DNA of 64,000 nt from a bacterium (GCA_016935765.1 JAFGQG010000017.1:1-64000), one strand, 5' to 3'. Numbered from the stretch's first letter, positions 1 to 64,000 are shown. Numbers and translations are program-made. The notes: generated by a model not told the origin, from the letters alone.

Positions 1-1505
1 ATTAACTCTTCAATATTTATAATATAATAATCCAATTCTTCAGTAATATACCTCTTCTTTAATAACTCTTCTATTGCTTTAATAATCGGATTCTTATCCG
101 ATACCATTTTCATTTTTTCTATTATTTCATTCATTGTGTGTTTTCTCAACCTTAAGTAGAATAGTACATTAGCCATAAGAACGTGTTCTTCTGTAATATA
201 TTTACTTTTCTCTATTTGAGCTAACCTAGCAGCCAATTTTGCTATCCTGGTTATGTTTTGTCTGTTTTCAACAGTGAACTGGGTTTGAATCCTTGCCATT
301 AATACTTTTGCTTTTTTCCTGCTGCTAAAGCCAAAAATTTTAAATAAATCCTTTGCTTTATTCAATTTTGTTCCAACATCAGATATAGCAATAATACCTG
401 TTTTTGCATCAGAAAATATAGCTTCAAAATTAGATTTGGCTTCATTAATTGTCTTTATATCATTATCAAACCAAAGTGTTTCTGTATTTGCACGCCAGTA
501 ATTTCCGATTTTACGGAAACCAAGGTTCATTTTCCCAAGATTCGCAGATGCCACACATAACCACTTGTCAGTAATCCAAAATTTTGCATGTATATCATCA
601 ATAACTGCAAATTCCAGCCCTGCTGCCATCAAGTCAGAAACCATTTTTTCAGCTTTTTCTGGGTTTTGTCTAACAGATCGAGAATTACCTGACATAACTC
701 TTATCGGGATATCAGACATATATGCTTTATTTAGTAATACTTCAACTACTTTATCATCATATAATCTTTCAGTTGAAAGATAGATAAACCTCTCTGCCGT
801 ATTTATTACTTGCTCCCAGAAGAATCTTCCCCTTCCTTCAAATGGTGAAATAAACATTCCTTTCTTCAGCTTAGTCTCTGGGGATACTATAGGAGGATAA
901 TCTTTTATAATAATCCTTCCTACTTCTTTGTAGAATTTTAACACTTCCTGTTTAATTTGGAGAGGTAAACTGTTTAAAAATAAACCCTGAATTAAATCAC
1001 CCCTAGTGCAAAAAAGTGTTTTCAAAAATTCAAATTTAGCCTGAAACTGGTTAATAATTTCATTATCATTATATGCTAAGTAAACTTCTAATTGATTTTC
1101 ATCAGTAAAATTTGCTGAAATAGCTAAAGCTTCTTTGTCAGTAACAATAAATTTCCCGTGCATTGAATACCATTTACTTCCTCCGCCTTCGGTTTGGTCT
1201 CCACTTAAAGATGTTTCTGTTAATTCAGGTACACCCACTTCCCAAAGGCATTGGTAGATTTCTCCTCCTTTATCTACGATTAAATCGTACAATTTCTTAA
1301 CATCCTTACGTTTCGTAACTTCTCTATAACTGTCTTCGGGTAAAGTAATTACCCTAACTTTAACCCCTTCTTCAAGTTTGTTCACTAATAAACGGATGAT
1401 TTGCTCTGAAGTGAATTGGAATGAGACAATATCAATAAAATCCTCTGCCTTGTCAATTGCTTCTAATAGAAACTTTTTATTACGACATATTTCAAATACT
1501 GCCAT
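1..1505 (-). CDS. PLD-fold nuclease with MCM-lid-like C-terminus, partial (runs off left edge)
   Basis: This open frame is uninterrupted from an ATG at 1505 to base 1, so at least 501 residues are present and the C-terminus is missing. Two HxKxxxxD phosphodiesterase motifs are visible: HGKFIVTD near residue 120 and HAKFWITD near residue 300. These are the paired HKD motifs of the phospholipase D superfamily, which includes restriction nucleases of the BfiI and NgoFVII type. After the second motif, a helical stretch (about residues 400-500) that includes ITRIAKLAARLAQ and YITEEHVLMANVLF resembles the lid and winged-helix tail of MCM/AAA+ helicases; that resemblance is by eye only. Four bases separate it from the stop of the upstream DNA methyltransferase, so the two are co-transcribed. 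The likely role is the restriction or DNA-processing partner of that methyltransferase. Sure of the PLD fold, less sure of restriction activity. Confidence 0.8.
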   Translation of the reverse strand, partial: MAVFEICRNKKFLLEAIDKAEDFIDIVSFQFTSEQIIRLLVNKLEEGVKVRVITLPEDSYREVTKRKDVKKLYDLIVDKGGEIYQCLWEVGVPELTETSLSGDQTEGGGSKWYSMHGKFIVTDKEALAISANFTDENQLEVYLAYNDNEIINQFQAKFEFLKTLFCTRGDLIQGLFLNSLPLQIKQEVLKFYKEVGRIIIKDYPPIVSPETKLKKGMFISPFEGRGRFFWEQVINTAERFIYLSTERLYDDKVVEVLLNKAYMSDIPIRVMSGNSRSVRQNPEKAEKMVSDLMAAGLEFAVIDDIHAKFWITDKWLCVASANLGKMNLGFRKIGNYWRANTETLWFDNDIKTINEAKSNFEAIFSDAKTGIIAISDVGTKLNKAKDLFKIFGFSSRKKAKVLMARIQTQFTVENRQNITRIAKLAARLAQIEKSKYITEEHVLMANVLFYLRLRKHTMNEIIEKMKMVSDKNPIIKAIEELLKKRYITEELDYYIINIEEL

Positions 1506-1509
1506 AGGA

Positions 1510-2409
1510 TCATTCAATATCTTCAAATATATTCAATGGAACTGCAAGTTTCCTCTTACTACTTGCAGACCTTTTTATTGAAGGCCAAATGTCATTAATA
1601 TCTGGTGTATATTTATAATATTCACGATATTTGGCGATGTTATCTATAGATCTTTTTGATTCTAGACGTTTTCTTATTAAATGTACATTTGCGGGGTCTA
1701 TTTCAATGCAAACAGAGTTGCGTTCTAACTGATAAGCCACCACAGATGAAACCCCTGTTCCCGCAAAAGGATCAAGAATTAAATCACCAGGTAAAGTTGA
1801 TGTTAGAATAATCCTTAAGAGAAGCGCAATAGGTGACTGCTGTGTATGTACTCTATCACCTTCCTTATTTCTTAATGCTTCATCTCCTGCAAAGTAACCA
1901 GATGTTAATTCTCTTATGTCATCCCATACATCGGAAACATAAATACCATTTTCTCTGGGATATTTGTGATGAGGTGCTTTCGGAGGATCTATTCTTAGCC
2001 TATTGAATACTCTTGGCTTTTTACCTTTCGTTGCATAGACAATGATTTGATAATGCTTTGAGTACCTAATTCGCGAGGGAATAGCAGATGTCATTTTTTT
2101 CCAAATAATCAAGTTCTGAAAGACCCAACCAGTATCTCTTAGTATTCTTAAAACGTTTTCAGCATTTTTTTCTCTTTGCATAAAATATATCGCTCCCCCA
2201 GGTGATGAAATTCTATAGATTTCTGCAATAATTATTCTTAACCAATCCCAATATTTTTCTTCTGGTTGTGAATCGTTAAAGTAATTATAGTTTTTTCCTT
2301 GATTAAATGGAGGATCAACAAATGCAAGATCAATATCACTGATGAAACCATTTCTTAAGTATCTAAGGCAATCGCCATTAAGGAACTTGTATTTGTTTTC
2401 TATAGCCAT
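1510..2409 (-). CDS. Site-specific DNA methyltransferase (N6-adenine/N4-cytosine, beta class)
   Basis: A 299-residue SAM-dependent DNA methyltransferase of the N6_N4_Mtase family. The catalytic motif IV, FVDPPFNQGKNY, lies near residue 30. The SAM-binding motif I, DPFAGTGVSS, lies near residue 215, preceded by HTQQSPIALLLRIILTST. The order catalytic motif first and SAM motif second places it in the beta class. DPPF is compatible with either amino-adenine or N4-cytosine methylation, so the base is not decided here. Its stop is 4 nt from the start of the PLD nuclease gene, which suggests a two-gene restriction-modification unit. The Shine-Dalgarno signal is weak and the upstream region is very AT-rich. 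There is no obvious specificity subunit, so it probably recognises its site alone. Confidence 0.9.
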   Translation of the reverse strand: MAIENKYKFLNGDCLRYLRNGFISDIDLAFVDPPFNQGKNYNYFNDSQPEEKYWDWLRIIIAEIYRISSPGGAIYFMQREKNAENVLRILRDTGWVFQNLIIWKKMTSAIPSRIRYSKHYQIIVYATKGKKPRVFNRLRIDPPKAPHHKYPRENGIYVSDVWDDIRELTSGYFAGDEALRNKEGDRVHTQQSPIALLLRIILTSTLPGDLILDPFAGTGVSSVVAYQLERNSVCIEIDPANVHLIRKRLESKRSIDNIAKYREYYKYTPDINDIWPSIKRSASSKRKLAVPLNIFEDIE

Positions 2410-2564
2410 GTGAAAATACCAGATGGAAAATTAATAATTTATAAAAATAAAATAACCCTAATATTTATAAAAACAAGTACTTTTTAAAAATGTTTATACA
2501 AAATTTTATGAGTAAACTAACTTAAAAAAGAAAACTACATTTTTAATTCTATACTTTCTCGTTT

Positions 2565-2987
2565 TTAAACCTTATCCGCAAAAGGATTGGGTTCATATAT
2601 GACCGTGGCAACAATATCTAGCTCTGAATTTAGAATATTATTCAGGATTTCCCTGAAGCTCTTGGAATACAATTCCATCTTGCCTATCTCATCGATTATG
2701 ATAACTTTCTTCTCCTTCAAGCCCCTTCGGAGTTCTTTAACTCCGATAGATTCCAGGTCTTCGATATTTACCCCGTACTTACTGACTTTATATTGGGCTT
2801 TTATATCTATATGCGCTAATACACCTTCTCTTCCTGACAGTGTCCTGATTTTGAAACCGACCCTTCTGCCTTTTACCCTTATCTCCCCGGTGTAGAAACC
2901 GACCGCGCCGTCACCAAGTCTCTCTGCAATCTTCTTGATTACGGTTGTTTTTCCGCTTCCCGGCAAACCTGTGAGTAGGATTTTCAT
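2565..2987 (-). CDS. THEP1-family nucleoside-triphosphatase, C-terminally truncated
   Basis: The first 140 residues match the THEP1 NTPase family: Walker A GLPGSGKTT at residues 7-15 and Walker B VIIIDEIGKMEL with Asp99-Glu100. The protein hydrolyses NTPs in vitro in other organisms; its cell role is unsettled. Family members are usually about 170-190 residues and continue well past the NPFADK segment. Here the frame stops at TAA directly after PNPFADKV. Reading through that stop gives nine more codons (KRESIELKM) that look like the expected next segment, then a TAG. This suggests recent loss of the C-terminal strand and helix. The P-loop core is intact, so the protein may still fold, but it could be an early pseudogene. 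Confidence 0.75.
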   Translation of the reverse strand: MKILLTGLPGSGKTTVIKKIAERLGDGAVGFYTGEIRVKGRRVGFKIRTLSGREGVLAHIDIKAQYKVSKYGVNIEDLESIGVKELRRGLKEKKVIIIDEIGKMELYSKSFREILNNILNSELDIVATVIYEPNPFADKV

Positions 2988-3191
2988 TTTGATGGTTATC
3001 CTTAATTTTAATCTACATTATCTTTCTTTGGGCAGGGGTTCAAAATTTTGAACCCATACATTTGTCTGCGATAATCCGCGCGATTCGCGTTATCCGCGGC
3101 TTTTGTCTTTTCTGTCTGTCTTTCTTCATTCATGTATTCGCGGTATTTCCTGTTTTTTGTTTTCCTTTCACTTCTTAAATCTTCAATTTTA

Positions 3192-3227
3192 ACCACCGTA
3201 GTCCCGAAAACTCGGGACGAAGGTGGT
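3192..3227. repeat. 36-nt interrupted palindrome (stable hairpin)
   Basis: The outer arms ACCACC (3192-3197) and GGTGGT (3222-3227) and the inner arms GTCCCGA (3201-3207) and TCGGGAC (3212-3218) pair perfectly. They are separated by a symmetric 3x3 internal loop and capped by a 4-nt loop. There is no T-tract on either side, so it is not a classical terminator. It lies between dinG and the THEP1 gene, both on the minus strand, in a stretch with no convincing gene (2988-3259). It may be a REP-like dispersed palindrome or an mRNA-end stabiliser. Confidence 0.7.
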
Positions 3228-3259
3228 CGTTGATCGATATTCGTTATTCAACCCACCCC

Positions 3260-6109
3260 CTACTCTTCTCCCCCCAATTGCTCATTAACAGCACCCACAA
3301 GCTCTTCGAGCGAACGAACGGCATACGCCTGCGTGGGCAAGGAATCCAAAAACGCGAGACCGTACCGCTTCTGTATCACTCGCTTGTCTAAGATGACCAG
3401 CACTCCGAGATCGGTTTCCGTTCGTATCAGCCTTCCTATCCCCTGCCGGAATTTTATCACCGCTTCCGGTACGATGTACCGTGTGAACGGATCCTCACCC
3501 TTTTCCTTGAGCCAATCGCTGTATGCCATCACGTAGGGTTCAGTGGGAACCGAGAATGGTAGTTTCAGGAGCACAAGAACCTGTAGCGCGGCGCCTGGGA
3601 TGTCAACTCCCTCCCAGAAACTTTCAGTCCCAAGTAGTATGGAGCCTTTATTCTCTTTGAACTGCGCGGTTATTTTCGAGCGGGAGCCCGAGATCCCCTG
3701 CCCCAAGACGAGAGTTCCATGCCTCTCGAGGCTGTTGCGCAACAGAACATAGAGCTCGTTTAGCATGGAGTACGAGGTCGATAGCACCAGAATACCACCC
3801 TTGTTGTTCGATATGTTCTCAATTATCGACGATGCCGAGCCGGTGAATTGCCGAGAATTCGGCAACGGCTGAAACTGGGGAACGCAAACCTTCAACTGCT
3901 CATCGTAGTTGAATTGATAGCCCAGCCTGACCTCCTTAACCCTCTCCGGCGGGTGAAAATTCAGCCCGATCCTGTCTATGATATAATCGAATTCCCCCGC
4001 GACCGTAAGAGTTGCCGACGTGAAAATTATCGAATTCATCTTCTCGATGAACTCGTGGTATATCAATTCGCCCACGTTCAGTGGAGCCCAGCACAATTTA
4101 ACATCGTTGCCCTCTGGCTTCGACGGAGCTTCGACCCAGAATACCGAATTAATATCATCGGGAGCTAACAGTAGGTCAAAAAGCGCGATTATCTCGTTCA
4201 ATTTAAGCATTTCCCCTTCAGCCTCTCTAAGTTGCATCTGGACAAGCTCATCGCCCTCGTTATGAAAAAAAGCCAGGAATTCAGATAAATGGTCCGAAGT
4301 CTTCTGCAACTGCTTGGAAAAGCTGCTCCCTTCCGGCAAAATAAACTCGTTAAAGATGTCGCTCGAGTCGGTATATCGCGTTTTCAGGGGATAAGGTTGA
4401 CTCCGCCAGTGGAATTTGTTTTCGTATTCTTCAGTAAGAGCGTTAAAAAAGGTTTCAGATATTCTCGACAGTTTCTGGATCATTCCGAGGAGTTTATCGT
4501 ATTGTGTTTTCGCCTTCTCCGGAAGGTTGCTCCTCGTGAAGATAATGTACCTGTTCACCAGTGATGGAATAACGCCATCGATCACGGGTTTGTGGGTTGC
4601 GAGCTCAGATAGGATCGCCCTTATATCCCAGATAGTGATGCTTGCTCCCATGAAGTCTATGGCAGTTTTATCGAGGTTATGCGCCTCGTCAAGGACGACA
4701 TATCCGTACTCTCCGAGCAGTCCGCCCGTATTTTGCAGGTCGGAGAGAAGCAGTGAGTGATTGATGACGGAGATCTGTGAATCCCTCTGCTCCCTTCTTA
4801 TCCTGTTAATGAAGCACTTGCTGAAGAACTGGCACTTTTTCCCGAGGCATTTAAAGCCATCCCCTCGAACCTTCTCCCAGAGAGATGCGTACCTTTTCCT
4901 GGAAAAGGAGGTATTTTCAACGATATCCCCCGATCTCGTTAAAGCCGCCCAGATCACCAGGTAGAGCAATCCTTCCCTATCCCAGTGGGAAAGCTGGAGT
5001 GGGCTTTTCAGGTAGTTGCTCAATCGCCTCAAACACAGGTAATTCGCCATGCCCTTCAGGAGGGCAGCCTTGAACTTAAACGGTAAAGCTTTCGCTACAG
5101 TAGGGATATCTTTGAAAAAAAGCTGCTCCTGTAAATTCTTCGTGTTCGTTGAGATGATGACCTTCGTTTTGTTCGAGATCGCCCAGTATATTGCCGGGAT
5201 TATATACGCGAACGATTTTCCCGTGCCGGTACCCGCTTCGATCAGGAGTGAACGGTCCGATTGAAGCGCGTCGGCTACCTCTTTCACCATTCGCTGCTGG
5301 ATCTCTCTCTCCTTGAATTGGGGAACCACCGAGGATATTCGGGAACCGCTCCTTAACTCACCGACCATCGTATCAATATCGAAATCAAGCTTGGCTTCCT
5401 CATGTTTTCCAACAATGTTATCGAAGTTCACCAGGTAATCAGGATTTGTTGGAACCGGGGATGTCATTCCTTTTTCAGAGGAAGTCAGTATAAACCCCAG
5501 AAATTCATTTAATCGCGGCTGATTGAAGCCTGACGACAGGAAGAAAAGGTTTTCTATCAGTGAAGAGTCAAGTGTTAATCCGAATTTCCAGAGCTTCAAA
5601 AATATTTCACCGCTAAGAATCGCGTCATCGACTGCGCGATGGAGAGTATCATAGTCGATATTGAAGAACGAAGCGACAGTTTCCAGGTTATGACTGATTA
5701 GTTGGGGCAGCAGTATTCTTGAGAGAGTGACCGTATCGAAGGGCTGTTTTTTAATTTGCGGCATACTAAGCAATGGGAGCTTAGCATTAATAAAACCAAG
5801 GTCAAAGTCCGGATTATGTCCTACAATAGGAGAATCCCCCATGAATTCCATAAACTCGGGCAGCGCTTCCTCCAGTTTCGGGGCTGTCTTTAAGTCCTCG
5901 TCATTGATCCCGGTCAGCTTGACTATAAACAGGGGTAATTTATGCTTTGTATGAACCAGGGAGCTGAATTTTCCAGTGATAATCCCATTTTCGAACCTGA
6001 CAGCTCCAAGTTCAATGATGCTTTCTCTGTCGGGGTCCAGCCCCGTAGTCTCGATATCGATCGCAACAAAATCTGTAAGAGGGAAGCTTTTGTATTCTTT
6101 GTTTGGCAT
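3260..6109 (-). CDS. dinG: DinG-type DNA helicase with N-terminal DEDDh exonuclease domain
   Basis: 949 residues combining a DnaQ-like 3'-5' exonuclease and a superfamily 2 XPD/DinG helicase, the layout of Firmicutes DinG rather than the shorter E. coli protein. The exonuclease residues are visible: DIETTG (Asp18, Glu20), HNPDFDLGF (Asp101) and HRAVDDA (His157, Asp161). The helicase part has Walker A AGTGTGKS (292-299), DEAH at 474-477 and a C-terminal motif VI GIGRLIRTETDLG. Four cysteines (359, 421, 426, 432) sit between motifs I and II where the DinG/XPD 4Fe-4S cluster is bound. All key residues of both domains appear intact. It is expected to act on damaged or structured DNA in the cytoplasm. 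It is divergent from rsmI and shares its upstream region. Confidence 0.95.
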   Translation of the reverse strand: MPNKEYKSFPLTDFVAIDIETTGLDPDRESIIELGAVRFENGIITGKFSSLVHTKHKLPLFIVKLTGINDEDLKTAPKLEEALPEFMEFMGDSPIVGHNPDFDLGFINAKLPLLSMPQIKKQPFDTVTLSRILLPQLISHNLETVASFFNIDYDTLHRAVDDAILSGEIFLKLWKFGLTLDSSLIENLFFLSSGFNQPRLNEFLGFILTSSEKGMTSPVPTNPDYLVNFDNIVGKHEEAKLDFDIDTMVGELRSGSRISSVVPQFKEREIQQRMVKEVADALQSDRSLLIEAGTGTGKSFAYIIPAIYWAISNKTKVIISTNTKNLQEQLFFKDIPTVAKALPFKFKAALLKGMANYLCLRRLSNYLKSPLQLSHWDREGLLYLVIWAALTRSGDIVENTSFSRKRYASLWEKVRGDGFKCLGKKCQFFSKCFINRIRREQRDSQISVINHSLLLSDLQNTGGLLGEYGYVVLDEAHNLDKTAIDFMGASITIWDIRAILSELATHKPVIDGVIPSLVNRYIIFTRSNLPEKAKTQYDKLLGMIQKLSRISETFFNALTEEYENKFHWRSQPYPLKTRYTDSSDIFNEFILPEGSSFSKQLQKTSDHLSEFLAFFHNEGDELVQMQLREAEGEMLKLNEIIALFDLLLAPDDINSVFWVEAPSKPEGNDVKLCWAPLNVGELIYHEFIEKMNSIIFTSATLTVAGEFDYIIDRIGLNFHPPERVKEVRLGYQFNYDEQLKVCVPQFQPLPNSRQFTGSASSIIENISNNKGGILVLSTSYSMLNELYVLLRNSLERHGTLVLGQGISGSRSKITAQFKENKGSILLGTESFWEGVDIPGAALQVLVLLKLPFSVPTEPYVMAYSDWLKEKGEDPFTRYIVPEAVIKFRQGIGRLIRTETDLGVLVILDKRVIQKRYGLAFLDSLPTQAYAVRSLEELVGAVNEQLGGEE

Positions 6110-6212
6110 TGAATGCTAATTGGTGTAAATGTTTTTTATCAAGGTATTAAGTTAAATAAAATTTGACAAACTGCAAGAAAATCTTTCATTGACAAAATTT
6201 CAAAATCTTTCA

Positions 6213-6243
6213 TTGACAAAAACGAAAAATCATTTACTATAAT
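6213..6243 (+). promoter_or_regulatory. Candidate sigma-70 promoter for rsmI
   Basis: TTGACA at 6213-6218 and TATAAT at 6238-6243 are both consensus hexamers, with a long 19-nt spacer. The predicted start near 6250 leaves a leader of about 70 nt before rsmI. The -35 lies in the second direct repeat copy. Confidence 0.5.
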
Positions 6244-6266
6244 TTTCTGACAAGGTTTTTTGTCAA
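6236..6266 (-). promoter_or_regulatory. Candidate divergent promoter for dinG
   Basis: On the minus strand TTGACA (6266-6261) and TATAGT (6241-6236) are also 19 nt apart. The -10 element overlaps the plus-strand -10, so the two promoters form a nearly symmetric face-to-face pair. The leader to dinG would be about 120 nt. Confidence 0.45.
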
Positions 6267-6320
6267 TGAAAATTTAGATAGTACTGTTACTAATGTGGTA
6301 GGATAATTGATGGTATTACC

Positions 6321-7019
6321 ATGAAGAGTGTCAAAACAGGTGAGTTGTATATAATAGGGACGCCTATCGGAAACCTTGAAGATATGACGATAAGGGCTAT
6401 AAAAACTCTTCGCGCAGTGGATGTAGTGTTTGCGGAGGATACAAGGAAAGCGCATATATTGTTTCAAAGATATAATATAAGGAAGAGGACATATAGTTTG
6501 CATTCACACAACGAAAAGGAACGTTTGAATTTTGTATTCAAGCTGTTAGAGGAGGAGGGTAAAAGCGTTGGAGTGATCAGCGAATCCGGAATGCCGGCAA
6601 TATCCGATCCGGGCTATCTCCTTATAAGAGAAGCGATTAGCAGGGGGATAAATCCCTTGATAATCCCCGGTCCAACCGCGTTTGTGTCTGCTTTACTCCT
6701 CTCAGGTTTGAAAATAGACAACTTTCTCTTCATTGGTTTTCCGCCTTCATCACCCAAAAAAAGGCGCAGATTATTAAGAAATTTAGTGGGGGAAGAACAC
6801 ACAATGGTGTTCTATGTTTCGCCACATCGATTGACCAAATTTCTAAATGATGTTATGTCAATTTTAGGGGATAGGGACGTCGCAATCACGCGTGAATTGA
6901 CGAAAAAGTACGAAGAAGCCGTACGTGGAAAGGTTTCTGAATTGCTGGACTATTATAGTAGAAATGACGTTCGCGGCGAATTTTCTGTGGTTGTAAGTGG
7001 CGGTGAAAAAGGGAATTAG
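6321..7019 (+). CDS. rsmI: 16S rRNA (cytidine-1402 2'-O) methyltransferase RsmI
   Basis: 232 residues of the tetrapyrrole-methylase fold. The family signatures are present in order: GELYIIGTPIGNLEDMT near the start, VVFAEDTRKA, the YSLHSHNE stretch, SESGMPAISDPG (usually SDAGTPAISDPG), IPGPTAFVSALLLSG, and TRELTKKYEEAVRG near the C-terminus. It 2'-O-methylates C1402 in the decoding centre of 16S rRNA. It is somewhat shorter than E. coli RsmI (286) because it ends after the second domain, which is common. The ATG at 6321 is the only start ahead of the conserved N-terminus. Transcription is probably from the promoter at 6213-6243. Confidence 0.95.
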   Translation: MKSVKTGELYIIGTPIGNLEDMTIRAIKTLRAVDVVFAEDTRKAHILFQRYNIRKRTYSLHSHNEKERLNFVFKLLEEEGKSVGVISESGMPAISDPGYLLIREAISRGINPLIIPGPTAFVSALLLSGLKIDNFLFIGFPPSSPKKRRRLLRNLVGEEHTMVFYVSPHRLTKFLNDVMSILGDRDVAITRELTKKYEEAVRGKVSELLDYYSRNDVRGEFSVVVSGGEKGN

Positions 7020-7040
7020 AAAGTTTTATTAAAAAAACAC

Positions 7041-7068
7041 TTGACAAGTATAGAATAAGTCTTATATT
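7041..7068 (+). promoter_or_regulatory. Candidate sigma-70 promoter
   Basis: TTGACA (7041-7046), a 16-nt spacer and TATATT (7063-7068), 45 nt before the ATG of the small ORF at 7113. It could drive the small ORF, the HTH protein and the DUF362 gene together. Confidence 0.5.
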
Positions 7069-7112
7069 AGTAAGTAACTTAAATTGTGTAAAGCAATTTT
7101 TTGGAGAAAAAA

Positions 7113-7310
7113 ATGAAGGAAAAAAAGCCCCCAAAATCGGTTGTGAAAACAGTGGTCCATCTCACTAATTTCGCCTCTCAGTTACGGGGTAGTGATCCAG
7201 TTTTTAATAGTAATTTTCAATTAGAGAGAGCATGCACGAAGAGAGGAATTGCATCCAGCTTTAACAGTGGAACAAACTCCCTTGTTTCTTCCTGCCTCTC
7301 CTTAACATAA
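7113..7310 (+). CDS. Small hypothetical protein
   Basis: A 65-codon frame beginning MKEKKPPKSVVKTVVHL. I recognise no family. It is listed because it has a good context: a candidate promoter at 7041-7068 and GGAG (7103-7106) six bases before the ATG at 7113. A TTG at 7101 in the same frame is a poorer start. The N-terminus is lysine-rich, the rest is serine- and asparagine-rich, and there is no membrane segment or motif. The next gene starts 43 nt downstream on the same strand. It may be a real small protein, or simply the leader of the following genes. Confidence 0.3.
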   Translation: MKEKKPPKSVVKTVVHLTNFASQLRGSDPVFNSNFQLERACTKRGIASSFNSGTNSLVSSCLSLT

Positions 7311-7353
7311 AGAAAAGCTAACAGCTAACTAATTAAAAAGTGAGGTGAATCCG

Positions 7354-8070
7354 ATGACTCCTGAACAAAAGAAAGAGAGATTCGAACAGAAGTACAAGGA
7401 CAAAGGGGGATTCGCCAAGTTTAAGCAGATGATTAATAACCTAAAGACCCTGGAGGAAATTGGAGAACACTTCGGTTTTTCCAGGCAGAACGCAGCCGGC
7501 TTATTCTATTCCTTCTTCGGTAGAGCTTATGGTCACGTACAGGAAAAACGCAGAGTCAGAAAACACGAGAAGACCCTGAAAAAGTACACCGACATCGATA
7601 AGAGAATCAAGGACTACCGGGATGACGGCAAGAAGAGAAGCTGGAAGAAGATGTTCTATACGAAAAAGGTTATTAATGCCGCAAAGAGAGAGGGATTGAA
7701 AGTGGATGTGGAGCCTCTTCTGTCAGGGAGGCTGAAAGTATTCATTAACGGATATTACGTAAATATCGCAGGAACGGATACTCAAACGATATACCACATT
7801 CCAAAGAAGAGAAAACCGAGTGTTTACTACCGATTCGCTATACCGGAAGGTCACTACGATTTCTCTATTTTCGTGCTTAACCTGAAGGGAGATAAATTTA
7901 CATATTATATCATACCCTACGACATGATTAAGCATTTGACGTTGATTACTCTAAAAGATAGATATATTCCATACAGGAAGAAGGCTGAGGGTAGGGGAGC
8001 TTTACCCAGCAAGTACGCGCCTTTCAGAAATGCATGGAATTTACTGAAAACGCCGAAGACTACCAGATAA
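7354..8070 (+). CDS. Basic HTH-containing protein of unknown function
   Basis: 238 residues from the ATG at 7354, chosen because GAGGTG lies six bases upstream (a GTG at 7345 is part of that ribosome site). Residues about 25-50, including LEEIGEHFGFSRQNAAG, form a convincing helix-turn-helix. The middle is highly basic (KKYTDIDKRIKDYRDDGKKR). The C-terminal half alternates strands and helices, with hydrophobic strands around DFSIFVLNLKGDKFTYYIIP. That pattern (acidic residue, strand, YYIIP) is reminiscent of PD-(D/E)XK nuclease cores paired with HTH domains, but a complete catalytic set cannot be assigned by eye. It is followed after 4 nt by the DUF362 gene. Confidence 0.7.
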   Translation: MTPEQKKERFEQKYKDKGGFAKFKQMINNLKTLEEIGEHFGFSRQNAAGLFYSFFGRAYGHVQEKRRVRKHEKTLKKYTDIDKRIKDYRDDGKKRSWKKMFYTKKVINAAKREGLKVDVEPLLSGRLKVFINGYYVNIAGTDTQTIYHIPKKRKPSVYYRFAIPEGHYDFSIFVLNLKGDKFTYYIIPYDMIKHLTLITLKDRYIPYRKKAEGRGALPSKYAPFRNAWNLLKTPKTTR

Positions 8071-8074
8071 GCAA

Positions 8075-9196
8075 GTGAAAAGTTCGGTTGTTGCGCTGAA
8101 ATCGGCGACATATCATAAAGAGAATATTAAATCCCATCTGAGCAATGGTTTTTCATTGCTGGGTGGGATTTATAATTTTATTTCCCGGGGGGATAAGGTA
8201 TTACTCAAACCCAACCTACTCATGCCGAAAGCGCCTGAGTTCAACGTTACAAGCCATCCATCGGTAATGGAAGCCGTCGCGGAACTGGTGGGTGAAGCCG
8301 GAGGAATTCCATCCATCGGGGATGGTCCCGGGGGTACTGGGTACGAACTTCACCATGTCTATGAAATCACCGGGATGAAAGGTGTCGCGGATAAATTAGG
8401 CATCGAACTGGTCAACTTCAGACAGGAGGGTTCCCGCAGGATCGACCTGGATGGTCAGGAGGTCTTCATTACAAAAGCACTGGAGCGGTTCGATAAAGTG
8501 ATTAGCATTTCCAAATTGAAAACACATAATCTGACCACGTTTACCGGCGCTGTGAAAAACACCTATGGTCTCATTCCCGGTTACCAGAAAGCCGGCTACC
8601 ATAAGAAATACCCGTTCCCCGAGGAGTTTTGCGAGCTTGTGGTCCGCGTCTATAAAGCAACTAAACCCACGTTGAACATAATGGACGCGATCGAAGGCAT
8701 GGATGGTAACGGGCCTGGCGCGGGGAGAACCAGACAGATCGGCGCGCTCCTGATGAGTGAAGACGGAGTAGCCCTGGACAAAGTAGCTGTTGAACTTGTA
8801 GGTGGAGGCGAGGTTAAAATCCCAACATTGAAAATCGCTGAAAGAATGGGTTTGGGCAATACAGAACTTGAGAATATTGAAATTTTGGGGGCAAACCTGC
8901 ACGAGTTCGACGTCAAAGATTTTAAATTCCCAAAATCGCCTCAATATTCCTGGGCTCCACGCGGACTTGCTAATTTCATCACACGCTTCATGTGGGTGCG
9001 CCCGTACCTTCTTCGGGAGAAATGCATCTCATGTGAAACCTGTTTCAAGAGCTGCCCCGTGGACGCCATTAAAATGGTGAATAATTTCCCCGTATTCGAC
9101 TATAAGAAGTGCATAAGCTGCCTTTGCTGCTTCGAAGTCTGCCCGGAAGCCGCGCTGGATCTGAAGAGATCCCTCATAGCGAGAATAATAACCTGA
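8075..9196 (+). CDS. DUF362 protein with C-terminal 2x[4Fe-4S] ferredoxin domain
   Basis: 373 residues, GTG start at 8075, 4 nt after the HTH gene. The first 300 residues match the DUF362 family (KVLLKPNLL near 45, the SKLKTHNLTTFTGAVKN segment near 150, MDAIEGMDGNGPGAGR near 210). The last 60 carry two ferredoxin cysteine sets, CISCETCFKSCP and CISCLCCFEVCP, expected to hold two 4Fe-4S clusters. The family is cytoplasmic, often adjoins redox or methyl-transfer genes, and has no established reaction. Both cluster motifs are complete. The Shine-Dalgarno is weak, so translation may be coupled to the upstream gene. Confidence 0.9.
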   Translation: MKSSVVALKSATYHKENIKSHLSNGFSLLGGIYNFISRGDKVLLKPNLLMPKAPEFNVTSHPSVMEAVAELVGEAGGIPSIGDGPGGTGYELHHVYEITGMKGVADKLGIELVNFRQEGSRRIDLDGQEVFITKALERFDKVISISKLKTHNLTTFTGAVKNTYGLIPGYQKAGYHKKYPFPEEFCELVVRVYKATKPTLNIMDAIEGMDGNGPGAGRTRQIGALLMSEDGVALDKVAVELVGGGEVKIPTLKIAERMGLGNTELENIEILGANLHEFDVKDFKFPKSPQYSWAPRGLANFITRFMWVRPYLLREKCISCETCFKSCPVDAIKMVNNFPVFDYKKCISCLCCFEVCPEAALDLKRSLIARIIT

Positions 9197-9295
9197 GAGA
9201 ACATATGAATGCCGTTAGATAGCTTTCCCTTATCCATATTATAAGGAATCACGGTACAAACATTTAATAACGATCAACGAGTAAAGATACGGGAA

Positions 9296-11080
9296 TTATG
9301 ACAATCCTCTGATCTGCCCTGTTTCGGGATCGAGGTCGATTTTCATAAAAGCCGTATGAGTAGCCATTCCGGGCATCGTGTTCATCTCTCCCACCAGGGG
9401 ATAGATAAAACCAGCGCCCACACTTGCCCTTACATCCCTGATGGGCAGAATGAAGTCCCTGGGTGCGCCTTTCAGGTTGGGATCGTGACTCAAACTGAGG
9501 TGGGTTTTTGCCATGCATACAGGGAGTTTTCCGAATCCCTCTTCTTCATAATCCTGGAGCCGTTCCTCGGCAAGGGGCTCGTAAGTTACTCCGGAAGCTC
9601 CATAGATCTCCTTCGCAATGGTTTCTATCTTCTTTTTAAGCGGCCAGTCGAGGGGGTAGAGGAACTTGAAATTATTTTCTAGTTCGGATGCCTCCGTTAC
9701 TTCCCGGGCAAGTTCCACGGCGCCTGCTCCTCCTTTAGCAAAATGATAAGCAGGTACCGCGTCCGCCGCGCCCTGTTCTAAAGCATATTTGCGAACCATT
9801 TCATTCTCAGCGGGTGTATCCGTGGGGAATGCGTTCAGGGCTACCACTACCGGTACTCCGAAACGCTTGGCGATTTTTATATGCGCGCCAAGGTTGGGTA
9901 AGCCAGCCTCTAATAAGTCCAGTCTCTCGGTTTTATAGGCATCATCTAACGGACTGCCAGGACTGACTTTGGGACCGCCTCCGTGCATTTTTAATGCGCG
10001 AATCGTTGCTACCAGTACTACAACGTCAGGTACCAATCCCGAATAACGGCACTTTATGTCCATAAACTTCTCAAGACCGATGTCAGAGCCGAATCCGCAT
10101 TCGGTAAGTGTGTAATCCGCTATCTTGAGTGATATTTTGTCAGCTATTATGGATGAATTGCCATGAGCGATATTGGCAAACGGACCAGCATGCACAAAAA
10201 CAGGCTGTCCCTCCAGTGTCTGCATCAATGTAGGCAGAAGAGCGTCTTTTAGCAGGACGGTTACCGCGCCTGCTACTCCGAGATCTTCCAGTGTGACAGG
10301 TTTTCCATCCATACTCGAACCGATAACCACTCGTCCCACCCGTTCACGTAAATCCTTCAGGTCAGATGCAAGAGCTAAAATGGCCATCAACTCGCTGGCG
10401 GCAGTGATATCAAATCCGGTTTTACGCGGGAATACGGGACTTGGTGACCCATCCTGCAGAGTATTGTCATTCAATCCTACCGAAATTTCCCGCAGGGACC
10501 GGTCACAAACATCCACTACCCGTTTCCATGTAATGGTATCGGGATCAATATTCAATCTGCCCTTCAATCCCCTTTTGATAAGCGCTTCGTCGCTTTGCCG
10601 GCTTTCATGATACAGTCGGGTATCCAGCGCGGCGGCTGCCAGATTGTGAGATATTGATACCGCGTGAATGTCACCGGTGAGATGAAGATTGAAATCTTCC
10701 ATCGGAATAACCTGGCTGTAACCACCGCCAGCCGCGCCTCCTTTAATGTTGCATGTCGGTCCCATACTCGGTTGCCTTATGCAACTGATGACTTTCAGGC
10801 CCAGGGCTGAACCCAAAGCTTCGGTTAAACCGATGAGAGTGGTGGTCTTTCCCTCGCCCAGAGGGGTCGGCGTGATAGCTGTTACTATGATATATTTCCC
10901 ATTGGGGGCACCCCCCAAACGGTCCATTACTTTAAGATCCACCTTGGCTTTGTGCCAGCCGTACGGTATTAATTCTTCCTGAAGAAGCCCTGCTTTTTGG
11001 GCTATTTCAGTCATTGGTTTAAGGGTAGCTGCCTGGGCAATTTCCAGGTCGCTGAGCATCTTTCCACCTTCACTTGACAT
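9296..11080 (-). CDS. fhs: Formate-tetrahydrofolate ligase
   Basis: 594 residues of formyl-THF synthetase, which makes 10-formyl-THF from formate, ATP and THF in one-carbon metabolism or the Wood-Ljungdahl methyl branch. Signatures: SDLEIAQAATLKPMTEIA at the N-terminus, P-loop PTPLGEGKTT (71-80), and the FVHAGPFANIAHGNSS segment in the middle. It is slightly longer than the classical 555-560 residue enzymes, mostly at the N-terminus. GGAG lies seven bases before the ATG. It stands alone: no folD, CODH/ACS or other Wood-Ljungdahl gene is in the window, so the pathway cannot be decided. Confidence 0.97.
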   Translation of the reverse strand: MSSEGGKMLSDLEIAQAATLKPMTEIAQKAGLLQEELIPYGWHKAKVDLKVMDRLGGAPNGKYIIVTAITPTPLGEGKTTTLIGLTEALGSALGLKVISCIRQPSMGPTCNIKGGAAGGGYSQVIPMEDFNLHLTGDIHAVSISHNLAAAALDTRLYHESRQSDEALIKRGLKGRLNIDPDTITWKRVVDVCDRSLREISVGLNDNTLQDGSPSPVFPRKTGFDITAASELMAILALASDLKDLRERVGRVVIGSSMDGKPVTLEDLGVAGAVTVLLKDALLPTLMQTLEGQPVFVHAGPFANIAHGNSSIIADKISLKIADYTLTECGFGSDIGLEKFMDIKCRYSGLVPDVVVLVATIRALKMHGGGPKVSPGSPLDDAYKTERLDLLEAGLPNLGAHIKIAKRFGVPVVVALNAFPTDTPAENEMVRKYALEQGAADAVPAYHFAKGGAGAVELAREVTEASELENNFKFLYPLDWPLKKKIETIAKEIYGASGVTYEPLAEERLQDYEEEGFGKLPVCMAKTHLSLSHDPNLKGAPRDFILPIRDVRASVGAGFIYPLVGEMNTMPGMATHTAFMKIDLDPETGQIRGLS

Positions 11081-11237
11081 GTTTATTCTCCTTCCATATC
11101 AATTCTTTTATTCTAACTTCTTTTTTCTGCTACCTTATTAACCCCACCGCCTGAATTTCACAATATATTTATATTCAAATATAAAGCAAATCTTTTTTTG
11201 ATCTAATTTTGAGGGTCCAACCTTCAAAAGCTTTATC

Positions 11238-11665
11238 CTATTTAATCTTCAGAATTTTCCCCCGAAATTCATCCCCCGAAAGCTTCAATCTATAAAAGTA
11301 TATCCCACAGGGTGTTACTGCGCCAGAGTAGTTTTTCCCATCCCACTTGAAAATTGACTCGCCAGGTTGATCGGCAGCAGGGAAAAGTGTCTGTACTATC
11401 TTCCCTTTGATGATCCTGATTCAAAATGATAAATTGGTACTTCAACAGAATCCAAAATAAATACACATGAATCGCTTAAATAATCTGATTGCCCGAAACA
11501 ATATCTAACAGAGGCTTTAAGACTTTCCTCATAAACGAACTCGAATTGAGGAAATAACCCCATCAACGAATCATTGCATGGAGCAGGCTCGGTCTGAGAA
11601 TGCAGGAATTGAAAGAAAAATAATAAAAATATCAATGTAAATAGTATATGTTTGCAACTATTCAT
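11238..11665 (-). pseudogene. Remnant of a secreted protein: signal peptide and C-terminal FlgD/T9SS-like module in different frames
   Basis: From the ATG at 11665 the frame encodes a clear signal peptide (MNSCKHILFTLIFLLFFFQF then LHSQ) and about 65 mature residues, stopping near 11396. In another frame, the stretch from about 11410 down to a TAG at 11238-11240 encodes GKIVQTLF, IFKWDGKNYSG, GIYFYRLKLSG and KILKIK. These are the hallmarks of the FlgD-like/T9SS type A C-terminal module that ends many FCB secreted proteins. The two halves abut out of frame with almost nothing between them. The simplest reading is that an internal deletion removed the functional domain and shifted the frame. 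Confidence 0.75.
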
Positions 11666-11971
11666 AATTCCGCCATTCCTGTCGATCTGTCTATCCCGGT
11701 TCTTCTGATACCCGGATAACCCGTTTGCCATGATTTTATTCATCCTCTAAAAGGATGGGTTTTATGTTTGTGTTTAATTTTCTACAATAATTAACCTTCT
11801 ACGAAGGTTTACCATATACGATGGTGTTCCTTATATGAATGTTTGCATTCAACGAAGGTTTAACACTATATTATTGCCTCATTTTTATCGTATAACAATA
11901 TGTCTATCATCTAAATACGTTGGGGAGTGGATGGGTTATTAATCATTTATCATTATTCATTAATCATTTTC

Positions 11972-12376
11972 TCACAGCGCATCCATCAGCGGGGCATCCG
12001 GCGATTCCGGGTTCGGCATCAGCTTCCCATTCTTCGAATCCACCCATAAATCCATATCTTCGAGAGCTAATTGACCTAATAATGGTACTGTCCTTGCAGG
12101 ATCGACAATTGCCCTACATACGGTATCCCTTCCCATTATCTCCATTCGAAGCCCTATTACAAGTTCTTTGGTTTCAACCTTTTCATTAGCATATCTTACA
12201 CTTACAGAACCATTCTTCATCAGGTGAAGTTTTTTAGCTATCTCCGCATTTATAATTGTCATGGTTGCTCCGGTATCCACTAAAGCTTCAACTTCGATCG
12301 GAACCACCTTCCCTGCCCTCACCTTTTCCTCATCCTGGAAATTCCACATTTTGACTTTCACGATTATCTTTCCCAT
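11972..12376 (-). CDS. Retropepsin-like (clan AA) aspartic protease
   Basis: 134 residues from the ATG at 12376, preferred over an upstream ATG at 12442 because GGGAG lies five bases before it. The catalytic motif VDTGATMTIIN is at residues 33-43 (Asp34), followed by a second hydrophobic half including LLGQLALEDMDLWVD. This is the single-domain layout of bacterial retropepsin-like proteins, which are expected to work as homodimers with one Asp per subunit. There is no signal peptide, so it should be cytoplasmic. A second, diverged member lies at 21618-21968 on the other strand. The substrate is unknown. Confidence 0.85.
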   Translation of the reverse strand: MGKIIVKVKMWNFQDEEKVRAGKVVPIEVEALVDTGATMTIINAEIAKKLHLMKNGSVSVRYANEKVETKELVIGLRMEIMGRDTVCRAIVDPARTVPLLGQLALEDMDLWVDSKNGKLMPNPESPDAPLMDAL

Positions 12377-12470
12377 TTTTATACTCCCGTTGTCTCCTAT
12401 ATTAAATTTATAAAATGCAGGAAAAATTGCAAGCAATTTCAATTATAAACACCATCTCTGGGTAGAATTT

Positions 12471-13757
12471 TTAACTGCGTTGATAGAACCAACTCCATGC
12501 CGGTTGGATTTCGATCATAAGACCCGCTTCATTAATTTTATCTTCCATATCGTAGGTAAGTATAGTACCCTTGTTCAAACCCAAATATTTACAAGCTTCG
12601 ATTAAACCATTAATTTCTCTAGTCCTATTGTTTTCGTTCAATTCCCATGTAACCTGAAATACAGAGAAATTATCTCCCCTCTTGGTAACCAGATCACATT
12701 CATTATCATTTTTAAAATAAAATAACTCTTTACCCCTTCGCTTTAACTCCAGAAAAACGGTGTTCTCCAGCAAGCGTCCCCTGTCCTGGCTTCTAACCCT
12801 CTTTGCAAGACCGTTATCTATTAAATAAATCTTATTGGGATTCCTTGCTCTAACAAACTCAGAATTCGAAAATATATCTACAGGGAATATCAACTGACTA
12901 CTTTGAAAATGGTTATAATATTCGTAAAGAAGGTCTTTCGAAAATGGAATTTCCCGATCGAATTTCCTGTAAAATGAATTAGCAGAGAATTTAGCTGAAA
13001 ATGATGAAAAAAGCACATTAAATAACTTCTCAAGTAGAGGGATGTTCTTAATATCGAATTTCTCAACCAAGTCCCTGAAATACATCGCTTCCATATATTC
13101 TCTCAAAACCTTTCTCTTTTCGAATTCAGAATTTAGTAAAACTACTTCAGGGAATCCTCCCCATTGCAAATAGTCAAGAAAATGATTCTTTAAAATTGGT
13201 TTGTACTTGCCATATATCAATTCGTCTTTACTATACTTTATTTCTCTGGAAAGGATGTATTCATGGAAGGAGAAGGGAAATATTTGGGTACTCCATGCTC
13301 TTCCTCTTAATGCCTTATGTATAGAAGGAGGCAACATTTCAGATGCAGAACCTGCCACAAAAACCTTGATACCTTCTCTCTCTACCATTCTTCTGCAGAA
13401 TTTTTCCCAACCCTTTACAACTTGTATCTCATCAAACAGAAAGATTATATCTTTGCTGTTGATGTGTTGAGGTTTCAATTCATAGAAGGCATCCTTCAGC
13501 TTATCAAAATCGGTTAGTTCAAATCCCTCTAACCTTTCATCCTCAAAATCAATATACATAGAAGTATCTGCATTTTCCAGGAATATCTGGTAAAGAATAA
13601 AGGTTTTTCCTGCTCTTCTAACACCATATAGTACATTCACCTTGTTTGGTCTTTCGGGAAAGACTAAACCTTCTCTTGGTATGGTTTTTTTTATATCATT
13701 GGATATAAAATTTTCATTGGACAGTATTATCTCTTTAAAAACACTGTTATTTATCAT
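12471..13757 (-). CDS. AAA-family ATPase with DUF4143 nuclease-like C-terminus
   Basis: 428 residues from the ATG at 13757, chosen because AAGGAG is six bases upstream and a promoter ends just before it. Walker A GVRRAGKT spans residues 45-52, and Walker B LFDEIQ has Asp109-Glu110. The C-terminal part has the DUF4143 restriction-endonuclease-like signature, here ECDLVTKRGDNFSVFQVTWE, where the usual lysine of the EVK motif reads as QVTWE. These ATPases are scattered through bacteria and archaea with no settled role. A second family member is at 52631-53980. The upstream region carries a dense set of AAGGATA palindromes, suggesting autoregulation. Confidence 0.9.
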   Translation of the reverse strand: MINNSVFKEIILSNENFISNDIKKTIPREGLVFPERPNKVNVLYGVRRAGKTFILYQIFLENADTSMYIDFEDERLEGFELTDFDKLKDAFYELKPQHINSKDIIFLFDEIQVVKGWEKFCRRMVEREGIKVFVAGSASEMLPPSIHKALRGRAWSTQIFPFSFHEYILSREIKYSKDELIYGKYKPILKNHFLDYLQWGGFPEVVLLNSEFEKRKVLREYMEAMYFRDLVEKFDIKNIPLLEKLFNVLFSSFSAKFSANSFYRKFDREIPFSKDLLYEYYNHFQSSQLIFPVDIFSNSEFVRARNPNKIYLIDNGLAKRVRSQDRGRLLENTVFLELKRRGKELFYFKNDNECDLVTKRGDNFSVFQVTWELNENNRTREINGLIEACKYLGLNKGTILTYDMEDKINEAGLMIEIQPAWSWFYQRS

Positions 13758-13770
13758 ATATACTCCTTTT

Positions 13771-13853
13771 AAGGATAAAATATGATAATTATATCCTTCT
13801 GTCAAGGATAAATAATATAATTTTCTTCCTTATTATAAGGATAATATATCCTT
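13771..13853. promoter_or_regulatory. AAGGATA palindromic operator array
   Basis: On the plus strand AAGGATA occurs at 13771-13777, 13804-13810 and 13837-13843, and its complement TATCCTT at 13792-13798 and 13847-13853. TATCCTT-N5-AAGGATA (13792-13810) encloses the -35 box. AAGGATA-N3-TATCCTT (13837-13853) is a separate perfect palindrome, overlapped by CCTTATTATAAGG (13828-13840). The geometry is that of a repressor operator for the adjacent ATPase gene. Confidence 0.6.
13777..13805 (-). promoter_or_regulatory. Promoter of the first DUF4143 ATPase
   Basis: On the minus strand TTGACA (13805-13800), a 17-nt spacer and TATTTT (13782-13777), with a predicted start near 13770 and the ATG at 13757. 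The -35 lies between the arms of an AAGGATA inverted repeat. Confidence 0.5.
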
Positions 13854-14035
13854 CCTTCAAATGGAGATGGGTATATTATCTGTAAATTAAAGATACAAGA
13901 TGCGGTTCTTTCGCCTTCACCTGCGCTCCCAAATTTTCAATTATTTTACTTCTCAAATCGTAATTCGTTAATCGATAATCGTCATTCATCTTTAAATGAA
14001 CCAGCCCATAATTCCCCATGTGTGAGCAACTGCTC

Positions 14036-15127
14036 TTAATAGTTTTCTCTTCCAAGCATGTTCCAGTTCCCGATATGAACGTTGGTCAATCCTTCGCCTT
14101 CAGCAATTTCCCTGGCGTGCTTTGCGTGCTGCTTGCTTGTGGATGGCAGGTCGTCCAGGTAATAGCATGGATAGAAGCCCAGCACAGAATACGGGATGTT
14201 CGGATTCAATGATGCTATGAAAGCCGCAATCGCTTTTATTTCCTTATCGTCCATGTAACCTGGTATCAAGGGTGTGCTGGCGATCAACAGAGGTGGGTTT
14301 GGACGTTTATCCACGAATTCAGCAAGGTACGCGAAATTCTCGAGTGTATTCTTGTTGGATATGCCACATAACGCCAGGTTCAGTTCCTCGTGGTAAGCCT
14401 TCAGGTCGAACTTGATACACCCTCCGGATTCAAGCGAAAGGTCCAGCATCTTCCTCAGGTATGGTCTGCTCACCGAACCGTTCGTCTCCCAGCATATACG
14501 GAGCATTTCCTTCTTCTCCCTTGCCTGCTTGGATGCGCTGATGGCGTGGGTTATCTGCGAAGCGGGGTCGCCGCCAAAATAGCAGATGCAGTTCGTTCGA
14601 TCGTCAACATGATCTGCAAGCTGTTGCGGAGTTACTTTACTTCCCGTGCTTTCCTTGAAATGCCAGTTCTGGCAGAAGAGGCAATCGAACGTGCATGAAC
14701 GGTAGAATACAGCTATGTTCTTGCTGCCGATTTCCGGGCCGTCCGTGTTTGAGTAGTCGGGGTAGCCAGCCCTGGAGCCTCCCGGACACACCCAGCTCGC
14801 TACGCAATTGGTTGGGAGAGGATCGTAATACCAATCCAGCAAGCCCCCCAGCGGATTCTCAAGCTGACCTCCACGATTTGTCCTGAAACCGCAATAGCCG
14901 GTTTCACCTTCGCCAATTTCGCACTGGTTGATGCAGTAATCACATTCTATACCACCCGGTGTATGCGGGGGTTCAGGCGGTAACCCGTGCGCAGCCCTTA
15001 GTTCAAGGTGGATTTTCATCACCCTGGACTTGATAAGCCCCAAATGATCCCTAATACAATCCACACAGTACCCGATCTTCTGAGAGATGACCGGTGATTC
15101 CTTACTGCAATATTTACATATTCCCAT
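14036..15127 (-). CDS. Radical SAM protein, PflA/AmmeMemoRadiSam-like
   Basis: 363 residues. The radical SAM cluster motif is CTFDCLFC (Cys145, 149, 152), followed by QNWHFKE as in pyruvate formate-lyase activase relatives. The N-terminus has two likely metal-binding cysteine sets: C4/C7/C21/C24, a zinc-ribbon pattern, and C62/C65/C69/C79. Downstream are CYFGGDPASQ, a glycine-rich SAM-contacting segment, and CWETNGSVS. The family reductively cleaves SAM to activate glycyl-radical enzymes or modify other substrates; no glycyl-radical enzyme is in the window, so the target is unknown. It is flanked by unrelated genes and appears to be a single transcription unit. Confidence 0.9.
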   Translation of the reverse strand: MGICKYCSKESPVISQKIGYCVDCIRDHLGLIKSRVMKIHLELRAAHGLPPEPPHTPGGIECDYCINQCEIGEGETGYCGFRTNRGGQLENPLGGLLDWYYDPLPTNCVASWVCPGGSRAGYPDYSNTDGPEIGSKNIAVFYRSCTFDCLFCQNWHFKESTGSKVTPQQLADHVDDRTNCICYFGGDPASQITHAISASKQAREKKEMLRICWETNGSVSRPYLRKMLDLSLESGGCIKFDLKAYHEELNLALCGISNKNTLENFAYLAEFVDKRPNPPLLIASTPLIPGYMDDKEIKAIAAFIASLNPNIPYSVLGFYPCYYLDDLPSTSKQHAKHAREIAEGEGLTNVHIGNWNMLGRENY

Positions 15128-15338
15128 TAGTTTATAATTTAGATGAATTAAATAATTGACGATTTACTATTTTCAATTTACGATTCACCGCGCAGCAAAT
15201 CAAACCAACTGGTTTATAGGATTATTTGAGATATTCAGTTCCCTGGTGCTTCCTATCTACTGTTTACCTTCAATTGCCTTCTTCGCCCCTCGGTTCTCCT
15301 CTTTCGTCTCTTCTCTTCTGTCCTCTGGTTTCTGCGCT

Positions 15339-16745
15339 CTACTTCAAATACGCCACTTTCTTCATCTGGTTGCCTACCGTTATCAGGTATAAACCGCTGG
15401 GCAGGTCTTCCCCGTTGGTTGCAGGATTCCAGATTAGTTTTCCCTCGTTATAAGGACTGGCGCTTACATCGAAACTCTCAACTATCTTGCCCTGAGAATT
15501 TACAATATTCATCTCGATGTTCTGTTTCGCCTTCATAACCTTAAAGGGAATAGTAACCATTTCGTTGAATGGATTCGGATACGGCTTGAGTAATACAAAA
15601 TCCTGTGGGAAAAGTTCAACCTTCTCATCTATTGTCAAACCAGAAGATAATACTACTTCATCTCTCTTATCGTTCAGGATATTAAACATTTCAATTTTGA
15701 GTTCCCTGGTAGAAGCATTGTAGTTACAAACACAATAATGGTAAATGCATTCACCATGGGCGGTAAAATCTTGCCAGAGAGCCAAAGGAACTGGAGGAGC
15801 GCCACCACCCCCGGTGACTATGTATGTGACCCCGTTTATCGGATTTGTCCTTTCATAGTAATGATTGTGTCCACAGAAAGCAAGGTCCACTCCAAAAGCT
15901 TCAAGGAGAGGACTGATTTCCTCCCTTACGGGTATTTCGCTTCCATGACCTCCCGAAGCGTAGGGAGGTCTGTGAAAGAATACTATGGTGAAATCATAGC
16001 GTCCTTCTGCGGCGGCCAGATCACTTTGAAGCCAGGTATGCTGCGCAGAACCAAGATTATAGGGCACTTCGGTATTGATCGATACGAAGTGAATTGGTCC
16101 CCAGTCAAATGAGCCATAAGCTTCGATTGAATCCGGATTGTTGTTAGGGAGCGACATGATATTGTAAAAATATGGCGATTCGTCATCATGGTTCCCCATG
16201 CCATAGAAGATTGGTATTTCCTGTGCCATTACCCTGTCCTCAACAACTATATCGAAGTAATCGTGCCAGTCACCGTTATCATCACCATCTTCGACAATAT
16301 CACCCGAATTTAGAATAAATTCAGGATTTACATCTACAATGTAACTGCATATCGCGCCATGGATCAAGTGTCCGGTACGAGTGTCACCATAAGCTACAAA
16401 AGTAAAATCACGTGGTACCGCCGGTGCTGTAATGAACTCATGCCGCTCACCTGGAATACTGCCAACAACTGTTTGATAGTAATATGTTGTGCTGGCTGAT
16501 AGCCCCGAAAGATATATATTGTGATAAACTGCAGCAGTTTCATCAGATGCTGTTTCTCCATAAGATGTAGTTGGACCATAGTTGACAAAAGCTATACACG
16601 CCTCGTTAGTTTCGAAATTAATATACGCGGATTCGTTGGTTACCCAAGTTAGGAAAGGTCCTTGAGTGATGTATGCCGCCCATGTTGGAAAAGAAATTAA
16701 TAAGATAAGCGAAGATAGTAAAAAACATTTAGGAATTCTTTTCAT
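15339..16745 (-). CDS. Secreted metallophosphoesterase (purple acid phosphatase-like) with T9SS sorting domain
   Basis: 468 residues from the ATG at 16745, supported by GAGGG five bases upstream; in-frame ATGs at 16757 and 16775 lack such a site. A signal peptide (MKRIPKCFLLSSLILLISFP) is followed by a fibronectin-like domain and then the calcineurin-type core: YGDTRTG, NSGDIVEDG, GNHDD, FFHRPP and FCGHNHYYER supply the metal ligands. The C-terminal 80 residues hold PYPNPFNEM and end in GLYLITVGNQMKKVAYLK, the type A sorting module recognised by T9SS. It should be exported, cut from its tail and anchored or released at the cell surface, hydrolysing phosphoesters outside the cell. Confidence 0.93.
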   Translation of the reverse strand: MKRIPKCFLLSSLILLISFPTWAAYITQGPFLTWVTNESAYINFETNEACIAFVNYGPTTSYGETASDETAAVYHNIYLSGLSASTTYYYQTVVGSIPGERHEFITAPAVPRDFTFVAYGDTRTGHLIHGAICSYIVDVNPEFILNSGDIVEDGDDNGDWHDYFDIVVEDRVMAQEIPIFYGMGNHDDESPYFYNIMSLPNNNPDSIEAYGSFDWGPIHFVSINTEVPYNLGSAQHTWLQSDLAAAEGRYDFTIVFFHRPPYASGGHGSEIPVREEISPLLEAFGVDLAFCGHNHYYERTNPINGVTYIVTGGGGAPPVPLALWQDFTAHGECIYHYCVCNYNASTRELKIEMFNILNDKRDEVVLSSGLTIDEKVELFPQDFVLLKPYPNPFNEMVTIPFKVMKAKQNIEMNIVNSQGKIVESFDVSASPYNEGKLIWNPATNGEDLPSGLYLITVGNQMKKVAYLK

Positions 16746-16854
16746 TATAACCCTCATATTTATAATTTCCATCAAAAATAACTACATAATACATCCTTGT
16801 TTACAAATAGTAGGCATATTAGATTATATTTTCAAGTTTTTTATTAAGATTGGG

Positions 16855-18042
16855 TTAAATCACGTTTAATTTTTTCCCTACTTTTTCGAATTTTTTCAAC
16901 GCGAAGTCCAGTTGCTCGTTAGTATGCGTCGCCATGAAACTTACTCGAATGAGTGATTCGTTTGGCGGGACGGCGGGGGGCACTACCGGGTTTATAAATA
17001 CTCCTTCGTCTTCGAGCATTTTACACATTTTAAAGGTTACCATAATATCGCCGATGAGAATTGGTATAATGGGAGTTTCACTCTTCCCGGTATCGAAGCC
17101 GAGTTCTTTGAAGCCGTTCAGCATTTTATATGTGTTGTCCCATAGTTTTTCGCGCCTCTCGGGTTCTGCAACAATGATATCGATGGCGGCATCCACTGCC
17201 GCGACCGCTGCTGGTGGAGGCGACGCGCTGAAAATCAAAGGGCGGGAATGATGCTTCAGGTATTCGATAGTAGTTTTATCTCCCGCAATAAAGCCCCCAA
17301 TGGATGCCAGGGATTTGCTGAATGTCCCCATTATGAGCGCTACCTGGTCATCAAGACCGAAGTGAGAAGCCGTACCGTTCCCGGTCTTGCCGAGAACCCC
17401 AATAGAGTGCGCATCATCAGACATCACTTCCGCATTGTATTTACGCGCTAATTTGACTATTTCCGGGAGTTTGGCAATGTCGCCGTCCATGCTGAAGATG
17501 CCATCCACAACGATCAGTTTCCCCGCGTCGGGCGGTAGTTTTTTAAGCACATTCTCCAGGTCCACCATATCATTGTGGTTGAATTTTACTGTTCTTCCAA
17601 AAGCCATACGGGCACCGTCCACTATACTTGCATGGTCCAATCTATCGGTAAGAACGTAATCCGATCTCCCGATCAGCGCGGAAATTACGCCCAGGTTGGT
17701 CTGAAAACCAGTGCTGTAAAGAAGCGCGCTTTCCTTGTTAACAAAATCCGCAAGCTTCTCTTCAAGTTCATTATGAATCTTGAGAGTTCCGTTAAGAAAC
17801 CTTGAACCCGCGCAGCCAGAGCCATATTTCCTGACCGCCTCGTTTACCGCCTCGATTATTTTCGGGTGGTCCGTCAAACCCATGTAGCTGTTTGAGCCCA
17901 GCATAAGCACCTTTTTACCGTTCATTATAACTTCTGTTGACTGCCCGGATTCAATTGGTCGGAAATATGGATACAACCCCAACTTCTTGACCTTTTCCGG
18001 CTCGTTATAAGCCACACACTTATCAAAAACTGTCAATTTCAC
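16855..18042 (-). CDS. spt: Serine palmitoyltransferase-type alpha-oxoamine synthase
   Basis: 395 residues of the PLP-dependent alpha-oxoamine synthase family. Lys243 in [11 protein letters not shown] is the Schiff-base lysine; His137 (LDHASI) and SDDAHSIG (208-215) are the other PLP contacts. The N-terminal stretch YPYFRPIES and GSNSYMGL plus [13 protein letters not shown] resemble bacterial serine palmitoyltransferases (Bacteroides, Sphingomonas) more than KBL or BioF. The expected reaction is L-serine plus palmitoyl-CoA to 3-ketodihydrosphingosine, the first step of sphingolipid synthesis. It starts 3 nt after the secA stop and is surely co-transcribed. 2-amino-3-ketobutyrate ligase remains the alternative; no threonine dehydrogenase gene is adjacent. 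Confidence 0.85.
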
Positions 18043-18045
18043 TCC

Positions 18046-21000
18046 TTAAGTATTTGCACCACAACACTTCTTATACTTCTTTCCGCTGCCGCAGGGACAC
18101 GGATCGTTCCTGCCAACTTTTTTCACCCTGAGAGGCTGCTGTTTACGTCCAGGTGGAGGGCTAGGTCTTCCTCCCTGTACAACACCTGCAGGTTGAGCCT
18201 CTCCTGAAGCGCCACGTTCGTAAGCGGATACGGATTGGTGTGAAGTTTGCACGCCTTGAGTTGGTCTCTCCTCCCGCCTGGATAAAACACGGGTTTTAAA
18301 CAACCTTTCCAGCGCTTGCTGGTTGATGTTGTCAAGAAGTTCAACAAAAGCCTCATAAGCGCTCCGCTTGTACTCAACCAATGGATCCTTCTGAGCATAA
18401 GACATCAGGCTGATGCCCTCCTTCAGATCATCCATAAAATAGAGATGTTCCTTCCATTTCTCGTCTATGGTTCCCAGGAGTACATATCTCTCCAGACCCC
18501 TCATCAATTCAGAACCAAGGCTTTGCTCTCTCAGGTGATACGCCTTTTCCGCAATGTTATTCAGCTCGTCCTCCAGGCTTCGGAAATTAATACCTTCCTT
18601 GTTCTTTTCAGAGAAGCGCGGGTCCATAAGGAAAGTCTTCCGCATGTCCTCCCCAATATTTTCCCAATCCCATTCCTCAGGGGATAACTGCGTGCTCGTG
18701 TATTCCTCGATTATCTTGTCGATGAACTCACCAATAATCTTCCGGAACTCGTCTTTAAGGTTGCTGCCCGATAATATCCGCTGCCTGAGTGAGTAAACGA
18801 TCTCCCTCTGCTGATTCATCACATCGTCGTATTCAAGCAGGTGTTTTCGAATGGAAAAATTCTGCGCTTCCACTCTCTTCTGCGCGCGACCTATTGCGCT
18901 GGTTACCATCGGATGCTGAATGACTTCTCCGTCCTGTATGCCGAATTTGTCCATGATGGTAGCTATCCTGTCTGACGCGAATAGCCTCATCAGGTCGTCC
19001 TCGAGAGAGAGGTAGAACTTAGATGAACCCGGGTCACCCTGTCTCGCGGAACGCCCTCTCAACTGCCTGTCGATACGCCGCGCTTCGTGCCTCTCCGTTC
19101 CTACTATATGTAATCCGCAAGGGATCTCCTCCTTGCATTCGAACATTTTCTTCGATTTGCCGCAGAGCGGTTCGGGAGCATTTCTGCATTCCTTTTCCAG
19201 CGAACAGGCTACACAGCACCAGGGAATCTCTGATGAGCTTTCATACTCTCCGCGCAGCTTGTCCCTGATCTGGGCGCATTCTTTATTCACGACACCATCC
19301 CCCAGCTTAATGTCGGTTCCCCTACCAGCCATGTTCGTCGCGATGGTCACGGTACCGGGCAATCCCGCGCGAGTTACTATTTCCGCTTCCTGCTTGTGAT
19401 ACTTCGCGTTCAGCACTGAATGAGGTATTCCAGCCCTCTTCAACATTCTCGATATGGTCTCGGAAACCTCCACAGAAACCGTACCCACAAGCACCGGTCT
19501 CTTCCGCTCGTGCATCTCGGAGATCTCCTCCAGCAGGTTACTGTATTTCTCCCGCTTGCTGCGGTATATCAAATCGTTATAATTCAAGCGTCTGATGGGT
19601 TCGTTGGTCGGGATAACCACCGTGTCCAGTTTGTAAATATCCCAGAATTCAGTGGCTTCCGTTTCCGCCGTACCGGTCATTCCGCCCAGCTTCTTGTACA
19701 TTCTGAAATAATTCTGTATAGTAATAGTTGCCAGCGTCTGAGTCTGGCGCTGTACTGTTACCCCTTCCTTCGCCTCGATCGCCTGGTGAAGTCCATCTGA
19801 ATACCGCCTTCCGGGCATTAGCCGCCCGGTGAATTCATCAACGATCATTATCTGACCGTCTTTTTTCACGTACTCCACATCATTGGCAAAAAAGGTGTAG
19901 GCTTTCAACAACTGGGATATCGAATGGTTGATCTCGCTTCTATCGTTGTGAAGGGCTGTCAGCTTCTCCTTCTCCGCGATCTTCTCGTCCATGTTGAGTT
20001 CTTCGTTATCCTCTATTACCGAATATTCAGTAGCCAGGTCGGGTATAATGAAGATCTCCGAGTGGTTCGGCGCAAGTTCGTTTCTCCCCATGTCGGTCAG
20101 GTTGATAGTGTTAGCGTGCTCATCCTGAGCGAAATAAAGCTCTTCCTCGATCTCCTGGATATTCTTATCACGCATGTAATCGAGTTCAACTCTATCGATG
20201 AGTTTCTTTATTCCGGGCTGCTTCAACAGCTTCATGAAACGCGTGTTCTTTGGCGTGCTCTTCTGTACCTGGAGTAAAAGTATCCCGGCTTCGTATTCCT
20301 TCCCTTCGTCCAGGAGCTTTTCAGCCTCTGTCATTTTCCGGTTGGAGAGAACAACCTGCTTGTGAACCAATCTCTCTACATCCGGTTTGTATTTCTTGTA
20401 AGTCTCCGCAGTTGTCGATGACGCAGTTGGTCCCGAGATGATCAGCGGAGTTCGCGCTTCATCGATAAGTAGTGAATCGACCTCGTCAACAATGGCATAA
20501 AAATGTTTTCTCTGGACCACATCTTCAGGGCGAACCGCCATGTTGTCGCGCAGGTAATCGAATCCAAACTCATTGTTAGTTCCATAAAGGATATCCTTCG
20601 CGTATTGTTCTCGTCTCTGTTCTGAGTCCATTTCGTTCTGAAGGCATCCCACGGTCAGTCCGAGGAACTTGTAGATTTCCCCCATCCACTCTGAGTCTCT
20701 CTGGGCGAGGTAATCGTTCACTGTGACGAGGTGGCAGCCGCGCCCGGTCAGGGCGTTAAGGTATAGCGGCATGGTCGCCACGAGGGTTTTTCCTTCACCT
20801 GTAGCCATTTCGGAGATCTTGCCCTGGTGCAGTACGATGCCCCCGATAAGCTGCACGTCGTAAGGCACCATGTTCCACGTGATCTCATGCCCCGTTATTT
20901 TCCATGTTTTGCCGCACATTCTCCTGCAGGTTTCCTTGACAACCGCAAAAACTTCTGGTAAAATCTCCTCGAGTATTTCCTGCTCGCGCTCGTATAATTC

Positions 21001-21279
21001 CTTCTCCAGGTCCTCTTCGCGATCGGCGATCCTCTCGCGCTCTAATGGGTCGAGTTCACCCTTCAGGAGCTCCTTTACCTCGTTAAGTTCCTTTCGGATA
21101 TCGCGCGTACTCTCGAAAATTTCATTTTTAAATTCGGCGGTTTTCCCCTTGAGCTGGTCATCCGTTAACTCGTGAAGAGTTTCGTATATTTCATTTATCT
21201 CCTCGACAATGGGGAGAATATGCTTTATCTGCCTGTCCGAACTCGTGCCGAATATTTTCTTTATCAAATCTCCAAACAT
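18046..21279 (-). CDS. secA: Preprotein translocase ATPase SecA with NBD and cysteine-rich insertions
   Basis: 1077 residues. The motor drives Sec-dependent export at the inner membrane. Walker A is ATGEGKT (159-165), the DEVDSLLIDEARTPL segment follows near 265, and GRGTDIKLGDG lies near 652-662. The C-terminal zinc motif DPCPCGSGKKYKKCC is intact. Two insertions lengthen the protein: one of roughly 100 residues in the first nucleotide-binding domain (about 300-400), as in FCB SecA, and one at about 661-721 with eight cysteines (668, 688, 689, 692, 698, 706, 715, 721) directly before GLHIVGTERHEARR. The latter could bind zinc. It is operonic with the serine palmitoyltransferase gene. Confidence 0.97.
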   Translation of the reverse strand: MFGDLIKKIFGTSSDRQIKHILPIVEEINEIYETLHELTDDQLKGKTAEFKNEIFESTRDIRKELNEVKELLKGELDPLERERIADREEDLEKELYEREQEILEEILPEVFAVVKETCRRMCGKTWKITGHEITWNMVPYDVQLIGGIVLHQGKISEMATGEGKTLVATMPLYLNALTGRGCHLVTVNDYLAQRDSEWMGEIYKFLGLTVGCLQNEMDSEQRREQYAKDILYGTNNEFGFDYLRDNMAVRPEDVVQRKHFYAIVDEVDSLLIDEARTPLIISGPTASSTTAETYKKYKPDVERLVHKQVVLSNRKMTEAEKLLDEGKEYEAGILLLQVQKSTPKNTRFMKLLKQPGIKKLIDRVELDYMRDKNIQEIEEELYFAQDEHANTINLTDMGRNELAPNHSEIFIIPDLATEYSVIEDNEELNMDEKIAEKEKLTALHNDRSEINHSISQLLKAYTFFANDVEYVKKDGQIMIVDEFTGRLMPGRRYSDGLHQAIEAKEGVTVQRQTQTLATITIQNYFRMYKKLGGMTGTAETEATEFWDIYKLDTVVIPTNEPIRRLNYNDLIYRSKREKYSNLLEEISEMHERKRPVLVGTVSVEVSETISRMLKRAGIPHSVLNAKYHKQEAEIVTRAGLPGTVTIATNMAGRGTDIKLGDGVVNKECAQIRDKLRGEYESSSEIPWCCVACSLEKECRNAPEPLCGKSKKMFECKEEIPCGLHIVGTERHEARRIDRQLRGRSARQGDPGSSKFYLSLEDDLMRLFASDRIATIMDKFGIQDGEVIQHPMVTSAIGRAQKRVEAQNFSIRKHLLEYDDVMNQQREIVYSLRQRILSGSNLKDEFRKIIGEFIDKIIEEYTSTQLSPEEWDWENIGEDMRKTFLMDPRFSEKNKEGINFRSLEDELNNIAEKAYHLREQSLGSELMRGLERYVLLGTIDEKWKEHLYFMDDLKEGISLMSYAQKDPLVEYKRSAYEAFVELLDNINQQALERLFKTRVLSRREERPTQGVQTSHQSVSAYERGASGEAQPAGVVQGGRPSPPPGRKQQPLRVKKVGRNDPCPCGSGKKYKKCCGANT

Positions 21280-21617
21280 CCGTTACTCCAGTTTCTTTTT
21301 GATTAAAATATAAAAGGATATAAAAAAGTCAAGGCATAAAGAGAGGTGGGGAAGGGAATGACGAATAACGAACAAGGATTTAAGAATTTCGAAGAGAAAA
21401 TATCGGTTTGGATTTTCCAAAGGAGGAGTATCAATTTCAATCCCAATAGGTCCACAAATTCTTATTTTGGGATTTGGAATAAGAATTAAAATCTAAACAT
21501 GGTGATGATATAGACATCATGTTTCACAAACTAATCCAAATTTGATTTGACTTTAAGCAGGTCAATTATTATATTAATTTAGTAAGCCCGATAATTATTA
21601 ATTAGAAGGTAAATTAT
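21280..21617. other. Intergenic region between secA and the plus-strand retropepsin gene
   Basis: 338 nt without a credible gene. It contains the divergent upstream regions of secA and the next gene, and an imperfect AT-rich hairpin near 21495-21530 (AAACATG with CATGTTT). No secM-like leader or RNA motif was recognised upstream of secA. Confidence 0.6.
21547..21575 (+). promoter_or_regulatory. Candidate promoter of the second retropepsin gene
   Basis: TTGACT (21547-21552), a 17-nt spacer and TATATT (21570-21575), 43 nt before the ATG at 21618. Confidence 0.5.
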
Positions 21618-21968
21618 ATGGGATTAACGTACATAAAAGCAAGGGTTGGCAAAAATCAAAAAGCCCAGGAAGTCAAGTTTCTGGTAGATAGTGGGGCTCA
21701 GTACACATTGCTTCCGGAGGAAATCTGGAGGAAATTAAGAATAAAACCTTTGCGAAAAATGGATTTTACACTTGCTGATGGCGCTATTATCACACGCTGG
21801 ATATCAGAGGTCTGGTTTGAATATAAAGGATTGTGCGGAACGACTCCTGTGATTATGGGTGAGGGAAAAGATGAAGCGCTCCTGGGGGTGCTGACACTTG
21901 AAATGCTTGGGTTACAGCTTAATCCCTTCACCAGGGAGTTGGTGCCGATGAGGATGATGCTGGTATAG
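21618..21968 (+). CDS. Retropepsin-like (clan AA) aspartic protease
   Basis: 116 residues with the catalytic motif FLVDSGAQYTLLP (Asp24-Ser25-Gly26) and a later hydrophobic strand-glycine pattern, EALLGVLTLEMLGL, typical of single-domain retropepsins. AGAAGG precedes the ATG. It is shorter than, and only distantly similar to, the protein at 11972-12376 (DSG instead of DTG), so the two are not a recent duplication. There is no signal peptide. It stands alone between secA and a repeat-rich non-coding stretch. Function unknown; such genes are sometimes carried as solitary accessory genes. Confidence 0.8.
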   Translation: MGLTYIKARVGKNQKAQEVKFLVDSGAQYTLLPEEIWRKLRIKPLRKMDFTLADGAIITRWISEVWFEYKGLCGTTPVIMGEGKDEALLGVLTLEMLGLQLNPFTRELVPMRMMLV

Positions 21969-22189
21969 AATCACCCCTTCCCAGTCTGCGTTCGAATCCA
22001 ACAACAAGTTTCTGGTAGTTTTTATGAAATCATTAAATTGAATTGCTGGGATTTCTCCGAAAAAAATAGGAACTACGAAAGGACAATGGTTTTTTTTATA
22101 CTCTTTAGCAATTTTATAATTCTTATACATTTTAAAATAACGCAATTTCCCTCTCACATAATATAACACCATCGCTGTCATCATGAGGA

Positions 22190-22368
22190 GAAAAAGGCTC
22201 TTATTTTCGGCTTTTTCGACGTGATGATCCCATAAGCATTCTAATCCAACCCCAACTCCCTCTATTCTCCCTTAACCTCCACCCGTCATTGCGAGGAATA
22301 AAAGGCTCTTATATCTGCCTTTTATGAGGAAGCAATCTTGTTATTTCCCGAATCCAACCCCAACTCCC
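22190..22368. repeat. Imperfect tandem duplication, 108-nt period
   Basis: GGCTCTTAT recurs at 22196 and 22304, and the 18-mer AATCCAACCCCAACTCCC is perfect at 22243-22260 and 22351-22368. Both offsets are exactly 108 nt. The sequence between has diverged. Confidence 0.75.
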
Positions 22369-22442
22369 AGGTACTTCATGTGTTATCATTTAATTGACTT
22401 GTTGCGATTGCTTCGACGGGATATAGTAGTCTCGCAATGACG
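22284..22442. repeat. Nested inverted repeat, about 159 nt (MITE-like)
   Basis: The outer arms CGTCATTGCGAG (22284-22295) and CTCGCAATGACG (22431-22442) are perfect complements, as are the inner arms GAAGCAATC (22329-22337) and GATTGCTTC (22406-22414). The nested symmetry suggests a non-autonomous mobile repeat or a large cruciform. No flanking target duplication was confirmed. Confidence 0.7.
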
Positions 22443-22543
22443 AGGGTGGTTTGTTTTTTAGCAGAATAAAAATGAAGCATTGACAATTGGATGAAACTGC
22501 GTAATATTCAATACAGGTAAAGCCATGAGAAAATCGTTGATAA

Positions 22544-22870
22544 AAATGCTGATGTTGGAGTAAGATCCTTCACAAGGTTGGGTATATGAGGGTAAATTAT
22601 TGTTACTAATTTCTATTTATCCCCTAATGTAAATCTAAGCTTTAAGTTCTGGATGACAGGTCTTGCTGTTTTGTTGCGATTGCTTTTGTTCATTCCCTTC
22701 GCGACCACCGCAACCTCCGATGTCATCCAGAGAGATACTTTAATATTTATTCGTTGACAACAAATAACTTTCACTCCACCAATTGTCTGATATATTGGCT
22801 TATCTCGAAGGAACTTACTCCAAATGGTATTTTGGCTTATCAAATGCTGATGTTGGAGTAAGATCCTTCA
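22544..22870. repeat. 29-nt direct repeat, second copy forming a hairpin
   Basis: A 29-nt sequence beginning AAATGCTGATG and ending ATCCTTCA is identical at 22544-22572 and 22842-22870. The second copy is preceded by an inverted partner: GAAGGAACTTACTCCAA (22807-22823) pairs with TTGGAGTAAGATCCTTC (22853-22869) with one mismatch in 17. Confidence 0.75.
22649..22730. repeat. 10-nt inverted repeat pair
   Basis: CTGGATGACA (22649-22658) and TGTCATCCAG (22721-22730) are perfect complements 62 nt apart. They lie between the two copies of the 29-nt repeat and may be part of the same element. Confidence 0.55.
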
Positions 22871-23005
22871 ACCATATCGTATATGAAATTCGATTTACTA
22901 AATAAGGAAAATACTAGTAGTGGTAATACTCAACAAATGTGTTTCAGAATGACAGGTATGTTTTTCTGTGAGAGTGCTTTTGTTTCGAGGTAGAAGAAAA
23001 ACCGG

Positions 23006-23060
23006 TTGACGTTGTTATCAGCTCATTCTAAAATAATGCAGTTCATTAATAAAATAATGC
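23006..23060 (+). promoter_or_regulatory. Candidate promoter and 11-nt repeat pair upstream of the transglutaminase gene
   Basis: TTGACG (23006-23011), a 17-nt spacer and TAAAAT (23029-23034). The 11-mer TAAAATAATGC occurs at 23029-23039 and 23050-23060, 21 nt (two helical turns) apart. The leader to the ATG at 23194 would be about 150 nt. Confidence 0.4.
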
Positions 23061-23193
23061 GTTTCATGCTGAAAAGATGCAGGTCAAAGCAATCAGAGAG
23101 CAAGAAAAAACATTTGCGTTTTTCTCACGCTGCGCATATTTTATAATCCTTTAAAAATCACAATTGTGAAAATAAACAAAAACCGGAGGAAAA

Positions 23194-25377
23194 ATGCGAA
23201 AAATATTTATCATCATTTTTATCCTTACAATCATAACAAGCGCCATGGCGCAACGCGGAATAACTACCCGTTTCCCCGAAGGCGACCTTACTCCCGTTGA
23301 GATGGAAGCGTCAGAGCGACCAACACAACCCTTGCCAGACATTGACAACCCAACCCGTGAATATCGCAAACCCGCAAAAGCACTAACCGCAATCGATTCC
23401 ATTGAAGTGGAAGTGATGCTCCAGCCCGGGGAGTACCAGGGGATTTTCGTGGATGTGGAAGCAGGTACCCTTGGCTATACCGCACCCGCCCCGCTTGTGG
23501 ACGAAGAGCTTCTCCCTTATATCCAGACAGCGCCGGAATTCCTTCAGAAATATCTTTATTTGAACCTACAGGACCTCGATCCTTTCGCAGCGAGGGCTTA
23601 TACCGGTATCCTGGACGAAGCAAATCCACTCTGGCGGGACGAAATATTCTACTGCCTCGCTCACCTCGGCGCTGAAATGCTTATGGACTGGTACCGCGCC
23701 GACCTGATTCTCGAAAACGTGCGCGAAATGTACAGAGCTGATTCATTCCTGGCTTACGTTGAAATCGTGGACATGGGCTCACCCGGAGAACCTGACCACT
23801 ACACCTACACGCGGTACGTCACTACCGACACCGGGATGACCGGGTACGACACGGTCGCTATCGATCCCGAAATGTACTACCGCTACGTGATGTTCCCCAA
23901 GATCACTGAAGAGCTACCCGCATACATTAACCCCTCGACGGGGAGTGTGGACGTGACGCACGGGCATTTCTGGCGCACCTGGTTCTGGGACGTTTCCGAG
24001 ACCACTGCGAGCACTACCGCCTGGCCGCTGGGCGATTCGCTGATGTCCACGAACGCCCTCTGGAGGGGAGTCCACAACAACGACTCGGACAATGGCGCTG
24101 TCGGTATCGTTACCCGCTGGATCAAGGACTGCCTCGAATTCGATTCGGGGACCGAGCGACCTGTTCAGCCGGTAAGAATATACGGCCTCCACATGGGTCG
24201 ATGCGGCGAACACGAAGACATCACCTGCGCTGCAGCAAGGGTCGGACTCATACCATCCAACGGTATCGAATCGCTCTCCACCGACCACGTCTGGAACGAG
24301 TTCTGGAATGGCTGGAGGTGGGCTGGATGGGAACCCGTGAACACCTACGTGGATAACGCATGGGTTTACTCGGACGGCTGGGGAAAACAATTCGCGACCG
24401 TCCTCGATCATACAGGCGACGGCAGAATGGTCCCGGTAACCGAAAGGTACTCGCACGAGATCGCCACTCTCGAGCTCAACGTAAGGGATGACACCTCGCG
24501 CCCCGTGGACGGCGCTAAGATAATGCTCGCCGCCGAAGGCGACGGAGGCATCTTCTACGACTGCGTTCTCTATACGAACAGCAGGGGCAAAGCGTTCGAT
24601 TACGTGGGTGACGGCAAGCACATGTACTGGAGAGTGGACTCCGAGATCGGGTGCAACCCGGAACCTGGATACGTGAGCAACCTCGTAACAAGCACCGGCG
24701 ACGGAAGCCATTACAACCGCACGATGACCCTGCCCGGAACTTTAGATTACTTGGACTGGAGCCTCATCAGCCCGACCAGCTCACCAACCGCGTACATTAA
24801 AACAAGACTCGACCCGGTGAGTGAATTCATCAAATATAACGGCACTTTCGAGGAGATCGACGTCACATACTACTATCGTCACGATGACCCCTTCGGCTTC
24901 GAATTCTTTGTGCTAAGTGATCTGGAATACGCTGTCTTCGTTTCAGAATCCCCATTCCAGGTGTATGCCATGGAAGAGGCTACCGACTCCGGGTACTTCG
25001 AAGTTCCAGTGGAAAACGAACCATACTGGGTAGTCGTCTCCAACATCGCGAACATTGCGAACACCATCGTTGGAAAACTGTCAGTAGCGCTTACCGACAC
25101 CACCTCCGGAATTGAAGATAATTATTTACCTGAGAGTTTTAAAGTTTCAGTGTATCCGAATCCTTTCAATGGTGCGTTAAGGATATCAGCTCCACCAATT
25201 AGTCAGATTGAGATATTCGATATAAATGGGAGAATGGTTGATAAAATTACTAATAATGGTTATAATAAAACCGACATATTATGGCAACCAGAAATGTCGT
25301 TGAGTACCGGGATATACCTTGTCAGAATTAATTCGGAAGATAAGGTAACCACCAGGAGAGTGGTTTATTTGAAGTAG
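23194..25377 (+). CDS. Secreted transglutaminase-like protein with T9SS sorting domain
   Basis: 727 residues: signal peptide (MRKIFIIIFILTIITSAMAQ), a long N-terminal region without recognised domain, a transglutaminase/papain-like core, an immunoglobulin-like region and a T9SS type A tail (VYPNPFNG then GIYLVRI and RRVVYLK at the end). In the core, Cys337 in GRCGEHEDITCAAARVGL and His365 in STDHVWNEFW match the Cys-His pair of the family, followed by WEPVNTYVDN where the third residue is expected. It probably acts outside the cell as a peptidase or crosslinking enzyme. GGAGG lies five bases before the ATG. It is followed after 41 nt by tag, though the functions look unrelated. Confidence 0.88.
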   Translation: MRKIFIIIFILTIITSAMAQRGITTRFPEGDLTPVEMEASERPTQPLPDIDNPTREYRKPAKALTAIDSIEVEVMLQPGEYQGIFVDVEAGTLGYTAPAPLVDEELLPYIQTAPEFLQKYLYLNLQDLDPFAARAYTGILDEANPLWRDEIFYCLAHLGAEMLMDWYRADLILENVREMYRADSFLAYVEIVDMGSPGEPDHYTYTRYVTTDTGMTGYDTVAIDPEMYYRYVMFPKITEELPAYINPSTGSVDVTHGHFWRTWFWDVSETTASTTAWPLGDSLMSTNALWRGVHNNDSDNGAVGIVTRWIKDCLEFDSGTERPVQPVRIYGLHMGRCGEHEDITCAAARVGLIPSNGIESLSTDHVWNEFWNGWRWAGWEPVNTYVDNAWVYSDGWGKQFATVLDHTGDGRMVPVTERYSHEIATLELNVRDDTSRPVDGAKIMLAAEGDGGIFYDCVLYTNSRGKAFDYVGDGKHMYWRVDSEIGCNPEPGYVSNLVTSTGDGSHYNRTMTLPGTLDYLDWSLISPTSSPTAYIKTRLDPVSEFIKYNGTFEEIDVTYYYRHDDPFGFEFFVLSDLEYAVFVSESPFQVYAMEEATDSGYFEVPVENEPYWVVVSNIANIANTIVGKLSVALTDTTSGIEDNYLPESFKVSVYPNPFNGALRISAPPISQIEIFDINGRMVDKITNNGYNKTDILWQPEMSLSTGIYLVRINSEDKVTTRRVVYLK

Positions 25378-25418
25378 CCCGAGGTGTATCGATCAGAATC
25401 GAGAGAAAGGAAAATAGC

Positions 25419-25988
25419 ATGAACCGCTGCCCGTGGCCTTTGGGAGATGAATTAAGTATCCGTTACCATGATGAGGAATGGGGGACTCCTGTCCATGATG
25501 ACCGGAAACACTTTGAATTTTTGGTCCTGGAATCCGCTCAAGCGGGTTTGAGTTGGATAACCATACTGCGAAAGAGGGAGAATTTCCGCAAGGCATTCGA
25601 CAATTTCGATCCGAAAAAAGTAGCAAAATATGGACCAAAGAAGCTTGAAGAGCTGCTTAATAACGCTGGAATAATCAGGAACCGTAAAAAAATCGAAGCT
25701 GCAATTAACAATGCCCAGAGATTTCTGGAAATTCAATCTGAATTCGGAAGCTTCGATAATTATATATGGGGATTCGTCGATTTCAAGCCCGTGGTTAACA
25801 GCTGGAAGGATATTTCGGAGTTGCCGGCGAGAACAGAACTTTCGGACAGAATCAGCAAGGACCTCAAGAAACGCGGGTTCAAATTCCTTGGCTCAATAGT
25901 TATATACTCACATCTCGAAGCTACTGGTCTTATAAATGACCACCTGGTTAGCTGCTTTAGATATAAGGAGTTGGTTGGGAAACAATAA
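25419..25988 (+). CDS. tag: DNA-3-methyladenine glycosylase I
   Basis: 189 residues aligned throughout with E. coli Tag. The zinc ligands fall at the same numbers as in E. coli: Cys4, His17, His175 and Cys179 (CPW, YHDEEWG, NDHLVSC). Glu38 in FLVLESAQAGLSW is the conserved pocket residue. The enzyme removes 3-methyladenine from alkylated DNA as the first step of base excision repair. AAAGGAAAA lies upstream of the ATG. No ada or alk gene is nearby. Confidence 0.96.
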   Translation: MNRCPWPLGDELSIRYHDEEWGTPVHDDRKHFEFLVLESAQAGLSWITILRKRENFRKAFDNFDPKKVAKYGPKKLEELLNNAGIIRNRKKIEAAINNAQRFLEIQSEFGSFDNYIWGFVDFKPVVNSWKDISELPARTELSDRISKDLKKRGFKFLGSIVIYSHLEATGLINDHLVSCFRYKELVGKQ

Positions 25989-26075
25989 TCAGTTATCAGT
26001 TACCAATGAAAGAGAAAACAGATAACAGGGGAATCAAGAAATCATGATTATACATAGCATATTTACAGGGGGTAG

Positions 26076-26095
26076 GGGACTGGTGCACCTGTCCC
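26076..26095. repeat. 20-nt near-perfect palindrome
   Basis: GGGAC-T-GGTGCACC-T-GTCCC: two nested palindromes with a single T-T mismatch on the axis of pairing. It sits in the 187-nt gap between convergent tag and the RND pump gene. No T-run follows, so a terminator role is uncertain. Confidence 0.5.
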
Positions 26096-26175
26096 GTTTG
26101 GAGGGGATTGGGGGTAAATTAATAGCAGTAATTAGTAGGAAGTAACAAGTTAACAGAAAATATAAGAACAAATAA

Positions 26176-29100
26176 TCACAGCTCGGGTTGAAGATCCGGT
26201 TTTCTCTTTCCCCTGCTGAACCATTTGTAGAGTATGGGAATGATTATGAGTGTAAAGATTGCGGAGATTATCAACCCCCCAATGGTAACGATGCCCATTG
26301 ACTGCCGCATTTCCACGCCGTAGGAACCGATTCCGAGCGCGAGTGGCGTCATTCCAAGAGCGATAGCCAGTGTGGACATCACGATGGGTTTCAGCTTCAC
26401 GGGGCAGGCGTTCACCAGGGCTTCGGTTAGTTTCTGCCCTTTGCCTCTCAACACGTTGGTGTAGTCTATCAGCAGGATAGCGTTGTTCACTACTATCCCC
26501 ACCAGCATGATGGTGGACATAATGGTTATCATATTAAGGTGCAGTCCTGTGATGAACAGCGAGCCCATCACTCCTATCATGGCGAGTGGAATAGTAAAGA
26601 AGATAATGAAGGGCTGGAAGAACGATTCTAGAATCGACACCAGCAGCATGTAGGTAAGTATGATAGCGAGAATGAATGCTCGAAGCATTTCCCTGTTGGA
26701 TTCCTGCATTATGTCGGCTTCTCCGCCAAGCACAGTTTTGTACCCGGACGGAAAATCTGTCTCATCAATCACCTTATAAACATCACTCAGGACTTCCGAG
26801 GTGCTTCTTCCTTCAGCGCCCATAGTTATGGTAATAGTTGTGAATTTATCCCGCCTTCGGATACTGGTTGAGGCTTCCGTGAATTCAATGTCAGCGAGCT
26901 GCTCGAGGCGCATTATTCCGTTCATGGTCGCAATCGGTATCTGCCCTACCATTTCCGGGGAAGTTTTGTCGGCATCAGCCATTTTTACCTTGATATCGTA
27001 CTCGTATCCTTTTTCCCGGTACCTTGAAGCGATAGTGCCTTCGATACCGCTTCTTAGCTCCATTGCCAATTGCGCTGTCGATACTCCTGCATCAGCTAAT
27101 CTAACCCTGTCGGGAACGACTCTTACCTCTGGCTTCCCGGGATTGTAGTCCGTATCGATATTAATAGCCCCGGGAATTTTCTCGAATTTGGGGAGAAGTT
27201 CGTTAGCAAGTTCCACGACCTTGTCCAGTTCCTGCCCCATAATGTCCAGTTGAATTGCATCACCGGGTCCAGCGCCTATGGGACTGACCGCGCTTATTCG
27301 AATGTCAGCGTCCGGGATGTCTGACAGAAGCCTTCTCAAACGGGAAGCGAACTGCCTCGATGTAAAATTCCTCTCCTTATGATCGATCAGCCCAACCTTG
27401 ATTCTCGCCAGGTTCTGCCCCTGCTCAATAAATCCCGCTGTACCAACTGTCAGTGAAATAGTCTCTACTTCGTCTATCTTTCTCAGCCGATTTTCGATCT
27501 CCCCCACGATAGAGGATGTCTTCTCGAGATTGTAATTGGTCGGCATCTCTATAGTAATACTTATATCCCCCATATCGATAAAAGGCATGAACTCGCCACC
27601 GATGAACCTGAAGAGCCCGAGGCTGAATATCAATATGATAATTGTTATTATGACAATGAGTAATTGGGTGCCCCTTCTGTGCAGCACGTAATCAAGTATA
27701 TTATGATAAAAACGCTCCAGTTTCCGCATAAGTGTTTCAATAATCTTCGAGATTCCGGAGAGTGAGGCTATATTACCCAGCTTCTTTATCTTTTCGGACT
27801 TCAGGATCAAGGTTGCAAGCATCGGTGTGACGGTAAATGAGACGAGGAGCGATATCAGGGTAGCGTAGGTCAGGGTGAGCCCGAATTGTTTGAAGATCTG
27901 TCCCACGATACTGCGCATGGTCGCGATCGGCAAGAACACCACAACATTAGTTAGCGTTGTTGAAGCCACAGCAATGGCGATCTCTGTCGTTCCGGTCAGT
28001 GAGGATTGCCTCATATTCTCGCCCGTGATTGCGTGACGGTATATATTCTCGATGACCACGATGGAATTGGTAACCAGGATACCCACAGAAATGGATAGCC
28101 CCATAAGCGTCAGCATGTTAAGGGTGAATCCCGATGCCTGTATCAGTATGAATGTAGTCACAATCGAAATGGGCATGGCTAGGCTGACTATGAACGTACT
28201 TCTAAAGTCGTGCAGGAAGAACATCAGGATAAGCGCGGTGAGAATAATTCCTATGATAATGTTGCTGACCGTGTCATTCAGCGCGCCCCGGGTGAAGAGG
28301 GAATAATCTTCGGAAATGTACAAAGCCATTCCTGAAGGTAATTCATTCCTGATCCCTTCGACTTCCTTTTTAGCGAGCTCCGCGGTCTCAACTTCGTTCG
28401 CGTCCGATGTCTTTACCAGCGCAATATTAATGGTATTCAGCTTATCAGGATTTTCGAGGTCCTTCGCGAAAAATTTAGCCTTACTTCGAACTTCTTCCTG
28501 CGAATCAGTCACTTCGGCTATATCCTTAAGTTTTTTTCTGCCGAAGGCTGTGGGGATCTCGGTTTCCCGTATCTCCTCCAGGGAGTGAAATTTCCCATCG
28601 AGCCGGATATTATATTCACTCGAGCCTTCCTGGATATATCCCCCGGGAATGTCCATGTTCTGCTGCGCGAGAAAGCCAACTACCTGCATCAATGAAAGCG
28701 AATATCCTTCGAGTATCCTTCTGTTCAGCTTAACGTGGATCTCTCGCGCCTGACCGCCGGATATCTCGAGTTCAGCCACCCCCTTAACCTGCGCTAACCG
28801 GTCCCGAAGGTACTTGTCCATATACTCGTAGAGGTCTTTGGTGGACATTTCACCTGTGAGAGATAATTCAAGTATGGCTTCGGCGCCAGCCTCGAAAGAA
28901 CGCACAACTGGGAGTTCCGCATCGTCCGGAAATTCGGTTAGTATCGCATCGATGTTGTCTTTAACATCCTGCTTAGCAATATTAACATCGACGTAGGCTT
29001 CGAACTCCAGGAAAACGATGCTCACATTCTCCTGGGAAACCGATGTAAGTTCTTTAATACCGCTGATAATGGAAACTGCGTCCTCGATAGGCTTCGAGAT

Positions 29101-29286
29101 AAGGGTCTCGATCTCTTTTGGGCTGGCTCCCGGATAAACCGTTACAACTGTCACGAAGGGCAACTCGGTTTCGGGCATCAGCGCGACCGGGAGTGAAAAG
29201 TAGCTCAAAACCCCGAAGATAGCCAGGGCTAAAACCACCATCATAAGCAATTTAGGTCTGTTTATAGCTAATTTTGTAAGAAACAT
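26176..29286 (-). CDS. RND-family efflux permease (HAE1-like) lacking canonical proton-relay residues
   Basis: 1036 residues, the normal length of AcrB/MdtB-type inner-membrane pumps, with twelve predicted membrane helices and two large periplasmic loops. The start MFLTKLAINRPKLL and LMPETELPFVTVVTVYPGAS are typical. In helix 4, where AcrB has Asp407-Asp408, this protein reads VGILVTNSIVVIEN (Thr406-Asn407). In helix 10, where AcrB has Lys940, it reads VGIVVNNAILLID (Asn934-Asn935). The usual charged relay is therefore absent, although the fold and the neighbouring acidic residues (Glu413 region) are kept. It is the last gene of a tolC-MFP-RND operon and should form a tripartite envelope pump. 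Confidence 0.93.
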   Translation of the reverse strand: MFLTKLAINRPKLLMMVVLALAIFGVLSYFSLPVALMPETELPFVTVVTVYPGASPKEIETLISKPIEDAVSIISGIKELTSVSQENVSIVFLEFEAYVDVNIAKQDVKDNIDAILTEFPDDAELPVVRSFEAGAEAILELSLTGEMSTKDLYEYMDKYLRDRLAQVKGVAELEISGGQAREIHVKLNRRILEGYSLSLMQVVGFLAQQNMDIPGGYIQEGSSEYNIRLDGKFHSLEEIRETEIPTAFGRKKLKDIAEVTDSQEEVRSKAKFFAKDLENPDKLNTINIALVKTSDANEVETAELAKKEVEGIRNELPSGMALYISEDYSLFTRGALNDTVSNIIIGIILTALILMFFLHDFRSTFIVSLAMPISIVTTFILIQASGFTLNMLTLMGLSISVGILVTNSIVVIENIYRHAITGENMRQSSLTGTTEIAIAVASTTLTNVVVFLPIATMRSIVGQIFKQFGLTLTYATLISLLVSFTVTPMLATLILKSEKIKKLGNIASLSGISKIIETLMRKLERFYHNILDYVLHRRGTQLLIVIITIIILIFSLGLFRFIGGEFMPFIDMGDISITIEMPTNYNLEKTSSIVGEIENRLRKIDEVETISLTVGTAGFIEQGQNLARIKVGLIDHKERNFTSRQFASRLRRLLSDIPDADIRISAVSPIGAGPGDAIQLDIMGQELDKVVELANELLPKFEKIPGAINIDTDYNPGKPEVRVVPDRVRLADAGVSTAQLAMELRSGIEGTIASRYREKGYEYDIKVKMADADKTSPEMVGQIPIATMNGIMRLEQLADIEFTEASTSIRRRDKFTTITITMGAEGRSTSEVLSDVYKVIDETDFPSGYKTVLGGEADIMQESNREMLRAFILAIILTYMLLVSILESFFQPFIIFFTIPLAMIGVMGSLFITGLHLNMITIMSTIMLVGIVVNNAILLIDYTNVLRGKGQKLTEALVNACPVKLKPIVMSTLAIALGMTPLALGIGSYGVEMRQSMGIVTIGGLIISAIFTLIIIPILYKWFSRGKRKPDLQPEL

Positions 29287-29300
29287 TCAAACTCCAAATT

Positions 29301-30356
29301 CTACTCCACTATATTTACTAAAACACCGGGCTTCAGCAGCGTAAAACCGTCAACCACCAGCATATCTCCCTCGTTTAATCCACTCAGTACTTCAACTATG
29401 ACTCCGGAGGAGATACCCGGCTCAATTTCTCTAACAACTGCTTTATTGTTCTCCACAACGTAAACCTTTGGATTTTCGCCGTCGCTTATAAGGTTTTCGC
29501 GCATCATGTAAATCGAATTCTCTTTCTCGATCAAATTCAATTCCGCTTCCACTACCATTCCGCTTCTTAAAACGCCATTGTCGGCATTATCGACCAGGAT
29601 ATCAACATCAAAACTATGTGTGTTCTCATTGGCTGTCAGCGAGATCCTGGTTATCTTGCCGCTATAAGCCGTACCGTTTTGAAGAGGGGTGTGAATCGCC
29701 ACTTTCGTACTTTCATCTATGTGCATAATGTCCTGTTCCGGAACGGCTATGCTGAGAATGAGGTCCCTGACATCGGTTATCTTCGCGATGGAGTTGCCCG
29801 GATGAACATTGTCTCCGGCGTGGTTATAAATCTCGCTGACGTATCCGGATATCGGCGCTTTAACGAAGATCTGTCTCTCTGCTGCCTCATAGTTCGCTTT
29901 GTCCACATCAAACATGGTTCTAATATTATCGAGGGTCTGTTTCGATATAGCTCCGGCTTCAAATAAACTCTCGTATCTCTTAAGATTCTCCAGGCTATTC
30001 TCATAGGCTGCCTTCGCTTGCCTGTAAGACGACGCCGCTTCGTTCTCCCTGAACTTCGCAATAATCTTGTCTTTGGCGACATAATCCCCTATCTTAACGA
30101 ATATCGCTTCAAGGTTGCCGTCAATAAAAGCATCTGCAGAGGCTTCCTTTTCCCCCCGCAAGGTTCCGGAATATCTCTTCGAAATAATCATGGTTCTGCG
30201 TTCTACTTTCTCTACGCGAACGGGCACTCCCTCCTTTTCGTGGATCTCCTTTATCTTTACCGATTCCTCTTCCTCTTTACGAACGCAACCACTCAGGAAC
30301 GCTGTGATGAGGACAATAACTGCTATTGATTTAAATAATTTCATGATTTTCATCAT
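29301..30356 (-). CDS. RND efflux membrane-fusion (periplasmic adaptor) lipoprotein
   Basis: 351 residues with a lipoprotein signal peptide ending in FLSGC (lipobox), so it is anchored in the inner membrane. The HlyD/AcrA layout is present: biotinyl-lipoyl half-motifs around DAFIDGNLEAIFVKIGDYV and VKAPISGYVSEIYNHAGDNV flanking an alpha-hairpin coiled coil (about residues 105-160), then beta-barrel and membrane-proximal domains. GGAG precedes the ATG. It lies 14 nt before the permease gene and 9 nt after the TolC-like gene. Confidence 0.94.
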   Translation of the reverse strand: MMKIMKLFKSIAVIVLITAFLSGCVRKEEEESVKIKEIHEKEGVPVRVEKVERRTMIISKRYSGTLRGEKEASADAFIDGNLEAIFVKIGDYVAKDKIIAKFRENEAASSYRQAKAAYENSLENLKRYESLFEAGAISKQTLDNIRTMFDVDKANYEAAERQIFVKAPISGYVSEIYNHAGDNVHPGNSIAKITDVRDLILSIAVPEQDIMHIDESTKVAIHTPLQNGTAYSGKITRISLTANENTHSFDVDILVDNADNGVLRSGMVVEAELNLIEKENSIYMMRENLISDGENPKVYVVENNKAVVREIEPGISSGVIVEVLSGLNEGDMLVVDGFTLLKPGVLVNIVE

Positions 30357-30365
30357 TATACTCCA

Positions 30366-31697
30366 TTAATTTCCCATAGCCCTGTAGTAGTTCACCAGGG
30401 CTACATTGTAATTGTATAGTGAACTGTAATATCTCAATTGCGTAGCTTCATAGGCGAGCTGCGCATCGTTAAGTTCCACAAAGGTTATCAGACCTTCCTC
30501 GTATTGAACGTTGGCTATTTCAAGCAGCTTTTCGCCTTCCTTGAGGGAGGAAAGAGCCGTATTATAATCAGTTTCATAAGATTCCAGCTGCCAGTAAACC
30601 TGGTTTATTTCTGCCTTGATCCCGCTTAAAAGCTGTTCATTTTGAAGCATCAACTGCTTGTGGTTTATTTTAGCTTCACTTATCCTGTTCTCCCTGTTCA
30701 AGCCATTAAAAATCTCCCACTGGAGTCCTAATCCCACGAACCATTCTCTCGAAAAGTCATCAATTGCCAGGTAGTCGGATAGGTCGTTCGAAGCGTAATA
30801 ATTATCAAATGTACCCATAACAACGATATTGGGTAAATATTCTGCCTGGTAGGCACGGATCACATATTTAAGAACAGCGAGACTTCTATCAAGTATTGAT
30901 ACTTCGAGCCGGTTGTTCAGGGCAAGTTCAGTTGATTCCTCCAACCCTGCTATCTCCTGTGGCACTTCAAAATCACCTTTAAAAGTTATAGTCGTATCAA
31001 AATCCATGTCCAGAAGGAGAAACATCAATTGCTTGGAAAGCTTGTGGTTCAACTTCGCGGATTGCAGATCGGAATAAACATCCTTGGTGTTTACTTCCTG
31101 CCTCAGCACTTCGAATTCCGAAAAGAGGTCCTGCTCGAATTTTTTATGAGCGACCTCAAGGTGCGCCTGAGCTTGCTGGTACGATTTATCCAATATCGCG
31201 ATGACCTTCTCTGTAATCAGTATGTTATAAAAAGCTTTTTCCACCTCTGCCGTTATGTTCCGTTTAAGGAGATCATAATTGAATTGTTCAACGTCCCTCT
31301 GGGTTCTTGCTATCTTTATTCCCATTAATGCCTGCGCTGAAAAAACCACTTGCTGTATGGTAAGCGTATGCTGGTACGCGTAGTCGAAATTTTCCATGTA
31401 CATGGTCATATCGTAACCGGTTGAGGGGTCCGGAACTGTAAATGAAATCTCCTCTGGTTCGATGACATACCCAGCCCCTGATTCAATCGATATGCTGGGG
31501 AAAACGCTCGAGTAGGCTTGCGATACCTTCTTCTCGAATTTTTCAATATCCAGTTCTTTCAGCCGTAAATCGAGGTTTTGCTGATACGCAATGTCAAGAC
31601 ACGTTTGCAGGCTGTATTCTTCACCAAACAAATTTAAGGCTAAGACAAAAGTAATTATGCAAGTTATCAAGTATTTTATAAATATATTTTCTCTCAT
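30366..31697 (-). CDS. TolC-family outer-membrane efflux protein
   Basis: 443 residues from the ATG at 31697, which begins a clear signal peptide (MRENIFIKYLITCIITFVLA); a longer frame starting at 31742 would bury it. The outer membrane efflux protein repeats are seen as LQTCLDIAYQQNLDLRLKEL near the N-terminus and the long heptad-rich helices (QAQAHLEVAHKKFEQDLFSE and later NVQYEEGLITFVELNDAQLA). It should trimerise into the outer-membrane channel of the pump encoded downstream. First gene of the operon; the Shine-Dalgarno is weak. Confidence 0.93.
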   Translation of the reverse strand: MRENIFIKYLITCIITFVLALNLFGEEYSLQTCLDIAYQQNLDLRLKELDIEKFEKKVSQAYSSVFPSISIESGAGYVIEPEEISFTVPDPSTGYDMTMYMENFDYAYQHTLTIQQVVFSAQALMGIKIARTQRDVEQFNYDLLKRNITAEVEKAFYNILITEKVIAILDKSYQQAQAHLEVAHKKFEQDLFSEFEVLRQEVNTKDVYSDLQSAKLNHKLSKQLMFLLLDMDFDTTITFKGDFEVPQEIAGLEESTELALNNRLEVSILDRSLAVLKYVIRAYQAEYLPNIVVMGTFDNYYASNDLSDYLAIDDFSREWFVGLGLQWEIFNGLNRENRISEAKINHKQLMLQNEQLLSGIKAEINQVYWQLESYETDYNTALSSLKEGEKLLEIANVQYEEGLITFVELNDAQLAYEATQLRYYSSLYNYNVALVNYYRAMGN

Positions 31698-31968
31698 TTT
31701 ATTTACTTTCACTATATTTTGGGGCTCTTGCACCAAATTCAAATGGTGAATAATAATTGGTCTTATTTAAAAGTCAAGTTTTTTAAGAGTATAATCAGTT
31801 TTTGCAATTTAAATGCGGGTTTTCTGAAATGTGGATGATATCAAAAAAGGGGGGGAAATCTTCAATTGATACAAGAAAAGGGTTGATTTCTTTTTAATTT
31901 TGAATAGAATTCATAACAGGATGAGAAAATAATTAGATAAAACCCAATTTCGATTAGGAGGGAATACA

Positions 31969-32421
31969 ATGGAAGCCATAGAAAAAATAATCTGCCCTGT
32001 TGATTTCAGCGAACCTTCAAAAATAGCTCTCAAGGAGGCAAACGCTTTAGCGCTCCAATATTCTGCTGAACTATTAGTTGTACATATAGTCGAGCCGATC
32101 CTGACCCTTTACGGAAAAATCGAACCCGGCTCTGTGGATGTGCCTGTGTATGAGGAGGAAAGAAGGAAAATCGCCGAAAAAATGTTGCATGACCTTGTGG
32201 AGGAGAAGGTTTCCAAAAAGCTGAAGGTCACCGCTATACTCGAGACTGGAGATCCGGTGGATGAGATAATCCGGATAGTTGAAGATGAGGCTGCGGATAT
32301 CATAGTTATCGCTACCCACGGAAGGAAGGGTTTCAGCCACTTTGTCTTCGGGTCGGTCACCGAAAAGATAATCCGGCTCGCTCCCTGCCCATTATTAGTT
32401 ATCAGGGCTCCACAGGAATAA
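31969..32421 (+). CDS. Universal stress protein (UspA family)
   Basis: 150 residues of a single USP domain. The N-terminal strand KIICPVDFSEPSKIALKEA and the C-terminal ATP-binding motif GRKGFSHFVFGSVTEK (G-2x-G-9x-G-S) show the ATP-binding subclass, followed by CPLLVIRAP. It is a soluble dimer induced by stress or starvation in other bacteria. GGAGG lies seven bases before the ATG. It is divergent from the efflux operon with a 271-nt gap and appears to be monocistronic. Confidence 0.95.
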   Translation: MEAIEKIICPVDFSEPSKIALKEANALALQYSAELLVVHIVEPILTLYGKIEPGSVDVPVYEEERRKIAEKMLHDLVEEKVSKKLKVTAILETGDPVDEIIRIVEDEAADIIVIATHGRKGFSHFVFGSVTEKIIRLAPCPLLVIRAPQE

Positions 32422-32607
32422 CTGTTGTGATACAAGCATAAATCGCAATCAGCTGAATCTTTGTTGCTATAAATTCTGCTTTGGATTGACATACCGACCA
32501 AGCCATTCAATGCAATACCCATACTGCTAACGAAGGCATCGTTTAAAAAAACTTCAAAAGTAAATCCTTGTTAATAAAAAAAATAGCGCGATTTGAGATT
32601 TTTTTTG

Positions 32608-32659
32608 TTGTAATTAACTATTTTTTTTGTATTATATATTCAAAACCCTAGTAGTTTTG
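32608..32659 (+). promoter_or_regulatory. Candidate promoter and operator of brnTA
   Basis: TTGTAA (32608-32613), a 16-nt spacer and TATTAT (32630-32635). Directly downstream, CAAAAC (32641-32646) and GTTTTG (32654-32659) form an inverted repeat across the predicted start site. BrnA antitoxins repress their own operons, so this is a plausible binding site. Confidence 0.45.
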
Positions 32660-32665
32660 TATAAG

Positions 32666-32959
32666 ATGCAAGTAATAAGACAAATAAACGGATTTGACTG
32701 GAAGGGAAGAGACCTTGAGAATGATTTCACCATCAACGGGATTCATTGGATCGAATGCGAGGAGGTTTTTTTCAACGAACCGCTGATATCAGATATGGAA
32801 AACCCTGAATTGAAACACGGAGAAAACTACTACGCGTTAGGTGTGACGGATTCAGGGTTGCACCTCTTCGTAGCCTTTGAGATAATCGAGGATAAAATAA
32901 GGATTATAGCCGCAAGAGCGATGAGTGATAAGGAAAAAAAGCTATATGAAAAAGAATGA
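32666..32959 (+). CDS. brnT: BrnT-family ribonuclease toxin
   Basis: 97 residues from the ATG at 32666. The BrnT/DUF497 pattern is seen throughout: FDWKGRDLENDF near the start, EEVFFNEPL, ENYYALGVTDSGLHLFVAFE, and the C-terminal IRIIAARAMSDKEKKLYE that is the family's strongest signature. BrnT is a RelE-fold RNase that blocks translation. The usual lysine-histidine-glycine segment after the first helix reads INGIHW here, so activity may be altered. An ATG at 32627 would add residues absent from the family. It overlaps brnA by 14 nt. Confidence 0.85.
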   Translation: MQVIRQINGFDWKGRDLENDFTINGIHWIECEEVFFNEPLISDMENPELKHGENYYALGVTDSGLHLFVAFEIIEDKIRIIAARAMSDKEKKLYEKE

Positions 32960-33230
32960 AAAGAAAAAACCGCCGGTTTCCACAAGTGAGAATGAAGCGG
33001 TCAAATTTTGGGGAGAAGCAGAATCAGTTGGCTTGGTTGATTACAGCAAAGCTGAAAAAGCCATTCTGCCTGACTTGAAACACACCTCAAAAGCTTTCGC
33101 TGTTAGAATGCCGAATTACCTGCTTTTCAAGTTGAACAACCTTGCTCATAAAAACAAGGTTTCATGCCAATCTATAGTAATTGATATTATAGAAGAGAAA
33201 CTAATAAAGAAAAGCCCCCCAAAAAAATAA
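32946..33230 (+). CDS. brnA: BrnA-family antitoxin with ribbon-helix-helix domain
   Basis: 94 residues from the ATG at 32946, overlapping the end of brnT; an upstream ATG at 32925 is possible. After a basic N-terminus comes KFWGEAESVGLVDYSKAEKA, the toxin-binding segment of the BrnA/CopG family. Residues 55-85 (AFAVRMPNYLLFKLNNLAHK then VSCQSIVIDIIEEKL) form the ribbon-helix-helix DNA-binding dimer. It should neutralise BrnT and repress the operon. Confidence 0.85.
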   Translation: MKKNEKKKPPVSTSENEAVKFWGEAESVGLVDYSKAEKAILPDLKHTSKAFAVRMPNYLLFKLNNLAHKNKVSCQSIVIDIIEEKLIKKSPPKK

Positions 33231-33381
33231 TTTTCTCTGCAGGACAACTCCCTATATTCAACGAAGCGTTTGAATCGTTGGAACTGTCGCAACTTTCTTT
33301 ATACAAAGCATTTAAGCTTCCCATAAAATACTCTCGAACAAATTTTATCAACCACGTTTGTTATTTTTTTGTAAAAATTCC

Positions 33382-33409
33382 TTGTATTTTTTCCAAATTA
33401 TTATATATT
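33382..33409 (+). promoter_or_regulatory. Weak candidate promoter
   Basis: TTGTAT (33382-33387), a 16-nt spacer and TATATT (33404-33409), 62 nt upstream of the duplicated exported protein gene at 33471. The region is AT-rich, so chance matches are likely. Confidence 0.3.
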
Positions 33410-33470
33410 TTTGTTTTTAATGATTCATCCTATCATTTAGCCGCTTTTGAGCAGGAAGGATGGTTTTTAT

Positions 33471-34241
33471 ATGCGAACAAATAAAGTTTTCTCGAAGTAT
33501 ATACAATTCATTTTGATAGCTTTCATCCTGTTTTCCATCGCCTTTACAGTTTATGATTGCACTTCATATTTGCCCGAAGGAGTCGAAGGTATTGGTGTTG
33601 GCATGAGGAAAATGAGCAAGCTGTTCGACAATTCTATGGATGCCTACGCGAATGAGCGTATTGACGGAGAGGACCTCAGGTTTATGATCAACAAGATTGA
33701 AGGTTTGAAGTACTACATTATGCGAAATTTCCCTAAGGTTTTCGGTAAGAATTTCGATGTGTGGTACGTCTCATTGTCAGAATTTGAAGGATACCTTGTG
33801 AACGCTGGTTATGCATCTTACTACACCTATAATTCAGAAGGAATTGTCTCCAGCTACCTCCAGCTTGCCAAAGCCGAACAGGAATGGATGGAAAGCATCA
33901 TGCCAGATCAATACAGAGCGATAAAGGAAGATTACGTAATGATGGGTACTTTACTCGATAGCGCGATAGCTTATTACCCGACCGGTAAAATTGGCAGGGA
34001 AACACTCAGGCAGATTATTGGACAGATCGAAGGTTTTGAATACGATGTAATTAACGCCTTTCCGCGAGTTATGGATATGGAGTTTGGCATCTGGTACGTT
34101 AGTTTCGGTAAACTGGATGATTATTTAGACAGAGCTCGAAGAGCCACACTGTACGACTCCGCCGCCGAAGCTCCCGCTTTAAGATATTTGAAAATGGCTA
34201 ATGACGAGAAGGATTGGCTCGAGAGAATGGTGCTTAGGTAG
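33471..34241 (+). CDS. Exported or membrane-anchored protein of unknown function with internal duplication
   Basis: 256 residues from the ATG at 33471, supported by AGGAAGGA ten bases upstream. One N-terminal hydrophobic segment (YIQFILIAFILFSIAFTVY) acts as signal peptide or anchor; the Cys after it lacks a proper lipobox. The rest is two copies of an approximately 60-residue helical unit. Copy 1 reads IDGEDLRFMINKIEGLKYYI, NFPKV, WYVSLSEFEGYL. Copy 2 reads IGRETLRQIIGQIEGFEYDV, AFPRV, WYVSFGKLDDYL. They are separated by a linker holding YLQLAKAEQEWMESIMP, and copy 2 is followed by the similar YLKMANDEKDWLERMVL, so the unit including its tail is about 125 residues. I recognise no family. Confidence 0.8.
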   Translation: MRTNKVFSKYIQFILIAFILFSIAFTVYDCTSYLPEGVEGIGVGMRKMSKLFDNSMDAYANERIDGEDLRFMINKIEGLKYYIMRNFPKVFGKNFDVWYVSLSEFEGYLVNAGYASYYTYNSEGIVSSYLQLAKAEQEWMESIMPDQYRAIKEDYVMMGTLLDSAIAYYPTGKIGRETLRQIIGQIEGFEYDVINAFPRVMDMEFGIWYVSFGKLDDYLDRARRATLYDSAAEAPALRYLKMANDEKDWLERMVLR

Positions 34242-34431
34242 TTCTAAATATCGTTATACAGCACCTTTGGGGATCACAAAATAACTACTTTTATTTCATC
34301 TCCGCAAATACTTATGATCGTCAGTTCAAATACAAAACGCTTAAGTGTACAAAATCTGTTGACTTCAATCGAAATAAGTATTTAATTAAGAAATCGTAAG
34401 TTTTTAAACATTCAAATCAGCGAAAGGAGAT

Positions 34432-35742
34432 ATGGTGAAGAAATCTCTTTTAGTGTTAATCATTTTGTCAATTCTCACAAGCATGCTTTTTGCGGAGGGG
34501 AACATGAGAGTAGTAGTTGTCGAAGTAGTACCGGATTCACCTGCCGAAAAAGGGGGTATATTACCGGGAGATGTTATGGTTTCCTACAACACTAAACCTG
34601 TGCATTCATTATTACAGCTTAGGGAGGCGATAGGCGAGGTGACTGAGGGTATGGTTAAAATTGGAATCATCAGGGATGGTGAGGAGATTACTTTGGAGAT
34701 CCCGGCTGGCAAAATGGGTGTTCACATTTCCGAAAAAGCTCCCGAGATAGAATTGAAACCGGACGCTGTAGTATTAGAAGGCATCGAACCCCTTGGCTGG
34801 CAATATGGCATGTCCAGCTCTTTCCATGCTTCTCTCATGAGAATCTTGAACTACAAGGGCAGCGATGTTGATTACGTATATTTGATGGGAGTTTCCGGCG
34901 CGGCTTTCAGGGTGCACTTCCACAAGGACTGGTGCCCGAGTTCGCCCGACCCTACATGCGGATTCGACTGCGGTTCTAAAGCCATCGAAGCTGTGGGATA
35001 CGACTATACTTTCCATAGCCTCAAGGAGAATGGAGATAACAAGGAAGAAATGCGGGAGATGATCAAGAAATCAGTGGATAATAAAATGCCTGTTATAGCA
35101 ATAGATTTGATCCAGGTACCCGAGTGGGGAATAATCACGGGCTACCAGGAAAATGGCCAGGAGTTCTTGTGTAGGACATATTATGATAACGTTGATGGTT
35201 ATAATCTTGCTCAAAAATTCCCGTGGGTTGTAACTGTTCTTGGCGAAAAAAAGGAAGCTTCGGAGGATATTGAAAATTACAAAAATTCGTTCAAAATCGG
35301 ACTCGAGTTATTGAAAACGCCAATGTACGACGATTATTATTCTGGGACAGCCGCCCTCGAGTACTGGATTGGCGCGCTCGATAAAGTGAACCTGGAAGAG
35401 CTCGACAGCGCTAAATTTGAAGAGGTCGTTCTGGCAAATGCCTGGACGTACAGCCGGCTGATAGAAGATAGAGAATATGCCTCAAAGTACATGGACAGAA
35501 TAGCAGATGAGTTTGGAGACCTTGGAAATTACATAAAGAAGATCGCGGAGCTGTACCGCGAGGAGGTCAAGGTCCTTAAGAAAGAGGAAGGGATCACGCC
35601 ATACCCGTGGATGATCAAAGAGCCACAGGATTGGACACCGAAGATGAGGGATAGAGAGAGAGTACTCCTTAAAGAAGCCCTGAAGATAGAGCAAGAAGCT
35701 GCAAAACTTTTTCAAGAATTGGTTAAAAATGAAAAAAAATGA
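34432..35742 (+). CDS. Exported PDZ-domain protein with C39/BtrH-like region
   Basis: 436 residues with a signal peptide (MVKKSLLVLIILSILTSMLF) and AAAGGAGA just upstream. A PDZ domain occupies about 25-105 (VVEVVPDSPAEKGGILPGDV, then LREAIGEVTEG). The middle, about 120-290, has the order of papain-like C39/BtrH-type domains: a short helix with SSSFHASLMRILNY, a later AIDLIQVPEWGIITGYQ that carries the GIITGY turn. The position expected for the catalytic cysteine reads MSSSFHASL, so it may be inactive. A helical C-terminal tail follows. Located in the periplasm or outside; substrate unknown. Confidence 0.75.
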   Translation: MVKKSLLVLIILSILTSMLFAEGNMRVVVVEVVPDSPAEKGGILPGDVMVSYNTKPVHSLLQLREAIGEVTEGMVKIGIIRDGEEITLEIPAGKMGVHISEKAPEIELKPDAVVLEGIEPLGWQYGMSSSFHASLMRILNYKGSDVDYVYLMGVSGAAFRVHFHKDWCPSSPDPTCGFDCGSKAIEAVGYDYTFHSLKENGDNKEEMREMIKKSVDNKMPVIAIDLIQVPEWGIITGYQENGQEFLCRTYYDNVDGYNLAQKFPWVVTVLGEKKEASEDIENYKNSFKIGLELLKTPMYDDYYSGTAALEYWIGALDKVNLEELDSAKFEEVVLANAWTYSRLIEDREYASKYMDRIADEFGDLGNYIKKIAELYREEVKVLKKEEGITPYPWMIKEPQDWTPKMRDRERVLLKEALKIEQEAAKLFQELVKNEKK

Positions 35743-35762
35743 AATGTGTTGTTGATCAATCA

Positions 35763-35820
35763 GCAGGGATGCACATCCCCTGGAGGAACGATCCTTGACT
35801 GCTAAGAGGGGTATCCCTGG
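35763..35820. repeat. REP-like hairpins next to the transposase remnant
   Basis: GGGAT (35766-35770) and ATCCC (35775-35779) form a short hairpin extended by CA/TG with one bulge. A second, AGGG-GTAT-CCCT, follows near 35807-35818. The 10-mer GCAGGGATGC (35763-35772) recurs in the palindrome at 55951-55970, as expected of dispersed REP sequences. Confidence 0.5.
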
Positions 35821-35841
35821 GCTTGATAAAGGAATTAGACA

Positions 35842-36026
35842 ATGCCATCTAAATACAAAATTAAAGAATTGGCAACTGGTGGATTTTACCATATTTTTAA
35901 TAGAGGAGTGGGAAAAAAAGCATTTATTTAGATCAAACTGACTATGAAACTTTCACAGGTTTCATTTCAAGATACTTATGCCTTCCAAATGCTAACAAAC
36001 TTTTCAAACCTGGAGACACATTATGA
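35842..36026 (+). pseudogene. Frameshifted N-terminal fragment of a REP-associated tyrosine transposase (RAYT)
   Basis: The ATG at 35842 opens MPSKYKIKELATGGFYHIFN, then RGVGKKAFI and a stop. FYHIFNRGV is the start signature of IS200-like/RAYT transposases (Y1_Tnp). In the next frame, after the run of seven A residues at 35913-35919, the expected continuation reads IYLDQTDYETFTGFISRYL and CLPNANKLFKPGDTL. A one-base indel in the A-run therefore broke the frame. The remaining three quarters of the gene, including the catalytic Tyr, is missing: the next gene starts at 36023, overlapping the remnant's last codon. Confidence 0.85.
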
Positions 36027-37165
36027 AAAATATAAAAGCCATTTGTGTTATTGCTTTCTTGTTAATCTTGGGTACATGTTTTACTTTACTCGCTGAGAAA
36101 GAAAACGAGACCGATTGGTCGAAACCTTCAACCATAAATCCCTTCGATGAAAACATCGGCGATTTTTTGGATACGGACATCGGTGAATATTGGATGAAAG
36201 CGTTTGCCTATTACGATTCGAGTAATTTTGCAGAATCAGCCAGGTACTATCTGGCTTATTTAAGGCATGACATCAGCAATTCAATGGCATTATATAACCT
36301 GGCATGCTGTTATGGTCTCCTGGGGAAAACGGAGCTCGCTCTTCAGAATTTGGAGAGGGCTGTTCATGCGGGTTTCGATGATTTTGAGCACATCCTTCAC
36401 GACCCGGATTTCGACAGTATAAAAACTGATGATAAATTCATCACACTTGTGGATAGTCTCATACTAAGCGCTGACAGGGCTGAGAAGAAACTTGGAGAGA
36501 TTATTTACATGGATGCTTCGGCATATTATCCATGCCGCGTTTTTAAACCCGCAAATTACGATAAATCGAAGAATTATACTCTCATTCTCGGTCTTCATGG
36601 CTGGGGGAGCAGCCCGGAGCGGTTTGTGGGTTTGTGGGAGAAATTCGATAAACCCGATTTCATCTATGCCTGTCCTCAAGCGCCGTATCCTTTCAATGTT
36701 GGTGAAGATATTGGCTATAGCTGGGAGAATTGGATCCCCGGCGACGATGAGCTTACCGATAAGGCGAGGTCGAAATCTGAGGAATACGTACTACGCTGGT
36801 TGAGTAAATTGAAGGAAGATTATAACATAGCCGAAGTATACCTTATGGGATTCTCCCAGGGAGCAGCGTTCACCTATTCCATCGGTTTGAAAAACCACGA
36901 GCTTTTTAGTGGCATAATGCCTTTCGGTGGGTGGCTCGATACTATCCGGGTAGCGGAAGATGACATCGAAACATCAAAATCCTTGCGTGTATTCATCGCT
37001 CATGGAACTAACGACACGCGTGTTAAATTCGAATCAGCAATACAAGCAAGGGATTTACTGAGAGAACATGGCTACGACGTTTCTTTCGTGGATTTTGAAG
37101 GTGGGCACACCATGCCTGAACATGCAATAAAACAGGCGGAATTATGGTTACATAATGAACAGTAG
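36023..37165 (+). CDS. Exported TPR plus alpha/beta-hydrolase (esterase) fusion
   Basis: 380 residues: signal peptide (MKNIKAICVIAFLLILGTCF), a short tetratricopeptide region (about 50-140; ALYNLACCYGLLGKTELALQ and a TPR-end-of-repeat block) and a phospholipase/carboxylesterase-type alpha/beta-hydrolase. The catalytic triad is apparent: Ser278 in MGFSQGAA, Asp331 in HGTNDTRV, His362 in EGGHTMP, with LGLHGWGSSPE as the oxyanion strand. It should hydrolyse esters outside the cytoplasm. The ATG overlaps the end of the RAYT remnant and lacks a strong Shine-Dalgarno (CTGGAGACACATT precedes it). Confidence 0.88.
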   Translation: MKNIKAICVIAFLLILGTCFTLLAEKENETDWSKPSTINPFDENIGDFLDTDIGEYWMKAFAYYDSSNFAESARYYLAYLRHDISNSMALYNLACCYGLLGKTELALQNLERAVHAGFDDFEHILHDPDFDSIKTDDKFITLVDSLILSADRAEKKLGEIIYMDASAYYPCRVFKPANYDKSKNYTLILGLHGWGSSPERFVGLWEKFDKPDFIYACPQAPYPFNVGEDIGYSWENWIPGDDELTDKARSKSEEYVLRWLSKLKEDYNIAEVYLMGFSQGAAFTYSIGLKNHELFSGIMPFGGWLDTIRVAEDDIETSKSLRVFIAHGTNDTRVKFESAIQARDLLREHGYDVSFVDFEGGHTMPEHAIKQAELWLHNEQ

Positions 37166-37368
37166 CATACCTGATAAAAAAAATGATTGACTATTTAAGA
37201 TAAAGAGTATAATTTGTTTTGTTCAAAGAGAGAGAAGTATTAAAACAACAAAAATGTACTTCGTGGGACGAATGATGGGCATATATTTATGGTTTAAGCC
37301 TAACATTTCTCAAGGTTCAAGTTGTTTATGCTCCAGGAAGTATTTTAGACTGGTGTTCGACTTTCGAT

Positions 37369-38055
37369 ATGGATGATGGAATTAAAAACAATCCTGAAGT
37401 GGAAGATTCGCTTTCCGACCTTCTAGGTTCAAATGTAGGTATTCTTGACGATGTAATGGATGAAGTAGAGGATTTGCCGGATTTTCAAGCTTTATCAGAT
37501 TGTCTTGATACTTCCTGCACAAGCGGCGCACCAGAGAATCGGGATTATCTGTCTCCAAAACCCGGAATGAAATTCCTGGACGCTCCCTGCAGAGCGAACA
37601 TAGCCAATCACAAACTCGATAAATGGCCATCAACCTATTTTGGTGTGGATTCAAATTCCCTGCTGATAGAAAACATGAGAAGCTTTGTTGATCAGGAAAA
37701 AATTGATATTGGGGGATTGTGGGCTGCTGACCTTGCCAAACTCCCATTTGAAAAAAACTTCTTTGATATCGCTTCCGTGATAGGCGTCCTTGAATATTGT
37801 AAGATCAGGTATGTTAAGAAGGTGCTTAAAGAACTGCGCAGGGTGCTGAACAAAAACGCTCGAATGGTTATAGATAATCTGAATCTCAAGCATTCAAACA
37901 TTGATATGTTATTCCGATTAGGTAAATGTCCCCACGATTTAAGAGTATATTATACCCGGGAAGCCTTTGAAGATATACTTTCCAAATATTTTACCATAGA
38001 TGATGTTGATGATTCGCATATAATGGTCAAATATTTCGTTAGAGCAGAAAAGTGA
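37369..38055 (+). CDS. Class I SAM-dependent methyltransferase-like protein
   Basis: 228 residues. After an acidic N-terminus (about 60 residues), the Methyltransf_11 pattern appears: motif I as MKFLDAPCRANI (the glycine-rich loop is degenerate), YFGVDSNSLLIENM as the acidic strand, ADLAKLPFEKNFFDIASVIG as motif II/III and LKELRRVLNKNARMVI after it. Missing glycines in motif I make SAM binding doubtful but not excluded. No good ribosome site precedes the ATG. The metallo-beta-lactamase gene starts 9 nt downstream, so the pair is probably co-transcribed. Substrate unknown. Confidence 0.75.
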   Translation: MDDGIKNNPEVEDSLSDLLGSNVGILDDVMDEVEDLPDFQALSDCLDTSCTSGAPENRDYLSPKPGMKFLDAPCRANIANHKLDKWPSTYFGVDSNSLLIENMRSFVDQEKIDIGGLWAADLAKLPFEKNFFDIASVIGVLEYCKIRYVKKVLKELRRVLNKNARMVIDNLNLKHSNIDMLFRLGKCPHDLRVYYTREAFEDILSKYFTIDDVDDSHIMVKYFVRAEK

Positions 38056-38064
38056 TCTGTCCTT

Positions 38065-38649
38065 ATGTCAAACATCATAGTATTAGTGAAGGGTTACGCG
38101 CGCAGGGATGACAGGGTTTGGGTTGTATCCCCCACGAGTGTGCTAATTGAAGATAGCGGTATGAAAATTTTAGTAGATCCTGGCGCGAACAGGGAATTAC
38201 TCGAGCAAGGGTTTGCCTCCAACAACATCGATCCATCTACTGTGAATGGAATCTTCCTTACTCACTGTCATATTGATCACATTCTTAATTTAAGGCTTTT
38301 TCCCGAAGCAATCCTTTATGACGGCGATACTTTCATCTGCGATGACCGAATCAAATCGTATTCGGGGAGAATTCCCGGTACATATATCCGGGTGATCCAT
38401 ACTCCCGGACACACTGCCCGGCATTACTCTTTACTGGTGAACAGTGAAGACAAGAACATCGGCATAGCTGGAGACCTATTCTGGTGGAAGGACGGAGAAA
38501 AGCAGTTGCTGGATGAAGAGAGTTTGGTTATGCGGGATGATCCATTTGCGGAGGACATGGGTCTCTTGATGGAAAGCCGAAGGAAATTTCTGGGTATGAC
38601 TGATTACATTATTCCCGGACATGGAGAGAAATTTAGAGTCATAAAGTAA
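38065..38649 (+). CDS. Metallo-beta-lactamase-fold hydrolase
   Basis: 194 residues with all metal ligands of the MBL superfamily: HCHIDH (His67, His69, Asp71, His72), His116 in HTPGHTARHY, Asp137 in GDLFWW and His186 in PGHGEKF. The compact length and the PGHT-type motif resemble glyoxalase II-like thioesterases more than true lactamases. It has no signal peptide. It follows the methyltransferase-like gene after 9 nt and precedes a lipoprotein gene by 25 nt. Confidence 0.9.
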   Translation: MSNIIVLVKGYARRDDRVWVVSPTSVLIEDSGMKILVDPGANRELLEQGFASNNIDPSTVNGIFLTHCHIDHILNLRLFPEAILYDGDTFICDDRIKSYSGRIPGTYIRVIHTPGHTARHYSLLVNSEDKNIGIAGDLFWWKDGEKQLLDEESLVMRDDPFAEDMGLLMESRRKFLGMTDYIIPGHGEKFRVIK

Positions 38650-38674
38650 TTCAAATCTTAGAAAGAAAGGAGCA

Positions 38675-39811
38675 ATGGTGAAAAAACGTTATCTGCTACT
38701 TGTGTTGTTTGTGGTTGGAGCTCTAGTGTTTTTCAGCTGTTCGAGCGACGATGACGATGATAACGGAAATGGTCCCGGACCCACAGAGGGTCAAATCGGA
38801 CCGGAGGGTGGAATCATTGAGATCGCTGGCGGTGTCGCGCTGGACATTCCTGCAGGCGCCTTAGCCGACACGGTCGAATTCTCAATCGATGAGAACACAT
38901 CACCAACACCGGTAGGCGGTGATATGGAATTCGTCTCCACGGTTTATACAATGGAACCATCGGGCACCAACTTCCTGGTTCCAGCCACGGTCACGCTCAA
39001 GTACAACGAAGCTGATCTCGGTGGAACCGCCGAAACATCAGTAAAGTTATATACCAACGATGGGAGTGGATGGGAGGAACTTCCCGCTACCGTGGACACT
39101 GATGAAAACGAGGTTACATCGAACATCACCCATCTGTCTGATTTTGCTGCCGCGGCAGAAATAGGAACTCCCGCCGAGGGCGTATATGCTTCCTTAGAGC
39201 TGACAAGATTCGTGGTACAATTCCCTGCCGGGGATTCTATTATAGAGTGGACGATGGACAACATCTACGCCTGGTTTGATTCCGCCTTTGCGCCCTGCGA
39301 ACCACTACATCCTCTTAATGCGGGTACGATAACCTGCAACGAATTCACTCTGAACTGGGAAGCAACCGAGGGTTGGTATCATTATACGGAGGGCTACCCA
39401 AGCACGTTTTTTACCCTGGGTGAAACCTATACGTTCAACATTGAAGGCAGCGCGGATGTTCCAGCCCTGACAAAATCGATAGATTTCCCATCAGCGGAAC
39501 CCCATATCACTTCACCCGGCATGAACGACACGCTTTCCCTCTCGGGTTTCACGGTAACCTGGACAGGCACATCTTCAGAGGATATCTTTATTTACCTTGG
39601 AGATACAACTGCAACCGATAGCGTCGGTGTTGAAACGGACAATGACGGGTCGCATACCTTCAGTTCGAGTGACCTCAGCGCTCTCGAGCCGGGACCGCAC
39701 ACGATCGGACTATACATGCGGAACTACGAATATATCGAAGCGGCAGGTTACGATTCGAGAAGTACTATCTTCGCGTTATGCTTCACAAACATATTGGTTT
39801 ATTTGGAATAG
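38675..39811 (+). CDS. Surface lipoprotein with ZU5-like domain
   Basis: 378 residues. The N-terminus (VKKRYLLLVLFVVGALVFFSC) ends in a plausible lipoprotein cysteine followed by SSDDDDDNGNG, an acidic linker of the sort used for surface export in FCB bacteria. Residues about 40-165 match the ZU5 pattern: IGPEGGIIEIAGGVALDIPAGALA, then a strand YTMEPSGTNFLVPATVTLKY and a WEELPATVD block. The rest forms beta-rich Ig-like modules without catalytic motifs. AAAGGAG precedes the ATG. Probably an adhesin or structural surface protein. Confidence 0.8.
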   Translation: MVKKRYLLLVLFVVGALVFFSCSSDDDDDNGNGPGPTEGQIGPEGGIIEIAGGVALDIPAGALADTVEFSIDENTSPTPVGGDMEFVSTVYTMEPSGTNFLVPATVTLKYNEADLGGTAETSVKLYTNDGSGWEELPATVDTDENEVTSNITHLSDFAAAAEIGTPAEGVYASLELTRFVVQFPAGDSIIEWTMDNIYAWFDSAFAPCEPLHPLNAGTITCNEFTLNWEATEGWYHYTEGYPSTFFTLGETYTFNIEGSADVPALTKSIDFPSAEPHITSPGMNDTLSLSGFTVTWTGTSSEDIFIYLGDTTATDSVGVETDNDGSHTFSSSDLSALEPGPHTIGLYMRNYEYIEAAGYDSRSTIFALCFTNILVYLE

Positions 39812-39871
39812 CAGCTGAAAACACACACGATATTGGTAGTTTTACACAACACTTTTTAATTATAGAAAATT

Positions 39872-39901
39872 GAACGGTCCCTCTTCAAAGAGGGATCGTT
39901 C
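39872..39901. terminator. Bidirectional hairpin terminator between convergent genes
   Basis: GAACGGTCCCTCTT (39872-39885) pairs with AAGAGGGATCGTTC (39888-39901) over 14 bp with one G-T pair and a 2-nt loop. It overlaps the stop codon of the minus-strand gene and is flanked by AT-rich sequence (AATTTTC after it on the minus strand), so termination is better supported for the minus-strand gene. Confidence 0.65.
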
Positions 39902-40331
39902 ATACTTTGAACTTTTTCGCAGAATATTCGTTTGGGGGTAAATATTCGATCTCTTTCAGGTCCAATCTCAGCAATGTATAATTGGGGTCATCCAATCCAT
40001 TCCAGTGATTATCGAAATACGGCATGATATTCGCAAGTAAGTCCTTAGTAGCTTTGTTCTTAACGATATTGGCAATGCAGGAGCCACGAATGTAGCCCAC
40101 GCTTTCCCCCTGTGAAAGGGGCAGGCAGAACTCGATTGTACTGTTGAGATCGATTTGTTTAATCTTTTCGTCACTCGTTCCTGTTCCGACCCAGAGTTTC
40201 TGGTCATGATGGATCAAAGTTACCGGTCTAACATACGGTTTCTTCCCATCACATGTAGCAAGGTATACTTCCTGAAACGGCTGGAAAAGGTTCCAAACCT
40301 CTTCTTTCATTTTATTGGTATTTTCACTCAT
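39900..40331 (-). CDS. Pyridoxamine 5'-phosphate oxidase-like (split barrel) flavoprotein
   Basis: 143 residues from the ATG at 40331, chosen because AAAGGAGC lies upstream; a longer frame from 40355 has no such site. The split-barrel pattern is clear: VYLATCDGKKPYVRPVTLIH, LWVGTGTSDEKIKQI and VGYIRGSCIANI, as in general-stress FMN-binding proteins of the PNPOx-like clan. It may bind FMN, F420 or heme; the cofactor cannot be chosen from sequence alone. Cytoplasmic, monocistronic, convergent with the lipoprotein gene. Confidence 0.88.
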   Translation of the reverse strand: MSENTNKMKEEVWNLFQPFQEVYLATCDGKKPYVRPVTLIHHDQKLWVGTGTSDEKIKQIDLNSTIEFCLPLSQGESVGYIRGSCIANIVKNKATKDLLANIMPYFDNHWNGLDDPNYTLLRLDLKEIEYLPPNEYSAKKFKV

Positions 40332-40546
40332 AATTGCTCCTTTAAAAAAAATCATTTATTCACAACGTCTGGAATTTATTCGAGTTAGATGAAATGTCAA
40401 ATAAATTGTTTTCGTAAAGTCAAACTCAACATCAATAATTTGTTATTGACTTTGATTTTTATCTTAATAAATTGAATGGGGATCTTGATTTTAGGCTTAT
40501 AAACTTAATTTTACTTTGGTGCGTTTGTTATTGATAAGGGGAATGT

Positions 40547-41131
40547 ATGAAACCCGGCGAGTTCCTATCTGATGCTCGAAGTTGGGTAAAAGGAAGGTTA
40601 CCATATATAAGACTGTTGTTGTGGGTCTATTTATTGTATGCGGGTATAAGGCACATATCAAATCCCCTGTATGGGAGCTGGTTCGATCCCCTGAACCTGG
40701 GTATCCACGAACTCGGTCACTTCGTATTCATGCCGTTCGGGAAATTCCTTGAAATCGCGGGGGGATCAATACTGCAGTGCCTCGTTCCCATAATTTCGAT
40801 ATTCATGTTCTACAAGCAAAAGGATTATTTTGCCATTTCAGTATCATTTGGATGGTTCTCCACCAACCTCTTCGATGTGGCGACCTATATCGGGGATGCC
40901 CGGGATATGGAATTGCCACTCGTCTCACCCTTCGGCGTAGAGCATGTAATCCACGACTGGAATTATCTTCTTCGTAAGATGGGAATCATAACCCTCGATG
41001 ATACTATTGCCACGTTAGTGAGAATTTTGGGCGCTGCTTCCATGCTGCTCTGTCTTGCCCTTGGAGGCTGGCTTATATGGTTAATGTTCACCAATAAACC
41101 CTTTAAACATACTCTTGAACAGGTTAACTGA
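40547..41131 (+). CDS. Integral membrane protein with HELGH zinc-protease motif
   Basis: 194 residues with about four hydrophobic segments. Residues 53-58 read IHELGH (His54, Glu55, His58), the HExxH metal site of M50-like membrane peptidases, embedded in a membrane helix as in that clan. A distal acidic ligand is not obvious: NLFDVATYIGDARDMELP near 105-125 could supply Asp. There is no PDZ. Close to small uncharacterised M50-like proteins; protease activity is inferred. It is followed after 2 nt by the beta-barrel gene, so the two form an operon. Confidence 0.75.
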   Translation: MKPGEFLSDARSWVKGRLPYIRLLLWVYLLYAGIRHISNPLYGSWFDPLNLGIHELGHFVFMPFGKFLEIAGGSILQCLVPIISIFMFYKQKDYFAISVSFGWFSTNLFDVATYIGDARDMELPLVSPFGVEHVIHDWNYLLRKMGIITLDDTIATLVRILGAASMLLCLALGGWLIWLMFTNKPFKHTLEQVN

Positions 41132-41133
41132 TC

Positions 41134-41817
41134 GTGAAAAGTGTCATCACAACTCTAATTATTGCTATAATCATAGGCTTTAATAGTGACTCTACAGCTT
41201 ATGCTAAAGGATTATTGTTCGGTGGAGTAGAGTATATTCCACTAATTTCAACTCACTGGACCCCAAAGGATAAGATCGGTGATTATGAAGTGGAAATAAT
41301 CTCCCTGAAGCAGGACGCTGGAGGTTTCAATCTTACATTGGAAATCAGGGACAGGTTCCATCTTCAATACGGCTTTTACCATGTTAATAAGGGGTGTAAG
41401 CACAAGGTGATCATACCGGATTTCATCTTTGGAGACATGTTCGTGACATACAATTTCGACTACTTCGAATTTCCGGTCATGTTGAAGGTGGATGTATTGA
41501 GGTATGGCAAGCTCAGGTTGATCACATCCTTCGGGTGCTATTTTGGTCAATTGAATTATTCCTCCTACAAATTTGAAAACGCGATTCTGGGCTCGATAAA
41601 AGAGAACATCACCGAAGAGTCAAAACAGACAGATTTCGGACTCATTTTCGGAAACGGTGTAGAGATATGGTTTGAAAAAGCATTCATAGCCCTTAAATAC
41701 AGGTTTTCGATGGGTTTTGTAGATATACCGCTGCCTACGGGTCCAGGTATGGATTGTGTCGAGCTCAGAAACAATTGCCATACATTCGTGCTGGGTATCA
41801 ATTATCTGCTTTTTTAA
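41134..41817 (+). CDS. Predicted outer-membrane beta-barrel protein
   Basis: 227 residues, GTG start at 41134, 2 nt after the HELGH protein. A signal peptide (MKSVITTLIIAIIIGFNSDS) is followed by alternating polar/apolar strands ending in an aromatic: YNFDYFEFPVMLKVDVL, LRLITSFGCYFGQLNYSSY, FIALKYRFSMGFVDIP and a final NCHTFVLGINYLLF. This pattern is that of the outer-membrane beta-barrel (OMP_b-brl) family common in FCB bacteria. No further function can be read. Confidence 0.7.
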   Translation: MKSVITTLIIAIIIGFNSDSTAYAKGLLFGGVEYIPLISTHWTPKDKIGDYEVEIISLKQDAGGFNLTLEIRDRFHLQYGFYHVNKGCKHKVIIPDFIFGDMFVTYNFDYFEFPVMLKVDVLRYGKLRLITSFGCYFGQLNYSSYKFENAILGSIKENITEESKQTDFGLIFGNGVEIWFEKAFIALKYRFSMGFVDIPLPTGPGMDCVELRNNCHTFVLGINYLLF

Positions 41818-42114
41818 TGCAGAGGAATACAGTCAGTAGTCGGATTTTCATTTTACTATTCAATTTGACTCGTTAAGGAGGTTCTTTTTTGGGGACTTTG
41901 AATGTAAAAAAATATCCCGTGTTTTAATTTTGATAATAGTTTCAATTAATGATAATTTTTTATTTGACATAATGATTATTTTTTTTATTTTCCAAATCCT
42001 CTTGTGTAGGAACAGAGGGACTAGTAGCATCAAGTTGGTGTCATATCAACTTTCAAGACGGTTATGAAAAAATGTAAATAGAGTCTACATACTTTACAAA
42101 GAAGGTGAAAGGTT

Positions 42115-42897
42115 ATGGGAGATTTCAAAAACTTGGTTTATGAGAAAAAAGGGTTAGTCGGCGTGCTGAAAATAAACCGCCCTGAAGTCCTTAACGCTTT
42201 GAATAGCGAAGTGCTTGTTGAGATGAGCGCATTCCTTGATGAATTTGAGCAGGACAAGACGGTACGTGTTCTCGTAATTACTGGAGAGGGAAAAGCCTTC
42301 GTAGCCGGGGCTGACATAAAGGCGATGCACAGTATGACGCAGTTAGAAGGCAGGGAATTTTCGATGCTTGGGCATTCAGTATTTTCCAAGATCGAGAATC
42401 TATCAATTCCGGTCATTGCGGCAGTCAACGGCTTCGCTCTCGGCGGCGGCTGCGAGCTGGCTATGGCTTGCGACATCCGCTGGGCTTCAGAGAAAGCCAA
42501 GATGGGGCAACCCGAGGTCGGTCTGGGGATCACTCCAGGATTTGGAGGCACCCAAAGGTTAGCGAGAATCTGTGGTCCGGCTATTGCCAAAGAGCTGATT
42601 TTCACCGGGGCAGTTATTGACGCGAACAGAGCCAGGGAAATTGGGCTGGTAACGAACGTACTTCCACTGGACACGTTCATGGATGAAGTAATGAAATTAG
42701 CGGAGCAGATCGCTTCACAGGGACCTGTAGCAGTAACCCTTTCAAAAGCCGCAATTAACAAGGGATTCGATTCGACCTTCGCTACCGGAGCTATGTATGA
42801 GTCAGAGGTCTTCGGGCTCTGCATGTCCCACCCTCAGGCGAAAGAGGGATTTTCCGCTTTCATCGAGAAGCGAAAAGCTGACTGGAATAAGGAATAA
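42115..42897 (+). CDS. Enoyl-CoA hydratase (crotonase family)
   Basis: 260 residues matching crotonases end to end. The CoA-binding strand AFVAGADIKAM and oxyanion segment GFALGGGCELAMACD are intact; catalytic glutamates are Glu114 and Glu134 (GQPEVGLGITPGFGGTQRL). It adds water across short enoyl-CoA double bonds (crotonyl-CoA to 3-hydroxybutyryl-CoA, or 3-methylglutaconyl-CoA to HMG-CoA). First gene of a four-gene acyl-CoA operon; GAAGGTGAAAGG precedes the ATG. Confidence 0.95.
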   Translation: MGDFKNLVYEKKGLVGVLKINRPEVLNALNSEVLVEMSAFLDEFEQDKTVRVLVITGEGKAFVAGADIKAMHSMTQLEGREFSMLGHSVFSKIENLSIPVIAAVNGFALGGGCELAMACDIRWASEKAKMGQPEVGLGITPGFGGTQRLARICGPAIAKELIFTGAVIDANRAREIGLVTNVLPLDTFMDEVMKLAEQIASQGPVAVTLSKAAINKGFDSTFATGAMYESEVFGLCMSHPQAKEGFSAFIEKRKADWNKE

Positions 42898-42939
42898 AAA
42901 AAACTATATAGGGAAAATATAAATAATCAGGGAGGAAAA

Positions 42940-44271
42940 ATGACATTAGACGAGAGATTGCAGAACGTCTCTATCATAGGCGCTGCAGGGAAAATGGGCA
43001 GCGGTATAGCCGTGCTCATAGCCGGACAGATGGTGGAGTTAAAGGAGAAAAATCCGGACGTTCTCTACAAGCTGAATTTGATAGATGTTGATAAACAGGG
43101 ATTAGTCGGGTTAGGTCCATACATGAAAAAGCAACTCACTAAACTTGCTGAAAAATCCATCAATAACGTGAGAGCCCTGTATGCCGACAGGGAGGACCTT
43201 GTCGAGAACACTGAGATGATAGAGAACTTCATCTTTGAAGGCATATCAGTGTGCAGTTTTACTACAGACCTTGACGCTGCGAGGGATTCGAACCTGGTCT
43301 TCGAAGCTATTGTAGAAAATATCGATATCAAGGAGAAGGTGCTTGGGCACCTAAAAGAAATTTGTAAAGACGATGTAATGTATTTTACCAATACTTCATC
43401 TGTTCCCATCGGACTGCTGGATGAGAGGGTGGGTTTAAACGGTAAGATAATCGGCTACCATTTTTACAATCCGCCGGTAATTCAGAAATTAGTGGAGGTT
43501 ATCACCAATGAAAAAACAGACCCGGAGATCAAACAGCTAGGGGATGAACTCGGCAAACGCCTAAGGAAAAAGTTAGTACCTGCGAACGATACATCCGGTT
43601 TCATTGGAAATGGTCATTTTGCGCATGATGGTCTGCACGCTCTTGAAGAAGCTCAAAAGCTAGTCGGTGAAGGCTACACGCTTCCTGAAGCGATATACAT
43701 AATGAACGTGGTCAGCCAGAAACACCTGATCCGTCCCATGGGTGTTTTCCAGCTCATCGATTACGTGGGCGTGGATGTTTTCTGGGCTATCTTCGACGTG
43801 ATGAGTGAGCACATTCCTGATCCAACACTGAAGAACGATATACTGAACAAGATGATGGATATGGGAGTCAAAGGTGGTCAGAATCCTGATGGCACCCAGA
43901 AGGATGGATTTCTCCAGTACAAGCGAAGCCGTCCCATAGGTGTTTTCGACATGGAAAGCAAACAGTATATTCCCATGGAGGGCGCCTGGAAGGAGAATCT
44001 GGATTCCAAGCTTGGTCCTATGCCCGAAGGCTGGCAGCCATGGAGAGCCATGCTGATTGACCCGGGTAAGGATGCGAAGCTGGAGAAATATTTCGCCAAT
44101 CTCAGAACTTCTGATACCATGGGCGCGAAGTTGGGAGTAAAATACCTGGAACGCTCCAAGGCTATCGGGAGAATGCTGGTAGATACCGGTATCGCGAACA
44201 CTGACAAGGACGTGAATGACGTGCTTCTGAACGGTTTCTTTCACATCTACGGTCCGATAAACAACTATTAA
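42940..44271 (+). CDS. 3-hydroxyacyl-CoA dehydrogenase, long form
   Basis: 443 residues, longer than the usual 280-310-residue enzyme. The NAD-binding Rossmann motif IGAAGKMGSGIA is at 13-24, NLVFEAIVENIDIKEKVL covers the second half of the fold, and YFTNTSSVPIG and GYHFYNPP carry the catalytic Ser/His region. The C-terminal domain (NDTSGFIGNGHFAHDGLHAL onward) is extended by about 130 residues. GGGAGG precedes the ATG. It should interconvert 3-hydroxyacyl-CoA and 3-oxoacyl-CoA between the flanking hydratase and thiolase. Cytoplasmic. Confidence 0.92.
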   Translation: MTLDERLQNVSIIGAAGKMGSGIAVLIAGQMVELKEKNPDVLYKLNLIDVDKQGLVGLGPYMKKQLTKLAEKSINNVRALYADREDLVENTEMIENFIFEGISVCSFTTDLDAARDSNLVFEAIVENIDIKEKVLGHLKEICKDDVMYFTNTSSVPIGLLDERVGLNGKIIGYHFYNPPVIQKLVEVITNEKTDPEIKQLGDELGKRLRKKLVPANDTSGFIGNGHFAHDGLHALEEAQKLVGEGYTLPEAIYIMNVVSQKHLIRPMGVFQLIDYVGVDVFWAIFDVMSEHIPDPTLKNDILNKMMDMGVKGGQNPDGTQKDGFLQYKRSRPIGVFDMESKQYIPMEGAWKENLDSKLGPMPEGWQPWRAMLIDPGKDAKLEKYFANLRTSDTMGAKLGVKYLERSKAIGRMLVDTGIANTDKDVNDVLLNGFFHIYGPINNY

Positions 44272-44302
44272 AATCGAATTATTGGTAATAAGGAGGAATA
44301 AA

Positions 44303-45550
44303 ATGGCAAAATTTAGAAAGCCAGTGTATGTAACAGCGGGTTATAATACCGTAGCGCTGGGTCCAGGCAGAAAGGAGTGGAGTCCCAAGGCTGCTCGACC
44401 CGGGATCGAACATTATGTTAAGGAGGCAGGAGAAGCTACGTTAGCCCAGATTAATGATCCGGCAAATATTGATGAAGGCGTGCTCGGCAATTTTATGATG
44501 TCCCGTTACTGTCGTCAGGGGAATCGTCCCGGGTTCATACCCATGATTCATCCGGCGCTGGAGAAGAAACCCGCCACCGGCACTGAGGGCGCATGTGGTT
44601 CGGGAGGACTCGCTCTAACTGTAGCCGCCCGGACTATTCTCGCCGATATTGCTGACACTGTTCTTTGTGTTGGAGTTGAGGTGCAGAATTCTGTAAAAGC
44701 GGTTTACGGAGCGGATATCCTGGCTGGCGCTGGTCATTATGCAAGCCAGAGAAAGCAGGGACACGCGCACTTTTTCCCCGGGCAGTTCTCGGACAGGGCA
44801 AAGAACTACTTTAATAAATACGGCATGGAGGATGCTCGTGAAGCGATGGCGCTCTGGTACGTAAATGCCATAGAAAACGCAAGGCGAAATCCTAAAGCCC
44901 AGGAATATCACAACGACACAGAGGATCTCTTCGCGGTCGGAATGACTCCCCCAAATCCACAAGCGTTCTGCGAATGTATCAACTACTACGATTGCTCCAA
45001 GGTTTCGGACGCCGGTTCAGCCCTTATCTTCGCATCAGAAGAGGGTCTGGCAAAACTGGGTGTGGACAAGAAGGATGCCGCGCAAGTGATAAGTTATGGC
45101 CAAGCGGAGTCGGATATCACAAAACTTCCCGATGACAAAACCGTTCTCTGGACAAGTCAAGTAGCGGCTAAAAAAGCTCTCGAAAGCGCAGGGTTAACCA
45201 TTCACGATATCGGTTTCTTCGAGTTCCACGATTGCTTCAGCATCGGTGGAGTTATCGCACTCGAATCGGTCGGATTGGCAGCACCGGGCAAAGGTCCGGA
45301 ATATGTGAAGTCGGGTAAAATCAAGATTGACGGAGAAACACCTGTTAACACTACTGGCGGTCTGATCGGATATGGACATCCGGTCGGCGCTTCGGGAGTG
45401 AGACAGTGTGTTGACCTTCTCCACCAGCTTACTGGAAAAGCAGGCGATTGCCAAATAGAAATCAATCCGGACAAACCCTACGGCTTGATGATCTCGATGG
45501 GCGGAAATGACGTGACTGTCATTTCTATGATATTAAAGAAAATCGCTTAA
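44303..45550 (+). CDS. SCP-x-type thiolase (acetyl-CoA C-acetyltransferase)
   Basis: 415 residues from the ATG at 44303, supported by AAGGAGGAA upstream. Cys98 in TEGACGSGG is the acylated nucleophile; FEFHDCFSIGG and GYGHPVGASGVRQC carry the catalytic His and second Cys region. The sequence belongs to the SCP-x/archaeal thiolase branch, the same branch that in archaea partners HMG-CoA synthase and a DUF35 protein. It condenses two acetyl-CoA to acetoacetyl-CoA or does the reverse thiolysis. The next gene is HMG-CoA synthase, 85 nt downstream. No DUF35 gene is present between or beside them. Confidence 0.93.
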   Translation: MAKFRKPVYVTAGYNTVALGPGRKEWSPKAARPGIEHYVKEAGEATLAQINDPANIDEGVLGNFMMSRYCRQGNRPGFIPMIHPALEKKPATGTEGACGSGGLALTVAARTILADIADTVLCVGVEVQNSVKAVYGADILAGAGHYASQRKQGHAHFFPGQFSDRAKNYFNKYGMEDAREAMALWYVNAIENARRNPKAQEYHNDTEDLFAVGMTPPNPQAFCECINYYDCSKVSDAGSALIFASEEGLAKLGVDKKDAAQVISYGQAESDITKLPDDKTVLWTSQVAAKKALESAGLTIHDIGFFEFHDCFSIGGVIALESVGLAAPGKGPEYVKSGKIKIDGETPVNTTGGLIGYGHPVGASGVRQCVDLLHQLTGKAGDCQIEINPDKPYGLMISMGGNDVTVISMILKKIA

Positions 45551-45635
45551 TAAAGTAGTTGCCAATTACAATAAAAGGATTATCTTTTTTGGATAACCAA
45601 TAAGCATGCAAAATAACTAAACACTGGAGAACACT

Positions 45636-46682
45636 ATGGTAGGAATTGTAGGATATGGAGCGTATCTACCCAGGTTTCGAATAAAGGTAGAGGACATAGC
45701 GCATCAGTGGGGTAAGGACCCGGAACTGATCAAGAATGGTTTATTGGTAAACGAGAAGACCGTACCGGGCATGGACGAGGATACGATCACCATTTCTGTG
45801 GAGGCCGCAAAAGCAGCCTTGATTAGAGCGGGGATAGACCCTCAGGAGATCGGTTGCGTGTATGTCGGTTCGGAATCTCATCCTTACGCTGTTAAACCTT
45901 CCGGGACGATAGTTGCGGAAGCCCTTGGGATAGTACCTGAGGTTCACATCGCGGATTTCGAGTTTGCGTGCAAAGCCGGTACCGAGGCGATGTACGTTGC
46001 TTACTCCCAGGTGAAAGCTGGAACCGTGAAGTTCGGTTTGGGTATTGGGGCAGACACTTCTCAGGGCGCGCCGGGAGACCCGCTTGAATACACCGCATCA
46101 GCCGGAGGCAGCGCTTTCATCTTCGGGACGGAGAACCTATTGGCGGAATTGCACGAGACTTACTCCTACACAACGGACACCCCCGACTTCTGGAGACGCG
46201 AGGGCGCTGATTACCCCAGGCACGGCGGTAGATTTACCGGAGAACCCGCATACTTCAAGCACGTTATCAACTCCGCAAAGGGCATAATGAAAATGGCTAA
46301 CCTGACACCGAAAGATATCAACTATGCTATCTTCCACATGCCGAACGGGAAGTTCCCTAAGAGAGCGGCAAAGATCCTGGGCTTCACCGACGAGCAGATA
46401 GAACCCGGCTGGATAGTTCCATGGATGGGTAACACCTATTCGGGCTCCTCCCCCACCGGATTCGCAGCTACTCTTGATATCGCTAAACCCGGTCACGTAA
46501 TAATGCTCACATCATTCGGTTCAGGAGCGGGAAGCGACTCGTTCATTTTCAAGGTAACGGACAGGATAAACGAAGTCAGGAATAAAGCTCCTCTTCTCTC
46601 CGATATGCTGCATAAGGATAAGATATATCTCGATTACGGGAAATACGCGATGTTCCGCAGAAAAATACTGCTGAACGAATAG
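45636..46682 (+). CDS. Hydroxymethylglutaryl-CoA synthase, archaeal type
   Basis: 348 residues of the short, archaeal-type HMG-CoA synthase. Cys112 in [12 protein letters not shown] is the acetylated residue, His234 in [14 protein letters not shown] and the early acidic residue in SES (about Glu80) complete the active site. [11 protein letters not shown] near the C-terminus binds CoA. It condenses acetyl-CoA with acetoacetyl-CoA to HMG-CoA, normally the start of the mevalonate route. No HMG-CoA reductase or mevalonate kinase gene lies in the window. It is last in the operon and is followed by a strong terminator. Confidence 0.94.
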
Positions 46683-47006
46683 AAATAAACTGACATTCTC
46701 GATATTAGGCAGTCAAGGACTTTAACCTTTCTTTGATGAAGGGTGGTTTTTTATAGTTGAAGCTTTGGCTGCCTTTTTTTATCCAGTTAAATATAAAGCA
46801 TTTGTAGTTGCTTCGCTAGTAGTCAATCTTCACTATATATGAGGTTGAATAATGGTTTAAAAAAAGACAAAATTAACTTGCCACATATCATATATGGCAT
46901 TTATTATCAATAAGGCGTAAATGGTACAAAAAAGCAGGTTAATAACCTAAATATTAGATAATCTTGACAATCTTGTTTTTTAACGACAAAAGAAAGGAAG
47001 TTTGGA
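46683..47006. other. Intergenic region before the fibre-protein cluster
   Basis: 324 nt holding the terminator of the acyl-CoA operon and then AT-rich sequence. A TTGACA at 46964-46969 lacks a good -10 at the right distance. AAAGGAAG lies just upstream of the next ATG. No gene is supported. Confidence 0.6.
46707..46780 (+). terminator. Intrinsic terminator of the acyl-CoA operon
   Basis: AGGCAGTCAAGG (46707-46718) pairs with CTTTGGCTGCCT (46763-46774) with two G-T pairs, and seven T residues follow (46774-46780). The enclosed loop contains a smaller AACC...GGTT hairpin, giving a branched structure. Confidence 0.8.
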
Positions 47007-50000
47007 ATGAGAATTCAATTTAATGTTTTTCTCTTTGTTGTTATTTTCTTCACATTACTATCAGCGCAGGGTAATTATGAAATAATGCTGAACCGCCCCG
47101 ATATCAATGGTTTAACAGGAGGAGGCACTACAAACCTGGATGGAATACCCACAAGGGGTCTTACGATCGGGACCATCATGCTGATCTATGACGGTTCCGA
47201 GACGAGGATCTATCGCTTGAGTGCCGGGACTGATGCCGAAAACTCCCCCGAAGTCGTCCGACCCGACGATTTTGCAAGTCCGGGCAACGAGAAGGTCTGG
47301 AAGGTTTCGTTATCCAGCGATCCGGAAGAGGCGGGTTATGTTGCAGGTACTGACGATTTCCAGCGCTTGCGAGCAGAGGATAATCCCTGGCTTCGGGACT
47401 CGGTTACATTCGTACCCGGCGCGAACGTTGTATTAACTCAGCTTGGCGATACAATCCGCATCACGGCCGCAGCAGGCGCTTTCGATGATGATTGGACCCG
47501 TAACGATAATTACGTACATGCTGCAAATACAACCGACTCGGTAGGAATTGGTGTAACTTCACCAGGAACAAAACTTCATGTAGAAGGAAAGTTAAAGGGC
47601 AATGCAGAAACTCCGGGTGATGCAGTAGCATATTTCGTTAATACAGAGACCTCTCACGCGAATAACATTGCAGCGGTCATGGGAATCAATATGGGTGACA
47701 GCACGACCGGCTATGGCGGTTACTTTAAAGGGGGTTCACGTGGTGTTATGGGCGAAGTGATACACCGTGGCACAATGGACTATTACGGTCTTTATGGATA
47801 TGCCCAGCGTGAGCTGATACTCACACCCGCAGGCACCAACTACGGCGTTTATGGTGCCGCAATTAATGGCGGGACGAATTATGGTTTATATGGGGAAGCC
47901 TTCGGCGGAGATTCATCTGATTGGGCAGGATACTTTTCAATGGGGAATGTTTATGTTGACGAAGACCTGGGTGTCGGAGTTAAATACCCAAAGCACAAAA
48001 TACATGTTGAAGACTATCAAAACGGCGACTGCGAAACATCTGAAGACGCAATCGCATATTTTAAAAACACTTCGACTTCTGGCACTAACAATGCCGCAGC
48101 GGTCATGGGAATCAATATGGGCGACAGCACGACAGGCTATGGCGGTTATTTTAAGGGGGGATCCCACGGTGTTATGGGCGAAGTCATACACCGCGGCACA
48201 ACAAATCACTACGGCGTTTATGGTTACTCCCAGCGGGAGCTGATACTTACCCCAGCTGGCAACAACTACGGCGTTTATGGTACGGCAATCAATGGCAGTA
48301 AGAATTACGGCTTATATGGGGAAGCCTTCGGCGGAGATTCATCTGATTGGGCAGGATACTTTTCAATGGGGAATGTTTATATCGACGAAGACCTGGGAGT
48401 AGGCGTCGAATATCCCAAGCATAAACTCCACGTTGAAGATTATCAAAACGGCGACTGCGAAAACTTTGGGGATGCAATCGCTTATTTTAAAAACACTTCG
48501 ACATCTGGTACAAACAACACAGCAGCGGTTTTAGGCGTAAATATGGGCGACAGCACTACTGGTCATGGCGGTTACTTCAAGGGCGGTTACCGTGGCGTTA
48601 CAGGGGAGGTTGTCCACCGCGACACAATGGATCATTACGGCGTTTATGGTTTCGCACAGCGGGAACTGATACTACTATCTGACGGCACCAACTATGGCGT
48701 TTATGGGATTGCAATAAATGGCGCTACTAATTATGGCATATATGGCGAAGCTTTCGGGGGCATAACTAACTGGGCTGGGTACTTCTCCGGGGATGTGAAG
48801 ATCGATGGCGACCTAACCGTAACGGGAGAAGGCATAGATGACAATGATTGGGCATTCGCTTCGGGTTCAGGATTAACCGGGGAAATTTACCACACGGGCA
48901 ATGTGGGCATCGGGAACTCTGACCCCACTTACAACCTTGACGTGACTGGAGTGGTACGTATAGATGGCAGAATGAACCTTGCTTCGACCGGGGGTTCCGG
49001 AATTCTGGCTTCGAGCACCAATAGTAGCGGCATTATCGGTTCGACCACATCCGATGGCGCTACTGACGCTGGCGTTAAAGGCTTGGGATATGGCGAAGCT
49101 CCGGCGATATATGGTGCCGCTTTAGATGATGGTAAAGCCGGGTACTTTTCGGGTGACGTTAAAATCACCGGCGAGCTGGAAGTTGGTGGAGAACTACTAG
49201 GAGGTACAGGCTGGGTGGTAGATGAAACAAATCACTTCGTGTACAATACTACGGATAAAATTGGCATTGGAACAGATACACCTTCCACTCAACTCGAAGT
49301 AGATGGCATTATCACTGCTTCTGGAGGCATACTCAGCAACTCTCTCAAGGACCATGGCGGGAAAGTAGTCATAAACCTTAAATCAATCTCGGCAGCCGAA
49401 GGTATATTCCACGTTAACACCCGGTCTGTGACAGATGGATTCGTGGTATCGATAGACAGCGTAGCAAAGTTCGTTGTGGATGCAGGCGGCGGTGTAAGCA
49501 TAGGTGCAAATTCAAACCCGCCTTCAAACGGCTTGTATGTAAAAGGGGCTATGGGTATAGGAACGCTTTCTCCGGGTGGCAAACTTGAGATAAACGAGGT
49601 TGGTGTGAATCCTATTTTACTTGCCAGTAAATCAGACTTTGTCAAGTTTGCAGTCCACAACAACGGCGGAGTAGGAATTGGAGATCCCACAACCCCCCCG
49701 GAGGATGGTTTATATGTGCTTGGAAATTCAAAGCTCGATGGGCATGTTGGTATAGGTGTTGAACCTAGTTCATATAGTAAATTGCACGTTAAAGGAACTG
49801 GTTCTGGTGAATATTGTCCTGCGATGTACGTCCAAAATAGTAACTCGACTGGTAGAGTTATGCATCTTTACAGCAATTCAAGCGATATTCAACTTTTCAT
49901 GCAGCAAGCGGGATCAGGACCATTCATTTCATGCTATGGTTCCGGAGGCACTAAATTCGCAGTGGCTAACGATGGGGCAGTAACCTCAAAGGGACGGTTG

Positions 50001-50465
50001 ACGTGTAAGGAGCTCAAATTGACTGCTGGTTCCGATCTATCCGAAGGTTTCGATATTTTCCAGTCTTCAAGCGAGGATGGCGTTGTAAAGCCTGAACCGG
50101 GGATGGTGGTCAGCATCGATCCCGATAATCCGGGTAAGCTGAAAGTGTGCAGGCAGCCAAATGATCGAATGGTAGCCGGTGTTATCAGCGGAGCTGGAGA
50201 GGTCAGCACGGGAATGTTCATGGCACATAATGGTACTATTGCGGACGGAGAATACCCGGTAGCGCTCACCGGAAGAGTCTATGTCAAGGCGGATGCTGCT
50301 TACGGCTCGATAAGCCCGGGGGACCTCATCACTACCTCTTTAACTCCGGGCTATGCCATGAAGGTACAGGATTATGAGCAAGCCCAGGGAGCCATCCTGG
50401 GGAAAGCAATGACCGCGCTGGATGATGGCAAGGGTCTTGTACTTGTTCTTGTGAGCTTACAGTAA
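47007..50465 (+). CDS. Giant exported fibre-like protein with 142-residue triplication (fibre A1)
   Basis: 1152 residues with a signal peptide (MRIQFNVFLFVVIFFTLLSA). From about residue 180 to 600 it holds three copies of a 142-residue unit, each containing LHVE, a NNxAAVxGxNMGDSTTG block, YFKGG, HYGVYG-like and NYGxYGEAFGG motifs and WAGYFS. The DNA period is exactly 426 bp. Beyond them come glycine-rich VGIG..P...L.V turns as in phage tail-fibre and S74-type proteins. The last 150 residues form a distinct domain: AGSDLSEGFDIF, RMVAGVISGAGE, PVALTGRVYVKADAAYGSI, GKAMTALDDGKGLVLVLVSL. It is shared with the protein at 58272-60818. No T9SS tail. The stop codon overlaps the start of the C10 peptidase gene by 1 nt. 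Confidence 0.85.
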   Translation: MRIQFNVFLFVVIFFTLLSAQGNYEIMLNRPDINGLTGGGTTNLDGIPTRGLTIGTIMLIYDGSETRIYRLSAGTDAENSPEVVRPDDFASPGNEKVWKVSLSSDPEEAGYVAGTDDFQRLRAEDNPWLRDSVTFVPGANVVLTQLGDTIRITAAAGAFDDDWTRNDNYVHAANTTDSVGIGVTSPGTKLHVEGKLKGNAETPGDAVAYFVNTETSHANNIAAVMGINMGDSTTGYGGYFKGGSRGVMGEVIHRGTMDYYGLYGYAQRELILTPAGTNYGVYGAAINGGTNYGLYGEAFGGDSSDWAGYFSMGNVYVDEDLGVGVKYPKHKIHVEDYQNGDCETSEDAIAYFKNTSTSGTNNAAAVMGINMGDSTTGYGGYFKGGSHGVMGEVIHRGTTNHYGVYGYSQRELILTPAGNNYGVYGTAINGSKNYGLYGEAFGGDSSDWAGYFSMGNVYIDEDLGVGVEYPKHKLHVEDYQNGDCENFGDAIAYFKNTSTSGTNNTAAVLGVNMGDSTTGHGGYFKGGYRGVTGEVVHRDTMDHYGVYGFAQRELILLSDGTNYGVYGIAINGATNYGIYGEAFGGITNWAGYFSGDVKIDGDLTVTGEGIDDNDWAFASGSGLTGEIYHTGNVGIGNSDPTYNLDVTGVVRIDGRMNLASTGGSGILASSTNSSGIIGSTTSDGATDAGVKGLGYGEAPAIYGAALDDGKAGYFSGDVKITGELEVGGELLGGTGWVVDETNHFVYNTTDKIGIGTDTPSTQLEVDGIITASGGILSNSLKDHGGKVVINLKSISAAEGIFHVNTRSVTDGFVVSIDSVAKFVVDAGGGVSIGANSNPPSNGLYVKGAMGIGTLSPGGKLEINEVGVNPILLASKSDFVKFAVHNNGGVGIGDPTTPPEDGLYVLGNSKLDGHVGIGVEPSSYSKLHVKGTGSGEYCPAMYVQNSNSTGRVMHLYSNSSDIQLFMQQAGSGPFISCYGSGGTKFAVANDGAVTSKGRLTCKELKLTAGSDLSEGFDIFQSSSEDGVVKPEPGMVVSIDPDNPGKLKVCRQPNDRMVAGVISGAGEVSTGMFMAHNGTIADGEYPVALTGRVYVKADAAYGSISPGDLITTSLTPGYAMKVQDYEQAQGAILGKAMTALDDGKGLVLVLVSLQ

Positions 50466-50479
50466 TGAGGAGCGCTGAG

Positions 50480-52183
50480 ATGAAAGATAGGACAATAGGT
50501 ATAAAAATGAAGTCAATGAAATATATTCTACCAATCTTTGGATTTCTTTTGCTGTTCTTTTTTCAATCGGGGATTTGTGAATCCCTTACAAAAGATGAGG
50601 TAAAGGTGGGGATACAGACCTGGATAAGGGAGGTCGCGGTTGACAGTAAACCTGACGGTACTGTAGAAATCCTTGAACCCCACGTTGTTGCGGGTGAAAC
50701 CCTGGCTTATATTGCCCACATCAGGGGCGGAGGTTTCTGTTTGTGCGGGGCAGATAACTCACTGTTCCCGGTTTATTACTATTCGCCAGAAGGAACTTAT
50801 GATCCGGATGACATTCACTATCAAGCAATTTTGCACGGTATATCGCAAGGCACAAAGAAATTCAGGGGATTGGAAAAAACGCGCTCCGATGAACTGGTCA
50901 AATACAGGAAAAGAAGAGAGACACTTTCCGAATACTGGGACCAGCTTATATCCAGGAGGGTTATTAAGCGTGATCTTTCGAAGGGCATGTGGGATGGTCC
51001 GGATCAGATGAGTTTAGATATTCCATGGTGGACAAACCATCAGTTTCATCCATTTAATATTTTTGCTCCTACCTTGTTTAATCCTGCAGCAAATTGTTCA
51101 CTTCCCAGGTGTCCCGATGGGTGCGTCGCGCATTCGATGAGCTGTATCATGCGCTACTGGGCATGGCCGGATAGCGGAGTTGGCGGAGATACAACTTATT
51201 ATAAATATAGGAGAGCCAGTGATTGGATAGAGGAGCCTCTTTCGTTCAATCCCTTTGGCACAAGTTACGATACTACTCAATGCAGGTGGAAGCAGCGGTT
51301 GAGATGGCGAGCATCGGACGGAGGCTGGATTGGAGTAAAAGGCGACTGGGATGAAGATGATTTTAAATGCGATGCTAAAGATCTTTGTAATGTCAATGCT
51401 GATCTAATTGATACAACTCTAAGCACGGCGGAATCGCTGGCAGTCAGGGCGGCGCTGGACGACATTTGGAGCAGGATGACCCCCAGGCAGGATACCCTGA
51501 TAGCTGACTTCAGCGGTACTGCTTATGACTGGGATAATATGCCTGCTATAATCGGCGAGATAGACACACCGGAAGAGATCAACGCGGTTTCCACTCTCAC
51601 ATATCACACAGCTCTTTCCGTTAAAATGGGCTACGGACGTTATGGTTCAGGTGCTTATACAAATAAATGCCCCGAAGCTCTGGAAAACCACTTCAAGTAT
51701 GATCCTGATGCCGTGAACGGTGTTTACGGGCATTGTACAGAACCAGACACTTGTGAAGGCGCAAAGCTGATGGTTGAAGAAATTCAGTGGTTTAGACCAT
51801 TTCAGTATTATTATGGCTCGCCATTCGTCCATGCATGGTTTTATTGCGGCTACACCAGAAACTATTTGCCTGACTCAATGCTTTTCAGGGATTACTACGG
51901 TAGCTGGGAGGTTTTCGACGACGCAATAATAGAGCATCCGATGAATATAATGATAGCTCCCAAGGATATGGCAAAATTTGTAGGTGCAGATGATCCCGGC
52001 GACGGCTCACCCGATAACCCGTATCAGAACATCAATGAAGTTATTGCAAAAAAAGCTTCAATACCCGATGGCGCTCAAATAATCTTTAAAGCCGGTACCG
52101 AAAATACTTACACGGATTCTCTGCTTCTTGATATCCCAGTTTTACTCAGAGGACAAGATGTACTTATCAAACCAGCGCCCTGA
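50480..52183 (+). CDS. Exported C10 (streptopain-like) cysteine peptidase with beta-helix start, partner of fibre A1
   Basis: Two starts are possible: ATG at 50465 inside the previous stop (TAATG), or ATG at 50480 with GAGGAG seven bases upstream, adopted here (567 residues). A signal segment (MKYILPIFGFLLLFFFQSG) leads into a propeptide-like region. The catalytic Cys lies in PDGCVAHSMSCIMRYWAWP (residue 215) and the His in GSPFVHAWFYCGY (residue 451); between them AVSTLTYHTALSVKMGYGRY matches the helix of C10 enzymes. The Cys-His spacing is about 80 residues longer than in streptopain. The last 65 residues (DPGDGSPDNPYQNINEVIAK on) are the first rungs of a parallel beta-helix, then the protein stops. 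Likely cuts fibre A1 or neighbouring surface proteins; this is inferred from pairing. Confidence 0.82.
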   Translation: MKDRTIGIKMKSMKYILPIFGFLLLFFFQSGICESLTKDEVKVGIQTWIREVAVDSKPDGTVEILEPHVVAGETLAYIAHIRGGGFCLCGADNSLFPVYYYSPEGTYDPDDIHYQAILHGISQGTKKFRGLEKTRSDELVKYRKRRETLSEYWDQLISRRVIKRDLSKGMWDGPDQMSLDIPWWTNHQFHPFNIFAPTLFNPAANCSLPRCPDGCVAHSMSCIMRYWAWPDSGVGGDTTYYKYRRASDWIEEPLSFNPFGTSYDTTQCRWKQRLRWRASDGGWIGVKGDWDEDDFKCDAKDLCNVNADLIDTTLSTAESLAVRAALDDIWSRMTPRQDTLIADFSGTAYDWDNMPAIIGEIDTPEEINAVSTLTYHTALSVKMGYGRYGSGAYTNKCPEALENHFKYDPDAVNGVYGHCTEPDTCEGAKLMVEEIQWFRPFQYYYGSPFVHAWFYCGYTRNYLPDSMLFRDYYGSWEVFDDAIIEHPMNIMIAPKDMAKFVGADDPGDGSPDNPYQNINEVIAKKASIPDGAQIIFKAGTENTYTDSLLLDIPVLLRGQDVLIKPAP

Positions 52184-52453
52184 TTGTATGGAAATACATA
52201 GAATGAACAATATAATCCATACTAACGCTATTTATTATTGTATTGAATAGCAATTGCAGAATAAAGATTAGCGATTGAAGATTTTCGTGGTGACCACAAA
52301 TCAAAAAGACAAATAAAATAATTAGTTGCATTATGCAGATAACCATCTTAGAAGGTCAATTATTATAGTATTCTGGTAATTTGTATAATTCATTATAAGC
52401 ACGAAAAGAACGCTTGACAAACTTATAATTATATTGCAATAACTGGGAACGAT

Positions 52454-52594
52454 ATTGGGTTGACTTTATGTAAATAATGCGAACAAACTACCACTACTTT
52501 ATGTAAGCACTATAACAAATTACAGTTATTTTATAAAACCTGAATAAAAATTGCCTTGACGTTATGTAATATTTAACTTATAATTGGGTTGACT
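52454..52594 (+). promoter_or_regulatory. TTATGTAA operator array and ATTGGGTTGACT repeat
   Basis: TTATGTAA occurs at 52466-52473, 52499-52506 and 52562-52569; spacings of 33 and 63 nt are close to three and six helical turns. The third copy fills the spacer of the promoter below. The 12-mer ATTGGGTTGACT is perfect at 52454-52465 and 52583-52594. Probably a regulator-binding region controlling the ATPase gene. Confidence 0.55.
52556..52584 (+). promoter_or_regulatory. Promoter of the second DUF4143 ATPase
   Basis: TTGACG (52556-52561), a 17-nt spacer and TATAAT (52579-52584). The predicted start near 52591 makes an ATG at 52589 unusable and supports translation from 52631. Confidence 0.6.
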
Positions 52595-52630
52595 ATGTGC
52601 CCAGGCAGTTTAATTACAAATAGTATACAA

Positions 52631-53980
52631 ATGGAAAATCTGTTTCAGAGAAATATCCTACACGAATTAGACAAGTGGTCTAAAAAAAGGGATAGAAAAC
52701 CCTTAATAATCAAAGGCGCTCGCCAGGTAGGTAAAACCACTGCCATTAATATATTTTCAGAGAATTTTGATGAGTACTTGTATTTTAATCTGGATCTAAA
52801 AGAGGACAGAGAACTATTTGAACAAGATCTATCAATTAGTGACTTAATTACAGCGCTTTTTTTATACAGGAATAAATCCAAACCTGACAGAGGAAAAACT
52901 CTTGTTTTTATTGACGAGATACAGAATGTACCAGAAGCTTTATCCCAATTACGGTATTTCTATGAAACCGCCAGTGATTTGTATGTGATTGCTTCAGGGT
53001 CTCTACTGGAGACAATTTCCAGTAGAAAAAAAACATATCCTGTTGGTAGAGTTGAAATATTGAATATGTTCCCTCTAACCTTCTCTGAATATTTAAAAGC
53101 GATGGGATTGAACAAGGTGTTGGAATTTTATGACCTCGTTCCACCCCCAAAATTAGCTCATTCGATACTGCTTAAACACTTTCATCGTTATACCCTATTA
53201 GGCGGGATGCCTGAAGTTATAGAAAAATATAGAAAAACCGAAGACATTCTTATTGCTAATAGTATTTACAGTAATCTTTTAGAAACTTACAAGGAGGATG
53301 TAAAGAAATATGCTCGCAATAATAATATGGCAGAAATTATTCGTTACGCTTTAGATACCGCTCCACTTGAAGCTGGGACAAGAATAAAATTTCATGGGTT
53401 TGGGAATTCTGACTGCGGTTCAAGAAATATGGGAGAAGCTTTACGCACGCTGGAAAAAGCCATGCTTGTTGATATAGTATATCCCACCACAGAGGTAAAA
53501 CCCCCCATGAAGCCTGATTCGAAAAAATCCCCCAAACTTTTTTTCCTGGATACGGGACTGGTAAATTACTCTGTTGGACTTCAAGACCACTTTTTTAAAA
53601 TGGATGACCTACACTCTTTCTACCAGGGTATTTTAGCTGAACATATTGTTGAGCAGGAATTGAAAGCGACATATTGCAAAAACAGAAAATTAAATTTTTG
53701 GGTTCGAGCAAAAAAACAATCTACTGCGGAAGTGGATTTTGTAGTACCCTATAAAAACCTTGTTATTCCCGTGGAGGTAAAATCTGGGAAAAGTGGAACC
53801 TTAAAATCTCTGCACCAGTTTGTGAATAGAGCAAACCATCCTTACGCAATACGGCTTTATGCAGGTTATTTTTCGATAGAAAAACATATTACTCCATCTG
53901 GTACTGAATATTGCCTCTTAAATTTACCATACTATCTTGCGGGAAAATTGAAAACTTTTATGGAATCATTTATCAAATGA
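52631..53980 (+). CDS. AAA-family ATPase with DUF4143 nuclease-like C-terminus
   Basis: 449 residues from the ATG at 52631. That start is chosen because MENLFQRNIL is the usual beginning of this subfamily and an upstream ATG (52589) falls at or before the predicted transcription start. Walker A GARQVGKT is at 29-36, Walker B VFIDEIQNV at 92-100. The C-terminal DUF4143 domain keeps a nuclease-like core (AEVDFVVPYKNLVIPVEVKSG with the EVK motif intact). It is of a different subtype from the ATPase at 12471-13757. It interrupts the fibre-peptidase cluster and has its own promoter and operator array. Confidence 0.92.
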   Translation: MENLFQRNILHELDKWSKKRDRKPLIIKGARQVGKTTAINIFSENFDEYLYFNLDLKEDRELFEQDLSISDLITALFLYRNKSKPDRGKTLVFIDEIQNVPEALSQLRYFYETASDLYVIASGSLLETISSRKKTYPVGRVEILNMFPLTFSEYLKAMGLNKVLEFYDLVPPPKLAHSILLKHFHRYTLLGGMPEVIEKYRKTEDILIANSIYSNLLETYKEDVKKYARNNNMAEIIRYALDTAPLEAGTRIKFHGFGNSDCGSRNMGEALRTLEKAMLVDIVYPTTEVKPPMKPDSKKSPKLFFLDTGLVNYSVGLQDHFFKMDDLHSFYQGILAEHIVEQELKATYCKNRKLNFWVRAKKQSTAEVDFVVPYKNLVIPVEVKSGKSGTLKSLHQFVNRANHPYAIRLYAGYFSIEKHITPSGTEYCLLNLPYYLAGKLKTFMESFIK

Positions 53981-54034
53981 AAGTATTGTAATACTTTTAA
54001 AACAACAAAATAATAAACCAAAGGAGCTGGAAAA

Positions 54035-55837
54035 ATGAAAAATCAACAAAGGAAATTTTGGTGTCCATTTATTTTTGCAGTATTTATTCTTATTACACTG
54101 CTAATTGTGAATTGTTCATTGTTAATTGCCGCAATTCCGCCGATAATGACCTACCAGGGAAAAGTAACTGACACACTCGGTTTGGGAATTAACGATACTC
54201 TGGATATTGGTATCAGTATTTGGACCGCTGAAGACGGTGGTGATTCCCTCTGGAGTGAAACGCATTTTAACGTGCCGATTATCAAAGGCCTCTTCGATGT
54301 TCATCTTGGAATTGATGATTCAATCTTCCTTCCATTTAACAAAGATTACTGGCTGCAGATAATGGTGGATGGAGATAAACTGCTGCCCAGAACGAAGTTG
54401 ACCACCAGCCCTTATGCCTTCCGGGCAATGTACGCAGATAGCGTGGCTGGTAGCGGTGATAATGACTGGACACGTGACTGGAATCATCTTTACACCTATA
54501 ATATCACGGATTCTGTGGGGATCGGGATTATAAATCCCAAGTATAAACTCCACGTGGAGGATAGCGTGGATGGAATAGCAGCTATATCCGGTGATGCAGT
54601 TGGCTATTTTAGAAACACATCATCATCGCTGAATAATTATGCCGCTGCTGTTTACGCTGAAAATATTAGCTCTGTTGATTATGGGTACGGTGGAGTTTTT
54701 AAAGGACAATATGTGGGAGCTTATGGTGGAGTTGTTCATACCGGTGTGCTGGATTATTATGGTTTATATGGTTATGTTGAAAGGGACCTGGAAACTGATC
54801 CCAGCGGATTGAATTACGGTGTCTATGGTAATGCGGTTAATGGGATTGATAATTATGGAGTATTTGGTATTGGAACGGGTTCGGGCACAAATTATGGAGT
54901 ATATGGCACTGCAGCGGGTGGAGCAGTTAACTGGGCAGGTTATTTTGACAATGGCAATGTTTATATTGCGAATAATATTGGCATAGGCACCGAAACTCCA
55001 GAGCACGTTTTACATGTAGAAGGCGTGGAGGACACTTCTGTTCTTTTGGGAGGAGCCGTTGGTTTTTTTAAAAATAACAGTACCAGTATAACTTTACCGC
55101 CTGGAGGAGTATATGGGGAATGCGCTAATATAGACGGAGCAGGTCACGGCGGCTATTTCATCGGTGGAAGCGTCGGAGTTCAGGGAGCTGTTAACGCTTC
55201 CGGTTCAGGAATATACCATGGCGTTTTAGGCTCAGCCAGTGGTGGAGGGGGATCAAATTATGGGGTTAAGGGCGTCGCCACCGGTTCTAACTCCAGTTAT
55301 GCTGTCCAAGGATGGGCTCATGGAACCGGCACTAATTATGCCATTTACGGTAATGCCACTGATGGTGTAACTAACTATGCTGGATATTTTGAAGATGGGG
55401 ACGTTTGTATTGAAAACAATTTAAGTATTGGCTTTGTTAACACAACATGGAAATTAGATGTTAACGGTGACATGAGGGCTGATGATTATTTCGAATTTAC
55501 TGAAGATTATACAGGAGACGCGATTTCAATACTTAAAAAGGTAAAAACCCAAAAAAGTATAAGTGCATCTGAATGGCAACCCGTTGTTCACACTTCCTGG
55601 CCAGATGAAGTCATTGTCGAGACGATTCAGGCAGGAACCTGCAAGGAGCAAAACCTTCCAGATTGCGCGGAATGCATCGATCTGGAAAATAACAAATGTA
55701 AGGTTTACAACCGTTCGCTTGGCGGAGTCTCCTCCATCAATACACGGGCGATACGGCAGCTGATAGAGAGAGTCGAAAGGCTGGAAGAAGAAAATGCTGA
55801 ATTGAAACAGAGATTGCGCAGTCTTGAAATTCAATAA
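54035..55837 (+). CDS. Exported fibre-like protein with C-terminal coiled coil (fibre A2)
   Basis: 600 residues; a hydrophobic signal (FIFAVFILITLLIVNCSLLI) precedes the family N-terminal module IMTYQGKVTDTLGLGINDTL, SLWSETHFNVPIIKGLFDVH, DYWLQIMVDG and TSPYAFRAMYADSV. Tail-fibre-like repeats follow, including LHVE, NYGVYG, NWAGYFDNGNVYI and IGIGTETPEHVLHVEG. The C-terminus differs from A1 and A3: four cysteines (CKEQNLPDCAECIDLENNKC) and a leucine-zipper coiled coil (RVERLEEENAELKQRLRSLE), a likely trimerisation segment as in intramolecular-chaperone fibres. No peptidase gene follows it. AAAGGAG precedes the ATG. Confidence 0.82.
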   Translation: MKNQQRKFWCPFIFAVFILITLLIVNCSLLIAAIPPIMTYQGKVTDTLGLGINDTLDIGISIWTAEDGGDSLWSETHFNVPIIKGLFDVHLGIDDSIFLPFNKDYWLQIMVDGDKLLPRTKLTTSPYAFRAMYADSVAGSGDNDWTRDWNHLYTYNITDSVGIGIINPKYKLHVEDSVDGIAAISGDAVGYFRNTSSSLNNYAAAVYAENISSVDYGYGGVFKGQYVGAYGGVVHTGVLDYYGLYGYVERDLETDPSGLNYGVYGNAVNGIDNYGVFGIGTGSGTNYGVYGTAAGGAVNWAGYFDNGNVYIANNIGIGTETPEHVLHVEGVEDTSVLLGGAVGFFKNNSTSITLPPGGVYGECANIDGAGHGGYFIGGSVGVQGAVNASGSGIYHGVLGSASGGGGSNYGVKGVATGSNSSYAVQGWAHGTGTNYAIYGNATDGVTNYAGYFEDGDVCIENNLSIGFVNTTWKLDVNGDMRADDYFEFTEDYTGDAISILKKVKTQKSISASEWQPVVHTSWPDEVIVETIQAGTCKEQNLPDCAECIDLENNKCKVYNRSLGGVSSINTRAIRQLIERVERLEEENAELKQRLRSLEIQ

Positions 55838-56219
55838 GAATTGGTATGAGAAATTACCTGATTTTTCAACCGGCGTTTTGATGACTAAATAATCCGGGGG
55901 ATTAATTGAGATAGTATTTAGAAAAAACTCCACGGTAAGGATGCCTATATGACAGGCAGGGATGCCTGTCCATACAATTAGAATCAGTTAGATTGATTTC
56001 CGCCTCTTATAAAAGAATCCCAAGGACTTCCTTGAAACTAAAAGTAATATATTTAATAATATACTATTCCAAAAAATGGTTGCCTAAATAGGATTTAGAA
56101 TGTAATTTTACTCTGCTTTTATAAAACAACGATTCTGACTGGTGCATAAAAATATATCTCAGCATTTAAAAGAAATTAGATTAAAGGAATAATATGAAAC
56201 AAAAAAAGAAAGGATTGTT
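55838..56219. other. Intergenic region after fibre A2
   Basis: 382 nt with no credible gene. It contains the REP-like palindrome at 55951-55970 and otherwise AT-rich sequence. No clear promoter was found for the following gene. Confidence 0.6.
55951..55970. repeat. 20-nt REP-like palindrome
   Basis: GACAGGCA (55951-55958) and TGCCTGTC (55963-55970) pair perfectly around a 4-nt GGGA loop. It shares the 10-mer GCAGGGATGC with the hairpin beside the transposase remnant at 35763. Confidence 0.7.
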
Positions 56220-58070
56220 ATGAAAAACTTTTTAGTTACTCTAATATTAGCAGGTTTTTTAGCAGGTGTGGTCTTTGCTGCAGAAATCACCTGGACTGGT
56301 GGCGGTGGAGATACGGACTGGAATAATTCCTGGAATTGGTCTTCCTGGTCAGTGCCCGGTCCAAATGATGATGTAAGGATCCCTGCAGGAGGTCTGGTTA
56401 CGCTTCCTTCTCAAGTTTCAGTCAGAAACTTAATAAACGAGGGACAGATAAGTACATTCGGGGCACCTGCCATGATAGTTGTTTCAGAAGATATATACAA
56501 CTTTGGTTATATTACTATAGGTGGTGTATTTACTGTTTTTTGCGGTTACTCGTTTAATAACTTTAGTATTGTTGGCGCTGACGGAATATATATTAAAGCG
56601 GTAGATGTTGGTAACAGCGAAGATGCCAGTATTCTTTGTCATGATTCGTGTGGATATTCTCTAATTATCGAGGCGAAAAGAGACCTGGCGAATGATGGAT
56701 TGATCATCGGAGGCTCCAAGTCTTCTGGTGATATTTCGTCGGAAAGCGTATATCTAAAATCAGACAGGATTCATAATGATGGAGAGATAAGGGGGGGCGA
56801 TGGTATTGATTCAGTCGATGGAGGAAATGTCTTTTGTAGGTGCAGGATAATGGATAATGACAGTATTATTGCAGGTGGAAACCCGGGAGGATACAGAACC
56901 AAGCCTGGAAAGGTAAAGATCCTGGCTAAGGTGTTCACTGGTAAAAAACCCATCTTCTCGAATATCCGCTCTGAACGCAAAACAGACGATTTTAATAATA
57001 TAACCATTGCCGCTGATACCATTTTATTCCAGTCTGAAAAGGTTTATATGGTCGCGGACAGTATCGTTTTCAAGGGGAAGACGATAATCTTCGACGGCCT
57101 GCCGGGCGGTTCTATTTATGGCGTAAGCGGATTATACTTTTATACTCCTGCCGGCGGTATCATCGATTTCGAGAACAATCATGTAGCACCTACTTTTTCC
57201 ACACCCGGAGAGAATATTATCTTTTGTGACAGCGTTATTGAACCTATAGAGGGTTTGGATTACATCATGTCCTATGCTCCAGTTATCAATCCAGCTGCTA
57301 CGGGCATGGCTGATGGCGATGTCATGGTACTCGATGAAGTTTCCTATACCGAAGAAACCGACACTCTGGTTCTCTCTCTTTTTAATTTGAGTATGTCCCC
57401 CAAAGTACTCAACTATTCAGTAACTTCGTCCAGGGGGTGGCTATCTCCGACCACCAACGTTACTCCCACCCTTGATCCCTTTGAGATAGAAAGTGTCATT
57501 ATTCTTTTTACAATACCTGATGGCACACCATTCGGTTTGAGGGATACCATCACGACTGTACTGACCATTGCTCCGGATTTTACCGATACTTTCTACACAT
57601 ACTTGACCTCCCTTGGAGAGCGCGTTGAGTATGATACAATCATATATGAACTTTCAGCAGGCTGGAACATGTTGTCCTTTCCTTTTTATGACACTATCAA
57701 CGTGCTGGGTAGCTTTCCCTTCGCACTTGGTTCCGCATGGGAATATAATTCCGTGACTGCGTCTTATGATGAGATTGAATCTGCTCCTGCTGGTGTAGGT
57801 TTCTGGCTGCTCTGCCCGAATGACACAACGATCTTTGTGGAGGGCGAAAAAGCCGATACGATAGACTATGCATTCGAACCGGGCTGGCACATGATAAGTG
57901 GTCCTGCTGATACCATCCCTGTTGAGGCACTAACCGATCTCGAAGCGGTCTGGGATGATATCTTCGGCTATGATCCTATACTGAGAAGATATGTTATTGT
58001 GGATTTTCTCCTCCCGGGATTCAGTTACTGGGTTTTTATTGAGGATACAGTGGAATTTAGTTTGCTATAA
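56220..58070 (+). CDS. Exported beta-helix adhesin-like protein
   Basis: 616 residues with a signal peptide (MKNFLVTLILAGFLAGVVFA). The mature N-terminus starts EITWTGGGGDTDWNNSWNWS and continues VPGPNDDVRIPAG, the opening seen in autotransporter and G8-type surface proteins. Residues 60-340 alternate short strands and turns as in a right-handed beta-helix. The C-terminal third has an Ig-like region and two ELSAGWNMLSFPF / FEPGWHMISGP modules found at the ends of FCB surface proteins. There is no YPNPFN tail. AAAGGATTGTT precedes the ATG. Located between fibres A2 and A3, same strand. Probably surface-exposed; ligand unknown. Confidence 0.75.
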   Translation: MKNFLVTLILAGFLAGVVFAAEITWTGGGGDTDWNNSWNWSSWSVPGPNDDVRIPAGGLVTLPSQVSVRNLINEGQISTFGAPAMIVVSEDIYNFGYITIGGVFTVFCGYSFNNFSIVGADGIYIKAVDVGNSEDASILCHDSCGYSLIIEAKRDLANDGLIIGGSKSSGDISSESVYLKSDRIHNDGEIRGGDGIDSVDGGNVFCRCRIMDNDSIIAGGNPGGYRTKPGKVKILAKVFTGKKPIFSNIRSERKTDDFNNITIAADTILFQSEKVYMVADSIVFKGKTIIFDGLPGGSIYGVSGLYFYTPAGGIIDFENNHVAPTFSTPGENIIFCDSVIEPIEGLDYIMSYAPVINPAATGMADGDVMVLDEVSYTEETDTLVLSLFNLSMSPKVLNYSVTSSRGWLSPTTNVTPTLDPFEIESVIILFTIPDGTPFGLRDTITTVLTIAPDFTDTFYTYLTSLGERVEYDTIIYELSAGWNMLSFPFYDTINVLGSFPFALGSAWEYNSVTASYDEIESAPAGVGFWLLCPNDTTIFVEGEKADTIDYAFEPGWHMISGPADTIPVEALTDLEAVWDDIFGYDPILRRYVIVDFLLPGFSYWVFIEDTVEFSLL

Positions 58071-58271
58071 ATATTGGTTTTTGTCAATAATATTAAATGT
58101 GGGGTTATGCTTGTCGGCGTGTTCCGTTTAGAAATTTTAACTTTCTTCATCCCCTTTTTATGCCCACAGTGCCTTCCCCATATTAATAAACTTGCTTTCT
58201 GAAAATTTTATCCTATCATTTATCATTATATTTTTTAAACACTCAACCATTTAAAACTCAAAGGAGACAAA

Positions 58272-60818
58272 ATGCGTAAGTTGATGTTTATCTTGTGGTT
58301 AACTATGCTTATTTGGGTCACTTACAGTCAAGGACAGATACCCCGTGTAATAAGCTACCAGGGATATTTAACTGACGACGAATCAGCGCCGCTTCCCGAC
58401 GGGACCTACTCTATTATTTTCCGAATCTTCGATACCGAGACAGGGGGGATTCCTCTCTGGAATGAATCGCAGGAAGTGGAGTTGGAAAGAGGAATATACA
58501 ACACATACCTGGGCATGACCAGTTCCTTGAATTTGCCTTTCGATGAACCTTACTGGCTTGAAACCGTGGTGTCAGGAACCATTCTCACTCCCCGGGTACG
58601 TTTGAGCTCCTCACCATATGCTCTCAACGCTCCACATTCAGACTCCGTGTCCTACGCCGATGAAGCTGGGGTAGCCAACGAACTTAACTGGTCTGACCTG
58701 ACCGGCATTCCTGCAGATATAAATGACGGGGACGACTATTTTGAAGGGGCGATAGCCAGTGGGGACCTGGATGGCACCTATCCCGATCCTATTGTTACCG
58801 GATTGCAGAGTGTGGAGATTTCTCCAACCCCCCCAGCTTCAGGACAGGTTTTGAAATACGATGGGGCAGCCTGGGCACCAGGAACGGATCTCTCCGGGGG
58901 CGGCGAAGTTGGCTCTCTCGAGGAGGTCCTCGCGACCGGAAATTCCGCCGGAAGCTACGATATAAACCTGAATGATAACTCCATTCTCAATATTGACTGG
59001 TCAATGTCCGACCAGGGACCGGGTTCCGGGCTGGACGCTGATCTCCTGGATGGCCAGCAGGGAACATATTACCTGGATTGGAGTAACTTTTCAGGAATAC
59101 CTGCTGGTCTCGCCGATGGAGATGACTATCTCGCGGGAGAAAGCGCTGAGGGAGACCTCTCCGGAACTTACCCTAATCCCACACTTTATTCCATCAAGGG
59201 TATTATAATATCCGGGGACATACCAGAAGCTGGAGATATTTTGAAATATAACGGGGACATGTGGAGTTACAGCGAGGACCTCACAGCCAGCGGATTGATC
59301 TACTTGAATGACCTTGCTGACGTTTCAATTCTCTCTCCTGATGTTGGCGAAGTGCTGAAATGGAATGGAACCCGCTGGCTGAATGCCCATGATTCCGTGG
59401 GAACTACTGGCGGAGGAGACAACGACTGGGCGTACGGTTCAGGCAGCGGTCTCACCGGCGACCTCTACCGCACCGGGAATGTCGGCATCGGGATTACCAG
59501 TCCGCACGCCAAGCTCTCACTGGGCGCATCTGCCGGCGATAAGCTGTTCCTATTCGAAAACGGCGGAGATACTTACGGCTTTGGAATACAGAGCGACCTT
59601 CTCCAGATATTTTCCGGCTCCGGTACTGCCGATATTGCTTTCGGATTCGGCAATTCCACCGATTTCACAGAATATCTCAGGTTTGTAGCACCTTACGGAA
59701 AAGTTGGTATCAGGGTCTCCGAACCTGAATATTACCTTCATCTAGAAGCTGCCGATGGAGATAAACCGGTAGCTTATTTCAAGAATAATTTCATACTGGG
59801 CAATGGTATGGGAGTGTGGGGGGAATGTTCTGTCGTGGATGGCGCAGGTACAGGCGGTTACTTCGTTGGCGGAGCTTATGGCGTTCAAGCAAAGGTAGTC
59901 GCAACCGGGGAGGAAAGCTACCGGGGATTAACCGCCTCGGTTATGGGTGGCAGTGGACAGAGTTACGGTGTTCAGGGGATAGCCTATGGTGCTGGTTTTA
60001 ACTATGGGGTGTACGGGGTTGCTGTAGGAGGTACAGAAAATTGGGCTGGATATTTCTTGGGCGATGCATATTTTAGCGGCAAGGTGGGTATCGGTACCAC
60101 CGAACCCGAGCATCCTCTGCATGTTGACGGCCTGGAGATACTGGCTACCGGAACCTCCGGGGGATTCAAGTTCCGGGACCGGGGAGAAGGACCTGCTGAC
60201 AACTGGGTGTGGTACTCCAACTTGAACGTTGCACGTTTCTATCGGCAGGGAACCGGGGACCTGATCGGCATCACTACCGACGGCAAGGTTGGAATCGGAA
60301 CCACCAGCCCGATGGATAAACTAGATGTACGCGGAACCATACGAACTGAAGCCCTGAAAACTGAAACCTTACGAACCGATGTTCTTGTAATTTTAGGCGG
60401 CTCAGACCTCTCCGAGCAGTTCGAAGTAAAAGCAGAGCAGACCCCTCAGCCGGGAATGTTAGTATCCATTGGCGAAAGCAATCCCGGAATGCTGGTCATA
60501 AGTGATGTTGCTTATGATAAGAAAGTAGCCGGGATTATAAGCGGCGCGGGAGACATCAATACCGGCATGCTAATGAGCCAGGAGGGCAGTCTTGCGGATG
60601 GACAATACCCCATTGCTTTAAGCGGCAGGGTATATTGTTGGGCAGACGCTTCTGAAAACCCCATTTCACCCGGCGATTTACTGACAACTTCATCTGAACC
60701 TGGTTATGCCATGAAAGTAACCGACCACTCACGGGCGACAGGCGCTATTATTGGTAAAGCGATGAGCGCCCTGGAAAGTGGAACCGGATTGATACTGGTC
60801 CTGGTCAACCTGCAGTAA
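58272..60818 (+). CDS. Exported fibre-like protein with conserved C-terminal domain (fibre A3)
   Basis: 848 residues with signal peptide (MRKLMFILWLTMLIWVTYSQ). The N-terminal module (IPRVISYQGYLTDDESAPLP, GGIPLWNESQEVELERGIYN, PYWLETVVSG, SSPYALNAP) matches fibre A2. Three SDLTGIPADINDGDDY / GTYPDPI-type collagen-like linker repeats follow, then the fibre repeats (GNVGIGITSPHAKLSLGA, NYGVYGVAVGGTENWAGYF, VGIGTTEPEHPLHVDG). The last 150 residues (GGSDLSEQFEV, KKVAGIISGAGD, PIALSGRVYCWADAS, GKAMSALESGTGLILVLVNL) are closely related to those of A1. GGAG is upstream of the ATG. The C10 peptidase gene begins 15 nt after its stop. Confidence 0.85.
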   Translation: MRKLMFILWLTMLIWVTYSQGQIPRVISYQGYLTDDESAPLPDGTYSIIFRIFDTETGGIPLWNESQEVELERGIYNTYLGMTSSLNLPFDEPYWLETVVSGTILTPRVRLSSSPYALNAPHSDSVSYADEAGVANELNWSDLTGIPADINDGDDYFEGAIASGDLDGTYPDPIVTGLQSVEISPTPPASGQVLKYDGAAWAPGTDLSGGGEVGSLEEVLATGNSAGSYDINLNDNSILNIDWSMSDQGPGSGLDADLLDGQQGTYYLDWSNFSGIPAGLADGDDYLAGESAEGDLSGTYPNPTLYSIKGIIISGDIPEAGDILKYNGDMWSYSEDLTASGLIYLNDLADVSILSPDVGEVLKWNGTRWLNAHDSVGTTGGGDNDWAYGSGSGLTGDLYRTGNVGIGITSPHAKLSLGASAGDKLFLFENGGDTYGFGIQSDLLQIFSGSGTADIAFGFGNSTDFTEYLRFVAPYGKVGIRVSEPEYYLHLEAADGDKPVAYFKNNFILGNGMGVWGECSVVDGAGTGGYFVGGAYGVQAKVVATGEESYRGLTASVMGGSGQSYGVQGIAYGAGFNYGVYGVAVGGTENWAGYFLGDAYFSGKVGIGTTEPEHPLHVDGLEILATGTSGGFKFRDRGEGPADNWVWYSNLNVARFYRQGTGDLIGITTDGKVGIGTTSPMDKLDVRGTIRTEALKTETLRTDVLVILGGSDLSEQFEVKAEQTPQPGMLVSIGESNPGMLVISDVAYDKKVAGIISGAGDINTGMLMSQEGSLADGQYPIALSGRVYCWADASENPISPGDLLTTSSEPGYAMKVTDHSRATGAIIGKAMSALESGTGLILVLVNLQ

Positions 60819-60833
60819 TCAAGGAGAATTAAG

Positions 60834-62462
60834 ATGAGACTGAAAATAATAATTATTATCCTGTTTTTGCCACTTGTTCTCGCCCACGCGGAGAAACTGC
60901 CTTCTCAGATCATACAATCTGCTGTTCAAACCTGGGTCAGAGAAGTTACCGCGGACGCACGGCCCGAAGCCGTGGTGGAGGAACTAACCCCCTATGTTGT
61001 GGATGGCGACACAGCTGTTTATATCGCTTATTTGAACGATGAAGGATATTGCGTCACCGGTGTATATGAAGAAATGCTCCCAGTTTATTTCTACAGTCCT
61101 CACGGGGACTTTGACTATGACGATGTCCGTATGAGTCAAGCGCTTATTACGATCAGGGAGAGTTACCATAATTTTATGGACAAGCTATTACTTGGTGGAA
61201 CAGAGGGAGAAAAAGCTTGGGAAGTTGCTGAGGAGAGAAGGGCGTACTGGAACGACCTTGCTGTTGGTAGAATATTCTGGCAACTCGGTACAACGTCGAT
61301 CATGGATGGTCCGGACTCTATGCGGGTCCCCAATTTCCCGCTGTGGGGCGGTGATCAGCACTGGCCCATGAATGCTCTCACCCCGTACATTGTGACCTGG
61401 GCAGGTCCCTGTACTCTTCGAACCGTGGACGGATGCACCGCGCACTCTATGGCAATGATTCTTCGAACCTGGGAGTGGCCGGTTATCGGTCAGGGGCGAG
61501 ACAGCACTGATTATGACGTGAGAACCGGTTATTTCTGGGAAAACACCCCCCTGAATTTTTATCCCTTTGTCGCTGGATTCGACAGTATGCATTGTGTCTG
61601 GAGAAATAGGATAAGGTGGAGAACAGGTGTAGATGGCGGAGAACTGGGCATCGCGGGTACCTGGGATCATACTCTTATCAACTGGGCGAAATTCCACGTG
61701 GAACCATCCCTCGACTCAATCCACAAGGCGGAATATGATACCGCGCTGGAGATACTGTGGAGAAGGCTTACACCCGTTCCGGAGAGAATCCGCGCTGACT
61801 TCTCAACTACCGTTTACCGTTACGATTTAATGCCCCTGGTGCGTGACAGCATAGATACACCTGAAGAAATAAACGCTGTTTCAACTCTAACCTCAAGTTG
61901 CGGTATTGCTTCACACATGATGTACGGGGTATTAGAGTCCGCAGCATGGTGCATCCCTGAAACCTACATAGAGCATTTCCGATTTGATGAGGATGCGATA
62001 GGCAACACCTTCATTCACTGCCCGGAACCGGACACCTGTTCCGGAATGAAGACTATTGTGGATGAAATTCAATGGCGGCGAGTGGTGAATTACCATTACG
62101 GCGCTCCGATCAGTCACGCCTGGTGCATATATGGCTACAACCGGACATTTTTACCTGATTCCATGCAGGTACTCGCCGACAATTACATCTGGATGACATT
62201 CGTGACGGACATCGTTGAGCACCCCATGGTTTACAGGTTAGCTCCCAAGGACGCAGTTAAGTTCGTGGGCGGCACACGAGCTGGAGATGGCTCCCCCGCT
62301 TCACCTTATTCTTCATTTGAGACAGCCATTGCGGACACTGCATCCCTCCTGGACGATGTAACCCTGATATTCAAGGCTGGATCAGATAATGTAATCGCCG
62401 CTGACTCGGTAGTGGTTTCCAAACCGATGATATTGAAGGGATACTATTCGACGATAAGGTAA
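60834..62462 (+). CDS. Exported C10 (streptopain-like) cysteine peptidase, partner of fibre A3
   Basis: 542 residues from the ATG at 60834 with AAGGAG eight bases upstream and a signal peptide (MRLKIIIIILFLPLVLAHAE). It is homologous over its length to the peptidase at 50480-52183: AVQTWVREVTADARPEAVVE propeptide, Cys201 in VDGCTAHSMAMILRTWEWP, AVSTLTSSCGIASHMMYG, and His428 in GAPISHAWCIYGY. It ends with the same beta-helix opening (AGDGSPASPYSSFETAIADT). The stop at 62462 comes after YYSTIR; another frame continues FDDKVTWSAKPTPGW to a stop 55 nt later, so a small frameshift at the tail is possible. Two homologous peptidases each following a fibre gene imply a functional pair. Confidence 0.82.
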   Translation: MRLKIIIIILFLPLVLAHAEKLPSQIIQSAVQTWVREVTADARPEAVVEELTPYVVDGDTAVYIAYLNDEGYCVTGVYEEMLPVYFYSPHGDFDYDDVRMSQALITIRESYHNFMDKLLLGGTEGEKAWEVAEERRAYWNDLAVGRIFWQLGTTSIMDGPDSMRVPNFPLWGGDQHWPMNALTPYIVTWAGPCTLRTVDGCTAHSMAMILRTWEWPVIGQGRDSTDYDVRTGYFWENTPLNFYPFVAGFDSMHCVWRNRIRWRTGVDGGELGIAGTWDHTLINWAKFHVEPSLDSIHKAEYDTALEILWRRLTPVPERIRADFSTTVYRYDLMPLVRDSIDTPEEINAVSTLTSSCGIASHMMYGVLESAAWCIPETYIEHFRFDEDAIGNTFIHCPEPDTCSGMKTIVDEIQWRRVVNYHYGAPISHAWCIYGYNRTFLPDSMQVLADNYIWMTFVTDIVEHPMVYRLAPKDAVKFVGGTRAGDGSPASPYSSFETAIADTASLLDDVTLIFKAGSDNVIAADSVVVSKPMILKGYYSTIR

Positions 62463-62803
62463 CCTGGAGTGCGAAACCAACCCCTGGTTGGTAATGAACA
62501 CGGGGTAAGGCGTTTGGAGTGCAGGAACCGTGTTACTGCGTTTTTGGGTTTATGTTTTCAACATCAGCTTCGCTGGCACCATGGCGCAGGATCTACTCCA
62601 AAATAGGCACCATCGCGGATGGTGTACTCCCAGAAACCCCCTCCAAGATGCCCCCTCCAGAACACTCGGCAAGAAATCCATGGACACAAGCTTCTTTAAA
62701 TCTCAGATAATTTTCACCAATTATATTTGATAAATGGGAATAGCCATATATTTTATTGTTTAGTCTATAATCAAAATAATATGAACACTCAAACCCATTT
62801 CCA
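62463..62803. other. Intergenic region upstream of the ECF sigma factor
   Basis: 341 nt without a convincing gene; the short frames here have no ribosome site or family pattern. A TATAAT at 62766-62771 lacks a good -35. The ECF gene may use a self-activated promoter that cannot be recognised without the consensus. Confidence 0.55.
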
Positions 62804-63358
62804 ATGAACGATAAAGAACTAATACAAAAAGTTATCGAAGGCGATGAAACAGCATTAAACGATTTGATAGACCGATACAGCGAGTTGGTTCTCAACACAT
62901 GCTACGGTTTCGTGAGGCACCACGAAGATGCCGAAGATATCGCCCAGGAAGTGTTCGTTCAGTTTTACAGCTCGATACACAAATTCCGTGGAGAAGCTAA
63001 ACTGTCAACCTGGCTGTACAGGATTGCGATGAACAGCTCTATCGATTTTTTACGACATCAAAAGGGCAGAAAAAAGCGCGAAGTTGCTGATTACCGGGAC
63101 GAACTCGAATCCATAGCAACCCCATCACCCGAAGAGAAACTTTTAGAGAAGGAGAGGAAGACCGTCATACAAAAAGCTGTGGATTCACTCCCCGATAAAC
63201 AACGAAAAGCATTCGTTTTAAGTAAGTACCAGGAGTTATCAAACAAGGAAGTAGCAAAGATAATGAAGCGCTCTATATCTTCAGTTGAGTCGCTTCTTCA
63301 CCGAGCAAAACTTAAACTACAGGAGAAATTAATGGATTATCTGGACAAAAACATATAA
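62804..63358 (+). CDS. ECF-type RNA polymerase sigma factor
   Basis: 184 residues with both sigma-70 family modules. Region 2 reads DAEDIAQEVFVQFYSSIHKF then WLYRIAMNSSIDFLR (the -10-recognising helix), and region 4 reads LPDKQRKAFVLSKYQELSNK, EVAKIMKRSISSVESLLHRA (the -35 helix-turn-helix). The 50-residue acidic linker between them is typical of RpoE-like ECF factors. The zinc-finger anti-sigma gene follows after 57 nt. The signal and regulon are unknown; the surface-protein cluster just upstream is one possible target. Confidence 0.95.
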   Translation: MNDKELIQKVIEGDETALNDLIDRYSELVLNTCYGFVRHHEDAEDIAQEVFVQFYSSIHKFRGEAKLSTWLYRIAMNSSIDFLRHQKGRKKREVADYRDELESIATPSPEEKLLEKERKTVIQKAVDSLPDKQRKAFVLSKYQELSNKEVAKIMKRSISSVESLLHRAKLKLQEKLMDYLDKNI

Positions 63359-63415
63359 AAAAATGCAAGATTTTAACAGCTATTCCGTCTTATTTTTTGA
63401 AAATAGGAGCAGAAA

Positions 63416-63904
63416 ATGGACTGCAAGGGATTTAGAAAAGGATTAGGGGTGTATCTGGAAGGTGAGCTGAGTCCGGATTCAAAGGCAGCTTTTGAAAAGC
63501 ATCTGGAGGAATGCTCAAGTTGCAGAGCATTGCTTAACGAATTTACTGCATTATGGCGGGATTTGGAGGCTTTTGAAAGAATCAAACCATCCCCCTACTT
63601 TAAAACCAGGGTTAAAGGCAGGATTAAGGAGATTCTGGTATCAGAGGGGGCACACCCATCATGGGCTGAAACACTGTTCACAAAACTTAAACCAGCGATG
63701 ATGGGCATGATAGTCGTAATCGGGATATTTATGGGCTATCTCGTAGGTAAACATATTTACGAACAAAACCATTACCAATACCAGTATTCAAGTAGAGAAT
63801 CATCTTTAGACCAATTTATCAATTCCCATTATATCTTTACTTTTAACGAAATACCGGATGCTTCTCTAAAAAACCTTTACTTTAGTACTAACCATAACCA
63901 ATAG
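63416..63904 (+). CDS. Zinc-finger (zf-HC2) transmembrane anti-sigma factor
   Basis: 162 residues. The N-terminal anti-sigma domain has the zinc motif Cys3, His29, Cys33, Cys36 (KHLEECSSC). A single membrane helix follows at about 93-112 (MMGMIVVIGIFMGYLVG), with a short 50-residue periplasmic tail. It should hold the upstream ECF factor inactive until an envelope signal releases it. ATAGGAGCAGAAA precedes the ATG. Next on the strand is a small membrane or periplasmic gene, a common layout for envelope-stress operons. Confidence 0.93.
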   Translation: MDCKGFRKGLGVYLEGELSPDSKAAFEKHLEECSSCRALLNEFTALWRDLEAFERIKPSPYFKTRVKGRIKEILVSEGAHPSWAETLFTKLKPAMMGMIVVIGIFMGYLVGKHIYEQNHYQYQYSSRESSLDQFINSHYIFTFNEIPDASLKNLYFSTNHNQ

Positions 63905-63913
63905 GAACAAAAA

Positions 63914-64000
63914 ATGAAAAAAAGTTTATTAATTGGGCTTGTCATCATATTGATAGTCATCAATTTGTCATCTCTTGGAACCATATTGTATTTTCACTTT
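63914..64000 (+). CDS. Small membrane or exported protein, partial (runs off right edge)
   Basis: Only the first 29 codons are present: MKKSLLIGLVIILIVINLSS then LGTILYFHF, a signal anchor or signal peptide. AGGAAC is nine bases before the ATG at 63914, and the gene starts 10 nt after the anti-sigma stop. In similar ECF operons this position holds a Spy/CpxP-like periplasmic sensor, but the visible part cannot confirm that. Confidence 0.6.
   Translation, partial: MKKSLLIGLVIILIVINLSSLGTILYFHF

What the first reader, a model, noticed from the sequence alone, without database searches (positions are those of the whole stretch)
47007..62462. Candidate surface system: fibre-like proteins paired with C10 cysteine peptidases
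Two exported fibre-like proteins (47007-50465, 58272-60818) share a conserved C-terminal domain of about 150 residues. Each is immediately followed by a homologous exported C10-type peptidase, with a 1-nt overlap in one case and a 15-nt gap in the other. The third fibre (54035-55837) has a different, coiled-coil C-terminus and no peptidase. Presence of the shared C-terminal domain thus tracks presence of the peptidase, which suggests the domain is the substrate or docking partner. Each peptidase also ends in the start of a beta-helix, possibly a docking module. What is seen: pairing, coupling, homology. What is inferred: processing or assembly of surface fibres.
Basis: partly seen in the sequence, partly recalled or inferred. 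Interest (0 to 1): 0.85.

Follow-up and report, generated by a model that had tools for sequence, protein, structure and literature searches.

The report
Surface fibres paired with tagged peptidases
Across many bacterial phyla, a gene for a surface fibre ending in a phage-like tip domain is followed at once by a gene for a secreted enzyme, usually a peptidase of almost any family, that carries a short matching tag; this suggests an undescribed way for bacteria to mount interchangeable enzymes on fibres.

Summary
In this genome all five fibres with the strong C-terminal domain (CTD) are followed by C10 peptidases, and all six C10 genes lie there. The CTD occurs in at least 16 phyla, usually next to a different enzyme: astacin, reprolysin-like, subtilase, trypsin, C25 or others. 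In the 80 best CTD loci, 63 of 73 next genes encode it, all within 70 nt. In 37 other uncut CTD loci the next gene has it in 27 by profile (31 with four read by eye). C10 peptidases without this "stub" end in FlgD/secretion-tail domains, and none of those examined has a CTD neighbour. A second CTD clade pairs with a second stub type, whatever the enzyme. So the tag, not the peptidase, tracks the CTD. Best reading (0.6): the stub docks the enzyme on the trimeric fibre, in a dockerin-like way, for surface display. Docking was not shown. Processing of the fibre by the peptidase is less likely. I found no description of the module in the family libraries or open-access papers searched.

The parts
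47007..50465 (+). Fibre gene A (1152 aa): signal peptide, repeated VGIG/LHV shaft segments, CTD at the extreme C-terminus
50013..50462 (+). CTD of fibre A (type I), about 145 aa, ends at the stop codon
   Evidence: profile E 3.9e-75; alignment A1
50465..52183 (+). Exported C10 peptidase A (572 aa as annotated; more likely start ATG at 50516)
   Evidence: Peptidase_C10 1.3e-25; Cys/His present
51920..52171 (+). Type I beta-helix stub at the C-terminus of peptidase A
54035..55837 (+). Third fibre, coiled-coil C-terminus, no CTD, no stub partner (contrast case)
58272..60818 (+). Fibre gene B (848 aa) with weak MAT-like N-terminal domain and CTD
60381..60815 (+). CTD of fibre B (type I); modelled at pLDDT 92
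60834..62462 (+). Exported C10 peptidase B (542 aa), 15 nt after fibre B
   Evidence: Peptidase_C10 1.5e-16
62205..62456 (+). Type I beta-helix stub at the C-terminus of peptidase B; modelled at pLDDT 86

Best explanation
The gene pair encodes a surface fibre and its enzyme cargo. The fibre is exported by Sec and forms a trimeric shaft like phage tail fibres and Bdellovibrio MAT fibres (inferred). It ends in a small all-beta tip domain (CTD) whose fold resembles phage trimeric cement/head-fibre and pre-neck-appendage chaperone domains (shown by model and Foldseek, modest scores). The next gene encodes a secreted enzyme, usually a peptidase of almost any family, that carries a free-standing stub made of the cap and first rung of a right-handed beta-helix, normally at its C-terminus (shown by profile). 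I infer that the open beta edge of the stub, or its cap, docks on the CTD or fibre end, so that the enzyme is held on the fibre outside the cell. The enzyme part is interchangeable and the CTD/stub couple is the constant part, with at least two matching codes (type I and type II). In logic this is like cohesin and dockerin, with unrelated modules. The gene coupling, the interchangeability and the matching types are shown; physical docking, trimerisation, surface location and benefit to the cell are inferred.
For: In the own genome 5/5 strong CTDs have a C10 next door, and 6/6 C10s are paired. In the own phylum every testable strong CTD has a C10 next. Among the 80 best CTD loci, 63 of 73 next genes carry the type I stub, all 63 start within 70 nt (median 14), and 61 of 63 have a signal-peptide-like N-terminus. 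In 39 whole genomes, 42 of 47 strong stubs have a CTD upstream on the same strand within 9 kb, and no CTD-stub pair lies on opposite strands within 6 kb. Independent CTDs: 27/37 by profile, 31/37 with four read by eye. In 80 Krumholzibacteriota genomes, stub and CTD co-occur in 20 of 22 stub genomes against 26 of 80 CTD genomes, Fisher p = 1e-11. Cargo is diverse: Astacin, Reprolysin/M43, Sortilin-Vps10, C10, Trypsin, S8, Matrixin, M66, C25, beta-lactamase fold. The 10 CTDs beside type II stubs form one clade (SH-aLRT 96; 1 change against 9.8 when shuffled), although C10 occurs with both stub types. The same enzyme family, C10, ends either in a stub (paired) or in a FlgD/secretion tail (19 complete examples, no CTD nearby). 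Two cargoes carry a stub ahead of a Por/FlgD secretion tail, so the stub is not simply the export signal. CTD fold: Foldseek to phi29 gp8.5 base 4e-4, phi29 gp12 C-terminus 3e-3, phage proteins down to 8e-12.
Against: No physical contact was modelled or tested. Within type I, CTD and stub similarities do not correlate (Spearman -0.04 for pairs with unrelated cargo), so there is no fine-scale co-evolution signal. The type I/II match could be operon inheritance rather than recognition, since type II has only 10 cases. Some CTDs lack any stub in the next gene (5-6 of 37; more among divergent CTDs), and some strong stubs have no fibre beside them (about 6 in Krumholzibacteriota). No CTD-stub fusion was found. 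The near-exclusive use of peptidases is not explained by display alone.
Confidence: 0.6

Rival explanations
1. Processing: the neighbouring peptidase cuts the fibre (for example removes the CTD) after assembly, and the stub only positions it.
For: Nearly all cargoes are peptidases. The CTD fold resembles phage pre-neck-appendage chaperone domains that are removed after folding.
Against: Peptidases of at least nine unrelated families with different specificities are unlikely to cut one highly conserved domain (62% mean identity). VPS10/BNR proteins without a peptidase domain are paired in the same way. Phage relatives of the domain cut themselves, by established knowledge.
Confidence: 0.17
2. 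Co-secretion or folding help: the CTD and stub are two halves of an export or folding aid (the stub seeds or caps a beta structure of the fibre), with no lasting display of the enzyme.
For: The stub is an unfinished beta-helix, and such edges are normally covered. Both domains sit at C-termini (112 of 129 stubs, nearly all CTDs).
Against: Stubs also occur inside or at the N-terminus of proteins and ahead of secretion tails. A folding aid does not need an enzyme attached.
Confidence: 0.13
3. Shared inheritance only: the two genes travel together as an operon with no physical interaction; type I and II are lineages.
For: Conserved order and short gaps; no fine-scale co-variation within type I.
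Against: Cargo domains are exchanged while the stub stays, even within one enzyme family, which simple operon descent does not predict.
Confidence: 0.1

Closest known systems
Bdellovibrio mosaic adhesive trimer (MAT) fibres (PMC10769870)
   Same: Exported phage-like fibres with a beta-rich N-terminal domain, beta-prism shaft and exchangeable C-terminal tips; weak N-terminal profile match on two of the window fibres.
   Different: MAT tips are S74 chaperones or adhesive folds. The passages of the paper read here describe no paired enzyme or tag, and the N-terminal match here is below the curated cut-off.
Phage pre-neck appendage / Peptidase_G2 chaperone domain and trimeric cement/head-fibre domains (phi29 gp12, gp8.5)
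   Same: Fold of the CTD; position at the end of a fibre.
   Different: No sequence match above Pfam cut-offs and none at E < 0.3 in the PDB; found in cellular operons with enzyme cargo; no hit in 50,697 annotated phages.
Cohesin-dockerin (cellulosome)
   Same: Logic: a conserved receptor domain on a scaffold and a short tag on interchangeable secreted enzymes, with matching types.
   Different: Unrelated modules; cargo is peptidases rather than glycoside hydrolases; gene pairs rather than one large scaffoldin; binding not shown.
DUF1565 / right-handed beta-helix N-terminal caps (NosD, LIC10774 family)
   Same: Sequence of the stub (10 of 53 stubs match DUF1565, 12 match LIC10774).
   Different: Those are starts of whole beta-helices; here the helix stops after about one rung and serves as a tag.
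Peptidase family C10 (streptopain, interpain)
   Same: Catalytic domain and Cys/His.
   Different: Large insert after the Cys motif, GWGG loop missing in the window members, stub in place of a secretion tail.

Membership tests
Peptidase C10 | Pfam PF01640 above curated cut-off | tested here: met
   91 and 62 bits against 26
Peptidase C10 | Catalytic Cys and His | tested here: met
   Cys 31/33, His 30/33 across loci; the misses are truncated ORFs
Peptidase C10 | Spi-type inhibitory propeptide (I69) | tested here: inconclusive
   14.8 and 12.6 bits, below cut-off 25; the related C18 passes at 27.7
Peptidase C10 | Proteolytic activity | not testable with these tools
   GWGG-like loop missing in both window members
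MAT fibre family | N-terminal MAT domain above curated cut-off | tested here: not met
   25.3 and 19 bits against 60
MAT fibre family | S74 or adhesive tip domain | tested here: not met
   No S74 or other tip domain in Pfam; the CTD is a different domain
MAT fibre family | Trimeric shaft | not testable with these tools
   VGIG repeats suggest it; no oligomer prediction available
Peptidase_G2 (phage chaperone tip) | Pfam PF11962 above cut-off | tested here: not met
   Best seen 18 bits against 25; 13 of 85 weak
Peptidase_G2 (phage chaperone tip) | Same fold | tested here: inconclusive
   3gqh E 3e-3, TM 0.58/0.52; named pre-neck appendage proteins E 5e-9 in BFVD
Peptidase_G2 (phage chaperone tip) | Self-cleavage | not tested
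   Needs protein
Cohesin-dockerin | Cohesin or dockerin domains | tested here: not met
   None in Pfam scans of fibres, peptidases, CTDs or stubs
Cohesin-dockerin | Direct binding of tag and receptor | not testable with these tools
   Only single-chain prediction was available
Type IX secretion cargo | Secretion-system C-terminal sorting domain | tested here: not met
   Absent from stub-tagged C10s; present on unpaired C10s; two other cargoes have both

The most novel reading that the evidence does not exclude
A widespread, undescribed bacterial display system: trimeric fibres whose phage-derived tip domain is a universal receptor for a minimal beta-helix tag, with at least two non-crossing codes, used across many phyla to mount interchangeable extracellular peptidases.
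Probability: 0.45. Interest if true: 0.92.

Novelty: new variant of a known kind. Interest (0 to 1): 0.82.

Why it matters
If docking is real, this is a cohesin/dockerin-like system built from phage-fibre parts and used in at least 16 phyla, including Planctomycetota, Krumholzibacteriota, Bacteroidota, Acidobacteriota and Chloroflexota. It gives a function to two domains that have no curated model of their own, and it predicts where a large set of secreted peptidases sits. It would also offer a small tag/receptor pair for mounting enzymes on fibres. It is directly testable with two short protein fragments from this window.

Tried and rejected
Local duplication: rejected by cross-phylum recurrence. 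Peptidase as the specific partner: rejected by cargo diversity and by C10s without a stub. Stub as a broken or truncated gene: rejected, because the end is conserved across phyla and the stub also occurs internally. Stub as export signal: disfavoured, because it occurs together with Por/FlgD tails. Phage cargo: no hit in INPHARED, only 5 weak IMG/VR hits. Fine-scale co-variation of CTD and stub: none. Stub fold against PDB: only insignificant beta-helix matches, E 0.2 and above. CTD sequence against PDB: nothing meaningful. Literature searches for a description of the pair: none found in open-access papers. Natural CTD-stub fusions: none.

Full report
Observation. Fibres A and B share a C-terminal domain (CTD) of about 145 residues. 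Peptidases A and B are 40% identical throughout, including a C-terminal tail. Both are C10 peptidases by Pfam with Cys and His in place. The third fibre has a coiled-coil end and no peptidase. The 1-nt overlap is doubtful, because a more likely start codon of peptidase A lies about 50 nt further on.

Own genome. The genome (4.0 Mb, about 90% complete) has five strong CTDs. Each is followed on the same strand, within 17 nt or with overlap, by a C10 gene. All six C10 genes of the genome lie in these operons, one of which has two in tandem. One weak CTD hit (C189) has no partner. In the rest of the small phylum (17 genomes) every strong CTD with enough sequence has a C10 next. C10s elsewhere in the phylum are long and unpaired.

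The pairing is wider than C10. A scan of genome contigs gave 312 CTD relatives. The 80 best come from 16 named bacterial phyla plus one archaeal-labelled bin. Only about a dozen have a C10 neighbour. Yet 73 of the 80 have a same-strand gene starting within 120 nt, and 68 of those proteins form one BLASTp cluster. A profile finds it in 63 of the 73 next proteins; several of the misses are cut by contig ends. All 63 genes start within 70 nt of the fibre stop, median 14, and 61 have a signal-peptide-like N-terminus. Across loci 112 stubs are C-terminal, 14 internal (some only 10-13 residues from the end) and 3 N-terminal; the CTD ends at the stop codon in nearly every case.

Cargo. Among 57 of the next proteins Pfam finds Astacin (11), Reprolysin-like (up to 9), Sortilin-Vps10 (7), C10 (6), Trypsin (6), M43 (6), Matrixin (2), a beta-lactamase-fold protein and others. 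The later set adds S8 subtilases (5) and M66, and the type II set adds C25. So the fibre partner is usually a peptidase, of almost any family.

Whole-genome tests. In 39 genomes, 42 of 47 strong stubs (E <= 1e-15) have a CTD upstream on the same strand within 9 kb, and 60 of 87 CTDs have a stub within 4 kb downstream; no pair lies on opposite strands within 6 kb. These genomes include the ones that trained the profile, so I repeated the test on CTDs not identical to training loci, from Bacteroidota, Planctomycetota, Krumholzibacteriota and the own phylum. Of 37 uncut CTDs at E <= 1e-40, 27 have a stub in the next gene by profile and four more by eye. The CTD is sporadic: 5 of 396 Bacteroidota, 9 of 294 Planctomycetota and 26 of 80 Krumholzibacteriota genomes. 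In the 80 Krumholzibacteriota genomes strong stubs occur in 22, of which 20 also have a CTD (Fisher p = 1e-11). Strong stubs without a fibre next to them are partly at contig ends; about six are real orphans, most of them in genomes that have a CTD fibre elsewhere.

Tag, not enzyme. C10 peptidases give a natural control. In Krumholzibacteriota, C10 genes with a stub lie near a CTD in 9 of 11 cases, and C10 genes without one in 0 of 26 (counted by hand; Fisher p = 4e-7; type II stubs were not searched for in every unpaired gene). I fetched 20 regions with unpaired C10s from both phyla. The 19 complete stub-less ones end in secretion-tail-like (FlgD-Ig or Por-type) domains, 9 of 10 confirmed by Pfam, and none has a CTD nearby. 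The same enzyme thus carries either a secretion tail or a stub, and only the stub goes with the fibre.

Two codes. Some CTDs sit next to peptidases with a different C-terminal beta stub, ending in a pattern like NGGxIKxY (type II; C18 in this genome). In a tree of 132 CTDs the ten type II cases form one clade (SH-aLRT 96; one change against 9.8 in shuffles), while C10 enzymes are scattered over both types. In genome G007 an orphan C10 with a type II stub runs off one contig end, and a type II CTD lies at another contig end, as expected for one broken locus. Within type I, CTD and stub similarities do not correlate, so recognition, if real, would be generic within a type.

Structure. The CTD models well (pLDDT 92) and matches trimeric phage parts: phi29 head fibre gp8.5 base (4e-4), cement proteins, the phi29 gp12 C-terminal domain (3e-3), and phage proteins down to 8e-12 including pre-neck appendage proteins. 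By sequence it passes no Pfam, NCBIfam or PHROGs cut-off that I could check. The stub models at pLDDT 86. Its sequence relation to beta-helix starts (DUF1565, LIC10774, NosD) is clearer than its fold match.

Mechanism. I favour fibre-borne display: CTD as receptor, stub as tag, peptidase as cargo. Gene coupling, cargo exchange and type matching are shown. Trimerisation, docking, surface location and use are inferred. Processing of the fibre is a weaker rival, because so many unrelated peptidases and some non-peptidases fill the slot. Folding aid and mere co-inheritance remain possible.

Novelty. Fibres of this general look are known (MAT fibres, PMC10769870), and so are C10 peptidases and beta-helices. 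The CTD-stub pairing is not described in the libraries or open-access papers searched; subscription papers and preprints could not be checked.

Noticed in passing
L018:5683-8994 (contig C105): Two C10 genes in tandem behind one fibre, both with type I stubs; tandem stub genes behind one CTD fibre are seen in other phyla too (L033, L035, L063, L099, L207).
   Followed up: partly
L031, L037, L044, L065, L073, L087, L095: A family starting YVPVRISIKFIL (probable metallopeptidase) carries the stub in the middle, followed by helical repeat-like sequence.
   Followed up: no
L030, L034, L062, L068, L086, L174: Large (830-990 aa) VPS10/BNR propeller proteins with a stub are frequent partners, mostly in Bacteroidota and Krumholzibacteriota; their role is unclear.
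   Followed up: no
L229 and L108 (genome G007): A type II stub C10 and a type II CTD each lie at a contig end; probably one locus split by assembly.
   Followed up: partly
window 52589-53980: AAA_14/DUF4143 ATPase gene sits between the first pair and the third fibre; looks unrelated.
   Followed up: no
window 50465-52183 and 60834-62462; L019:4650-6365: The C10s of the window and of C100 lack the GWGG-like loop after the catalytic His and have a large insert after the Cys motif: a divergent C10 subgroup.
   Followed up: partly
L169, L170 (genome G051): More distant CTD-like domains without stub neighbours, with secretion-tail proteins downstream; possibly a third pairing type.
   Followed up: no
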